Shown in pieces: positions 1 through 64,000 of a DNA stretch of 64,000 nt (its first letter is position 1; each line of letters starts with the position of its first letter). Under the pieces are notes generated by a model. It searched no databases and was not told where the DNA came from. It saw only the letters and a list, made by a program, of their open reading frames with translations. The stretch is taken from positions 25,370,189 to 25,434,188 of the forward strand of contig JAVMKO010000010.1 of NCBI GenBank assembly GCA_032164245.1, written 5' to 3'. Both the position numbers and the translations under genes were made by a program. The stretch comes from Sternotherus odoratus (lineage: Eukaryota; Chordata; Testudines; Kinosternidae).

Positions 1-1085
1 CTTATTGGAGTTTAAATGTTGTTGTTTGTGTGGGAGAGCAATCCCCACACATACTGCTTGCTCTGTCTCAGCAAGACCCACATTGGCATGTGTTGCACGA
101 TCTGCAGATGGTTTAAGAAACAGACTCAAGTGGCTTTGAGACTGTCACCAGGTCAGAGATCATCTGCCACTTCGTGTTCCAGAGCAGGCACCTCTCCAAA
201 GAAACAGGAGCTATTTCCTGTCAACTGTGCCGAAGAAAAAGTCACATAAGACCAATTGAGCCTGCTCCAGGTACTGTTCCTGAGAGAGGTGGAAGTGTGG
301 ACTGACACGGAGCTGATGCATGTGTGTGGGATGGCACAGGTTCTTCTAACCTTTCCCTGGTATCTAGAGGGAGATTGGAAGCTGTATATTGTTGATTCTC
401 CCTTTTGGTCCCGACCTCTCCTTTGGTCCAAGACTTTGCCTTGCTGTGTCAACTATAACCCCTTTGATTTAATGAGATGCTGTCATGCCCCTTAGTCTGT
501 CATGTCAGCATCACACCCCAATGTTGTGGTGGTAGATGGAAGTCTTCATGGGGCCCACTCTGTTAAGTGCAAATTCACAATGAATGCCATCAACTTGGCA
601 ACCAAACATCACTCTGTGATCTCCCGATCATGAGAGCAGCAAATCAACAATGCCAATGTTCCCCTTCCACAGGTTGAGGAAGTACGGCTGGCACCAGGAT
701 TGGTATGGGGCACCTTAGTACAAGGAATCTGCTCAGCACCACTGTAGTCAGCACACAAATGCTTCCAGGGCAACATTCATCACTCTCAACCTTGATGCAG
801 TTAGATACCCGCATGCCACTGTTCACTTTGGGACCGATACTGCTTCTGGCACCAGCATGTTTTGTCATAATGGTATTACTTCCATTGGTAGCACCACTGT
901 CTGCCTTATTCTGGGTGATGGATGAGTCAGACCACTTACTCACTCCCTGTGGTCTTGCTCCATTGTTATCTCTGCAATCCTGAGACTCCTCTGTGTCTGA
1001 GTTAGGATCATCATCCTCCCATTCACCATCACCTGTCCAGCATTGAGAGTTGCTGATGGAAGGTTAGGGATACCAGGATTGACAT
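1..1085. other. Possible decayed DIRS interior, unclassified
   Basis: No intact reading frame is visible. Around 523-563 the + strand reads VVVDGSLHGAHS, which resembles the start of the RNase H domain of the intact DIRS element in this window (VTDASSLGWGAH). This stretch lies directly upstream of a clear DIRS 3' end, so it may be the heavily mutated middle of the same element. The rest (1-480 and 570-1085) could not be aligned to anything by eye. The assignment is inference and weak. Confidence 0.3.
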
Positions 1086-1735
1086 ATGTCTCATGGTTGG
1101 GATGGAGGTCTCTGGCTGGTGCCTAATGACCACCAATGCCTTATCTGCTGCTTCCCTTGGTATCTAAGCAGAGTTCTTGGAAGGGAACATCCCACAAATT
1201 GGTGGATATTCCTCAATGAAATTTCCATATTGGACATTTTCAAGGCTGCTGCATGGTCAACAGTACATATGTTCATGAACCATTACACCATAACTGCATC
1301 TTCCAGGGCAGATGCAGGCTTTGGTAGAGGAGGAGGCCTGTTTATATAGACTCTGAGCCTCACCTCCTGGGCCAGGGGATATTGCTTGTGAGTCACATAA
1401 GTGGAATACATGGCTTCATCCACTCAATGAAGAAGAAACAGTTACTGTAACTGTGGTTCTTCGAGATGTGATACAGGTATGTATTCTGCAACCCGCCCTC
1501 CATCCCCTTTGCATCACAGTCTCATGTGCAGGGATTCAGTGCAAAGGAACTGAGAGAGAATCGGGGCAGCACTACCTCGTTAGCCAGGGGAGGGGCTGTG
1601 GCCATGATGCATGAGCATTGCCCCTATACAGGTACTGCCAAGCAAATATCTCCAGCTCTGGTGCATTGGGCACAAACACACTTAAGTGGAATACATGTCT
1701 GTATAACATCTCGAAAAACCACAGTTACAATCAGT
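1086..1735 (+). mobile_element. Decayed 3' end of a DIRS-type retrotransposon
   Basis: At about 1228-1347 the + strand encodes LDIFKAAAWSTVHMFMNHYT followed by DAGFGRGG. This parallels the C-terminus of the intact DIRS tyrosine recombinase at 36680-36780 (DICRAATWSSVHTFAAHYAT, then DDAAFG), including the HY pair that holds the catalytic tyrosine. Downstream come the same landmarks in the same order as in the intact copy: ATTGCTTG and a TAAGTGGAATACATGG box, GAAGAAGAAACAGTTACTG, GTTCTTCGAGATGTGATACA, and at 1684-1732 a second inverted copy ending in CATCTCGAAAAACCACAGTTAC. These correspond to the internal complementary region and the right inverted terminal repeat. The upstream body is unrecognisable. 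Sequence divergence indicates a different, older subfamily than the element at 31250. Confidence 0.8.
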
Positions 1736-2797
<1,062 letters not shown>

Positions 2798-2986
2798 TAA
2801 TAAGGGCTTTTCTTTTTCTTTTTTGACAATCATAAAATTATCAGTTTCATTCCCATCATTGCTTGTGTCTGTTATTTGATGCTGCCTTTAAGTTTTTTGT
2901 TGGAAGAAATAGTAGTTTAAAACCTTGCCAGTTACCTTAGACAATGCTGTAGTCCCTGATCCTGAAGACTTACGTTAACCCTCTCA

Positions 2987-3225
2987 TTAATCTGAATACT
3001 CCAAATACCAACAACTGTTGAACCAAGTCATGTGCTTTCTCAGGATCAATAAATCCACAAAGCAATTACTCTTTCCATGTATCAGTCTTTCAGATTTCTC
3101 TCTCATTGCAAATACTGCATCTATAGTACTTCTTTCCTTCCTAAGTCCATGTTGCTTCTCTCCAATATTTTCCTTCACCTTGCACTTCACCCTTGCTTCC
3201 AAAAATAGTATATGTCCATACAAGT
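2987..3225 (-). pseudogene. Reverse-transcriptase relic of an RTE-like LINE
   Basis: The minus strand keeps a short open stretch containing KENIGEKQHGLRKERSTIDA and then VFAMREK...NCFVDLLI. This matches the LINE reverse-transcriptase block usually written as E-x-Q-x-G-F-R-x-G-R-S-T-x-D-A, followed by the F-V-D-L catalytic strand where the first catalytic aspartate sits. The normal K-A-Y/F-D continuation is degraded (LILRKHMTWF), so it is non-functional. The RST-DA spacing suggests the RTE/BovB group, but the fragment is too short for certainty. It lies antisense in the host intron just after exon A. Confidence 0.55.
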
Positions 3226-4985
3226 CTGTATGAAATTATGGCTTTCACCTGACATTGTAACCACCATTTTGAATAATGTGACTTATATTTTGGGTCTGTA
3301 ACTGTAACTACTTAGAGATGTCAAGGATAGACCAAGACAGCTCATTGTAATGCCTGACACCTCTCTGAAGTGACTAATGCTTAGTGGGAAAGAGTATGGT
3401 AGGTTGAAAAAATGGAAAAATAATCATTAATTTTTTTCCCTTCTGGCAAAGTTTAGACAGGTAATGGGATATCATCATCATTGTGAGCAGATGTTACACT
3501 TTAAACAAAGTTCTTTAATACAGAGCTAACATTCTGCATATGCCATGAAGAATCTGTGCACCAAAACTGTGATGTCCTGTTTTCAAAAGTGATTTCAGCA
3601 CTTGAAATTTTTACCACCTGAGGGAGGTGGAAAAAAAGATAAACATAGAGCTATTTTCAGTACTTACTTTTTAAAAAATTGTCTGTGGGAAAAAATAACT
3701 TTGGGTTGCTTTTACCTGCTTAAACTAAAATTGGAAGCCCTTGACATAAGGAATTGCATTTTAGGTCTATAGTTGACATTTTAGGAATATTATTCCCCTG
3801 AAAAATTATTTCTCTTGTGTTATAAGATCTGTTTGAGTTTAGCTTTTCAGTTTTTCTGTATTAATCATTTTAATCTAAAACTGTTTGTTTCTGCATTTTC
3901 TATTTTCCATTTATCTATTTTCCTTTTATTAACTAATTAATTAATTTTCCATGACTATTACCCCAACATCCCCTAACTAAGTAAAATAGTTAGTTTTAAA
4001 TGAATAGTATTCACTAATGCCTGAACTACAGTCAGAGGTGCATCTCTTCAACACCTTCCAAAAGGCAGAGTCTATTTATGTTCTAGCTATTTAAACCAGA
4101 TGACAGAACCTTAAATTATTTGCCTCTTTCTGCATTTTAATAAAAAATGTTTTCAGCTCTGGACTTGCAAATATTTTCAAAATGAATTATTAATAAAAAG
4201 GTTGTCAGAAAATATTAATAATTTTATAGCCCTCGGGTTGCTTCACCTTAAATATCAACTAAATTTCAGAGGCACAAAAATATGATACAAATGAAAGCTT
4301 GAGAAAGAAAAAAAATTATTAGAGTCCCTGTAAAGAGTTGGCTTGACCCCATCTGCATAAGAAAAATCTATGTCAGGGATCTAGTGAAGGAAATCCCCAT
4401 GAGACTTCCCCCTTGCACTTATCCCCTTCGGAGAACAAACTGTGGGCCCTGCCCAACAACCCTTCAGATGCATCATTATCCATAGCTCCACTGGATTCTC
4501 TCCCTATGTGTGATACATAGGTGATACATCTCTCCTTAAGTATCTCCTGGGGAGATACTATTTTCCTGGGAATATGCTTAGCCCTAGCTTGCTCATGGTT
4601 GCTGTCCAGTCTGTACCCATGCTTCCAGCATGACCCAAGCACCACAAAGCACCTCCAAGGTGACTGAATGAGACTCTGCAGCTGTCAAAATACCCTCTTC
4701 CCCACGTCTCTCCCCCAGTTCATTCAGCACATAGGTATACAGGTATATGGTGTATATGTGTTTGTTTGTTTATATATATGTATACGTAAATGTATTGTGT
4801 ACATAAATTTCCACAGAAAACAAATTAACTTAGAATTCACGTTGCTTATATATATTTCTTCATAACAGCACCAACACTAGCAATCAAGCTAATGATCAAT
4901 TAAGGTATATTGCCTGGAGGTTGGCCATATTTTGGATATGTATTAGCTTTCTCAACTGCACAGAGACACTGTTACCCTTCCTAAT
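3226..4985. other. Intron, nothing recognised
   Basis: AT-rich intronic sequence. The block at about 4330-4670 has higher GC content and may be an old repeat, but I could not place it in a family. Confidence 0.4.
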
Positions 4986-5012
4986 ACACACACACACACA
5001 CACACACACACA
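4986..5012. repeat. (AC)n microsatellite
   Basis: An uninterrupted AC dinucleotide tract of about 13 units lies between AT-rich flanks. Confidence 0.95.
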
Positions 5013-6720
5013 TTTAATAATATGATCATCAATTTATGCATCAAAGAAATGAAAATCATAATGCATGATAAAATATTAGCTCTATCCTTCCTGTTACATT
5101 ATTGAATCATTTAATGAGAATTATAATCTTAAAATTACAGTCTTATCTCCTCTCCCTACTCCAGTGTAAACATCATGCACAGATGAGAGTTATTAGGGAG
5201 ACAATCTTAACATCTCTGTGTACCAAATAACAGATTGAATACAAAGTTGATTGTACTTAGACATTTCTTACCTTTTACAAACTTCTACTACATATTTACT
5301 TTGAGTTATAAAGATTATATTAGCTATTCAATTACGCCTTCAATTGCACTGACAGGTCACAAGACGGTAACAAATTAAGGGAGGGGAACATCCCTCTAGT
5401 TTCCCAGTGGTTGCATTTGTAATCTCCACTCATTCAACAGACTCGCTCCATTTCCGTTTGGTGCCTCCCATTGTACCATGTGATTGAGCAATTTATCTCC
5501 CTTAACCATAAAAGTCAGAATAATAATACAGAAGACAATTCTAATTATTTAACCACAGATTTAAAACACAACTTGGTGCTGATTCTTGATAACTAGACGT
5601 GGTAGAAATTTTTCATATTTGGACATTTTTTGACAAAAAGGGGGAAATGGAAAAAAAAATCAATTTTTAAAAAATCAGTTGTAATTGTCAGGTCCTAGTA
5701 TCGTCGTGCCTTATTTAAAGGAAGAAAATCTAATTGGCAGACTCTCCTTTCCCCTAAGTACTCTGAGGATTGTTTGATGGCCTTTAATAAAACAGAGTTC
5801 AGCTGTTGTTCTGGTGATCCATTCTGCTGGATCCTCATTTCCTTGCCTGAATATCACATGACCATATCATCATACATCGTCAGTGCGTCCTGATTTTGGA
5901 TGTCATTTGGGATTCTGGCTCACACTTCATACATGTCCTTTCTCTTTCAACTCAGAAATTTAGTTCTGCCTTTCAGTAGTCGTTGCAGGTGATGAATAGC
6001 CCACTCATGATGCAGTTGCCAAAGAATTTATAATTTCATATCAGTCATGTATTTTTCTTGCTATGACTTTGGTATCATTTGCCATTCATCTCTCTCTCTC
6101 TAGTGCCAAGCACATTTGGAGAATGTTATGTATGTAGTTTATATAGTCAAAACAAAACATAATCCTCCTTACATAGCTTTAATCTAATTCTGTGGCTGAC
6201 TCATGATTTTATAACTATATGTAGGTTCTGTACTCTGAGTCAGAATAAAAACGTGGACCCAGAATGTGACACATATGTAAACTGCATTTATTTTAAACAA
6301 ATAATTGTCAGCTAAGCATCATTAGACCCAATCCTGCATAGCTTGCATGTCTGTTTCTCTGATTTAATTTTGCTTGGTAAGTATCAGGAATCTGATATCC
6401 CAGGCATATGGACTCATTTTGAAACAACATTGTTGGAGGGCATATTGTAATTGCCATGATTGGCATTCTGAGTTATGATTCAGGGAGCAAACTTAATTTG
6501 AAGCACAGCTGAGTGTTAAGCTCTGAGAACCTCCAAGAGCAAAATAGACAGTCCGCAATCAATTAGATCATATGTACCATTAAAATAAATTTAAGCAAAT
6601 TTGTTTTAAACAAACTATTATTATTAAACTAGGGTAGGCTTGGTGGTAGTGAACTTTGTCAATAATACAGTTAGGACTAAGTTTGTGGGTTTTTTAATTG
6701 TAAATATAATCTCAAAGAGA
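5013..6720. other. Intron, nothing recognised
   Basis: AT-rich sequence with no open frame of note, no terminal repeats and no tandem array visible. Confidence 0.4.
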
Positions 6721-7078
6721 GAGGTAGTTCTCAACCAGCGGTCCGGAGCCCCCTGGGGTGCTGCAGGTAGGTTTCAGGGGATATGCCAAAATAAACCAGA
6801 GAGGAGGCCCAGCATTACACTTGCTAGGACCGAGGGCAGAAAGCCCAAGTCCTGATGCCCAGGATGGAAAGCCAAAGTTTGAGCAACTTAGGTTTGCAGG
6901 ATCCCTATGGTGTGAGGCCCTGGGCAGTGGCCTTGCTTGCTACCCTCTTGCTCAGCCCTGGTTTTTAATTTACTGGATATGCAGAGAAACAGTTTTTGTG
7001 GTATGGATGGACTGGGGAATTTTTACAGCATGTTTGGTGGGGGAGAGGGCTCAGAAAGATAAAGGTTGAGAACCCCTG
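6721..7078. mobile_element. hAT-like non-autonomous DNA element
   Basis: The left end reads GAGGTAGTTCTCAACC and the right end GGTTGAGAACCCCTG. Reverse-complemented, the right end is CAGGGGTTCTCAACC, the standard end of many vertebrate hAT elements. The interior is GC-richer than the flanks and holds no transposase. The left end is mutated, and I do not see a convincing 8-bp target duplication. Confidence 0.65.
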
Positions 7079-7358
7079 ATTTATCCTTTCTTGAGGGGAG
7101 ATGTTCCTCCTTGCCAATGTGACTTACTGGAGATATAACTTATGATACTAAGAGTTTTAATTTATGTTGCCAGGGCCACTTCTGAAACCTGATTATATCT
7201 TTATGACTTGCTCTGCACCTCCTGTGAGGGCCTGTGTGCACTCTTCACTCCCATGGAATTCGGTGGGACTTGAGAGCATTGAGTACCTTCCATGATAGCC
7301 CTAGGATTTTTGTTTACATTTTCACTTAGGTGAAGTCCCATAACTATATAACTTAGAG

Positions 7359-8053
7359 TTTGACTACACTTGCAGCTGTAGGGCACTTTGGGTTAAACCA
7401 GCCTTCGGAGAGCACACTAGGGAAAGCACCACAGTCTGTCCACACTGACAGCTGCAAGCGCACTGGCATGGATGCATTTACAGCACTGCAGTGATGTTGG
7501 GAGTGGTGCATTATGGGCAGCTATCCCCGCGTTCAAGTTGTGCAACGTGCTTTTCAAATGGGTGGGGGTGCAGCGTGTTGTGTGTATGGGAGGGGAGAGA
7601 GAGAGTGGGTTTTTGGAGTGCTGAGAGCGTGTCAGCACACTATCTTGTAATTCAGTCCCCCATGGTTCCCCTGCCTCTCTCTCTCACTCAGTAAATGTTT
7701 GCTTTGCCCTGTAACAGATAAGCAGCCACTGAAATGGAGGTTTGAAAAGGCATTTCCTCATTCCTGCAGCTATTTCACAACAAAGGGAAGAGTGACCACT
7801 TGATTTAAGGGGATTATGGGACGTTTCTGGAGGTAAATCAGAGTGTAGTAACGTAACTCCTCGTCCACACTGACCCTGAAGCATCTCACCCAATATGCAA
7901 CAGCTGTTAATCCTCTTGGGGAGGTGGAGTACCAGGAGCGCTCCAGCCAGGGAGTCAGAGCAGCGTTCTACATGCCTTGCCAGTGTGGACGGGGTGTAAG
8001 GTAGAGTGCTCTGAGAGGCTTTATTGTGGTATAAAGTGCAAGTGTAGCCAAGT
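7359..8053. mobile_element. MITE of about 695 bp with 16-bp inverted ends
   Basis: The left end TTTGACTACACTTGCA is matched by the reverse complement of the right end (CTTGGCTACACTTGCA). Flanking octamers ACTTAGAG (7351-7358) and CCTTAAAG (8054-8061) agree at 6 of 8 positions, compatible with an old 8-bp hAT-type target duplication. No transposase remains. The interior contains CpG-bearing stretches and a GAGA tract near 7598-7606. Confidence 0.55.
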
Positions 8054-8061
8054 CCTTAAAG

Positions 8062-9932
8062 ACTTTTGTGGAGGCAAGGATCACAGCATCTTATACAGTG
8101 GCTTTTTGATCTGGAGGGCATATAGAAGTGAGCAAATTATCCAACAGGATGTAGCTTCATAACTTGGAAACACGTACATGCAGAATTAGTACATTAGGGA
8201 TGAAATGCTTTTTTTATTTTAATCTAAAATGAGCTTTTATTAATAATTAGTAAGTAGCATCTAGAGTCAGTGTTCCTCTTGTGTTTAACTTTTTCAAGAG
8301 CAATAAAATTAAGAACCTCTTATCTGTACCTTCATCAGTGATTTTCTTTGTCCATGTTACCCATATTTTAAATAGTAAGTGGCTTATGTGAGGGGTATTA
8401 TTTTGTTTTGAAGGTGAAATACAAAAATATCATTCAGTAACTAATGCGTGTGTAATGATTCAAATGATACCTCTCATTTCCGACTGAATGTGGTAGTAAT
8501 GAGAAATACAAGTTTTCAGCCTAATGAGTATTTTAAAGGGGGGAAATAGAAATAGCTCCCAAGTAGCTATGCTTTCCCATCCTAGATATTTACTTTTAAT
8601 TTCTAGCCTCATTTCTTTGAATAGCTCTATCTATTAAAATAATTACATTTTAATGTTGCTAACAGTTATTCCTGGTTTATAGAAACTGGTGCTTTTTTGT
8701 ATTTTTGCAGAACTAGGGCTAAAAAATTAATGGAATTATTTGAGTAAACCATTAAAAGTGTTACAGCATTAGAAAGATTGTTCCTGAATATATCAATAAG
8801 AATCCAGAATGAGGACTGGAAGCAAAATCCAGCAGTACTGATGCACTTTATCAGTTTTGAGGGTCTCTCTTGGGACTTCATGCCCAGCAGGCAGGTGCTT
8901 AAGAGCCTGGGAGGAAAGAAATGCTATGTATTTTCTGGCTAGGTCAATAGTGTTATTAGTAGGTTCCAAAGGAAGGTATTAGCACCGTTCCTTAGCTGGA
9001 AGAATTGTTAGTATGACACAAGATTTTTGATGGAGGAAAGACTATAAAGGGGGTAATAAAGGAATCTTTTGAGATACTATAAGGACTTTGTAAAATCCAC
9101 AAATGTGGAGGCAAAATCCAAATGATTATAGGGTACAGGAATTGATGGAAAAGGGATGTATTTAAATGCCAGTCTTTCAATAACTACTTGGAATGGCTAT
9201 TAAAATTCAGAGCCTTTTAAAATCTCACATTCTTTAATTTGACACTTAGCTTGGGCTAAACGCTCTGACTGAGGACACATTGGCTTTGAAAAGATATCAA
9301 GAACATCTTACAAACTGTAAAATGAGTTACACACAGATTGTTAGGGCCAAAGAGGTTTTTTTTAAAAAAAATTATATTGTATATAACAAAATATTTTGTT
9401 AAAAATTAATTATTTTCAAGTTCTGAGATTGCATTTATTTTAAATTGCCCTTACTTGGCTGCATAGTCTCTCCATGGTTTCATGCCAGGTAGAAACAGAT
9501 GGAAGCGAATGTATCTTTCAATCAAACTCTTGTTTCAGGTTCAGAGAAGAAAACAGTCTTTTCAATATTTAAAATACAAGCTTCTAAGCACCCTTGAAAG
9601 TTTAAAACTCCTGCAGCTAGAGCAGGGAAATAATACAGCTCCTTTCTAACATCTGCCCTGAGGACTATGAGCTAACCTTGCACAATACCTAAGGGGGTGG
9701 GGAGGGTTGGGTGGTGTTGGGGTGGAGAGTTGGGGGATGTTTTGGTTTTTTGTATCAAACTAAAATAGGCAGACTGGGAGAAGGTTAATATAATAAAATT
9801 AGTTATGATGATAGTTTAAAACTATTATACTTTCAATTTATCCTGTTAAAAATCTTTAATCCAGAAAAAATACAGCCAAAAACCTAATATTTCCTAATTA
9901 GAAAAATACACACAGTAGACTGGATGACTCAG
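8062..9932. other. Intron, nothing recognised
   Basis: AT-rich sequence with short G-rich patches near 9690-9740. No repeat family was recognised. Confidence 0.4.
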
Positions 9933-10125
9933 GGCATGTCTACATGGGGATTCTGAAAAAAGTTTAAAAAGATGAATTGATGTTAACTGTGAAGTTAATG
10001 TGCATAAATTAAACTGCATTAAATTTGTGTGTGTGGATGCTCTCATTCAGAAGTAAAATGGCTTCAGTTCACTGAAGTTTAATCCTGCTCTGAGTTTAAT
10101 TCTTCTGGCTGTCCCTGAGTAAACA
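9933..10125. mobile_element. Possible truncated DNA-transposon end
   Basis: Begins CAGGGCATGTCTACATGGGG, a terminal motif resembling that of several reptile DNA elements. A related start, CAGGGCATGACCAGGCTACA, occurs at about 27384. No matching right end was found, so this is either a fragment or a chance match. Confidence 0.3.
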
Positions 10126-10685
10126 AAACCTCACTGATTGAAAATGGGATTCAGAGTCTTGGCCACTGGTTCAAATGCAGACTATGTGAGCAGTGAATGA
10201 GTGTTACCAGCTTGCAACCATTGGGTGACCTATTTGAAATGAATAAATCCCAGTGAATCCACAGCACCATCCACAGCACACAAAAAAGCACCATCACAAT
10301 TGTAATTAATTGGCATGTTAGTAGAATCTCTGCAGAGGCCCAAGATTGAATATGTATGCAGATTTAAGTAATTTCTCTACCCTCCAAGTCAAAGTTGAAG
10401 CATACTGATAAAGTACCTTGGGGCAATTTGCACTGCTTCTGATTGTGTTGTATCTATTATGTGGATAAACAGAGGACCTCAGAGTCTGAGGTTGCGAATT
10501 TGACACCTTCACAAGCACTACATGGACTAAGCGCTCTAACCTCTTGCCCACCAAAGGGGGAAAAGAATAGGTGAGAAAGGCAGGCATTATGTGAAAGATT
10601 TCTATTTACACTGCCAATTTCTCTTTACAATAGGATGAATCCAAATACTTCAGATATTCCAATATTTGGGACTGTTTGGATCCAG

Positions 10686-10809
10686 TAGGGTGACCAGACA
10701 GCAAATGTGAGAAATCGGGACAGAGGCTGACGGGTAATAAGTGACTATATAAGAAAAAGACCCCAAAATTGGGACCGTCCCTATAAAATCAGGACATCTG
10801 GTCACTCTA
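10686..10809. mobile_element. 124-bp miniature element, TAGGGTGACCAGA ends, 8-bp TSD
   Basis: The ends are perfect at the outer bases: TAGGGTGACCAGA on the left, and TCTGGTCACTCTA on the right, which reverse-complements to TAGAGTGACCAGA. It is bracketed by an exact 8-bp direct repeat GGATCCAG (10678-10685 and 10810-10817). The interior is itself largely self-complementary (CGGGACAG... and ...GGGACCGTCCC). The size, terminal repeat and 8-bp duplication fit a miniature hAT-type element. The ends differ at only two of 13 positions from the ends of the large exon-carrying elements at 17345 and 27894 (TAGGCTGACCATA), so they probably share a transposase. Confidence 0.85.
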
Positions 10810-10817
10810 GGATCCAG

Positions 10818-12030
10818 GATCATTGTTAGCCACAATATAGAATGATAATGTTTAGATCCCTGGGTTAATCTCATTTCTGGTCTGCAGGGGCCTATTGAAA
10901 CATAAAATCTCAATTCCATGGACTATCAGTGTTTTGTAGTTACAAGATATTTCATTTGGAAGTTTTATTGAAGGTTTGAACATTTCTAATTCCTTGATTG
11001 TTAGTGTTGCCTGAATATGGACTGAAGGATCCATCTTTTTTTCTTTTTCTTTTTTTGTGCTTGATGTTACACTGCCTTGTCTGCTGGGGAGCAAAAAATG
11101 GTAAATAGTACTGTATTCAGATCTCTGTTCAATATCCGGTGCTTGTAAATTTTGTTCTTCAATGGGAAACATTTATTACAAGAGAATGTGGATAAAAATA
11201 ACAAACAAGCCCACAAGCACATAGACTCTATAAATATTGAAGAAATGTAAAATAAAGGAAGATGATGTTGCCCAATCTCAAGGTATATCCCCAGTAAGCT
11301 TGATGTCTCCTTTCTACAATGCTGTTCCTTCCTGGGTGTGATCAGAGCCAGATCTGTATAATAGGCTTTAACCCAATGCACTCTTAGATAGCATAACCTC
11401 TCCTGCAGGAGAGGCTTATATAAATAGAGTGCCTTCAATCGGCAGTTCTTCACACACCAAGAACTTCTCCTGATGAAGAGGTTGTTCAGAAACTGGAAGG
11501 CTGTAAATCAATAGCAAGAAAAAGGGAAAGAGGACTGAAAGGCCAAATGGATGTGTGAGATAACAAAGCTAGGGTTAGAGTACATCTTATTTAGATACAG
11601 ATTAACATTGTTTTTCTTATTAATATAGATTCATATCAATTGTGTATATAGATAATGAGTGTTGGAAAGATAAGGAAAGTTAGAAAATAATATATGTATC
11701 CCAAAAATCCACGCAGCTGGGAGAAGTAAGGAAGAAATATATATACACTCCAGACCTGGAGATTAAACAATATGTATCCTATATTTCCTGGACAGCCATA
11801 TAAGAAAGAATGTTTAATACAATATAACCTGATGCTTTAAAAAAGGGTCTGTACCCCACAAAATACGTGAGCACTCCATTGCTGAGCATTAACCCTTAGG
11901 TTTAATGCTTCTCAGCACACAAATTAATGTTTTTAACTCCTGGAATTTCAGCATCTCTCAGTTCTAACGAGACAGAAAAAATTCTCCCTTTTTATTATAT
12001 GACGTAAAATATATAAAACTATAATATGTG
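10818..12030. other. Intron, nothing recognised
   Basis: AT-rich intronic sequence with no terminal repeats or coding signals that I can support. Confidence 0.4.
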
Positions 12031-12574
12031 AAATACATAAGAACAGCCCTACCAGGTCTGACCAAAGGTCCATCTAGCCCAGTAGCTTTTCTTCCTACAG
12101 TGGCCAGAGCCAGGTGCCCCAGAGGGAATTAATAGAACAGGTAATCATCAAGTCATTCATCCTCTGTCGCTTATTCACAGATTCTGGCAAACAGAGGCTA
12201 GGGACATTCCTGCCCATCCTGACTTGTAGCCATTGATGCACCTATCCTCCATGAATTTATCAGTTTCTTTTTTGAACCTTGTTATGGTCTTGGCCTTCAC
12301 AACAGCCTCTGGCAAGGAGTTCCACAGGTTGACTGTATGCTGTGTGAAGAAAAAATTCCTTTTATTTGTTTTAAACCTGCTGCCTATTAATTTCATTTGG
12401 TGACCCATATAGTTCTTGTGTTATGAGAAGCAGTAAACAACACTTCCTTGTCTACTTTCTCTACATCAGCCATGATTTTATAGACCTCAATCATATCTCC
12501 CCTTGGCTGTCTCTTTTCCAAAATGAAAAGTACCAGTATTGTTAATCTGTATTCATACGGAAGCATACTGTACA
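12031..12574 (-). mobile_element. CR1 LINE 3' fragment, antisense
   Basis: The minus strand carries the typical CR1 3' region: the peptide-like stretch [32 protein letters not shown] and the AAGACCATAACAAGGTTCAA-type block, ending near 12031 in TTCTTATGTATTTC. The same text recurs in sense at 42700-43110 and 62400-62786. It is 5'-truncated, as usual for CR1, and not coding. Confidence 0.9.
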
Positions 12575-12579
12575 CCCTT

Positions 12580-13290
12580 GGGGCCGGGGCAGCATGGCCT
12601 AAGGGCCAGAGTCCATAAAGCGGCCCTTAGATCCAGGGCAGCCCTGCCTAATGGCCAGAGTCTATAACGTAGCCCTCGGTGCAGGACAGTAAGTCCTTAT
12701 GGCCAGGGTCTATAGTGCATCCCTCTGCGTGAGGGCAGCGAGGCCTATGAAGCAGGGGCGCCCTCAAAGAGGTGGGATGACTCTGGTAGGGGGGCTCGGG
12801 CCCCACCCAACTCCACTGGGCCCTGACCCAGGGCCCTAACAGTGGCATAGTGCCTTGCCGCTGACTCTGGCAGGGGGGGGGGGTCCTATCGAAACACGCC
12901 AAGCCTTCCTGGCCATGAGGTACCACTCTGTCACCCTCCTTGGATCACTTCCTACTGGTATCTGAGTTGGGGTTTCCCATGAGTCTTCGGGATTTCCATG
13001 GACAGTGGGTCCGGTCGCCTGTTCTGGCTCCTCAATTTGCTGGACTTCAAGCAGGCCCGGGGTGGCTCCAGTTCCCGGCACCATCAGGGGGTGTGGCTGG
13101 TCCTCCTCAGGAGCTTCCCAGGCAGGTCCTTCCCCTGCAGCCGCCAGCCCAGAATGAGCTGATCTCCCTCTCTTAATACTATTAGAGCAGGCCCAGTCCT
13201 GCTGGGGAGGCAGGACTTCCGCTGTTAATACCATAGGCCTAACACTGCCTGGGCTAGTGGGGTATGCAAGCCCCGTCACGGCCTCTCACT
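12580..13290 (-). repeat. GC-rich interspersed repeat, possibly an LTR
   Basis: The block is abruptly GC-rich against AT-rich flanks. On the minus strand it begins near 13290 with GCAGTGAGAGGCCGTGACGG and continues with several CC-rich stretches. Internally, the phrase GGCC(C)AGAGTC(C/T)ATA recurs at about 12604-12666 and again near 12706, indicating short tandem duplication. A GTGACGGGGC-type start resembles reptile LTRs, but I see no paired LTR and no gag or pol, so the LTR reading is tentative. Confidence 0.4.
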
Positions 13291-13299
13291 GCTTCTTTT

Positions 13300-14480
13300 C
13301 AAATGCTCATGTTACAATTCTCGGAAAGTTAAAGAACGATTGTACAAGAAAATAATGTTCCTGTGAATCTGTTAGCAAAAAAATTGCACTAAAAATTATC
13401 ACACAAACAAGTCATTTCTATTTTTTCCTTTCATAGGGCTTGGCCACAGTTTTAGTCAGAAAATTACCATAGATAAAGGCCCTTTTAATTAAAATGTATA
13501 GAGTGGGAATTGAGATTGTTCTCTTCAGGTTGGCTATTTATGTATCAGGTCACTATACAAATATAAATGCAAGCGCCATGTACATTTAAAACAAAAGCAG
13601 AAGATTGGGAGGTACATATGGCACTCCGAGATAAGGATAAGCTATCACCATTTGCTATCTAAATTATCCTTGAATCATAAGCTCATTAAAATTTTCAAAA
13701 GCAGATTATTGTTATGGGAAGGGTAGAGAAAAGGTTGTGATAATCAATTGAGTATTTTATTATGTAAAAAATTTAAAAAACCACTCGTCTGTGTCTGTGT
13801 TGAACGATTATTATTAGTACTTTTCTTTATAGCTCATATTTGGAAACCAAGATTTTCATTTCACCTCCACTATCCCTTTTAAGCTGATCTGAGTGACAGG
13901 ATCATTCTTCTGCGACGGCACGTGGGAGGATTAGAATTCACTAACTTGATTACAGTGATAATTCACACAAATGTGAAAACGTATTGTGTGTAAAGAGGTT
14001 ATATGGAGTATTGTATATTCCTGTTTTGAAAGGAAATATTGTTCTGCAGTTAGGCTGTGTGATGTGAGTAAGACCAGAATACAGAGTATTTATAGAAATT
14101 AATTGAGTGATATTGGGTATGTTTTAATACAGGATACAGTAAAAAAGATTTGGATTATAGCATATGAAGAAAGCTTTCATTTTTAAATTCTTACAGCTGC
14201 TGATACCTTAGAGGAAATTTAATAATAATTCTGGTAGAGGTTGTGTGGTTTTTATCAGTCATTATTTTGTACAATGAATAAATGCATGAATATGAGAAGT
14301 TTGTTTCTCAGTAGTTCATTTGCCTGTTGCCTAGAGCAGACCTACAAATAAATAAATAATTTTACCAGATAATCAAACGTGCTAAATGATCATTTTGCAG
14401 AAAACCTTTTCGTTATGATGAAAGTCAATTTTTCACAAGCGAAAAAGGCTTTTTTATTCTTTCATATAAAAATAGCAATA
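13300..14480. other. Intron, nothing recognised
   Basis: AT-rich sequence without recognisable repeats or exons. It may contain conserved non-coding DNA, which cannot be judged without alignment. Confidence 0.4.
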
Positions 14481-14483
14481 ATA

Positions 14484-14725
14484 ACTGGTACTTTTCACAT
14501 GAGGATCTCCAAGCTCTTTATACACCCTAATTAGTATCACCTCACAGTTCCCTTATGAAGTAGATATTATCACCCCCATTTTATAGTTGGAGGTAGGTAC
14601 AGAGTCACAGCACAAATATCTAATTTGCCTAAGGTCACACACTGGTCTAGTGTCAAAGTGAGGACTAGAACCCACAGGTTTTCATTTTCAAGCCTTTTCC
14701 CCTAATCATTAGGGCAGGCTGATCT
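14484..14725 (-). mobile_element. MIR-like SINE relic
   Basis: The + strand shows the reverse complement of the MIR core in order: CCCATTTTATAG, ACAGAGTCACAGCAC, AATTTGCCTAAGGTCACACA and GGACTAGAACCCACAGG, then a trailing remnant of the tRNA-like head. These blocks are the conserved CORE-SINE/MIR landmarks. Divergence is high, as expected for an ancient copy. Confidence 0.75.
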
Positions 14726-15867
14726 CTGTGTGCACAGACTGCCCTAAGCCCATGACTAAACGTTCTTGGGAAAAACAGTTCTCGATTGGAATTTGCTGAT
14801 TCGTTAAAATCAAAACATTCTGATTTTTTATGAAGTACAGCCACAAACCAGGCAGAATTCTGATGGAAGTGTGCCTGGCTCCTCTCCAGCCTTCCTAGCA
14901 AGCTGTTAAGGGTCTGCAGCTTTAGGGCAGCCTGCCAAGTGGACTGGCCTGAGGACTGTGAACCCAAAGGCTTCCAGGATTCTGTGGCTGCAGGGCAGCC
15001 TGACTCAGGGGTGGAGACTTCATGGCTGCCAGGGTTTGTTGCTCTGGGCACAGACTGCTCCAGAGCCAGTGTCCTGTCCCATCCCATTTTGCAGAGAATC
15101 TTGACTTTTTTCTTCTTCTTTCAAATCAGAATTAAATCAGATTTTAAAATAGCTAACTCCTCTGTGAAACAGAATACCTTTCTCAGCTGTCATGCTGCCT
15201 GGAGTGACTTCAGGGCAGACATCCCAAATTGGTGGTGTGTTCTATATTTAGATTTCACAAAGCCGGTAACAAACGAGAACTCCTGGATCACTGTAACAGT
15301 CTAAACATCTAGTCACAGACAATCACCTTAGATTCTCCAGTCTATCTTACCACCCAGGCACACTGGACTTAGTGATAAATGGTGACTTACACCAAATATT
15401 CCTGTTCTTTTTATTAAAGTGAGAGTAATGCATCCAGCAATTGCAAACATTTCATAAAGTCTAATTACTAAATACATTCTTATAAGACCAAAATTGGTGA
15501 ATAGGTCTGGTCTCCAGCTGTGAGTTTGCCAGTTCTTAGCTAATGCCTACACCCTGGGCAAGAGTTGACATCTGGTCTGCCAGCATCACAAACTCTGTCT
15601 GGATCTTAGTAGGGTTCTCAGGCCTCGCCTGAAGAAAACTTGGTAATAATAATCTTGAAAAGTATTGAATCTTACTGTTCTGGAGGCTCACAGGTTGCTG
15701 GGGGGTTAATAGTTCTCCTAAGTATCCTTTTAGGTTAATAACAAGGCAAGAATGGAGTTCCATCATTTTGTCAATACCAAAAGATGCAAACAAAAACGAG
15801 TGTGTAACCCACACACCTTCTGGACGTGGTGTTTCCCACCAAGATCACTTAGCGAGAGATATAAAAT
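14726..15867. other. Intron with an unclassified moderately GC-rich block
   Basis: The segment at about 14870-15100 (GGGCAGCCTG repeated at 14925 and 14993) looks like an old interspersed repeat, but no family was recognised. The rest is unremarkable. Confidence 0.35.
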
Positions 15868-15960
15868 GAGTCTGCTCTATACTCTTAGAGGTTCATGCAC
15901 TAAGCTCCAGAGGTCCCTGGTTCAATCCCGCCTGCTGATGACCAGGGTCTGTTGATGTTA
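15868..15960 (+). mobile_element. tRNA-derived SINE-like fragment
   Basis: Contains GGTTCATGCACTAAGCTCCA followed by AGAGGTCCCTGGTTCAATCC. The GGTTCAATCCC matches the RNA polymerase III B box, and the preceding region has a degraded A-box-like start. It does not fold into a full tRNA cloverleaf with a proper acceptor stem, so it is read as a SINE head and not a tRNA gene. Confidence 0.5.
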
Positions 15961-16009
15961 CATGTGCACACATACAGACATGTTAGTTAGTTAGTTCCTG
16001 CTTATTAGC

Positions 16010-16660
16010 AATCCCTCAGTGGGATGTACAAAGGTGGGGCTCTCGGTGCCAGGGCAGGACACAACACAGAGTGGTACCTGCAGCCAAAGAATGTCCTTCC
16101 CTGGCTGTAGCCTCATGAGCAGCACTTCTTTCTGAGGCTTCAGCCCCACAAACCTGCCTTCTGGCGGAGTAGCGAGAGAAGGAAGCACTGGGACATCATG
16201 CCAAGCTCTGGCTGTAGGCGGGGCTGCAGGCAGGGAAGGAAGTATTGAGGAAGGAAGTATTGAGCCTCTATCTGTGCTCTCCTCGCTGTGTCCTGTGCTG
16301 GCAGCAGGGGCCCAGGCTAGGCACATCCTAGGATTCCCAGCACTTCCTTCCCTGCCTGCAGCCCTATGAACCATTCTTGCATCTGGGGCTTTCCAGGGGG
16401 AGCAAGGACCCCAGAATATGCCAAACCCAGGCCTCTGGTACCAGGATGGGATCCAGTCTGGAGAGTGCACAGAGAAGTACTGTGCCCTCATCCTGTGGAA
16501 AGCTGTGGCATTCAGTTAGCACCTTCCCTGCCCACAACATCTCTGGAGCCCAGGCTCCATTCATCCCAGAGCTCCCATTCCTGACTACAGCCTTGTAAAC
16601 CTGCCTGAGGCTGGGACTTCCCCCCAAAATATTGTCAATAGCCAGCATGCCTGTTGACAT
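16010..16660. repeat. GC-rich repeat block with internal inverted copies
   Basis: GGCTGCAGGCAGGGAAGGAA near 16222 reappears inverted as TTCCTTCCCTGCCTGCAGCC near 16343. GGAAGTATTGA is tandemly duplicated at 16237-16264. The ends and the family could not be defined. Confidence 0.45.
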
Positions 16661-16686
16661 CTGGATCAATTAACATGTATCTATTG

Positions 16687-16903
16687 TCAGAGGGGTAACC
16701 GTATTGGTCTGGATCTGCAAAAGCGACAGAGAGTCTTGTAGCACCTTATAGACTAACAGACCTTAGGGATCATGAGCTTTCGTGGGCTAAGACCCACTTC
16801 ATCAGATGATTCATTCATCTGATGAAGTGGGTCTTAGCCCACAAAAGCTCATGATCCCTAAGGTCTGTTAGTCTATAAGATGCTACAAGACGCTTTGTCG
16901 CTT
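16687..16903. mobile_element. Fold-back (palindromic) SINE-like insertion with 12-bp TSD
   Basis: A sense copy with its 5' head (TCAGAGGGGTAACCGTATTG) runs into an inverted, head-less copy of the same repeat. The arms 16722-16809 and 16815-16902 are 88 bp each, are near-perfect reverse complements, and leave a 5-nt centre. The whole palindrome is enclosed by one exact direct repeat ATGTATCTATTG (16675-16686 and 16904-16915). A single target duplication outside both arms means it inserted as one unit and not as two SINEs. Related single copies lie at 39605 and 48871, and a second fold-back copy at 58310. Confidence 0.88.
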
Positions 16904-17770
16904 ATGTATCTATTGGACAGTATCATTTCCTGGCAGAATATTTACATTAACAAAAAGGTGTAATTAATGGGGTTGCTATTCAGCAGACTCTACTTCACAT
17001 ACACATATAAACAAACAAAAATTACATTAAAAGACCATTATTTCACTTATGAAGTGAACCACTCAGAAGTTAGGAGATGCCTGAATTAAGGTTGACAGTG
17101 TAACCTTCATTTGACCTCCTTGTGTTTATGCGTTATGATACAACCTACATACTATTGTTTTTCACAGGACCCCTGCCTCATTGAGTGCACAAGATTGACC
17201 CTCTGTGAGGATGAATAAAGGAGGCTATTGCCTGCCTCATTTGCGGCAGAAGTTAGAAGCTGTGTCGCAAATTATGAGGGGAGTGAGGCAGGAAGAAAAA
17301 GGAGAATCTCATAGTTAAGGCAACTGATTGCTGCCCTGGAGAATTAGGCTGACCATACGTCCCGTTTTTTACATATTTTTGGACGGTCCCGTCTTTTTAA
17401 CATAAATATCAAATTTGTCCCGTTTTTGTTTTTTCCAGAGACCCACGGCCGGGTCCTGCCTCCTCCCACCCCCTCCCGCAGCCCTTCAGTCCCTTCCCCT
17501 CAAGGCCTCGGGCCCCCCTCCCCTCCGCCGCTGCAGAGCCCGCACGGCTGGGCAGGGGCTGCCTGGCGCCTCGCTCTCCCTCCCCCCCCATGTGGAGGAA
17601 ATGCCACGTGCAGCCCAATGAGGGGGCTGCGTGGGAGGCGCGAGCGCGGGGATTGCAAGCGCCCGAGCTCAGGGAGCCAGGGGGCGAGGCTGGCAGCGGG
17701 GGCGGGCGCCAAGCGGAGCCGGAGGCAGCGCAAGACCGGGCGGGGAGGAAGCGGCACCGCCCCGGGCCCC

Positions 17771-17825
17771 ATGGAGCTGGAGAACATTGTCCCCAACAAC
17801 ACCGTGCTGCTCAAGGCGCGCCAAG
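17771..17825 (+). pseudogene. Captured first coding exon of a GRK4/5/6-type kinase
   Basis: Reads MELENIVPNNTVLLKARQ plus one base of the next codon, then a GTGTGT donor at 17826. This is the conserved N-terminal helix of the GRK4/5/6 subfamily of G-protein-coupled receptor kinases, which begin MELENIV and continue TVLLKAR; exon 1 of those genes ends at about this point. The ATG sits in CCGGGCCCCATGG, a strong initiation context, below a long CpG-rich leader. Two extra residues (PN before NTVLL) separate it from the usual sequence. No other GRK exon is nearby, and the segment lies inside a DNA element, so it is a captured fragment and not a working gene. The GC content suggests GRK6 or GRK5 as the source; this is inference. 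Confidence 0.8.
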
Positions 17826-18300
17826 GTGTGTGGGGGGGAACGGGCGGGGGGGCATGGGGTGGAGGGGGAGGGAGTATGGGGTGGGGGGCCATGGCTGCGT
17901 GTGAGGGGGGCAGGGGGAACGAGGGGTGCGTAGGGGCCGTGTGTGAAAGTGGGTGGAAGTGAGGGGCACAGGGTTGTGTGTGAAGGGAGATACTGGGGCT
18001 GCATGTGAAGAGGGGCACAGGGGAAGTGGGGGGGGCCATGGCTGCTTGTGAAGGGGTGGTAGGTGGTGGGCACGAGGCTGTGTGTGAAGGGGGTACTGGG
18101 GTAGTTGGGGGGCACAGGGTTGCGTGTGAAGGAGGGTACTGGGGGGGTCCAGGGCTGTGAGTGAAGGGGGGTGGGGGGCATGGAGGCATGGGGCCATGTG
18201 TGAAGGTGTGGGGGGGAAGTGGGGGGCACAGGGTTGTCTGTGAAGGGAGGTATTGGGGGGGTCCAGGGCTGTGAGTGAAGGGGGTGGGGGGAAGTAGGGG
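17826..18300 (+). repeat. G-rich minisatellite
   Basis: Degenerate tandem units built around GTGTGTGAAGGGGG, TACTGGGG and GGGGGGCACAGGG recur through the block. Runs of four to eight G are frequent, giving strong G-quadruplex potential on the + strand. It begins immediately after the GRK donor site and may derive from the captured gene's first intron. Confidence 0.8.
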
Positions 18301-19050
18301 AAGCCCCAAAGCGGCGGCGGGCTCAGCCTTAACGTGCCACTGCTTTGAGGCTTCTCCCACTGGCCCCTTACGAGCTGGGGTCTCAGCCTGCTTCCAGCCT
18401 GGGTGTAGGAAACCCAGGCTGGCAGCAGGCTGAGACCCCAGCTGGCAGGAGCCTGGGGGGAAAGCCCAAAGCGGCAGCAGGCTGGGTGCTGAGCCCGCCA
18501 CCACTTTGGGCTCTTTCCTGCCACCTGCCCCACTCAGCTCCCGCTGACAGCCTGGGTGCAGGGAACCCAGGCTGACAGCGGGAGCAGACTGAGGCAGGAG
18601 GCAGGACCCCGGCTGGCAAGGGACCAGCGGGGGGAAACCCCAAAGTGGCGGGGGGCTGAGAGCTCACCCTGTCGCTGCTTTGGGGTTTCTCCTGCTGGCC
18701 CCTTGCCAGCTGGGGTCTCAGCCTGCAGACAACCTGGGTGTAGGAGGCCCTGGCTGGCAGCGGGAGCCTGCAGGGAAACTCTAAAGCAGCAGCGGGTTGA
18801 GAGCTCCGCAGCTGCCACTGCTTCTCAGCTCTCTGCCGCTTTAGACTTTCCCCGCAGGCTCCTGTCAGCGGGGGTCTCAGCTCCCGCTGCCAGCCTGGGC
18901 TTCCTACACCCAGGCTGGCAGCGGGAGCTGACTGGGGCAGGCAGCAGGACCCCGGCTGGCAGGAGCCTGGGGAGACAGCCCAAAGTGGCAGCGGTCTGAG
19001 CAGTCAGCCTGCTGCCGTTTTGGGGTTTCCCCCGGTGGATCCCTTGCCAG
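18301..19050. repeat. GC-rich tandem and palindromic repeats
   Basis: Units containing AGCTGGGGTCTCAGCCTGC and its reverse complement alternate (for example 18372-18390 against 18426-18443). AACCCAGGCTGGCAGC and CCCAAAGYGGCRGC motifs recur at roughly 100-200-bp spacing. Overall it is a cluster of inverted and direct copies with hairpin potential. Confidence 0.65.
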
Positions 19051-21236
19051 CCAGATGACCAAATCAGTGACAGAGACAGGAATATAATCTGCAGATCCTA
19101 ACACCTTTTCTCACTGTTTAACCAATAAACCTTTAAATTGCCAAGAGGATGCCCTTAGCTACTGGCACCAGAGTATGAGAGAAAGAGAAATGTATTTAAA
19201 AAGCCACTGACTTTTCACTCCTACATCTCCTATTCAGGCTTCCCTCCAGCATGAAGAACTGTGAAGATGATGGAAGAGGCTGAAATAAAGTTGCTGGTTA
19301 TCCGTAGCCAATCTCCATGTCTGATATGAAGTTCTATGAAGTTTTCCTAGAGGTTGCCCCATTGTGTTTTGTAGAAGTAGGACAAATCAGCTTTGCTTTT
19401 ACTTTCTATTTGCCACATTATAATTATGATGATAATATTAGTTTATATAATAGACCCTACTTATTTAGTTTTACCTTAATCAGCAAAGTCACATGTCAGT
19501 CAGGGTATGTGAATGTAAACCTTACTCATGGGAGCAGTTCTACCGAAATCAACAGGATTGTTTATGTAATTAAGAGCTGCAGGATTTCATTCCAAATTGG
19601 TGAAGTACAACTCTGTGTATGGTATATAATTTAACACTTTTTCATTCAGAGTTTTGCAGCTGCCAGTATTGTGGAAGCATATTGTATGCTTCAGTCTAAA
19701 ATTCTTAGACTCTCTCTCTCCGCCCATCACCCCCCAGGTGGGGTATGGGCCACCAACCACAGAGCACTCCGTCTCTGTTGTTGGCGTTTCAGTAGCAAGT
19801 TGGTTCCCTACGGGGTGGAGTTGCTAGCCCCACACCCAAAATTCTTAGATTACTCAGTTTAAAATGTAGACATAATGCAAACCTCCGTCTAGTCACTTTG
19901 AGTGCTCAAATTAATTAGCAAAGTGCTTTAGGTCCTTTAACTCTACCACTTTGGAGGATGACAGCACTTGTAAGCTCTGACTTACTGTAACAGTGGTATC
20001 AGCTACTTGTGAGGAGCAAAGTTCAGTCTTTAAATTGTACTTTTTGTAGGTTTGATTAACAAACATTAATTCATTTTAAATTATATTCTAACTACCAGAC
20101 CAAAACATGGTAGTGAACTTTCAAGTGGTAGCTTAATGCAAATGTCAGGTTCAGAATCACTTATGTATACAGTTTCTTAAAATAGAATCAATGAGGGAAA
20201 TAACAAGCTAATGCTCTGAATCACACTCTGGTGTTCACAGGGTGCTGGCAAGTACAGCAGTCTCAATGCACAAGGCAAATAAATGCTCATCTTGACTTGA
20301 CATATTTCTGTCAGGCTTATTCATTTTTACAGCAAAAGTAGTTCTTGCAGAACAGCTGAAGTGTTGCTGAATTTTTCCACAGGGATCATTACTGCAAAGC
20401 CTTGAATACATATGGGTGGTTTAAAAATTATATAGTAAAGTTTCTTTATGGTGGATTTTAACTATAAAAGAGTTTCAAAGAGAAGGGAATTGTTTTTAAA
20501 ACAACAACTTTGGTTTAACTGAGAAATGACAAATGAGGGACTTCCTCAGTGTTTAAGGCTATGCAGTAAGAATTGTAATCTACGTTATATATTTTCACAT
20601 AAATATGAGAAATTTTACTTTACACCATATGTTAGCATTCTGAGTAAGCATTTTGAAATCATTAGCATTTATGGCTACTTTTTATGTTGTTTGTACTACA
20701 TGTCAGTAACACAACTCGCTAACAAAACTACCATCATAGATTTTAATGTTGATTATGAAAACTTCATTGGAAAAAAAAGTTCTCTGCAGCTGCACTTTTT
20801 TAGAACCTCACTTGAAGTCATTGGGAGCTTCATGTGCACATAGCAGCTGTATGCTGTATCCCTTCATTAACATGTGTTTGAGAAACATAATTCCAGTGCT
20901 TTTAAAAACTTGCTTTCACGTGCAATGTTAACTCTGATAGTAGTTTTACATCAATAGATGCTATGGCCCAAGATTTGATTGTTTTAATCCACTCTCCAAA
21001 TTGATAAATTGTTGCTTTATCTCTTAGACAATATTTTGGTGATTTGGACGATAACTAACTTTCACCTTCTTTTCTTAATGTACTTCCCTAGCTCCTCAAT
21101 CAAACTTATAGCAGTTCACTATAATTCAGGATCTGGTACTCTCTCGGCGTCAATCTCCTATTGTGGGTTGCCAATTATTTGTATTCTAGTAGTGCCTAGA
21201 GGCCCCAAACGAGACTGGCACCTTATCATGGTAGAC
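19051..21236. other. Intron, nothing firm
   Basis: AT-rich sequence. The block at 19690-19850 (CCGCCCATCACCCCCCAGG and GGGGTGGAGTTGCTAGCCCC) is GC-rich and is flanked by AAATTCTTAGA on both sides (about 19697 and 19840), which may be a target duplication around a short unclassified insertion. Confidence 0.35.
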
Positions 21237-21298
21237 TAGGGGTTCTCATACTTCATTGCACCACAACCCCCTTCTGACCTCAGGAGGTCTGGTAACAC
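21237..21298 (+). mobile_element. hAT terminal fragment
   Basis: TAGGGGTTCTCATACTTCAT followed by a CACCACAACCCCC block matches the 5' end of a common hAT family (CAGGGGTTCTCAAACTT). It is truncated where the CR1 begins. Confidence 0.6.
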
Positions 21299-21954
21299 GG
21301 CTACCTCTCTGATTATTAAAAGAGAAGTTATCAGTAGTTCACTGTCAACCTGGAAAGGTGTATCTAATGGAGTCCCCCATAGGTCTGACGTGAGTCTGTT
21401 ACTATTCAATATTTTAATTAGTAACTTGGATAATGGAATGGAGAGTATGCTTATAAAATTTGCAGATGACACCAAGCAGGGAGGGGTTGCAAGCACTTTG
21501 GAGGACATAATTAGAATTCAAACGATCTGGACAAATTGGGGAATTGATCTGAATTCAACAAGATGAAATTCAATAAAGACAAGTGCAAGTACTTCATTTA
21601 GGGAGGAAAATTCAAATACACAACTATAAAATATGAAATAATTGGCTAGGCTATAGTACTGCTGAGAAGGAGCTGGCTGGTATTGAGGATCACAAATCTA
21701 TATATATAAAAGTCAAATGGTGTATGTATGTATATATGTATGTATGTATGTAAGCTTACTCCTTCCACACCATTTGAGCTAGAGACTTGAAATTTGGTAC
21801 AGTTAGAGGTCTTGGGGTCCTAATGACCATAAGAGTCGAAAATTATTCAAATCTCACCTCTGGCGCCCCCCAGGGGTGAAATTCTTTAAAGGCCAATCAC
21901 AACAGCTGGGCAGCTGCTGTTCTCTGTGACATAGTTATGATGTCATAATACCCC

Positions 21955-22250
21955 CTCCAACAGACACCGCACTCGCTCAGCTCTCTGCCCCCTTCCCCTT
22001 CCAACGGAACCCCGGAATCCCTCAGCTCTCTGCCCCCTCGCCCCTCCGACGGAACCCCGGAATCCCTCAGCTCTCTGCCTCCTCCCCCCTCCGACGGAAC
22101 CCCTGGAATCCCTCAGCTCTGTGCCCTCTCCCCCCTCCGACGGAACCCCCGGAATCCCTCAGCTCTGTGCCCCCTCCTCCCTCCGACGGATCCTGCACTC
22201 GCTCAGCTCTCTGCCCCCTCCCCACTCCGACAGACCCGAGTTGGGTTTGG
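21955..22250. repeat. Minisatellite of about 60 bp inside the Helitron
   Basis: Around five units of CTCAGCTCTCTGCCCCCT, CCCCTCCGACGGAACCCC and GGAATCC recur in tandem. One further partial copy lies at 22660-22728 next to the 3' hairpin, so the array once extended to the element end or was split by the G-rich array. Confidence 0.85.
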
Positions 22251-22655
22251 TTGGAGCGTAAGTGAGGTGGGGGTGTCGGGTTTGGTCGGGGGGTGAGGTG
22301 GGAGTGTCAGGTTTGGTCGGGGGGGGTGGAAGGTGTCGGGGTGGGTGAGGGGTGAGGTGTTGGGGTTGGTCAGGTGGTGTTGGGTTTGGGGGGGTAAGGT
22401 GGGGATGTTGGGTTTGGTTGGGGGGGTGAGGAGGGAGGTCGGGGTTGGTCGAGGGGCAAGTGAGGTGTGGGTGTCGGGTTTGTTTGTGGTGGTAGGTAGG
22501 GGTGTCGGGTTTGGTTGGGGGGAAAGTGAGGTGGGTGTGTCAGGTTTGGTCTACGGGGGGTGAGGTGTGGGTGTTGGTCAGGGAGTGTTGGGGTTGGTAG
22601 GGGGAGACGTGGGGGTGTTGGGTTTGGGTGAGGGGGTGAGGTGGGGGTGTCAGGT
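22251..22655 (+). repeat. GT-rich minisatellite inside the Helitron
   Basis: A degenerate unit of roughly 30-40 bp, GGTGTCGGGTTTGGTYGGGG plus GTGAGGTGG, is repeated about ten times with variable spacing. G runs give quadruplex potential. Confidence 0.85.
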
Positions 22656-23429
22656 TTGCTCTCTGCCCCCTTCAATGGACCCCGCACTCGCTCAGCTCTC
22701 TGCCCCCTCCCCACCTCCGACTGACCCGAGCAATGCCGGGTATTTTCACTAGTTCAATATAAAACAACAATATGATGCAGATGAGAAAAAGTCTTATATT
22801 CTACTGTATTAACATAACAGTATACTGTTACATATAAGAGATGGGAGGTAATTGTCCCACTCTACTTGGCATTAGTGAGGCATCTCCTGGAGTTCTGTGG
22901 TGCCCTGTTTTAATAAGCAGGTGGACAACTTGGAGAGTCCAGAGGACAGGAACAAAAAAGATAAAAGATTTAGAAAACCTGATAATTGTGGAAAGGTTGG
23001 GAAAAAATGGGCATGCTTAGTCTTGAGAAAAGACGACTGAGGGGGAATCCAATAAGTCTTCAGATATCTTTAAATGATGTTATAAAGAGGATGGAGATAA
23101 ATGTTCTTCATGTCCACTGGAGATGGGGCAAGAAGTAAAGGATAAAATCTGTAGCAAGGGAGATTTCGGAAGAATTATTAGGAAAAATATTCTAACTCTA
23201 AGGATGGTTAAGCTCTGGAATAGGCTTTCATGGAAGGTTGCGGAATCCCCATCATTAGAGGTTTATAAAAACATCTGTCAGGGATGGTCCAGGTTTACTT
23301 GGTCCTGCCTCAGCGCAGGGGGCTGGACTTGATCATCGCTTGAGGTCCCTTCCGGCCCCACATATCTATGGTTCTATAATTCTGTGCTGTACAAATACAT
23401 GATGAGAGAGAGCCCCTAACCTGAATATT

Positions 23430-23575
23430 TTTAGACAGTCAGACAGAGAGTAGGAAGATGTATTGCCTTCCCCAAGTTCACACAGCAGGTGAATGGCTCA
23501 GGAAGGATTAGAACCCAGTTCTTCTTATTCTAAATCCAGTGCTGTGGCCTGTAGACCACACTACCTCTTCAATAA
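23430..23575 (-). mobile_element. MIR-like SINE relic
   Basis: The + strand carries CCAAGTTCACACAGCAGGTG, then GGATTAGAACCCAGTTCTTC and a trailing CCAGTGCTGTGGCC, which are reversed CORE-SINE/MIR landmarks. Confidence 0.6.
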
Positions 23576-23828
23576 GTTTGAGAATTAATAGTGAAGATTT
23601 GTTCTCAGGTCTGTGAAAGATCAGAATAGTGGGAAAAGAGTTTTATAAATACAATAATAAATGCTCATTTAGCAGTTTTCATACAAATACTTCTTCTCCA
23701 TTGCTCTCTATTCTCTCTCCCATTCCTCTCTATTCTCTTTCCATTCTTCTTTCTAGTCTGATCCCTTGATGGCTCTCATCCACTGAACGTTTCTTTCTTG
23801 CTGCACTCCTTTGTCTTCCCATTCTCAG

Positions 23829-24160
23829 AACATAAGAATTGCCAGACTGGGTCAGACCAATTCATCTAGCTTCAGCAGGGGGGATAAGGGGTGTACAGAA
23901 CAGAGCAGTTGATGTGACCCATCTCTGTCTTTCCCTAAAGGCTTCTGTCAGTCAGAGGCTTAGGGTTGCCCCAGAGATTGGATTTACTCCCCGAGCCATC
24001 TTGATAACTACTGATGGACCTGTCCTCTGTGAACTTATCAAGTTCATTTTTAAACCCAAGTTATACATTTGACCATCACAACATCCCATGGTAATGGGTT
24101 CTACAGATTAACTGTGTGTTGTGTGAAAAAGTACTTCCACTTGTTTGTATTAAATCAGCT
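23829..24160 (-). mobile_element. CR1 LINE 3' fragment, antisense
   Basis: Starts on the + strand with CATAAGAATTGCCAGACTGG and GTCAGACCAATTCATCTAGC, the reverse of the CR1 3' end. It continues with CTCTGTGAACTTATCAAGTTC and TTAACTGTGTGTTGTGTGAA blocks. It is from a different CR1 subfamily than 12031. Confidence 0.85.
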
Positions 24161-25540
24161 GCCCAGGGCTGGCTTATTTATGTGTTGTCGTACAGTACTC
24201 CCACTGAATTTTCTGTTGTGTTTTCAACTTCTGTATTTCATCTTTCAATTTGGTCCTGGAGTTTCTTTATGCTCCCTATTTAACCATCTGAAGGACAATA
24301 TAAATATTAACAGCTATTGCCACAATGGGTGAGTACTGCAGGAACCCACATCCAGCAATTCTATAGGAAATAGACTGCTTATGAGAGGGGAAAATATCAT
24401 AAATTGTTGGTGAGATGTCACACTTGTGAGTTTCAGGGTTTGAGGACTGTGCTCAACACTGGCAGCCTCCGATTATTATTGATTTATAAGAAAATCTCTA
24501 TTGCATTATCATTAAGATTTGTGACATGGAGAGAAAAACAGTGGAGCAGAGGTAGTTACTTTTTACCCAACTCACCCTGTTGTGGCAAGCTGTTGGAGTA
24601 TGTGTGCTACATACAGTAATAGCAAACTCTTTTCTGGAACTCTTGTAGAGGCTATACTAAAATTTAGTAAATTAGGACAGACAAAAAAAATGTATGTCCT
24701 TGCCTTTGTGTCATAGTTTGTGTCATAATGTAATGGTACTGTAGATTTTTTTTTCTTTTTTGTGTGCATTTAATATGCTTGAAGTTCCCAATGTCCTTTC
24801 CTCTCAGAGAAGCCTTTCATCTTTTCCATCCCCTGCTAGGTAAAAGTCACCTGCTGGTTTAAGCAATCTTGATCAATTATGACAGTAATGCCAGCCATGT
24901 TTTCTTAGAGATGCAGTATATTTAAGGAGCTATCACTACAGGTAAAGTCTGTCTAATGCACACTACAGAGCTGCCCTTCAAGGTGAGGTTGCACAGTTGA
25001 GCCCAAAGTGTGTATATTCTGGGAGTAATTAGAAAAAGTCAGTTGTGCTCTGTGAGAGGGAAGGAATAAAATGAGGGGTAGTGGCTGAAATGGGAAATGA
25101 ACAATGCGGATCACAAAGCCAAAGATGTAGTGCAAGAGCACTGAATACAAAATGTTCTCAGCCAAAGGGATTTGTCTGTGAAACAACCTTCCAGAGGAGA
25201 GTAGATGAATCCAGAATCTAAGGAAATCTTTAGGAAAACAAACATTAAAAACCTTCCTCTTTGAAAAGGCTACTTTGCCTGAGAAAAACACACCTTTCTA
25301 TCCACCCTCAAAAACTCATCCAAGCCCTCACCCTCTCCCAGCCAGAATTTTTTACCCCAAAAAGGTTAGTAGTGCTAGAGACTCCATAAAGTCCACTTGA
25401 GACTTCACTACTGCTATCCATATTTATGAGGAAGGTGCTCAGATACTACAGTGATTGGCAGTAGTATAAAATCCTAAAATACACAAAAGTTAACAATGCT
25501 GTTTTGGCTTAAGAAGGTCACTTCATGATAAGGGCATTGG
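24161..25540. other. Intron, nothing recognised
   Basis: Unremarkable AT-rich sequence with short A/T tracts (for example poly-T near 24747). Confidence 0.4.
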
Positions 25541-25544
25541 AGTC

Positions 25545-26040
25545 TCCCCAAAAGAGGAGGGAGACTGGGGGCCTTCCCCCAAAACCTGCCCATAGTCCTC
25601 TTTCCCTGAGGCCCCACCTCCGGCCAAGCCCGAGGTGAGCCTGGGAGCCCACCCTTCCTGCCCGGGTGGGGCCAAAATCAGCTCCCTGCCTGTGCTGCTA
25701 AGGGCAGATGGAGGAACCCAACCTCCCCACAGCTGCCCGCATGGCTCCGCCCCACCTGCCTCTCACCAGGGGGATTGGGGATGTGGGGAGCTCGGAGCTG
25801 CAGCTTGGCCATGGTAAGAGTCATGCGGGCAGCTGTGAGGAACTGCAGTGAACCATCCACAGTTTGCGGGGGGAGGCTAGGATAGCATCACCCAGCCGGC
25901 GTTCCTGCCCTCTGAACCCTTCGCCAAAGGCAGGTGGAGGGTCCGTGGCTCCCCACAGCTGCCATCCATTTTCAAAAAGTGGGAGGGCCATAGCCCCGGT
26001 GCGCCCTGTTTCTGCGCCACTGCTTCATAAACACCTTTGA
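25545..26040. repeat. GC-rich interspersed repeat, unclassified
   Basis: Sharp GC-rich block. CCCCACAGCTGCC occurs at both about 25725 and 25953, each near a GGAGG(A/G)(A/T)CC stretch, so it contains an internal duplication. GGGCGCACCGGGGCTATGGC (reverse of 25985-26005) looks like the edge of a reptile DNA element. No clean ends were found. Confidence 0.4.
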
Positions 26041-26277
26041 AAGGAAAATGTGTATAGATGTGCACAATGGGCCAGATTATCAAAGGCTCTCCAGATTTAT
26101 ATGCACATTTTTGTACAAGTAATTGCATGCTTTTTGCTGTGCAAATATATATATTTTGCATATGTAAAAATTACAGATGTATTTTTGGGGGCAGCCCTAT
26201 ATGTTGGTGATAACTTTAATTTCAACAGTTTTCACTGTGCATTTAAGAAACCTTGTAAAAATATTTTTAGCAAAATA

Positions 26278-26576
26278 CAGTAGACTCTTGATTATCCAGA
26301 ATTGGGTTAACCAGGATGTTGATTAACCAGGACGTCAAAAATGATAATACACGTAACTCGCAGGGCCAGCTTTGGCTTTGTTGCCGCCCCAAGCACACAC
26401 AAAAAAACCTCCCAGAGCGCAGGGCAGCCAGTGAACCAACACTCCCGCTCCCTGGAGCAGGGTGGCTGGTGAACCAACCCCCGCTCCCCATATTTCCTAT
26501 GGATGGTGATTAAACAGGATTTTATTAACCAGGATTATTTTTTTTCCTATCATCCTGGATAATCGAGAGTTTACTG
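26278..26576. mobile_element. Tigger/pogo-like mariner MITE
   Basis: The ends CAGTAGACTCTTGATTATCC and (reverse-complemented right end) CAGTAAACTCTCGATTATCC are inverted repeats of the Tigger/pogo type, and TA dinucleotides flank both sides (26276-26277 and 26577-26578). Sub-terminal TTAACCAGGA motifs repeat on both sides. The GC-rich centre (about 26350-26490) is unrelated to Tigger ends and may be a separate insertion beginning at CAGGGCCAGC. Confidence 0.8.
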
Positions 26577-26578
26577 TA

Positions 26579-27885
26579 CAAGGACAGTTACTATGCAATA
26601 CAAAACAGTTTTAAGATACATTTTAGAGTGAATAGAGAAGCAGTCACAGGTGGAACTCCTGTTAGGAAGCTTTAGATACTGTTTTTCAGCCTTTGTCTAT
26701 GTGATACCTATTCATTACAAGAGATAAAAGTAGACCTAGGATCTATTTTTCACATTAGATGTGTTAAATACGTACAATGATGTGTGGGTAACTATCTTTC
26801 ATTGAACAGACACAGCATGTATCAGAGAATAAATGATCTTGGTGTAGACAGCTTTGTGTAAAGTACATTTTTCCTTGTTATAGTAACTTTTTACCAGCTG
26901 AAGAGCATATTGATTTCACTGAATGCTCTCTGCTGATAAAGCAGGTGTGCTGTAGCTTTGTGACTGCTGAATTTGACACAACTCTCAGTTCAAAGTGTGA
27001 ATTTCAGACCTGTTCTGTAGTAGTTATCTAACAGCTAGCACCATTTTCAACAATCCCAAAGGAGTTCAAAGGCAAGACCTCCTCAGATTTAACAACATTT
27101 TATATTTATCATGGGATTGAAGAGTTGAAGTTTGTCTGATCATATACCACAAAGCCAAGAACAGATCAGATCTCATTCATTTGTTTAAAAAAAAAATATT
27201 AGAAACTGACAGGAATTGAAATATCTATCTTAAAATGTTAAAAATGTTATAAGGAAAAGCTACACGTATAAAATTCGAATCTGATTATTTTAAAAAAAGT
27301 AAGATAGAAATCAAGGGATCATTACAAAAGATGCTCACCATTTTAGTTGGCTGTTTCTTTGTTTCATTTACAGTATTTATGACTCAGGGCATGACCAGGC
27401 TACATAGGGAGCAGCAGAAAGCTACATCTACTTCTGCTCATGAGAGGCTAGAAAATGGTATAATTTATGTTTTCTGCTTTTTTAAAAGCTTTCTGACTAA
27501 TTACGCTGGTGCGAGGGCATTCTAGAGGTTGAAGAGTTCAAACCCACTGAGACAGCAATTGTCTGGAGTATGCCTTTATTCTGATATCTGGCATGATATT
27601 AACTTATCAGCCTGTTTACTTAACCTTATTTTTTTCAAAAATAGCCTTGTATTGCTCTCCCAACTGCTTATCTGTTCCGCATCACTGAAGCAAAGACACC
27701 AAATTAGTCTGAGAGATCACACATTTTCTCTTCTCTTTTTTCTGTCTCTGTATCTTTCTTTTACTTTGATGTAAAATATACATTTTAAAACATCTAGCTC
27801 ATAAGAAGAGATGAATGATTCAAGTCTTGTATGGAGACAGGGGGAAAAAAGCTAACTAGTAAGAGAGCAATCAGTTTAAATATGC
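26579..27885. other. Intron, nothing recognised
   Basis: AT-rich. A motif CAGGGCATGACCAGGCTACA at about 27384 resembles a DNA-element end but has no partner. Confidence 0.4.
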
Positions 27886-28073
27886 TGCTGTACTAGGCTG
27901 ACCATACGTCCCGTTTTGAACGGGACAGTCCCGTTTTTTACATATTTTTGGACCGTCCCGTCTTTTTGACAAAAATATCAATTTTGTCCCGTTTTTGGGG
28001 CAGGTCCCAAGCTGCTTTCTAGGGGGAGGTTCTTTCTTTGCAGGACTCCCAAGCGCTCAGGTGAAGAATCTTG

Positions 28074-28164
28074 CTACCTAAGGACAAGTATCAGATGTCA
28101 AAATCGCCGATGAGCAAACTGCGCTCATCGGAGATTTTGACATCTGATACTAGTCCTTAGGTAG
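28074..28164. repeat. Hairpin-forming inverted repeat, about 42-bp arms
   Basis: The left arm starts CTACCTAAGGAC and the right arm ends GTCCTTAGGTAG. The centre is CCGATGAGC, an AAACTGC loop and GCTCATCGG. Only a few mismatches interrupt the pairing. It sits just inside the left end of the exon-carrying element and could be a nested MITE or the element's own fold-back. Confidence 0.9.
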
Positions 28165-28167
28165 GGA

Positions 28168-29055
28168 GAGGAGGCAGCGGACGGAGGGAGAGAGCAGGGA
28201 GGAAGGGAGGGATGGAGAAGGGGGATGGAGAGAAGGGAGGGATGGAGACAGGGCTGGTAACAGAAATTTGGGGACCCCCTACTCTGATAGTTTGGGCCCC
28301 CCCAGCCCAGCCGGGCTCCCCCCCAGCCCAGCCGACAGCGGCTGCCCCCCCTAGCCCAGCCGGCGCTCCCCCCTCAGCTGACAGCGGCTGGGGGAGGAAG
28401 CCCAGCCGGCCTAACCCCCCCCCAGCCGGCGCTCCCCCCCCCCCCCCAGCTAACAGCTGGCGGGAGCGAGAGCCCGGGAGCTGCGTATGCCGGGGCCAGG
28501 CGCACTCGTCCGGAGGAGAGCCGCGCCGCCTCCCCGCCCCTTCCCCACTCTCCAGGCCCGGCGACAAGGGGGGACAACAACGGGTACAGCTGTGTACCGG
28601 GGGCCCCCTAAAGGCGGGGGGCCCAGTACAGCTGTACCCGAAGTACCCCCCTGTCGCCGGCCCTGGATGGAGAGAAGGAGGGAAGGAGGAATAGTGAGAA
28701 GAGGAGGCAGCGGGCGGCGGGCTGAAGCCGACGGCGGAGCGGAGCTGTCCGGAGCCGCAGCCGGGGCCCGAGCGCGCCGGCGGGGGGGCTGCCGGCCGGG
28801 TTTTATGAGACATAATCACATAATGTCTCATAAAACCCAGCCGTCAGCCCCCCCCCCCCCGCCGGCACGCTCACCCCGGCTGCGGCTCCGGACAGCTCCG
28901 CTCCGCCGTCGGCTTCAGCCCGCCGCCCGCTGCCTCCTCTTCTCACTATTCCTCCTTCTTCCCTCCTTCTCTCCATCCCTCCCTTCTCTCCATCCCCCCT
29001 TCTCCATCCCTCCCTTCCTCCCTGCGCTCTCCCTCCGACCGCTGCCTCCTCTCGC
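28168..29055. repeat. Giant palindrome, arms of about 215 bp, split by a nested insertion
   Basis: The left arm is 28168-28248 plus 28674-28806. The right arm is about 28815-29055. The centre is ATGAGACAT, AATCACATA, ATGTCTCAT at about 28805-28831. Landmarks such as GAGGAGGCAGCGG and GACGGCGGAGCGGAGCTGTC appear inverted on the right. The left arm is interrupted by a 417-bp hAT-like element, and the right arm preserves the uninterrupted order. Confidence 0.9.
28249..28665. mobile_element. Nested hAT-like element in the palindrome arm
   Basis: The ends are CAGGGCTGGTAAC and, reverse-complemented, CAGGGCCGGCGAC. Flanking octamers GATGGAGA (28241-28248 and 28666-28673) are identical. GATGGAGA also occurs naturally in the surrounding purine-rich repeat, which weakens the duplication alone. 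However, the opposite palindrome arm lacks the insert and reads straight through, confirming it. The interior contains a secondary hairpin around GTACAGCTGTGTACC and CAGTACAGCTGTACCC. Confidence 0.85.
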
Positions 29056-29880
29056 TCCCTCCATCCCTTCTCTCTATCCCCTTCTCCATCCCTCCATCCC
29101 TTCCTTCCTCCCTTCTCTCTATCCTTCCATCCCTCTCTTCCTTCTCTCTATCTCCCTTCTCCATCCCTCCCTCCCTCCCTTCTCTCTCCCTCCATCCGCT
29201 GCCTCCTCTCGCTCCCTCCATCCCTTCTCTCTATCCCCTTCTCCATCCCTCCATCCCTTCCTTCCTCCCTTCTCTCTATCCCTCCATCCCTCTCTTCCTT
29301 CTCTCTATCTCCCTTCTCCATCCCTCCCTCCCTCCCTTCTCTCTCCCTCCATCCGCTGCCTCCTCTCGCTCCCTCCATCCCTTCTCTCTATCTCCCTTCT
29401 CCATCCCTCCCTCCCTCCCTTCTCTCTCCCTCCATCCGCTGCCTCCTCTCGCTCCCTCCATCCCTTCTCTCTATCTCCCTTCTCCATCCCTCCCTCCCTC
29501 CCTTCTCTCTCCCTCCATCCGCTGCCTCCTCTCGCTCCCTCCATCCCTTCTCTCTATCTCCCTTCTCCATCCCTCTCTTCCTTCTCTCTATCTCCCTTCT
29601 CCATCCCTCTCTTCCTCCCTTCTCTCTCTCCCTCCGTCCACTGCCTCCTCTTCCATCTCCCTTCTCTCCATCCCTCCTTCTCGCTGTCCCTTGCCTCCTC
29701 CATCCCCCCTGCTCCCTACCCCCATCTCTTCTCTCATCCATCCATCCTCTCCCTTCTCACCTTCGTGCCTTCTCTCCCTCCGTCACCTCCATCCTCTTCA
29801 TCCCTCATCCCCCCTTCTCTCTCTCCCTCCATCCTCTTCATCCCTCATCCCTGTTCTGCTTATTCCTCCATCCATCCCCC
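29041..29880 (+). repeat. Pyrimidine-rich minisatellite with 157- and 83-bp units
   Basis: GCTGCCTCCTCTCGCTCCCT starts at 29041, 29198, 29355, 29438 and 29521, giving spacings of 157, 157, 83 and 83. The 83-bp unit is the 157-bp unit lacking an internal CCCCTTCTCCATCCCTCC segment. Nearly all bases are C or T for about 900 bp, so the strand asymmetry is extreme. Diverged units continue to about 29880. Confidence 0.92.
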
Positions 29881-29935
29881 CCCCAGTGCCCCCTCTGCCT
29901 CCCCCCGCCCGGCGCTGGGGGGCCCAGGTGGGGCC

Positions 29936-30102
29936 ATGGCGCTGGTCACCTCGCCCACCGAGCTGGAGTGCCTGGCCAAGCTGCTGTTCTGCCGCAAGGG
30001 GACGCTGCGCCAGAAGGTGATCCACGTGGTCAAGAGCCACAAAGTCACCGCGCGCTTGTGCAAGCAGCCCACGTTATGCAGCCACTGCACCGACCTCATC
30101 CG
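29936..30102 (+). pseudogene. Captured first coding exon of a conventional PKC (PRKCG-like)
   Basis: From the ATG in GGGGCCATGG the frame runs 55 codons plus two bases to a GTGAGAC donor at 30103. It contains [20 protein letters not shown], then [19 protein letters not shown]. This is the pseudosubstrate plus the first half of the C1A phorbol-ester/diacylglycerol domain of conventional protein kinases C. The Cys before RKG and the LFCRKG text point to PRKCG. The first C1 zinc ligands are kept (H35, C48, C51 in H-x12-C-x2-C spacing). The pseudosubstrate alanine is a threonine here, and two conserved aromatics before KQPT are lost. The phase-2 exon end in C1A agrees with the PKC gene structure. 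No later exon is nearby, so it is a captured, diverged fragment. Confidence 0.85.
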
Positions 30103-30406
30103 GTGAGACCTCCCCAGAGACCCCTTAGAGACCCCCGACCACCACCCTCCAGCCCCCCTCAGCCCATGTTATGCAGCCACTGCACCGACCTCATCCGGTG
30201 AGACCCCCTTAGAGCCCCCCCAGCGCCCCTCAGCACACGTTCTGCAGCCACTGCACCGACATCATCTGGTGAGACCCCCCTGGGACCTAGAGCCCCCCCA
30301 GACTGCCCAGAGCTCCCCTAGAGCCGCCCCAGGTCCCCCAACCATCCCCCCAGCGCCCCTCAGCCCAGGTTCTGCAGCCACTGCACCGATTTCATCTGGT
30401 GAGACC
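30064..30406 (+). repeat. Four copies of the PKC exon-end/donor junction
   Basis: A roughly 40-bp segment GTTMTGCAGCCACTGCACCG followed by ACMTCATCYGGTGAGAC occurs at about 30072-30109, 30167-30204, 30238-30275 and 30368-30405. Spacers are rich in CCCC and AGACCCC. The last copy (CSHCTDFIW frame) is closest to the conserved PKC sequence, and the one joined to the exon is the most changed. Confidence 0.9.
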
Positions 30407-30482
30407 CCCCAACCCCATCCCGTTTTTGCCATCCCAATGTCCCGTTTTTGTCTCAAGGAAATATGGTCAGCCTATGCTGTAC

Positions 30483-31249
30483 AGCCAACCTTAGATGGGA
30501 CATTTCCATTTCCTGAAAGTACCAGAGCCAATCTCAGTTTGTTCAGCCAGTCATTAAAGCAACTGAAGACGATTTGGTAAGTGGCAAAATGTTAATCATG
30601 ACACAAATACAATATGCAATTTAGGTGCACTATTGGTGACAGTAAAGAATGAAGTGCTGTCTCCATGGTACACTGCACAGATGATCACTATACCGTCTCT
30701 TCCACACTGCCCAGGTATTGTGCCTCACCCTGACTAATTCAGTCTACATGGCCCATTAAATCCCTGACCTCTGTTCAGACTCCCATTAAAGCTTCTAATT
30801 ACTGCCAGTTTTGACACTGTTTTTTCCAGTATGAAAATCTGGGAATTAAGACCACTAGGCTCATTTCACATAGGCCATTGAACTGCCATATGATGATAAT
30901 AACTCTCACTCAGTAGTGACCCAGGCTGGGTTTGAGCCAGTGACCTAGGGGGAAAGCAATATATCCTGCTACCAATCCTTAGAATCCTCTGCGCCAGCAC
31001 AAAATTGTTTAAAATGGGAAAGGAGAAAACATCTAAATGTGAAAGTGTAATTAAGAAAAATACAAGTGGCTACAGGCTTATATTAGTAAGCTGAGGAAAA
31101 ATTCATATAGAGTTAAATTTTGGCTGAAAATCCTGTTTTTCTTTTGTTTTTGTTTTTTTGAACAAAGACATCAAAATGAGGATAATTAATCCAATTCTGC
31201 TCTTTTTACATACATAAATCTCCCATTCAGCTGAATAGGAGTATTGCAG
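30483..31249. other. Intron between two elements, nothing recognised
   Basis: AT-rich host sequence. The left edge of the DIRS insertion is at GTATTGCAG in 31241-31249. Confidence 0.45.
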
Positions 31250-31435
31250 TTCTTCTTCGAGTGATTGCTCACATGCATTCCACTATAGGTTAGGTACGCG
31301 CAGCGTGCCTGGTTGCCGGGTAGATTTTCCCCTAGCTGCAGACTGGGTGAGCAGGGAGCCCCCTGGAGTGGCGCCACTGCGGCACTCTATAAGTACCCCT
31401 GCGACACAGTCTGGCCCTCAGTTCCTTCTTTACCG
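31250..31435. repeat. DIRS left inverted terminal repeat
   Basis: It is the reverse complement of 36969-37154 over about 186 bp with very few differences. The chief difference is at the outer end, where the left repeat has TTCGAGTGATTGCTCACATG and the right (inverted) has TTCGAGATGTGTTGCTCACA. It contains TATAAGTACC at about 31388-31397 as a possible core-promoter element. Confidence 0.95.
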
Positions 31436-31576
31436 CTCGTGCTGGTAGTTGGAAGAGGAGTTCTGCGTTTCAGCGTTCTCCTTATCTCCTAGCTAGTCGA
31501 TTGTTCTCTTAATTGTTCGTTGTTAGCAGTTGTTGTTAGTTAGTTTACATAGTCTTTGTAGTGTAAATAGTCAAGT

Positions 31577-31682
31577 GCAGGGGTTTTTCCCTGCTGCCGG
31601 AGCCTCTGTCTTCAAGGCTCCGGGATTCAAGCACTTAGAGTGTGGGAAGCCTATGCCTGTGGGGGATCCACACTCTAAGTGC
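31577..31682 (+). promoter_or_regulatory. Three consecutive hairpins in the DIRS leader
   Basis: GCAGGG/CCCTGC (31577-31582, 31589-31594), GGAGCC/GGCTCC (31599-31604, 31616-31621) and a perfect 15-bp stem GCACTTAGAGTGTGG (31631-31645) with CCACACTCTAAGTGC (31668-31682). The last has a 22-nt loop. They lie between the left repeat and the first in-frame ATG. A GTAAGTGC sequence at 31698 looks like a splice donor. Function is unknown. Confidence 0.75.
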
Positions 31683-31893
31683 CTCTCAAGTGCCTGGTAA
31701 GTGCACTTGGCAGTTTCTTCCTAGATCTGCAGTACCTTCAGCCCAGGACCCGCAAAGACAGGCGGGGAGCCGACCTGAGGAAGAACCGCCAGCACCCGCA
31801 CCGCTGATTCCGGCGCCGCAGGAGGCCCCGTCGAGTCCGGTGCCAGTGGTCTTGCCACTTGGGGTGCCAACTCCGCAGCAGCTTCCCTCCACG

Positions 31894-34800
31894 ATGGAGG
31901 CGTGTACTGCTGCGAGAGGGTTGCTTGCCGGGGACGCCCCGCAGCAACAAGTCCGGTCTACGGGCAGGCCGCCCATGACCGAGGCAGAGATCGCGTGTCG
32001 GAGCCCGGCAGGGCATGGACACCACTCGATCTCGCGGCGCCGACCAGACTCCCGGCGGCTCCGGTCGCAGTCTCGGCGCCGCAAGGAGTTGAGACCCTGC
32101 TCAAGGCCTCCTCCTGGCCATTCGCGCCACTCGCGCTCTGGCCGCCGATCAGAGTCCCGGCACCCTGGTAGGGGCCGGTCGTACTCTCGGCACCGGTCGC
32201 ACTCCCGGCACCGGTCCCTCAGCTGGCGCCGAGACCGTCCGAGACGTCGCTCCACAAGCCGCTCCGCGTCCCGTCACTGCTCGTCATCTCGGCACCGAAC
32301 CCCGTCGCGGCACCGAAGGTCCTCCCGGTACCGATCATCGTCTCGGCACCGAGACTCCCCGAGGCGGCACCGTTCAGGTAGCCACGATTCCTCGGATGGG
32401 CACCATACCGCCCGGTACCGGTCGAGAAGCCCACGGCACCGGGAGTGTAGAGAGCGGCACCGGACCCCGTCACGGCGCCGAAGGTCCCCCCGGTACCGAT
32501 CGTCGTCTCGGCACCGAGACTTCCCGAGGCGGCACCGTTCGGCTAGCCACGACTCCTCGGATGGGCACCTTACCGCCAGGCACCGGTCGAGAAGCCCACG
32601 GCACCGGGAGCGTCGAGAGTCCGCCGGCACGCGGTCCCCTCGCTCGGCGGGACAAGCCCAAGTCACCCAGAACCCTGCCTGGTCAGAGTGGGCGGCATGG
32701 GGGTACGATCGGCCCCGGGAAACCCAGTCTGAACCCGGGTTCCCGGTGAGCTCAGAGGGTCCAGTGGACGTGCTGGCAGGGCCATCATCGGCAGTCCAGC
32801 CCTCCAAGGCACGTAGCCCTATGGAGCCGGGTCCCTATGCCTCCCCCGTAGGGGTAGAGGCAGTGGCGGGCACTTCATCAACTAGCCCGCCCGCCTTGGA
32901 CCTCTCCAGTTACCAACATCTCCTCCAGGCAGTTGCTAAAAACATGAACCTGCCTTTGGAAGAGGTCCCAGTGGTGGACGACCCGGTCACCACCATGTCA
33001 ACTAAGGGCACTCCGGCATGGGTGGCAGTGCCGTTCATTAATACTATTAAACTCCACACGGTGGCAATTTGGAAGACCCCCGCCTCTATCTCCCCCACTG
33101 CTCGTGGGCTGGAGAAGCGTTATTTTGTCCCAGCCAAGGGATATGAATACTTGTATGTTCACCCCACGCCCTCCTCCCTGGGGGTGGACTCTGTTAATAA
33201 CAAGGAGCGCCACGGGCAGGAGGCGCAGGTCCTCAAGGCCAAAGAGGCCAAAAGGTTGAACCACTTCGGCAGGCAAGTTTATTCCTCCGGGGGCCTACAA
33301 CTCAGAGTCGCCAACCAGCAGGCACTCCTGAGTAGACACCATTTCGACACGGGGGAGGCCCTTACTAAATTTGAGACTGCTCTCCCGCAGGAGGGCAAAC
33401 AGGAGTCCAGGGCCATATTGCCCCAAAGCAGGGACATATCTCGTCATGCCCTGCAAGCGACCCTGGACTCGGCCGATTCTGCGGCCCGAACAATGGCCTC
33501 GGGCATAGCCCTCCGCCGGGCAGCATGGCTCTCGTCATCCAACCTAGCCCCGGCCATGCAATTTAAAATCCAGGACCTCCCCTTTGAGGGACAGTCCCTC
33601 TTCTCGGAGGATACGGATGCCCGTCTCCAGGCCCTCAAGGACAGGCGGGTAACCCTCAAAGGCCTGGGCATGCACACCCCAGGCCCACAGAGGCGTCCCT
33701 TCATCCCGCCACGCAGGAAATTCTTCCCACCTGCGCGCCCGCCCCAGGACTCCTCCCTCAGGAGAAGCCGCCCTTACCACCGGCGGCAAGGGCCTAGGCA
33801 GGGCGGAAAACAACAAGGCTCTAAGCCTTCCCAGGGGCCCAAATCCAACTTTGATGGTGCGCCCGGGGGCAGTTCACCAATCATAAACCTGGATCCTCCC
33901 TTCGGAGACCGTCTGTCCTACTTCCGCCGTGCATGGTCGGACATTACATCAGACCAGTGGGTCCTCCGCACGGTGGAGGTGGGATATTCGCTCCAGCTCT
34001 CCTCCACTCCTCCCACCCACCCACCCTCCTCGTCCCTCTTCAGGGACCCCTCTCACGAGCAACTCCTCGTACAGGAGGTGAGGTCGCTCCTCGCACTGGG
34101 AGCCATCGAGCCCGTACCGCAGGAGTTCAGGGGGAAGGGGTTCTACTCCCGCTACTTCCTGATCCCCAAGGCGAAGGGGGGCCTCCGGCCCATCCTGGAC
34201 CTGCGCGAACTCAACACCTACATGATCAGGTTCACGTTCCGCATGGCCACCTTGGGCACTATCATTCCCTCTCTGGATCCGGGAGACTGGTTCGCTGCCC
34301 TCGATATGAAGGACGCTTACTTTCACGTGAGCATCAAACCCTCACACAGACGTTACCTCCGCTTCCTGGTAGCGGGGGAACACTATCAGTTTGCCGTCCT
34401 GCCCTTCGGCCTGTCCACCGCACCCAGGGTGTTCACGAAGTGTATGGCGGTAGTAGCGGCATTCCTTCAGCGCCGCGGGGTACACTTATACCCGTACCTC
34501 GACGATTGGTTGATCCGAGGCACCTCCAGGGACCAAGTGTCAGCTCACGTGCGGCTCGTTATCAGCACGTTCGACCGCTTGGGAATCCTTCTCAACAGAG
34601 AGAAGTCCACCCTGGAGCCTACCCAGAACATAGAGTTCATAGGAGCCCTACTAGACTCCACGGTAGCAAGGGCATCCCTGCCCCAGCCTCGGTTCCTCAC
34701 TATCCAGTCGGCCATCAGACAGCTACGCAACTGTCCGATGACTACGGTCAAGGTCTTCCTCAGCCTGCTAGGTCATATGGCATCGTGCACTCATGTCATA

Positions 34801-35772
34801 CAGCACGCCAGACTAAGGCTACGCCCACTGCAGTCGTGGCTCGCGGTGGCCTACAGACCGAGAAGGGACAGTATGGACGCCCTCCTCTCCATCCCCAGAG
34901 CCACCCTATCCGCTCTGGCTTGGTGGGAAGACCAGGACAATGTGTGCCAAGGGGTCCCCTTCCTTCCCCCCAGCCCGTCCATGTCCCTGGTGACGGACGC
35001 TTCGTCCCTCGGGTGGGGAGCTCACCTAGGGGAACTCAGGACCCAGGGCCGCTGGTCGGAGTCAGACCTCTGCCTCCACATCAATGTCAGGGAGCTGAGG
35101 GCCGTCCGGCTCGCGTGCCAGGCGTTCCGGGACACATTACGGGGTCACTGTGTAGCGGTGCTGACAGACAACACCACAGCCCAGTACTACATAAACAAGC
35201 AAGGCGGGGCCCGCTCCAGCCCCCTGTGTCAAGAGGCGATTCTCCTATGGGAGTTTTGCATAGCCCACGCTATTCACCCGGTGGCCTCCTTCCTTCCCGG
35301 AATCCAGAACACCCTGGCGGACCACCTCAGCAGATCCTTTATGACCCACGAGTGGTCCCTTCGGCCAGATGTCATCCGGCCGATCTTCCTGAGGTGGGGG
35401 TTTCCCCACATTGATCTCTTCGCCTCCAGACAGAACAGGAAGTGCCTCCAGTTCTGCTCCTTTCGAGGCAGCTCCCGGGGATCCCTGACAGATGCCTTTC
35501 TCCTACCCTGGACAGGGCACCTGTTCTACGCATTCCCTCCGATCCCGCTTCTCCACAAGGTGATCCTGAAGATCAGACGGGACAGGGCACACGTCATCCT
35601 CATAGCCCCGGCCTGGCCCAGGCAATGCTGGTATGCGTCCCTCCTCCGGCTGTCCAGGGCCCCGCCCATCAGCCTCCCGATGTGGCCAGACCTGATCTCC
35701 CAGGATCACGGTCGCCTCCTGCACCCGGACTTGCGGTCCCTTCACCTCACAGCGTGGTTACTCCATGGCTGA
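31894..35772 (+). CDS. DIRS Gag-RT-RNase H-methyltransferase polyprotein
   Basis: One frame of 1292 residues from the first ATG. The frame is open further upstream to 31642 but only from a GTG. Residues about 40-250 form an Arg/Ser-rich domain with a 55-residue tandem duplication. About 335-640 is DIRS Gag-like. About 700-960 is reverse transcriptase, with GLRPILDLR, FAALDMKDAYFHV, LPFGLSTAPRVFTK and the catalytic YLDD at 868-871. About 1030-1150 is RNase H, with D1035 (VTDASS), E1067 (VRELRA), D1092 (LTDNTT) and D1143 (ADHLS). The remainder to 1292 (HIDLFASRQN, FPPIPLL) is the DAM-like methyltransferase domain typical of DIRS. The protein reverse-transcribes the element RNA. Gag is usually a separate ORF in DIRS elements; here it is fused in frame. 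The recombinase frame overlaps the last 148 nt. Confidence 0.93.
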   Translation: MEACTAARGLLAGDAPQQQVRSTGRPPMTEAEIACRSPAGHGHHSISRRRPDSRRLRSQSRRRKELRPCSRPPPGHSRHSRSGRRSESRHPGRGRSYSRHRSHSRHRSLSWRRDRPRRRSTSRSASRHCSSSRHRTPSRHRRSSRYRSSSRHRDSPRRHRSGSHDSSDGHHTARYRSRSPRHRECRERHRTPSRRRRSPRYRSSSRHRDFPRRHRSASHDSSDGHLTARHRSRSPRHRERRESAGTRSPRSAGQAQVTQNPAWSEWAAWGYDRPRETQSEPGFPVSSEGPVDVLAGPSSAVQPSKARSPMEPGPYASPVGVEAVAGTSSTSPPALDLSSYQHLLQAVAKNMNLPLEEVPVVDDPVTTMSTKGTPAWVAVPFINTIKLHTVAIWKTPASISPTARGLEKRYFVPAKGYEYLYVHPTPSSLGVDSVNNKERHGQEAQVLKAKEAKRLNHFGRQVYSSGGLQLRVANQQALLSRHHFDTGEALTKFETALPQEGKQESRAILPQSRDISRHALQATLDSADSAARTMASGIALRRAAWLSSSNLAPAMQFKIQDLPFEGQSLFSEDTDARLQALKDRRVTLKGLGMHTPGPQRRPFIPPRRKFFPPARPPQDSSLRRSRPYHRRQGPRQGGKQQGSKPSQGPKSNFDGAPGGSSPIINLDPPFGDRLSYFRRAWSDITSDQWVLRTVEVGYSLQLSSTPPTHPPSSSLFRDPSHEQLLVQEVRSLLALGAIEPVPQEFRGKGFYSRYFLIPKAKGGLRPILDLRELNTYMIRFTFRMATLGTIIPSLDPGDWFAALDMKDAYFHVSIKPSHRRYLRFLVAGEHYQFAVLPFGLSTAPRVFTKCMAVVAAFLQRRGVHLYPYLDDWLIRGTSRDQVSAHVRLVISTFDRLGILLNREKSTLEPTQNIEFIGALLDSTVARASLPQPRFLTIQSAIRQLRNCPMTTVKVFLSLLGHMASCTHVIQHARLRLRPLQSWLAVAYRPRRDSMDALLSIPRATLSALAWWEDQDNVCQGVPFLPPSPSMSLVTDASSLGWGAHLGELRTQGRWSESDLCLHINVRELRAVRLACQAFRDTLRGHCVAVLTDNTTAQYYINKQGGARSSPLCQEAILLWEFCIAHAIHPVASFLPGIQNTLADHLSRSFMTHEWSLRPDVIRPIFLRWGFPHIDLFASRQNRKCLQFCSFRGSSRGSLTDAFLLPWTGHLFYAFPPIPLLHKVILKIRRDRAHVILIAPAWPRQCWYASLLRLSRAPPISLPMWPDLISQDHGRLLHPDLRSLHLTAWLLHG
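32290..32619 (+). repeat. 165-bp in-frame tandem duplication in the RS domain
   Basis: Units 32290-32454 and 32455-32619 are about 90% identical and each encodes 55 residues (RHRTPSR...DSSDGH...RSRSPRHRE). The flanking sequence is also built of GGCACCG and TCCCGG words, so the whole RS region probably grew by slippage or unequal exchange. Confidence 0.9.
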
Positions 35773-36821
35773 GAGGTCCTGAGCTCTTATGCTCAGCCGA
35801 GGTGCAGGATATCCTTCTGGGTAGTAGGAAACCATCCACCAGAAGTACCTATACCACCAAGTGGACCCGTTTCTCTGCCTGGTGCACACAACATGACATC
35901 GTTCCAAGTGAGGCTACTATCCCACGCATATTGGACTACCTCTTAGGCCTCAGAAATCAGGGCCTTTCTACCTCTACTATCCGGGTCCACCTCGCTGCCA
36001 TATCGGCTTTCCATCCGGGTCAGTCGAACCACTCAGTCTTCTCCGACCCTGTGGTATACCGTTTCCTTAAGGGTCTAGATAAGCTGTATCCGAGCGTCAA
36101 GCGTCCCATTCCACCTTGGGATCTCAACCTTGTGCTCTCACGCCTCGCGATGCCCCCGTTCGAGCCCCTCGCCACGTGTTCCTTACTACATCTTTCCTGG
36201 AAGGTGGCATCTCTAGTAGCTATCACCTCGGCTCGTAGAGTGTCAGAGATCTGTGCACTGACCTCCGAGCCGCCCTACACTATCTTCCATAAGGACAAGG
36301 TACAGCTACGTCCCCACCTGGCCTTCCTGCCTAAGGTGGTCTCTCCCTTCCATGTTAATCAAGACATTTGTCTCCCAGTCTCTTATCCTAAGCCACACAC
36401 CTCTGGAAGGGAACAGCAATTACACACGTTGGACGTTAGGAGGGCTCTTGCTTTTTATTTAGATAGAATAAAGCAATTCAGGAAAACAACCCAACTTTTC
36501 GTGACAGTTGCGGAGAGGATGAAGGGCCAGCCAGTTTCAGCCCAAAGGCTCTCCCCCTGGATTACCTCGTGCATTCACACCTGTTATGAACTCGCGGACA
36601 AGCCGCTTGAGAGAGTAACAGCACACTCCACGAGAGCGCAGGCGTCCTCTGCGGCCTTCCGGGAGGGAGTCCCTATTACGGACATCTGCAGGGCGGCTAC
36701 CTGGTCCTCCGTCCATACCTTCGCCGCCCACTACGCCACAGTCCAGCAGACCAGGGACGATGCGGCGTTTGGGTCAGCGGTCTTACGATCAGCAATGGGT
36801 CAACCCGACCCCACCTCCTAG
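35625..36821 (+). CDS. DIRS tyrosine recombinase
   Basis: 398 residues from the first ATG. The frame opens at 35442 from a GTG, overlapping the methyltransferase end in another frame. The N-terminal half is the core-binding domain (YTTKWTRFSAWCTQH, STIRVHLAAISAFH). The catalytic domain has the first arginine in SARRVSE (R204/R205), the H-x-x-R box in AHSTRAQ (H334, R337), the second His/Trp region in AATWSSVHTF, and the nucleophile Y370 in FAAHYAT. These are the R-H-R-H/W-Y residues of the tyrosine recombinase family. It inserts the circular DNA copy by recombining at a short shared sequence, replacing the DDE integrase of LTR elements and leaving no target duplication. Expression probably depends on re-initiation or frameshifting in the overlap. 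The frame ends at PDPTS with TAG just before the ICR. Confidence 0.95.
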   Translation: MLVCVPPPAVQGPAHQPPDVARPDLPGSRSPPAPGLAVPSPHSVVTPWLRGPELLCSAEVQDILLGSRKPSTRSTYTTKWTRFSAWCTQHDIVPSEATIPRILDYLLGLRNQGLSTSTIRVHLAAISAFHPGQSNHSVFSDPVVYRFLKGLDKLYPSVKRPIPPWDLNLVLSRLAMPPFEPLATCSLLHLSWKVASLVAITSARRVSEICALTSEPPYTIFHKDKVQLRPHLAFLPKVVSPFHVNQDICLPVSYPKPHTSGREQQLHTLDVRRALAFYLDRIKQFRKTTQLFVTVAERMKGQPVSAQRLSPWITSCIHTCYELADKPLERVTAHSTRAQASSAAFREGVPITDICRAATWSSVHTFAAHYATVQQTRDDAAFGSAVLRSAMGQPDPTS

Positions 36822-36840
36822 GTATTGCTTGCAGTCACCT

Positions 36841-36938
36841 ATAGTGGAATGCATGTGAGCAATCACTCGAAGAAGAAAACAAAGTTACTTACCTGTAACT
36901 GTTGTTCTTCAAGATGTGTTGCTCACATCCATTCCAAA
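36841..36938. repeat. DIRS internal complementary region (circle-junction copy)
   Basis: The first part (36841-36878) is the reverse complement of the left end, including the left-specific AATCACTCGAAGAAG. The second part (36877-36938), AAAACAAAGTTACTTACCTG onward, is the reverse complement of the right end at 37122-37182. The join has an AA overlap, consistent with a TT crossover. This is the classic DIRS arrangement that lets reverse transcription regenerate complete ends. Confidence 0.93.
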
Positions 36939-36968
36939 CCCACCCTCCTTCCCCACTGTCGGTTTAGC

Positions 36969-37182
36969 CGGCAAAGAAGGAACTGAGGGCCAGACTGTGT
37001 CGCAGGGGTACTTATAGAGTGCCGCAGTGGCGCCACTCCAGGGGGCTCCCTGCTCACCCAGTCTGCAGCTAGGGGAAAATCTACCCGGCAACCAGGCACG
37101 CTGCGCGTACCTAACCTATAGTGGAATGGATGTGAGCAACACATCTCGAAGAACAACAGTTACAGGTAAGTAACTTTGTTTT
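36969..37182. repeat. DIRS right inverted terminal repeat and right-end extension
   Basis: 36969-37154 pairs with the left repeat. 37155-37182 (AACAGTTACAGGTAAGTAAC then TTTGTTTT) is a right-only extension that is matched by the ICR but not by the left repeat, as expected for DIRS elements. The extension also contains CAGGTAAGTAAC, a strong splice-donor-like sequence in sense orientation. Confidence 0.92.
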
Positions 37183-39594
<2,412 letters not shown>

Positions 39595-39604
39595 ATAGCT
39601 GCGA

Positions 39605-39729
39605 CTTGCATCTGATGAAGTGGTTATTAGCCTACGAAAGCTTATGCTTCAATACTTTAGTTAGTCTTTAAGGTGCCACAGAACTCTTTGTTACTTCTGC
39701 TATTCCAGACTAACAGGGCTACTTCTCTG
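39605..39729 (-). mobile_element. SINE-like repeat, antisense, with TSD
   Basis: Reverse-complemented, it starts with the head CAGAGAAGTAGCCCTGTTAG and contains TGGCACCTTAAAGACTAACT and GAAAGCATAAGCTTTCGTAGG-type text as in the copies at 16687, 48871 and 58310. Near-identical decamers ATAGCTGYGA flank it (39595-39604 and 39730-39739), so this copy is complete. Confidence 0.8.
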
Positions 39730-39763
39730 ATAGCTGTGATTATAAATACTTGAGGAATAAACA

Positions 39764-41480
39764 GTTCTTCAAGTGCTTGCTTAGGTACATTCCATATTAG
39801 ATCTGCACGCTCATCACATGCACCAGTGCCGTTTTTCCCTCAGTGGTATCTGTAGGGGACTGGCTCTGGCGCCCCCTGGAGCAGCGTGCACGTGCCACAG
39901 TAGAAGGGGCACCACTGGCTCCCTCCACCCTCAGTTCCTTCTTGCCATCAGTGATGGTGCTAGAACGTCTGCTGCTTCAGCTAGCATTGCGCTTTGTTCA
40001 GTGTTTCTTTTGAAAATTTCCCTGTAAAATAGTTGTACATAGTTAATAATTCCCTTAGAGTTAGTTCTAGTTTAGTTGATCCCGGACAGGATTCAGACTA
40101 GGGATCATGCAACCCATCACATGAATGGAGCCACTGGTCACCGAACCGCCGGCACCTCTCACCAAGGCGCGGATCCCTGCAGTTGGGTAGATCCTCCCAC
40201 TGATCAGATCACTCCAGCTCCCGGTCATGCTCCACATCCCAGTACCGGTCGAGCAGCATGAGGTGTAGATCACCAGATTACTAACACTGATCCGCCGAAC
40301 ACCAACAGTCCCCGAGATCCCATGTGAGGGACTCATTTCAATTGGACAAGTCAAAGCGTAATGGTCGGTGCCACACAGTTTCTTTTTCCTCCCCCCACCC
40401 CTATTCCCTGTCCCTCTTCAGGACCCCTCTCACGAGAGTCTCCTTGCTTAGGCAGTGGAAGGATTGCTGCAGTTGGGTGTAGTGGAAGAGGTTCCTCCCA
40501 AGTACAGGAACAAGGGTTTCTATTCCCAGTACTTTTTAATCCCAATGGCCAACGGCATCCACGGCCCATCCTGGACTTGTGAGACCTCAACAAATACTTA
40601 AAGAAATTGAAGTTGCACATGGTCTCCCTGGCTTCCATCATCCCCTACCTGGATCCGGGAGACTGGTATGCCACCTTCAACTTGAAGGACGCATATTTTT
40701 ACATAGCAATCTTTCAAGGTCACAGACACTGCCTATGATTCAGAGTGGGAACTGACCACTATCAGTTTGCAATCCTTCTGTTTGGCCTTGCAACAGCACC
40801 AAGGGTGTTTACCAAGTGCATGTTAGTGGTAGCCACTTACCTCAGGCGTCGCAGTATCCAGATCCTCCCATACCTAAACGACTGGCTCGTCAAAGGCCAT
40901 TCCAAGTCCCACATCCAAAGGGATGTCGCAGTGCTGCAGGCCATGTGCCAGTCCCTGCGCCTGCTGATAAACCACAGAAAGTCAACTTTAGTCCCCATGT
41001 ATAGGATAGAGTTCATCGGAGCGGTGCTCAACTCCACCTGAGTCAGAGTGTTTCTGCCGCAGGAGACGTTCCAGGCATTGGTGGACCTCATTCTGCGAGT
41101 CTCCACAATCCCTGTGACCACATCCAGGTTTTCCTGTGCCTGCTGAGCCACATGGCAGCACGTTGTCTGCCGTGCCAGGCTCAGGATGCAGCCCTTGTTG
41201 GTCATATCCAGTTATTAGCATGTGTTGATCATGTCCATTCCATGATTCATCCTCCTTCTCCGCTGACGGAGTTTCTGGCAAGAAGGAACTGAGGGTGGAG
41301 GGAGCCAGTGGCATCTCTTATACCACAGCATGTGCGTGCTGCTCCAGGGGGCACCAGAGATGGTCCCCTAGGGATACCACTGAGGGAAGAACTTCTGGCA
41401 CTAGTGCATGTGGCGAGTAACACACCTAATATGGAATCGACATGAGCAACATATCTCGAAGAACAACAGTTACGGAAAAA
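39764..41480 (+). mobile_element. Internally deleted DIRS-type element
   Basis: Inverted terminal repeats are 39764-39948 and about 41276-41464. Matching landmarks include GTTCTTCAAG/CTCGAAGAAC, CCATATTAG/CTAATATGG, GGCGCCCCCTGGAGCAGC and CCTCAGTTCCTTCTTGCC. The body retains an RT relic, but the sequence passes from RT at about 41210 straight into the right repeat. RNase H, methyltransferase, recombinase and ICR are therefore gone. Repeat sequences differ from both other DIRS copies, giving a third subfamily. Confidence 0.85.
40390..41205 (+). pseudogene. DIRS reverse-transcriptase relic
   Basis: Recognisable blocks in order: DPSHE-like start at about 40423, ending of FYSQYFLI near 40518, YLDPGDWYATFNLKDAYF at 40648-40700, then an open stretch DHYQFAILLFGLATAPRVFT and YLNDWLVKG at about 40868. 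The catalytic Y-L-D-D is Y-L-N-D, and stops occur at 40579 and 40736, so it is dead. Confidence 0.85.
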
Positions 41481-41939
41481 GTAATTGTCTTTTTTCCTGC
41501 CATGAGCAACAGCTGGGGAAAACAGGATAGCTGGCAGATAAATGCTCTAATCTGATATGACAAATCCTGTGGTGGATAAAAATTTTGAGCCATGCAGTTT
41601 CTGAGGAAAATTAGTGATCTTAGTGAACAAATATCATTTTAATATTGTCAGCCTTGCAGAACCAATCGATTCCTTTCTGGTTTGCGTATAATCAACTATA
41701 TTAACAAAATGTCTTCATTGCAACTCACTTGTCATTAAAATATGCTCTTGGTTACTCCTGTGCAATCCCAGTGAAAGTATTAAGGTTGGATAGTTATAAC
41801 CAAAGGCATAATTTGAAGACCATGGGGTTGCACAGGTGTAATGGAGGATAGCATGTGGCTTGCAGAATCTTTATTACTGGTAATGGCGGCAAAAAGAGCA
41901 CAAAACAAAAAGAGCACAAATTAAATTATGAAGTGGGGT

Positions 41940-43114
41940 CTGCAGAGTGGCATTTAAAAAAGATAGGAAACAAAGGGTAGGTATAAATGATCACTTTTCA
42001 GAATGGAGAGAGGTAAATAGTGGTATCCCCCAGAGGTCTGTTCTGGGACCAGTCCTATTCAACATATTCATAAATGATCTGGTAAAGGGTAAACAGTGAG
42101 GTGGCAAAATTTGCAGATGATACAGAATTACTAAGGATAGTAAGACCCAGACAGACTGAGAAGAGCTCCAAAAAGGCTCTCTCAAAACTGTGTGACAGGG
42201 CAAAAAAATGGCAGATGAAATTTAGTGTTGTTAATTGCAAAGTGATGCACATTGGAAAGCATAATTCCAACAATACATTTAAAATGATGAGGTCTAAATT
42301 AGCTGTTACCACTCCAGAAAGAGATCTTGGAGTCATTGTGGATAGTTCTCTGAAAACATCCACTCAATGTGCAGTGGAAGTCAAAAAAGCAACAGAATGC
42401 TAGGAATAGTTAAGGAAGGGATAAGTAATAGGACAGAAAATATCATGTGGCCTCTATATAAATCCATGGTATGCCCACATCTTGATTAGTGTGTGCAGAT
42501 GTGGTTTCCCCATTACAAAAAAGATATTTTGGACTTGGAAAAGATTCAAAAAGTGCAATAAAAATTATTAGGGTATGGAACAGCTTCCATATGAGGAGAG
42601 ATTAAGAATATGGGTTCTTTTCATCTTGTAAAATAAATGGCTAAAGGGAGATATGTTTGAGGTCTATAAAATCATGACTGGTGTAGAGAAAGTAGATAAG
42701 GAAGTGTTGTTTACTACTTCTCGTAACACAAGACCTAGGGGTCACCAAATGAAATTAATAGGCAGCAGGTTTAAAACAAATAAAAGGAAGTTTTTCTTCA
42801 CACAGCACACAGTCAGCCTGTAGAACTCCTTGCTGGAGGATGTTGTGAAGGCCAAGACCATAATAAGTTCAAAAAAAGAACTGGATAAATTCATGGAGGA
42901 TCGGTCCATCAATCGCTATTAGTCAGCATGGGTAGGAATGGTGTCCCTAGCCTGTTTGCCAGAAGCTGGGAATGAGTGACAGGGGATGAATCACTTGATA
43001 ATAACCTATTCTGTTCATTCCCTCTGGGGCACCTGACACTGGCCACTGTCAGAAGACAGGATACTGGGAAGACAGGATACTTTGCTCTGATTCAGTAGAG
43101 CCAATCTTATGTTG
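41940..43114 (+). mobile_element. CR1 LINE 3' part, sense
   Basis: Encodes a CR1 RT remnant: [20 protein letters not shown], then a shift, then VAKFADDTELLRI (catalytic FADD) and CDRAKKWQMKFSVVNCKVMH. It continues through the untranslated 3' region with AGTGTTGTTTACTACTTCTC and ends in CCAATCTTATGTT near 43114. A one-base disruption at about 42095 separates the two RT parts. 5'-truncated and inactive. Confidence 0.9.
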
Positions 43115-44544
43115 AGAGAGGGAGGAAAGGGTGGAGCCTTCACAAAGCATATGACAAAAAATGGAGTCATTGAGCTAAAGTTTTAAAACATTGCAAAATA
43201 CATACTATTTATTTTATTGATTTATGGAGCATCACATCTTACAATTAATTTGCTCTTCTGGAGCTTGACATTAGGAAAATTGAAAGGACCCAACACAAGA
43301 AATCCCTTAGATAGAACATAAAAAGGGCCATTACTTAAATGTCTGAAATACAGTGTCCTCCTAGAAAAGTTACATACGACCCCAGTCCACAATAAAATCT
43401 TTGGATTTAACACAATGAATTACAAAGATAGTTAAACTTCATTTTAATTTTTTTAAAGGATATTGCAAGAAATTGCACACGCTGTCATATCTGTCACTTT
43501 CACAAGTTGGACAAGTCCAACAGTGACAATCCAACCAACAGAGGACATTGTTTGAGTGGACTGACAAATTTAGCGTAATAGTAATTGTAACAATAATACA
43601 AATTATTTAGTGAGGTCCAGTAACAACTCCATAGTTGAAGCAACTCTGTCAAACGAACAGTCATACTTTTGCCTGAATATTTTTATCTATGATTGTTACA
43701 AATGATACCTTAGATTACTTTAGCTGAGAGATATTAGAGAAATAATATTTTATTCTTTTTCCCCTTGGTTTTCTTGCTTAGTGCATTTTACAGCCTTTAC
43801 TGTTTCCCCAGTGTATCCAGTTAGTTTCGCTGGGGTTGCTTGAGGAATTGTCTTTATAAAACCATAAAAAAGTTAAAAATGGACTTGGAGTAAGCTCTAG
43901 AACCTGAAACTTTATAATCACTTTTGTAATTAACTAGACTTAAAGCTAACCATGTCCCTATACGGTTGCAAACAGTGGTGTATTATCTAAAACCCAATCT
44001 TCTGTTAAGTTGTTGACAGAAATACAAAGCATCTGTATGAAAATCGTGCTAGAAATGTAACCCAGTAATCATGGAGAGTCTTGAGTCAGGTTGGTATGGT
44101 AAATACCGATATGCAGGAAGAACAGGCTTGCTTCAGGAAGTAATAGAATGCAGTTTTTTCTCAGTATATCTTGAGAGGACATGGAGCCACAAAACAACTT
44201 GGAACAGTAAACTGGATTGAGTCTAATGATACCACATATCTTGACTAAGCCAATAAAACAAGCATTATTTCATGCTGAGCCTGAGAAGCAATATTAAAGA
44301 CAGTATTAAAGGAAAGTAAATTGCAGAATCTTTACAAATTGCACTAACAATTTTCTTCATATTTACTATCATTACGAGAGCAGGTCTAGCAATGCAGTTA
44401 TTAAAATATCAGCTGCATTTTCTCTATGCTAGTGCTACCACTGTTATTACCACTGTCAGAGTTGCATCAGTGATAGTGCAATGCTAGAAGAATTCTAGTG
44501 TCAAGAACACCAGAGAGTTTTGTGACATACCAAGGTACAATCCA
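43115..44544. other. Intron, nothing recognised
   Basis: AT-rich sequence without identifiable repeats. Confidence 0.4.
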
Positions 44545-45620
44545 GACTAATGAGTAGCTGTGTCACCCTTCTCCTCTAACCTAGGGTGCCCTTTGCTACT
44601 GTAGCCTCCAGCCTGAACTGCTCACAAATAGTCTTCAGAATGTAAGTCACTCCCAGCTATGTCTGTGTGTGTGCTGAAGCAACCAGCCACACCTTGGTTA
44701 TTCTGCAGGATGGTTCCAATAAACGCCCAGTCTTAGAGTTCCCTGTACTGCCGAGCCCTCTCTAGGACAATACAAATTTATATAAAGTCTGTTGTTTATT
44801 TAATAGAAATAATATGCGCACAGCTTGCCTCCCCAAATGGAGTTTCCCGAACACTTCAATTTAAACACACTGGATTAGAAAAAATAATAAAACAAGTTTA
44901 TTATCTGAAAAGAGAGAGATTTTAAGTGAGTGCAAGTAATGAGGAATAAAGGTCAGAAGTGGTTACAAGAAAAGTCAAGATAAAATGCAGTTGTGCCTAA
45001 TTTAACAAACCATGTTAAATTCAAAGCAAAGTTTTCTCTACTACATGCTTTCAGCAGACTTACTGACCAAACTTCTGAGGTCAGGACTCCTTCGCCAGAA
45101 TCCAATTAATGGTTCTTTCATTGCTTTGGGAGCCTGTGGCAGGGCTGGGGTGAAAACCCCTAGAATGCCCTGCCTCTGTCAAGTAAACCCTGCTTGGTGG
45201 CAGAAGGCTCAGGGGCAGGGGCCGGCAGTTGCTGGCAGAAGACACAGGTGGAAGCCCTAATTAGTGCTAGCTCGCAGAGCTAGGCAGGGTTAAAGGGCTA
45301 CAGCTACGGGTAGGAGATGGGAGGACTATAAGAACCTCTGACTCACAGTCAGGAGGAGGCCAGGCAGGGAACAGGAGGAAGCAGAACTGTCTCCTCACTG
45401 CTAGAGAGGGGCCTCAGGGACCAAGAGACCCAACAGCCAAGACAGTGGGGTAACTGTCAGGGGATTGGGGGGAGCACTGTTTGTTTCACTTAAGCCACTG
45501 TAGAAGTACTGTAAAATAAAGGACACTTGGGTGCTGCACCAAATAAAGGGTGTCAAGACCTTTATTCGGGCAAGGGAGAACACAGGACCGGCACGGACCC
45601 TGTGACTGAGCCGTGAATGT
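44545..45620. repeat. LTR-like or endogenous-retroelement debris
   Basis: 45131-45610 is GC-rich and includes TATAAGAACCTCTGACTCAC (45328), AATAAAGGACACTTGG (45515) and AATAAAGGGTGTC (45543), ending near ACGGACCCTGTGAC. A TATA box followed by AATAAA signals is LTR-like in layout. 44545-45130 may be internal or a different repeat. No gag, pol or env frame and no matching second LTR were seen. Confidence 0.4.
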
Positions 45621-46600
45621 GATGGGCAGGGAAAGAGGAGGTAGGGGTGCCTTGGGGTGTTTGGCCCTTCTTTTATAGTTTCATTCCCCCTCTTGAAATA
45701 CATTTCCAGCAGAGTTCCAGGAAACAAAAATTCTATAGGAAAGGATGTTCCCTGATGATTTTTCCTCATCTGTTTTGGCTTCCTTTGTTTTACTTCCTGC
45801 TTGATGATTCTGTTTACTGCTTAAATACAAATTAAGCAGAGCACACATTCGTTTGTCTTGGACCAGTTTGCCAACCATGGTTTGGAAGATGTGTTAATAA
45901 CACCCTACAGTAGAATGTTATAACTTCACATTATGTTCACAATGATGCCACACACATTTTATCAGGATGATACTGACCAGCAAAGTATGAGTTTTCAAAT
46001 GATACTTCATAAGGCATACTTTGTTCAAAGATTATTACAATTGTAGGTAGGGTGTGGACATGAGTATATTCTGTCACAAGTATAGTTTGTATAGTTTGCA
46101 CATCTTTTATTATAAGTTTCAGATAGCCAGCCACTAAGAATAGCAAGATGGCAAAGGAGATCCTTTCCCTCTTATATAATGTTACTGCACAACTACATCC
46201 ATTTAGCTCTAGTTAAACAAAATGCTCTGTGGACCCTTCAGAATGGACTGGAACAAAAGGTTCACATGACTAAGAGTTGTTGATTGAATTTAAGTGTTTT
46301 CTATCAAGATTATGCTGCTGCCATTTTTTTATGTGTGAAAGATTCAGGAAAGGGAAAAGGCCATTCCTTGTTGAAGGTAAATCTTCCAAGCCTTGGAAAA
46401 TAAAGTGCCACATTCTGAGAATCATCTCATCCATACTGGAGAAGGGGAAAGGTTGGCTTGTAGTTGTAAAGGTAACTGTTAGCTTGGAGGCTGATAACCC
46501 TTAGTTAGGGCAATATCCTTAGAAATGGCTACTTTAATAGAGAGGATCTTAGAACTCGGGCCAGTGCCAGACTGCTGACAAGATCTGACACATCCAGGGC
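45621..46600. other. Intron, nothing recognised
   Basis: No repeats or coding features that I can support. Confidence 0.4.
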
Positions 46601-46609
46601 ATTTGACAA

Positions 46610-47260
46610 ACTGTATAATTTACCCCTCTAACCTTGCTTGATGCAGGATAACTGTGGCTTAGTGACTGCTCAAAACCACCACCTGTCTACAAGCCAGAGT
46701 AGGTTCAACAAAGCCACAGTGAGTCAGGCTGATTCTGATGAGTGCAAGATTTGTGGTGAACAAACAGAAAAGAGGGCACAACTGCATCACTGATGAGACA
46801 TCCCTCCCCCCATATTACCAAGACCTCACTGGATGTTACTGTGAGCTCTGTATTCTTTCAAATTATCCTGTCCAGGCAGCCTGGCTCATCACAGGTCTGC
46901 AAGTGGCACTGAACTTGCCTTCTCCTCTCACATAAGACAATATGAATTCACTTATCTAACAAGAGAAAGTTGTGCTCACTAATAGATTTACAAAGACTAA
47001 AAGACTCAGACCTTGATATATTAGTCAGTAAAATACCCTGTACCAGCTGTCCTAGGTAACTTCAACATTACCTTTGACAAGGCCTTAGATACAACTCCCA
47101 AACTTATTTCTTTGCTTGACCCCATAGGACTTTCACAGGTCATTTCCAGACCAACCAATACACCTGGTAACACATTGCACCTGGTCTCATCAAGATGTAG
47201 GACTACAAGCAGTGATCAGAGCTTTTCCAGATCCTAAATAACTCAAGGCCCTTGATCCTG
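46610..47260 (+). pseudogene. Endonuclease-domain relic of an L2-like LINE
   Basis: At about 47048-47215 the + strand reads VLGNFNITFDKALDTTPKLI, then SLLDPIGLSQVISRPTNTPG and NTLHLVSSR. This parallels the LINE apurinic-type endonuclease core (GDFN, then a GL-x-Q / PTH-x-xG-x-TLDLV pattern). The catalytic aspartate of GDFN is asparagine here and the frame is broken on both sides. Confidence 0.6.
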
Positions 47261-47572
47261 CTCCTTCTGTGAAGGCTCATAGATCCAACCAAATTCTATT
47301 AAATCATCCAAGGTGTCTCATCGGGAACAGCTTTATGTAGTGTGAAAGATTTTACCAATAGAAGTGGGTCCAATGAAAGATGTTACCTCATCCACCTTAC
47401 CTCCCTAAGGTCTCTCCAAGGCAATATTGTTCTGGACCTATTAAAAAGGACACCTAAAGCTTTGGGACAAGGACCACAACCAGCATCTCCATTCTTCAGG
47501 CACAGGAGATTTAACTACTTCAAGAGTAAAGTTTGGCTGTTCAGGACACAGCAATGTCTCAGGAACTAATCC

Positions 47573-47870
47573 AAGGGTACATCTATGCTACCTGCCCCTC
47601 TGGTGGGTAGTGTTGATGTGTCGGAGATCGATTTATTGCGTCTCACTTAGACGTGATAAATCAGTCCCAGAAAGCACTCCCATGGACTCCGGAACTCCAG
47701 TTCTGCAAGAGGAGTAAGCGGAGTCGACGGGGGGAGCCGCTCCGGTCAACCCGCCACCATGGGGACAGCCAGGTAAGTCGAACTAAGGTACTTCGACTTC
47801 ATCTACACAAATAGCATAGCTGAAGTTGCGTACCTTAGTTCGAATCCCCCCGCTAGTGTAGCCCAGGCCC
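47573..47870 (+). mobile_element. Hairpin-rich repeat of about 300 bp, copy A
   Basis: Shares order and sequence with copy B (52926-53238, inverted): AGGGTACATCTATGCTACC end, GATCGATTTAT, GACTCCGGAACTCCA, GCAAGAGGAG, AGTCGACGGGGGGAG, CAGGTAAGTCGAACTAAG, AGCATAGCTGAAGTTG and TTCGAA, ending GTGTAGCCCAGGCC. A non-autonomous DNA element is likely; its superfamily is unresolved. Confidence 0.75.
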
Positions 47871-48870
47871 AAGACTATAGAATAAACTCCTGTAGGCTCT
47901 TAGAACCACTGCAAATCTCACTGTATTTTGTGTTGCGTGAATGGCATACATGGGACTTTGTATTTTCATTAGCGAGGGCACAAATAAATAAATATACATT
48001 TTGATCCACATGCAGATGGTTTTTTTTCTCCTTGGGAGAGAGAAAGGGATAGAACAAAGGGATAGAAAGACACAAATCACATCACTTAATGTACTACTGG
48101 AAAGTACTCAAATTCCATTGTGAAGGGCAGTATAAGAACCGGAAAGGAATAGGTTAAAGGGAAATTTTGCATGAAAGGACCAAGAGGAGACAAATTGCAG
48201 TAAAAAGAAGATGAAAACCAAACAATATTGAATTCCAGCAACTGGAAAAAATATGCTGCAGCCTAATTTTGACCTTTTGCGTTATTAGCTTTGTGATAAT
48301 CAGGCTTGTATTGTACCATGCTACAGAAAAAGCAATGCAGGCATTTTGGATAAAAACATTTATGCATAAAACCCGATCTTATCACAGAGGAAAATCCAGA
48401 CTAATCAACATTACAAAGCAGGTTTTGCTACAGTTAGAAAATCATATTAAGAAAATTAAATTTATGCTCTCTCTGACATTGCAGCAGCCTAAGTTACATT
48501 TGATAGAATCATGCTGTGCCTAAGAATGTTGGGTCAAATTCTGGGTGTTGATATATGCCTGTAACTTTTCACCTTGGGACAAGTTGGAAGTTTGTGTAAA
48601 TCACAGAATCATTCCATAATTCAGCACTCTTGATTGCCTCTGCTTAAGAAATTTCCTGGGTTGGAACAGGTGGATGAATATTAGGAGCAAGGTGCACTGC
48701 GAGAGCCATTGATGGGCGTGTACTGTACTATCCTTGATTATGTCCATTATTGTTAGACCAAAGCTTTGATAAGCAACCACACACACAAGTCGAACAATTA
48801 TTTTTTTCTTACAAAGATCCTGTCAGTGTACATGGCCATAACATACAAAAACAAATACCGTATGATTATT
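47871..48870. other. Intron, nothing recognised
   Basis: AT-rich sequence without identifiable repeats. Confidence 0.4.
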
Positions 48871-48980
48871 ATAATTCGTCCTTCCACTGAATGCATCCGA
48901 CGAAGTTGGTATTAGCCCACGAAAGCTTATGCTTCAATACTTTAGTTACTCTTTAAGGTGCCACAGGACTCTTTGTCACA
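48871..48980 (-). mobile_element. SINE-like repeat, antisense, 5'-truncated
   Basis: TTAGCCCACGAAAGCTTATG and AGGTGCCACAGGACTCTTTG match the copy at 39605, but the head (GTAACC/GTAGCC-GTGTTAGTCTG) is missing. TATGATTA lies near both edges (48861-48868 and 48981-48988), a possible duplication. Confidence 0.7.
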
Positions 48981-49126
48981 TATGATTAATGTAAAACGTT
49001 TGTGTAATAAGGTATTTATCATCTCATGTGAGAATGAGGAATGAACTTGCATTTCTGTGTTTTATAAACATGGACATAGTAAGGAGGTATGGAATAAAGT
49101 GTGTTTGATGTGCAGATGACAGCTTT

Positions 49127-49130
<4 letters not shown>

Positions 49131-49171
<41 letters not shown>
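49131..49171. repeat. (CT)n microsatellite
   Basis: About 20 uninterrupted CT units. Confidence 0.97.
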
Positions 49172-49175
<4 letters not shown>

Positions 49176-52100
49176 CTAGCTCCATGCATGTTGTTGAGCA
49201 TTTCCCCTAATGCCTGGGTAAGATTGGGGCTTGGATTGGGAAGCTGTCTGAGAAACATTCTAGACAAGAAGAGGGTGATTATGATGGATTAGCGGAAGCA
49301 ACCAGTGGATTTGGCTGAGGTTATATCAGCCACTCAAGTGTGTTACATTCTCAGCTGTTTCTTAAGAATCAAATTGCAGCAGTGACCAACTTGGCTTTTC
49401 CTAATATGGGTCTAGAAAAGTAGGAAGCTGCATCCTTTCCTCTTAGATGCCTTTGTCATCTCTGGATTAATATGTGAAAGAATGATTTTCAAGTGATATG
49501 CACAGGTTCATTCAAAGCTGGGACCATATCAGTGTGAAAGGTTTACAAGCTGAGTTGTCAGTATGTAACATTGGGCTTCATTATAAACGTTTCACATGAC
49601 TCTGGCGACTATACAGTATTTATTTCTGGGCATTTTCTGATGTTCCACAAATGACTTTTTTTAGAATAGCACTCTCCTGAACAATAGATCAAGGAATTGC
49701 TTCTAGGGCGTACATTTGCAAAATAGTGTGGAGTGGTTTTGTTCACGGGTCCCAGTGATTCTAATGAGTGGAGCAAGGATAAATGTCTACATATCGCTCT
49801 GAAAACATTTCCCACGCCTGACCCCAGACCTTGTAGAGAAGCCCATAGCTAAGTAGTGGTTAGCTGGCGTGGTAAGAGCAATAGCATAAAGTTGATGAAT
49901 GCTAATAGTTGCTTTCTAGTGTAGACGAGCTTGTCTCAGAGATAGGTATATGGAATGAGACTACATTCCTTGTCAGCGCTTTGTGAAAGGGATTTGAGAA
50001 CAAAAAGGCCTGTGGAGTTTAATAGAAAATGACAGCTTTATATAGATTATTTTGAATGATCATACTAAATTACATCCCTGCTATAGAATTCTACAGAATT
50101 GCTTGAAAATCCTTTATGCAAGATATCATTCTCTATTAATTTCTAAAGTAGACTGGTTTCATGCCTGTTCTGTAAGGATAGAAGTGAATCCCTGCAATAG
50201 AGATGTGAGGAACTGAAATAAGAATGGCAGATGGGATTTCCATTGTATTGCTCAATCCAAATCTGTTTGTACAATCCCTTTGGATCTTCAGCCTTTAGTG
50301 CTGTTGTTCACTACCTCTTTTTATTACTCAATCTTTACTTGCCTTTCATGGCCTGTTATAGTTTGGTTTCCTCCTATCTCTCTATTTGCCCTTTGGTGGT
50401 TATTTCTCATGCTCTGTACTTCTTCATCTTGAACATCCACAGAGATCGTTCTTGGTCCTCTCTCCCCACCCCCATCTTATCCCTGGGAGACATTATCCAT
50501 TCACCTTTCTCTGAGCTTCCCTGTCCATCTTGTCTCACCTCTGTCTCTGTTTTTAGACTGCAAAGTTCTCTAAAGAAGGACTGACTTTACTTATGTTTTT
50601 CTACCTCACCGTTAATACGTCCTTAACAGATAATAAATAATTTTTCAAAAATAGTACTCTTGCAAAATGTCATTTGTGTTGTCACAATTAGTTTCATGAA
50701 AAGAATTAAATTAAGTATATCTCTGATTTACACTAGTAAGTTACTCCAGAACAGATATCCTAATGTACTCCATCAAGAATCTGCAGTTAAACTAACGGCC
50801 TTTCACTTCTTACTCTTCAACCAATCATCACTTTTGGTTTGGCTACTGTTTTACTTACACTTCAAATATCCACTGAATTATAGTAAACTCAAAAGACAAG
50901 GTGATAATTTACCATGTCATTGACTTTGCTCCCATTTATATGCCTCTAAAACGCCATTGATGTCAGTTATGTTATTCCAGACTTACAATGGCATAAACAG
51001 AGTAAAGTTGGCCCATTGTGTTAATGAGATAGTAAATAGTCACCTTGTCTGGGGCAAAAAATAAAATGTATTGTGCAAACATTATTTATCCTTCTCATGT
51101 GTGAGTGATTTTTGTTTGCAACTGAATTTGTTACTAAAATCTTCTTGTATCCCTCTCTCTTTTAATGTCATTTGAACAAAGGGTCAGTTGTCCTATTGCA
51201 TTTATGGGAGAAGGCAGCACTTCTAGCTCCACAGACTCCTATATACCTCCTTCTGGAGTTAGGTGTGAGTCGTAAACTGGGTCTCAGTTCAGCATTGATC
51301 CTTTGTATGTATAGACAATATTCCAGGATTTATGGGAACCAATTTCTCTAATTCCTTTGACTCTTCCGGTTGGAGCAACTGAGTTTATAATCTAAGCCAA
51401 AAACACAGCTGCCCTTGAATTCATGAGTAAAAGAGGTACATAGAGAGTAATTTCATGGGTGAAAAAGCTTTACTGCTCGTTATCTCTTTTCAGGTTATTG
51501 TGATATAAGAAATGAAACACTATAATTGAAGTCAATCAAGGGTAAAATAGTCTTTACAGCACTGCAAAAATGGGGTTGCTATTAGACCTTGATCGGTATT
51601 GATGATTATCCCATTGTGTTCAGGGTTATTGATTACAGCTATGTGTTTACACATCTACAAACTTATTTTACTCCCTTTCATTTGTTGAATGTACTTCCAA
51701 AAGTTCATGGGAATTAGGAGTTTTCTAGAAAGCGATCAATCTTCTATTTCTCTACAGGAAACCAATCTGTCGTGCAAGCAAATTAGAAGCCTATTGTAGG
51801 GTTCAGTAAAGAGTAATAGTGTGTTTAGGCCAGGACCCTTGGGCTAGGCTTTTTTCCCCCTTCAGCTTTTTTTAAATCTAACTTTAACAACATAAATAAA
51901 ATACTTTTTTCCATAAAAATTATAGTATTTTAAAATCAAAAGAATAAGAATTGAGAAAGTAAAATTTAAGGCACAGCATTGGTCTCTGTTATTGCTGGAG
52001 TAAAACAATTCTGGCTAGATTAAGATATAATTTCGCAGTTCTGTGCATTCAGTGTGGTTGGGCAGCTTTCCATACAATGTTTGACAGAGTAAGTATTTTA

Positions 52101-52925
52101 TAATAAAAGTGATTCAGCTGTAGTGGCATGTTTGTGTTTTGAAAGTTAAATTCACTAACTTGCTATTCAGGCATATATTGTAATTGACGGTGCAATTTAT
52201 GTGGTATGATATGAGGAGGTGAAGGAGTGATTAGGTACATACAGCAAATTCTATATTTGTTCGAGTGTTATAGAGATGTTAAGAAAATCTGTTTTTTGTG
52301 CTGTCCCCCTCCTCCATTTTTGGCACTGTACTCCCATGTGGCATACTAGGGATTGTGTAGGACTATGAATTGTTTTGGTAATAAGACATACAGTAAAGAA
52401 AGCCAATCTATACTTTTCCCAAATAAAAATTACATTGAAATGTGTTCTTTTGTAGGGTTGGTTCCAAAGTGCTTTTGAGTCTAGCATCTTTCTCACACTC
52501 ACATAGATGCACAGACGGGAAAGGCTTAATGAATGTCTTTCTGTAGTAAGACCCGGCACATTCACAGCCTCTGCACTTGTCGAACTGGATGTTTGTTGAG
52601 TTGGTGGCATGCTGAATCATGCTATATGGAGGTGCGTCTTGCTGTATACTTTATGCCTGGGAACTCAGGAAGGACTGAACCTGATGGGGCATAATCCTTC
52701 AGGAAATCACCTTGTTGCACCATGTCCAGTATAAGCTGTTTGTAAATTACATAATCTTTGCCATTTTGATCCTAAAATTGTATTGTTTTTCTATCAGTGT
52801 TGAATATTCATATTATACCCTTAACTCCAGATGTGATTAGCTAATAAGATTTCCCTACAGCTTTTCCTTGCAGGCACTCAGTACTGAGCAGAGATAAACT
52901 TTATTATAATTTTCTGTTTACTCTG
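49172..52925. other. Intron, mostly nothing recognised
   Basis: AT-rich. The stretch at about 50430-50585 (GATCGTTCTTGGTCCTCTCT, CTGGGAGACATTATCCATTC, TTTTTAGACTGCAAAGTTC) loosely resembles an L2/L3-type LINE tail, but the match is from general familiarity only. Confidence 0.35.
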
Positions 52926-53238
52926 AGGCCTGGGCTACACGGGGCGGGGGGGAGTGAGTGGGGGTTCGAATTAAGATACACAACTTCAGCTATGCTATTT
53001 GCATAGCTGAAGTCTAAGTATCTTAGTTCGACTTACCTGACTGTCCTCAAGGTGGTGAATCGACCGCAATGACTCCCCCGTCGACTCCATTTTCTCCTCT
53101 TGCAGAGATGGAGTTCCGGAGTCGATGGGGAGCACATTCAGGGATCGATTTATCGCGTCTAGACGAGACATGATAAATCGATCCCCGATACATCAAACAC
53201 TACCCGCCGATCCGGTGGGTAGTATAGATGTACCCTAA
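52926..53238 (-). mobile_element. Hairpin-rich repeat of about 300 bp, copy B
   Basis: Inverted relative to copy A and better preserved. It contains two strong stems: ACTTCAGCTATGC / GCATAGCTGAAGT (52983-52995 with 53001-53013), and a perfect 14-bp stem GGGATCGATTTATC / GATAAATCGATCCC (53141-53154 with 53172-53185). The ends are GGCCTGGGCTACAC and GTATAGATGTACCCTAA. Confidence 0.78.
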
Positions 53239-54425
53239 GATGAAAGAAAGATTTTGGGTATGAGACGGTATTTTACAGCAAATTACCAGTCTATTAATAA
53301 TGTCTAGATATGATAAGAAGTACCAATTACATTTTGAGGAGTGAAACTTTCAAAATGTGAATGCACTTACTGAACTTTCTGTGTTCTTTAATTCTGCTAT
53401 CATTTCCAACACTGAATTGGGTCTCCTGACATTTTTTTTTTTAATTCATTATTACATCAGAATATTTCTTTTGCCCCCACCACGTAATCGTATATGTTAG
53501 CAGTTCTGTAAATTATTTTGGCAGATTATTTTTTCTGCAGTTGAATTCTCTGAGTAATAAATTGATCACTCTGGTTAGTTTTCCCCAGTGCAGTTTAATA
53601 GTGAAATCAGAGGGTGTTTTTCATCAGCTTAATTTTATTAACAAGCACAATGTGACAAAATTATTTGTAATGTATTGTACTGCATATTTTTATCATATAT
53701 TCTCCAGAATATAGCTATTAAAATGACTGTTATAGGTATTTTCAGGAACACAATGCCTTCAAAACAATGCTTAATTAAATGACACAGACTTAATAGCTGC
53801 CCTCGGCCTTGAGGTGGACAGCCATATGGTGGGGTATGAAAGGAAAGCGAGGCTGTGGGAAGGGAGTTTCAGAGGATGACAAAATGTATTTGCAGGGGTC
53901 ATCTGGGGATGGAACAGTACTGGGCAAGGTTTCTGGGCTGGAACTCAGGTCCCCAAGACATTGGTGCTTCATGGGTTCTTCACACTGATGTCTTGCCATC
54001 TCAATGCACTGAGGCCAGAGCACCCGGGAAGTGTGCAGTATGGTAAATGAAGACGTGAAGAAGGGTGTGCACTGTTCTGGGGGTGAGAAGGGGGGACGTG
54101 AGGATTAAGTTGTAGGAGAGGAGTGCTTCTCAGATAAACCTTCTGTGGTTTGTCAAACTGGTGCACCTTTCTGATGAAATAAAGGAAGATTGTCAAAGAG
54201 CAAATTTTTTCCACTCTACAGCTCCCCCAGGTCCTCCTAACTCAATCCCTACTTGTCCCCATCATCTCACACGTGGGTTAGTGTGGGTTAGAATTGGAGA
54301 GCAGCTCTGCCTATAGGTAGGTATGAAATAAGCAGGTTTTTTTGGAATGAGGAACAAGAGGCATTATATTGAGAAGGGACATGGAGAGGCTAGAGATGCT
54401 GCCGTGGGGCATTGGGCTATAGCGT
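53239..54425. other. Intron, nothing recognised
   Basis: No supportable feature. The block 53790-54130 is moderately GC-rich and may be an old repeat. Confidence 0.4.
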
Positions 54426-54800
54426 ATGTAGCCTGTGATGGGGTGCACCAGGCTCTTTGAGGTCCTCTGTTCACACCATCCCAGAAAGGAGCAGTGGAAG
54501 AGAGTCCTCCATGTGGCCCAGAGAGGCTGCGAGGGATGCAGCCAATCAGAGCTGGCTGTTGGGTTTCAACCAGGACAAGACCCTCAGGTAAGAATGAAGA
54601 ATGTGCTGGTGCTGTGGGAAAGTTGCCCAAGGCAACGTAGCAGTGATGCAGTTTTGTGAACAGGATGCTCTAGACTGCTGTTATCTATAGGGCCCTGGGG
54701 CTGGAACCTGAAGTAGTGGCCAGGCCTGTGTCCCTGCCATTAGCCACTGGGGAAGTGGCCTGGACTTTTATGCACCACCCACTGGAAGGGGAACTGAACT
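54426..54800 (+). repeat. LTR-like repeat fragment
   Basis: Starts TAGCCTGTGATGGGGTGCAC. The part GGGGCTGGAACCTGAAGTAG to CACTGGGGAAGTGGCCTGG (54698-54766) is homologous to 56003-56074 (TTGAACTGGAACCTGGAGTA to GCTGGGGAAGTGGCAC). This places both in one repeat family. The TGTGATGGGGTG start suggests a reptile LTR, but no retroviral frame is visible. Confidence 0.45.
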
Positions 54801-55457
54801 GTTTAGTGCCCTACCTGGCTTTGTGCTTTTTTGGGAATGCTTCATCATTGAAGCTTTACTTTTATAGAAACCAAAATTCAGAAATGAAAAGTGAATATGC
54901 ATCTCTTTGTTTCGTATTAGTTGTGAATTTTTCAGAGTGAATCTGTTCAGTGGTGCAAAGATGCCTTTATTTTACAGGAACATTTTACTTCCTTTCTTCA
55001 GTTTCTTGATAAACAGTGTGTAAATTCTGACAATGCAGTAGTGCTCTGTTCAGAATAATTGGATTTTTGCGTTGGTATTTGTCTGGTGATATATTTCTAT
55101 GTGCATTGCGTCTTTATTTCTTAATCACACTCAAAAAAAGGAATAGTTCTACTACTGTAAATGCCACTATGAATTGTACTTGCAAGTTAGCTGCTAATAA
55201 AAAAATAGCAGCACATTTGACATTTGAGTTGTCTTAGCTCTCAGGAGTCTTGAAAAGATGTAAAATGTACTATAGATACCTGTTGCTCTAATTGTGCAAT
55301 TTTGTGCCTGTGCTAATAATTTGAATCTAAGAAATATGATAATACAATAAAAATATGTTCAGACATATGATTAAGTGCAAAATTGTTTTAAGTATGTTAA
55401 ATTGAACAGCTTTTTCTCTTGATGAACTGAAAAACCACTAACTGTCTCATCCTAACC

Positions 55458-55767
55458 CAGGGGTAGGGAACTATGGCACAAGTGCCAAAAGTAGCACACA
55501 AGCTGATTTTCAGTGGCACTCACACTGCCCGGGTCCTGGCCACCGTTCCAGGGAGCTCTGTATTTTAATTTAATTTTAAATGAAGCTTCTTAAACATTTT
55601 AAAAACCTTATTTACTTTACATACAACAATAGTTTAGTTATATATTATAGACTTATAGAAAGAGACTTTCTAAAAACGTTAAAATGTATTACTGGCATGC
55701 AAAACCTTAAATTAGAGTGACTAAATGAGGACTCAGCACATTACTCCTGAAAGGTTGCCAACCCCTG
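55458..55767. mobile_element. hAT MITE with 8-bp TSD
   Basis: The ends CAGGGGTAGGGAACTATGGC and, reverse-complemented, CAGGGGTTGGCAACC are hAT/Charlie-type. The flanking octamers TCCTAACC and TCCTAACA (55450-55457 and 55768-55775) match at 7 of 8. 310 bp, no transposase. Confidence 0.88.
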
Positions 55768-55879
55768 TCCTAACATATTTACAGAGTTAGAGGGAAAAAA
55801 CATACAAAGAAAATAAAATGACTCTCATGTGAGAAGGAAATGAGGAAACACAAGGGGAAGACTAGAAACCCTGGAGATA

Positions 55880-56350
55880 CATGCCCTAAAGGAAGGGTTT
55901 ACGTAGGAGGGTGGTGGAGCAAATGCCTAAGCAAGGCAGAGTAGATAAAGGCTCCAGGAAACAACAGTAAGGTGGGATACTGGAGACCTTGGCCACTGAT
56001 TAGAGGGTTCTTGAACTGGAACCTGGAGTAGAGGGTGGGTCTGGATTCCCCTACCAGCTGCTGGGGAAGTGGCACAGTCAGGGAAGTGGATTTTGAAGAC
56101 TGCCTGGGACAGTTCATCCTTTGGGAGTTTGATACTCTGGAAGGGGAAAAACACATAGTCACCAGGCTGGAGGTCCAAGCCACCAAGAGAGAGTTGCCAT
56201 GCCACAAAGACAGAGGACCCCCAGGTACAGAGAGAGAGAGAGGCTGTGGGGCACTTGAATGAGTGATAGAGGGAGCATTGGACCTGAAAGGAGCTAATTC
56301 AAAGAGCAGCCAGGAGGAATGCTCCATAGCGGTGAGTGTACCTGTGACAT
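55880..56350 (+). repeat. LTR-like repeat fragment
   Basis: Shares the AACTGGAACCTGGAGTAGAG / CTGCTGGGGAAGTGGCAC blocks with 54698-54766. It continues GGGGCACTTGAATGAGTGAT and ends near CTGTGACATGCC. Unclassified beyond probable retroelement origin. Confidence 0.45.
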
Positions 56351-57004
56351 GCCTGCAAAACTATTTATAGTTGGGAATCTGAGTACTTGGTCTTCCTACT
56401 CCCTGATTTGCATTGTTAAAATAAACCTGCTTTTGAAAATGTGCCCTCAAAGTATGAACTTCACATAAACAATATGTAATTTAGAAAAGATATATTTCAA
56501 TTAATTATTTTGGTTTATATATCTTTGTCTATTTTGATTGTTCAAATTGGTCCATATTATGCCTGTCAATCCTTACCTGGGATAAAGGAACTGCCAGTCC
56601 TTCAGAGAATAGGGGTCAGTGTTTATTTTGGAGGTGTGACAATTCAGCAGATCCACCTGTAGACATGTATAAGTCAGCTGAAGATGATTAGGGCACAAAA
56701 AAGGAGAAAACCTATCCTTTAAAGGATGAGTTTTTGTGTATTTCATATAAACCTAGCAGAGTTTTTTTAATATTTGTGAGATAACATAAGTTTTATTTTT
56801 CCATGACTATTTAGAGAAATGTAGTCAGAGAAATAATGTAGTGGCAAATTACAGTTATTTTCAAAAATTATAGTTTACGCCATTTACAGTCATCAACTAA
56901 AGTCTAAAAGCAGTTGCTTCAAAGAAGTAGTAAACATGTTTTGAATGATCAGCGAGCATGTAGAATGTCCAAAGAAGGCATTTATGTCTCTTTACAAGGC
57001 CATG
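56351..57004. other. Intron, nothing recognised
   Basis: AT-rich sequence without identifiable repeats. Confidence 0.4.
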
Positions 57005-57012
57005 GTTTAGAC

Positions 57013-57511
57013 CAGGGGTTTCACACACATGGTCTGTGGGCTGCATGCCCACCAAGCTCCCCGTGTGTGCCCTGACCTTCCTGGAGATATTTCCTGTGGC
57101 CACCAAGCTCCCCTCACCCGTCGTGCTGCATCCCTGCTCCTCTGCCTACCTCCAGACGCTTTCCACTGCCAAACAGCTGGTTGGCAACGCTTAGCGCTTT
57201 CCAGGAGGGAGGGGGAGAACTGGGGAGCCATGTGCTCAGGGGAGGAGGCGGAGAAGATGCGGGGCAGGGCCAGGGAGGGGGTAGAGGGGGTGGGGACTTT
57301 GGGGAAGGGGTGGGAATGGGGACGGGGAAGGGGTGGGAAGAGGCAGGGCAGGGGCAGAAGCCTCATGGAAGAGGTAGAGTGGGGGTGGGACTGCAGGGGG
57401 GGAGGGAGAAGCTTTTGTACCTTTATATGAAAAGGTGTCAGTGATGCAGCCCTTGGGCCAATGTACTAGTCCTCATGTGGCCACCATGGTGATTTGAGTT
57501 CAAGATCCCTG
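57013..57511. mobile_element. hAT-like element with 8-bp TSD and purine-rich core
   Basis: The left end CAGGGGTTTCACACACATGG and reverse-complemented right end CAGGGATCTTGAACTCA are hAT-type. The flanking octamers GTTTAGAC (57005-57012) and GTTTAGAG (57512-57519) match at 7 of 8. The core 57200-57410 is a G-rich purine tract with AGGGG runs. No transposase. Confidence 0.85.
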
Positions 57512-57519
57512 GTTTAGAG

Positions 57520-58299
57520 TTCTGAAAGAATGCCAGTGCAAAACATTAAGCTGTCAGTTTACTGCAGAAAAAAATGTGTTGTGTGATTGGATTTGGATGA
57601 ACTGTTGGCAGCACTTGACAGAACACAGCAAAACAAAATGTGACTTCTGTCTGTTTAAATTGTCAGGGACCCAAAAATGACTTGAGGATTTTCAAATCAT
57701 AGCTTGCAGAGCCTCTTCTGTGAATCATTTAACCTTTCCAAGTAGCAGCCCAATTTTAGCTTCTTCTGTAGGTATCTGCTTGGTCGGTATCATTCTTTTG
57801 TATATCATCCACACAGATTTCTGTGTGCAGGAACTGCTTCCAGCAGAGGCTGATTTCACTGCTTGGGATCTGTGCCAGACTGTGTTTCCATAACTCTGGA
57901 AAATGTGTGGAAAAATGAAAGACACAGTAGTACATTTTTAGATGTGTTTGTTCTGCTTGTGTAGCCAGCAGTACTTGTTTATATAGTGCAGATCAGCTTC
58001 CAAACCCTGACCTGTGACTGATTTATGATGGTTGTAGGCTAAAGCTTCCTCCTTTAGCTGAGCTATAGGGAGAGTAGACCTCAGTGTGTGCAGCATGACC
58101 ATCCATGCAACAAAGAACAAACAAAATCTATGTTTAGTGACAGGCAAGGTTGTGGATGAACCCATCCCAGACACCTAAAACCATAAAAGAAAGGAAATAA
58201 GAACTCAGGGGAGAAAGCTTGAGAATTCTATCAATAAGATACTACACATGGCTTTCACTTATTGATATCTATTGGAAATGGAAGTAATACATACTACAA
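57520..58299. other. Intron, nothing recognised
   Basis: No supportable feature. Confidence 0.4.
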
Positions 58300-58309
58300 C
58301 TTAATCAGA

Positions 58310-58411
58310 ATCAGAGAGGTAGCCGTGTTAGTCTGGAATAGCAGAGGCAACAAAGTCCTGTGGCACCTTAAAGACTAGTCTTTAAGGTGCCACAGGACTT
58401 TGTTACCTCAG
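58310..58411. mobile_element. Short fold-back SINE-like insertion with 10-bp TSD
   Basis: The SINE head ATCAGAGAGGTAGCCGTGTT runs in sense to AAAGACT (58376) and then reverses exactly. The arms 58349-58376 and 58377-58404 are a perfect 28-bp palindrome with no loop. Direct repeats CTTAATCAGA (58300-58309 and 58412-58421) bracket the whole unit. Confidence 0.88.
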
Positions 58412-58421
58412 CTTAATCAGA

Positions 58422-61004
58422 TTTGCACTATAACTTCAAAATTTACATTTAGGAGAGTGAGTAAATGGGATGGACGAGAAAAAGAGTGACACTTTGACTC
58501 CTGTTTTTCACCTATCTCATCATTAATAGTTCTATTGCATAATTACTACAGTCTAGATCTGGTCAAAAAAATCACAAAAAATTCCACAAAATATTTCAAA
58601 CAAAATATTTCATAGCAAAATTTATTTCTGGTGGAATAAAGGCTATATAAAATGAACATTTTGTTTAACTTCAAACTGCATTTTTTGTTTCATTTTGAAT
58701 TTTTAATCAATATTTGTGAAACTTCTTTATTTCAACAAATCTGCATTTATGGACAAAAATAGTTTAAAAAATTTCTACCAACTCTAAACTGTAGACATAT
58801 GAATGTTTGTAGCTGATTTCTTTTTTCAGACACTGAAATCTTTCCATTGGCCTTTTCTTGGGGTGTATGATGCAGCTTTCCCAGAGCAGTCTATTCTATA
58901 CATAAACATGGATAAATTTTTTTTACCATCAATAAGGGTCTTATTAGATAGTGAGTTTAAGGGAAAGAGGGACACACACTTTTTGCTGTCTGTGTAACAG
59001 TAGCCAACAGATTAGTTGACAAAAGAGTTTGTGCAAACTTTTTCTTAGGTTTTGAAGGTCACACAGTGATTTCTTTTTCTTTTTCAGTGTTTTGGGTTTT
59101 ATTAGACACGCTTCATACACTCAACCGCTAACCCATATTCTCACCTTGGCAGCATTACTGAACAAGATTTTTGCCATCTGTTTGATACAGCACTTTATGC
59201 AAATTACTTGTTTTTTATATTTCCCCTTGAGACCTATATCCTGAATTTGATCCTCATCATTGAATGATTCGTCTTGTTTGCTGGCTTTACAATATACTTC
59301 ATAGAAAGCCTACTAGTAGGGACAACAGAGAACCACTGGGGACATAAGGGAACAGACTTGCAGTAATGCACCATTTAGTTAGCCAAAGATTACATTTTCG
59401 TCTCTGGGTCACAATCTCCACATATCAATTTGCCACATCTTCTTATGTGCAATATTCCTTTTTGTAAGGCCAAGGCAATACTTAACAAGGTGGGTGTATC
59501 TACCCCAACATGGCTTGGCAGAATCAGATCAATAAGAATGGTTATTCTCCTTAGAATTTGGTATTTGCTCCAGATGTTGTCACTTCTTATTGGTGAGAGA
59601 TTAGGAATTTGGAGAGGTTGCCTATATATGGAAACTGTGCTATTTAATTCAGGTCATTTTAATAAACTCACCTTTTTTTATATCTGAATCTCAAATGAGC
59701 CAAGGACCTAAGGAATATTTGGCTATTTTGAAACTCAGGGGGTAAATATTGAAGAGTATAAAACAATGGGTTAAACTCCAGATTTCTCCCCCTCCCACAT
59801 AGAAATCATTTTCATCTAGCTCATCTAATATAACTTTCAAAATTAGGTGGATTATGGGAATTGGTTGCCCTATGAATGTCTTTGCCTGAGGGTCTGAGTT
59901 CTTTTGAAGAATTATATTTAACTTTTGATCTTTTCCTATGCAGCCTCTCTGCATATCTCCAACTGTGACATTTTATAGGACCACAAATCTGTGAGACTAA
60001 CATTTCTTACTCTTTTGAAGCAGTTCTGAACTCTCAAGGATATAGCAGCAGCTTTATTTCAACAATTTACAAACTGGGTGTAAGAGTGCCTGGGACTCTA
60101 ATGGAGGAGAGAGCACAGGAAGGCTTCTGTGAGAAAGAAATCCCTTGGGATTAGCTGTTAATGGTATAAAGGAACTATAGGAATCAGTCTACATTTGGGG
60201 ACCCAATTAAAGGATTCTTCATAAAAATAAATATCCTGCTCCTTTTTCTGTAGATCTGTTTAGCTCTTGGGCAAGAGTGTGAGTGTGTAAGGAGGTGGTA
60301 GGATTTGGAAGGACCGCACAAGGTGTGCACATCATTTCTGTGATGTGAGATTCAGTTCTGTGGGCTCCTTGTGTGACCACATCCAAGGGGGCCAGTGATC
60401 CACACAGAGGGGGCATACCTAAGGCCTTGGGAGTTACTCCTCCTGGATAAACACAAGCACAACCTAAGGTCTTATCAGCCAGTTTAAGAACTGGCAAGCT
60501 TGTACCAGTGTCAGGCTGTTTACGGCATTGCTTTAGCTGCCTTTTTTCTGATAACAAGCCTTATTCACAACCACGTTCAGAGATCCTCCACACACAGCCA
60601 AGATACCTGGAGTAGACTCTAGAGACTGGACATGGCCCCAAAGCATGTGTGGCCCCAGTCTTTGTTCTAGGACTAGCATCTTACCTCCTGAATGCAAGAA
60701 ACACTAGGCAGTTTGGACTCCCTGCTCCTGATCTTGCCTACTGCCTTCTCAGAGGTCATTCTTTCAAACTGCCTAATTGCAAACAGCTGACTCCCTTAAT
60801 GGCAATGAGAGAACTCACCACAGTTATGTATTTATGTAATCAGAAAGGTTAAGATTTTATCATGGTTATTTTTAAGGCCAATAAACAAAAATTCACTGAA
60901 GCCCACGATCTGTCCCTGACTTCTACTAAAAATAACTGAGACCAAATGGGGGCTGTAACGGGGCTATAATAAAATGGCATAGCATGCAGTAGCCGTAAAT
61001 TCAT
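58422..61004. other. Intron, nothing recognised
   Basis: AT-rich with moderately GC-rich patches near 60300-60500. No terminal repeats or coding blocks that I can support. Confidence 0.4.
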
Positions 61005-61790
61005 AGATTTAGGCATTCTCAGGCCAGAAAAGTATCATTGTGATTATCAAGTCTGACATCCAGTAAAATACTGACTGTAGGACTTCCTGGAATTAGTTCC
61101 TATTTTATATAGAGCACATATTTTAGAAACATTTCCACTGCTGAAGAATCTACCATAGCCCTTAGTAAGCTGTTCCAATGGTTAAGATACTTAAAATGTT
61201 CACTTTCACTTTTAAAAATGTTCATCTTGTTTCTAGTCTAAATTTATCTAGCTTCAACTTCTAATCATTGAATCTTGTTTATACCTTCCTTTACTATAGT
61301 GAGGAGCCCTCTATTATAAAATTTCGGTTCCCCCTGTAGGTACTTATAGATTGTGGTCAAATCACTCCTTAACCTTCTCTTTGATAATTAAATAGACTGA
61401 GCTCCTTGAGTTTGTGACTATAGGGAATGTTTTTTAAAATACTTTAATCGTTCTTAGGGCTTGTTTCCAAATCCTGTCCAGCTTCTTGAATTGGGGACAC
61501 CAGAACTAGATGCAGTATTCCAGTAGCAGTCACATCAATGCCAAATGCAGAGATAATATAACCTATTTACTCAATATTCCCGTTTATTCATTCAAGTATC
61601 AGATTAGTCTGTTTGGCCACTTTGTAGCACTGGGAGCTTTCATGGATTAGCTACCATGACTCTCAACTCCGTTTCAGAGTCACCACTTCCCAGGATAGTC
61701 TGCCATTCTGTAGTATGGCCTATGTTGTTTGTTCCTAGATATATGACCATATTTTTAAATCTGCTAATCCTGTGTTCCAGTTGGGAACAA
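61005..61790 (-). mobile_element. Old CR1/L3-type LINE 3' fragment, antisense
   Basis: The + strand starts ATTCATAGATTTAGGCATTC and continues with AATCTACCATAGCCCTTAGT, GTAAGCTGTTCCAATGG, CAAATCACTCCTTAACCTTC and AATAGACTGAGCTCCTTGAG. This is the inverse of the 3' region of old CR1-clade elements. It is more diverged than the other copies. Confidence 0.75.
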
Positions 61791-62200
61791 AACTGCAATG
61801 ACAGCAATACTCAAAAAGGCCTTCACCTTAGTTAGGTCTTTAGCATCTGAAAAAGGAGTCCTTGGGAAGATGATATTTTTGCTTTGTGCCATAATTTCTG
61901 TCCCAAAAATTAATTTAATCCTGGGAAAGAATCTGAGCCACATTAAAAGTATGCAAAAAAGAGGCAAACCAGAGAGAGAGGTTGTGGGAGTGGAGAAACT
62001 TAGAGGGATGTGTGATACCTTGCAGAAGTACTTGGCTACTTGGAATCAGTTATTCCTCCAGTGATCAGCACCTGGAGAGCCACCAAAAATTAACGAGGCT
62101 ATTGTTCTAAAGAACTTACATATGAATAAAAAATTAAGCATTGGTTTCTGTGAGGTCCTAGAATAATTCCCAAAGAAGACTAACAAAACTGACAAATCCA
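61791..62200. other. Intron between CR1 fragments, unassigned
   Basis: Unassigned. The stretch at 61970-62040 could be a diverged upstream part of the CR1 that follows, but I could not align it. Confidence 0.35.
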
Positions 62201-62786
62201 AAATGGACAACAACTCTTGGGTTATGTGCTACTCCTGGAGTTTTCAGAGTGGGAGGGAGGGAGGAAGAAGAGATTAAAGAGGCTCGGACTTTTCAGCTTG
62301 GAAAAGAGGAGACAAAGGGGGGATATGATAGAGGTCTATAAAATTATGAGTGACATGGAGAAAGTGAATAAGGAAAAATTATTTTCTTGTTTCCATAATA
62401 TAAGAACTGGGGCCACCAAATGAAATTAATGGGCAGCAGGTTTAAAACAAATAAAAGGAAGTTCTTCACTCAGTGCACAGTCAGCCTGTGGAACTCCTTG
62501 CCTGAGGAGATTGTGAAAGCTAGGACTGTAACAGGGCTTAAAAGAGAACTGGATAAATTCATGGAGGTTAAGTCCATTCATGGCTATTAGCCAGGATGGG
62601 TAAGGAATGGTGTTCCTAGCCCCTGTTTGTCAGAGGGTGGTGATGGATAGCAGGAAAGAGATCACTTGACATTACCTGTTAGATTCACTTACTCCGAGGC
62701 ACCTGGCAGTGTCCACTGTTGGTAGACAGGATACTGGGCTGGATGGACCTTTGGTCTGACCTAGTACAGCCATTCTTATGTTCTTA
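62201..62786 (+). mobile_element. CR1 LINE 3' fragment, sense
   Basis: Contains AGGAGACAAAGGGGGGATAT, TGATAGAGGTCTATAAAATT, AGGTTTAAAACAAATAAAAGG and CAGCCTGTGGAACTCCTTGC, and ends GTCTGACCTAGTACAGCCAT TCTTATGTTCTT at 62786. These are the standard CR1 3' blocks. Confidence 0.9.
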
Positions 62787-63640
62787 TTCATGTAAGATTT
62801 GTTTTACTGGTGTTTGACCTTTCTGTATTACCTGTATTTTTAGTGGAACAAGTAGCACTGTTGTATCATATTGTATATGCATCTCTTTATTCTATAGTCT
62901 GAGCTTCTGCTTTCTAGTTTTGAAAATATAATCTATGACAAAATAATACTCTACACTGAAAATAGATTTATGGTATTTATAGTGATAATTCTCTCTTTGG
63001 AGTGGAGAGAATACAATATTTTATGACTGCACTTTGTTATGTGATTTAGCTATCCATATATTACCTTTTTCTATAGAAAACATTCCTAAAATCCAGAAAT
63101 AACTGGGCTAATATTCATTAGATATTTCAATCCATGCTCTATAAGATGCCAGATGTCTGCTATAAGTAGCAGACAGTTGAATCATCTAGATTATTACATA
63201 ACTCAACAATAATAATAAGAAAAACCTATTGGTTGAATAAAACATTGAAATAATTGTATATTAAACATTCTAGAGGCCTGAATCCCTGGTGCTTCTGAAC
63301 TTGCATGCTTTTACAATTTTTGTCATCTGGCACCTTTCTACTTAACACAATCTGTGTTTTTCTTTAGAAGTAGTAATTGTACAGGCTCTGTTATGTTTTC
63401 TCTGTTTCATTTCTTTTCAAATCTGGAATGAACTTTCCTTAACATGAGTTAACCTGAAGTCTGCTGAAAAGTTAACACATCCATCAATAATCTTCATCAA
63501 CATAGTGAAGTAATTGTGAGAACAAGTTTTATTTTGGGGTTTTATTTTCCCCCTATTAATAGCATTTGGGGTTTATAGTATGCCTTTCTCTTTATCTTTT
63601 AGCAGATAAATAAAATACAGTGTGTGAGCTGCTGTCTGCT
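62787..63640. other. Intron, nothing recognised
   Basis: AT-rich sequence. Confidence 0.4.
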
Positions 63641-63648
63641 TTAATAAT

Positions 63649-64000
63649 TACTCCTGAGGGCATTCTGTGCCAAAAAATTAAAAATTCAGTTAATAGTATT
63701 TTAAAATTCTGTACATTTTATTTGTCAAATAAATGTGGAGGCTGTAGCATGGCTTTGGGGAGCACAGACCACTGGCTGTGCAGAGGTGGGAGATCACTGT
63801 GCAGATCCCTTCCACCCCCCTGGGACACGAACTCAACGGTGAGGCTATACCCAATGCTGACACAGTGCGAAGACCAGGCCTACCCCAGAAACACCCCAGG
63901 GCACTGCTTCGCTATGCCAGGTGCACTAAGTGTGAGCAGTCAGGCTCAGCAAGGTAGGATCTAAGTGTGGAGGGGATTAGTGTGGAGGGATCCAGGTGTG
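63649..64000 (+). repeat. Interspersed repeat cut by the window edge
   Basis: CTCCTGAGGGCATTCTGTGC, then CCAAAAAATTAAAAATTC and TTTATTTGTCAAATAAATGTGG, then a GC-rich part with CACTGGCTGTGCAGAGGTGG. The layout resembles a common turtle repeat that I associate with an LTR or DNA element. Its right end lies outside the window. Confidence 0.45.

Follow-up and report, generated by a model that had tools for sequence, protein, structure and literature searches.

A complete hAT-like element with a captured protein kinase C first exon, and its relatives carrying gene starts

A protein kinase C (PKC) exon with its splice donor, lying between the inverted ends of a DNA transposon, raises the question of how the start of a host gene came to be packaged in this way, and whether the locus is a single curiosity or one copy of something larger. 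The element in question, here called A, is very probably a copy of a large non-autonomous hAT family that has host gene starts as cargo and would depend for its movement on a transposase made elsewhere and acting in trans.

Element A, its captured exon and its neighbours

In the window (the whole 64,000-nucleotide stretch of DNA that was analysed), a scan for 13-bp ends in perfect inversion, each flanked by the same 8 bp, found two pairs. The first is element A, where the terminal inverted repeat (TIR) TAGGCTGACCATA is exact at both ends (27894-27906 on the + strand and 30462-30474 on the - strand) and the target-site duplication (TSD) is identical in 8/8 positions on either side (Table 1). 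The other pair, 31377-37027, lies in a neighbouring DIRS-type element, to whose internal inverted repeat we assign it; a protein search with the DIRS ORF gave none at E<=0.001. Even 10-bp inverted ends with identical flanks did not arise in any of 30 Markov simulations. The TCCCGTTTT motif occurs seven times in the window, always inside A or the related element B and clustered at the ends, and neither the five ORFs of A nor the four of B contained a Pfam family, transposase included. A therefore combines the 8-bp TSD, short TIRs and subterminal repeats that mark a hAT element with the attributes of a Pack-TIR or Pack-TYPE element, namely host gene sequence between intact TIRs and a TSD, free of transposase. 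Helitrons are not known to have TIRs or TSDs, and A, which has a TIR and an 8-bp TSD, does not fit gene capture by a Helitron. We confirmed that A is a real and complete element of hAT-like type, with the first exon of a PKC gene as captured cargo. The preliminary description had proposed just such an element, with matching ends, a perfect 8-bp duplication and no transposase, and on these points it was right.

Table 1. Coordinates of element A, element B and their component features in the window
Feature	Position	Strand	Description
Element A	27894..30474	+	Complete non-autonomous hAT-like Pack element, 2,581 bp; identified by TIR/TSD and family copies
Left target-site duplication	27886..27893	.	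TGCTGTAC
Right target-site duplication	30475..30482	.	TGCTGTAC
Family left end	27894..27997	+	13-bp TIR, then TCCCGTTTT subterminal repeats
Internal palindrome	28069..28169	.	47-nt arms, 7-nt loop
Second hAT-like element nested in A	28249..28665	.	CAGGGCYGG ends; TSD GATGGAGA at 28241-28248 / 28666-28673
Long internal palindrome	28673..28967	.	127-nt arms, 85%
Polypyrimidine tandem repeats	28960..29686	+	83- and 157-bp units; upstream of PKC exon
PKC-exon upstream region and 5'UTR-like sequence	29640..29935	+	Segments A7/A8 present (>=60%) in 33/41 and 32/41 sampled elements
Captured PKC (gamma-like) first coding exon	29936..30102	+	Pseudosubstrate and first half of C1A; phase 2 end
Tandem copies of exon 3' end with donor, three extra	30145..30410	+	30145-30209, 30216-30280, 30346-30410
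Family right end	30410..30474	+	Match in 41/41 sampled complete elements (chosen by right TIR)
Element B	17345..19052	+	Same family as A; GRK first-exon cargo; GC drop near 19052
Captured GRK4/5/6 first coding exon in B	17771..17825	+	MELENIVPNNTVLLKARQ followed by G, slightly decayed; donor GT at 17826, phase 1

The captured exon runs from an ATG at 29936 through 55 codons plus CG to a donor, GTGAGA, starting at 30103. In protein searches its 55-residue product gave E 6e-15 with PKC beta chains and E 1.3e-5 with a chain of PKC gamma C1A; beta scores higher since its chains contain the N-terminus, which is missing from the gamma chain. Calling the exon gamma-like depends in part on what we take to be the gamma N-terminus (LFCRKG, KSHK). 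The exon aligned with a score of 148, where 20 shuffles reached no more than 46 and the window, once both elements had been masked, no more than 37. Pfam gave no match to the product, which contains only half a C1 domain, a protein search with the exon gave no candidate, and the second half of C1A, sought in the window, reached a borderline score (41, against 35-40 in 10 shuffles). A first exon of a conventional PKC with pseudosubstrate, half of C1A and a phase-2 donor had been called at this position, and the call holds. The accompanying claim of a CpG-rich exon survives as an excess over the flanks that is moderate only: the CpG observed/expected ratio is 0.60 for the UTR and exon together and 0.76 for the exon, versus 0.24 in flanking DNA.

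Other origins for the exon were considered and rejected. Chance similarity was ruled out by the shuffles, for this exon as for the GRK exon below. A retrocopy is ruled out because the intron donor and the start of the intron are kept. The reverse direction, in which the element would have donated the exon to PKC, was dismissed since the peptide encoded is the conserved PKC N-terminus.

Several features of the window had gone unmentioned in the preliminary description: the element nested in A, the three tandem copies of the exon tail and the sister element at 17345. The TSD of the nested element is identical in 8/8 positions and the same 8-mer is single in a relative of A (L016); the nested segment (28260-28660) matched in none of the 41 complete family members sampled below, and the shorter palindrome (28070-28168) was present (>=60%) in 16 of them. 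Exon-tail copies 1 and 2 have three changes in common (TTC to TTA, TTC to CTC and TGG to CGG) which are absent from copies 3 and 4. The same changes are partly found in other elements (L013, L016 and L010). This sharing by some copies only suggests that decay and rearrangement continued after capture.

The sister element, B, has an exact 13-bp TIR at its left end, which is 94% identical to that of A over 70 bp and opens into GC-rich DNA, and no recognisable right end. Its GRK exon scored 60, a value that 20 shuffles did not approach (maximum 34); the PDB search with it was weak (best E 1.1), with three matches, all GRK5. Support for the identity of this cargo comes from a sister copy elsewhere in the genome (L005), which aligns to B at 79% over 1,078 bp and has an intact exon, MELENIVANTVLLKARE followed by G, identical to GRK5 in 17/17 residues (E 0.0017); all 10 of its matches at E<=1 were GRK4/5/6. 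The window also holds a 124-bp hAT-like MITE (10686-10809) with TAGGGTGACCA ends and the 8-bp TSD GGATCCAG. It resembles A in TSD length, TIR and a GGGACCGTCCC-type subterminal motif, and its alignment score to A's left end was reached by 0/500 shuffles in either orientation; unlike A, at 124 bp it has no space for such cargo. Rfam and tRNA scans of the window gave 0.

The exon and its promoter had also been described as lying in sense with a host gene. No host gene was recognised in the window by a codon-usage scan, and in a non-exhaustive Pfam search of eight ORFs outside the elements nothing rose above the cut-off (one sub-threshold match, E 0.02), so that the host gene of that description is conjectural.

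The family across the genome

The 20-base left end of A has 1,656 exact copies in the 1.76-Gb genome, against 0 for a reversed-pattern control. A scan of viral contigs for the left end gave 0 matches. For closer analysis we took the first 49 listed left ends, a non-random sample from 48 loci that all lie on contig C1, and scored an element as complete if a right TIR was found within 3 mismatches and a TSD within 2 mismatches. By this measure 41 of the 49 are complete elements (764-2,327 bp, GC 0.52-0.66), each with its own 8-bp duplication, and these relatives strengthen the central reading of the preliminary description. No partner end was found for the other eight (L003, L005, L007, L008, the second left end of L023, L030, L040 and L042), among which the loci of L005 and L008 end 1.5 kb past the left end and L030 contains Ns. 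Among the complete elements 37 TSDs are exact and four have one mismatch. With that of A included, the 42 TSDs are all distinct, which indirectly favours insertion at precise borders, with a base use of approximately nnYWWRRn, and only 10 of the 861 pairs from different loci agree within 2 mismatches. Segment 27894-28000 of A matched in 41/41 of the complete elements, which were chosen by its first 20 bases, and the left ends have a median divergence of 3.8% from the sample consensus.

Most of these elements share A's type of cargo. Of the 41, 33 contain the PKC upstream segment, 32 the UTR segment and five the coding exon (>=60%), with 28 keeping the upstream part and lacking the coding exon. 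String tags on all 49 left ends gave PKC upstream/UTR cargo in 36 and the exact exon 18-mer in six. When interiors were clustered with A and B included, 34 of 43 fell into one PKC-type cluster, which rejects the idea of unrelated cargo in every copy. Distinct TSDs around a shared upstream segment are what mobilised cargo looks like in a Pack-TIR. Genome-wide, a 19-mer spanning the PKC 5'UTR and ATG has 1,277 exact matches (control 0), as places counted by the 19-mer alone, whatever their ends; the number is an undercount, because just 24 of the 33 sampled PKC-type elements contain the exact 19-mer.

The relationship between copies with and without the exon points to an order of events. In 24 of the 28 exon-less copies the UTR leads through the ATG into a C-rich run and then the right end, with 65-87 bp from ATG to element end; in the other four (L015, L033, L038 and L048) the string looked for was not present in exact form. 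A 42-row tree built from the ends puts all 28 copies without the exon on one side of a branch with support 95/96, and the three cargo groups need two changes, the minimum. Other parts of the tree are weaker (50/74 for the exon group, 79/75 for the other-cargo group, and 24/38 inner branches open). One exon-bearing copy, L027, is free of four changes (E-to-V, F-to-V, FF-to-LC and F-to-L) that A, L013 and L016 have in common, so that much of the decay in A's exon is common to other copies. Read parsimoniously, a single capture of PKC sequence was followed by amplification and then by loss of the exon in the lineage that multiplied most.

Eight of the 41 complete elements have non-PKC interiors (L009, L012, L017, L019, L023, L025, L026 and L028). 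L028, for example, contains GRK sequence from the intron side, which aligns with B's segment at 80% and, over 616 bp, with L005 at 88%. In L017 there is an ATG reading MARPGCPLRGLLLLALIARPSLCAP, which by eye resembles a signal peptide. Two others, L023 and L025, are complete composites, in which an outer left end is followed by a GC-rich segment, GTGTAGAG, an internal left end and the right end. A third composite, L003, whose outer TIR is decayed, aligns with L023 at 91%. All of them share a single type of cargo and may descend from the same event. Their layout, which is the one predicted in a fusion model where two neighbouring insertions move as one (PMC8903248), shows that a route through neighbouring insertions is open to the family, and is not proof of it for PKC or GRK.

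How the cargo may have been gained, and what it may do

The architecture common to the family, a left end of some 100 bp and a right end of 64 bp with gene-start cargo between them, would be mobilised by a hAT transposase acting in trans on TAGGCTGACCAT ends. An ancestor would have acquired the upstream region of a gamma-type PKC gene together with its 5'UTR, first coding exon, splice donor and the start of intron 1. Multiplication could then have proceeded through copies with a mutated exon, of which A would be one, before a larger group arose with the exon missing from about the ATG on. Separate acquisitions by family members would account for the GRK4/5/6 first exon and other GC-rich pieces. 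The likely route of capture is that two members land close by, and their outer ends mobilise everything between. As for the donor, 21 matches were obtained when the genome was searched with part of a PKC gamma C1 region. The top match (contig C43:2692516-2692644; 88%, open frame 439) is the native PKC gamma-like C1B exon, and the next, on contigs C10 and C12, are taken to be PKC beta and alpha. The 14.4 kb upstream of this C1B exon contains no recognisable exon 1-3 and no exact end strings. An assembly gap of 200 Ns lies ~1.4 kb upstream of the exon, and the parental PRKCG exon 1 may sit there.

Could A instead be a local segmental duplication or a decayed PRKCG paralogue, with short hAT ends inserted by chance on both sides? 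The GC-rich, gene-like cargo and the preserved donor and intron start would fit. This is nevertheless extremely improbable, given the exact 13-bp ends and exact 8-bp TSD of A, the 41 other complete elements with different TSDs, and the fact that similarity to PKC exon 1 was detected nowhere in the window outside A; the PRKCG-derived duplication that would have overturned the preliminary description's reading thus did not show up there. Within a mobile family, the cargo could have entered while an element was under repair, through a switch of template or the filling of a gap, rather than by joint mobilisation of neighbours. For animal Pack-TIRs, gap filling has been proposed for single-copy cases and FoSTeST for multicopy ones (PMC8277862). 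The long palindromes, tandem units and mosaic interiors of A and its relatives are in keeping with such a process, while the tandem exon tails, with three changes shared by copies 1 and 2, suggest rearrangement after capture; the composite copies with an internal left end, in the same family, speak for neighbouring insertions. Repair-based gain is quite possible, at a little short of an even chance.

A different alternative concerns function, namely that an intact exon plus donor makes these copies mobile promoters and first exons that are spliced to downstream host genes. All six PKC-exon copies compared are without stop or frameshift, five keep the donor GT (it is lost in L041), and the CpG excess of the UTR and exon over flanking DNA points the same way. 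Against this, variable sites among the five ungapped copies fall 5/6/8 by codon position, with no sign of coding constraint (a comparison of little power), and A's exon has replacements at residues common to PKC beta and gamma, so that functional cassettes seem to us distinctly improbable.

With A read as one copy of a trans-mobilised hAT family, a broader proposal is that the family repeatedly collects and spreads gene starts, each made up of GC-rich upstream DNA, an ATG, a first exon and a splice donor (>1,200 PKC cassettes), its exon-bearing copies acting as portable alternative promoters and first exons from which chimeric transcripts arise. Taken as a whole the proposal is speculative and rather unlikely; collecting and spreading are supported, and the chimeric transcripts are hypothetical. 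If they exist, some would place a PKC pseudosubstrate segment on other proteins. The 1,277-fold marker, the second kinase exon, the subgroups and the composites form a natural series for the study of capture routes, in which the regulatory effect of scattered gene starts is directly testable.

Comparison with known gene-capturing elements

Cut-and-paste elements that capture fragments of genes are best known in plants. The preliminary description had considered a gene-capturing hAT in a vertebrate unusual.

That view has to be revised. A survey of 100 animal genomes reports 370 Pack-TIRs, mostly single-copy and only four multicopy, of which 208 are hAT; the frog hAT-N8_XT, for example, has a piece of the CAPSL 5'UTR at three places (PMC8277862). 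Like A, the animal Pack-hATs have non-autonomous hAT ends and a TSD around a copied piece of host gene. The present family differs in having one cargo marker at 1,277 places and the first exon of at least one other gene. That survey also asks for a parental copy of the cargo in the genome; here the native PKC gamma-like C1B exon was found, and PRKCG exon 1 was not seen in the 14.4 kb upstream of it, where a gap is present. Because animal Pack-hATs are already published, the family described here is best regarded as a highly amplified variant, not as unprecedented.

Plant Pack-TYPE elements, Pack-hATs included, are alike in their shared ends, differing internal coding DNA, capture by fusion and nested cargo subgroups (PMC8903248); here the host is a vertebrate, and each of the two cargos that could be identified consists of a first coding exon together with what lies upstream of it. 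In the fungus Pseudocercospora, a hAT with a captured histone H3 was amplified to hundreds of copies and inactivated by RIP (PMC6710886). This too is one hAT amplifying a captured host gene, and it differs from A's family in its fungal host, in RIP and in the latter's having more than one cargo. A literature search on the end sequences and on PRKCG with hAT capture gave nothing on A's family among the matches listed, and the ends may already be catalogued in Repbase or Dfam. Judged against those matches, what is new is the combination, in one family, of a captured gene-start marker present 1,277 times, the first exon of a second kinase and composite copies.

Interior of element A and the native PKC gamma-like locus

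Element A, the complete non-autonomous hAT-like Pack element that carries a PKC gamma-like first coding exon, has another hAT-like element nested within it (table). It also holds a long open frame that terminates at the exon donor and shares the reading frame of the PKC exon; most of this frame is polypyrimidine low complexity, and it gave no Pfam matches. The first exons of the native PKC gamma-like gene were not seen in the 14.4 kb searched on its contig, which included a 200-N assembly gap (G000:C43, near 2694017-2694217) upstream of the native C1B exon.

Features in the window
Feature	Position	Details
MITE	10686-10809	124 bp; TAGGGTGACCA-type ends; TSD GGATCCAG
Element B, second family member	17345-19052	cargo: GRK4/5/6 first exon
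GC-rich insert	about 21700-22755	terminal sequence ...CAATGCCGGGTATTTTCACTAGT
Nested hAT-like element	28249-28665	within element A; CAGGGCYGG ends; TSD GATGGAGA
Open frame	28487-30106	539 codons
Presumed DIRS-type element	about 31250-37050	long ORFs

Other members of the family

Inverted repeats crowd the interior of element B, for which a right end was looked for in the window and not found. Among the family loci sampled elsewhere in the genome, L003, L023 and L025 are composite elements, each with the family's left end inside, and have the flank GTGTAGAG in common. The cargo of L017 has an ATG that starts a signal-peptide-like stretch, MARPGCPLRGLLLLALIARPSLCAP, with a presumably CCAAT-like motif, ATTGGCTG, upstream. 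The interiors of L001, L006 and L030 contain a palindrome, GTTTTATGACTCATAATCACATAA...TTATGTGATTATGAGTCATAAAAC, with two TGACTCA sites that we take to be AP-1-like.

Other mobile elements and a GC-rich insert in the window

The MITE shows distant similarity to the ends of element A. One ORF of the presumed DIRS-type element had phage-integrase Pfam matches, which were weak and below the cut-off. The terminus of the GC-rich insert resembles a Helitron 3' end.
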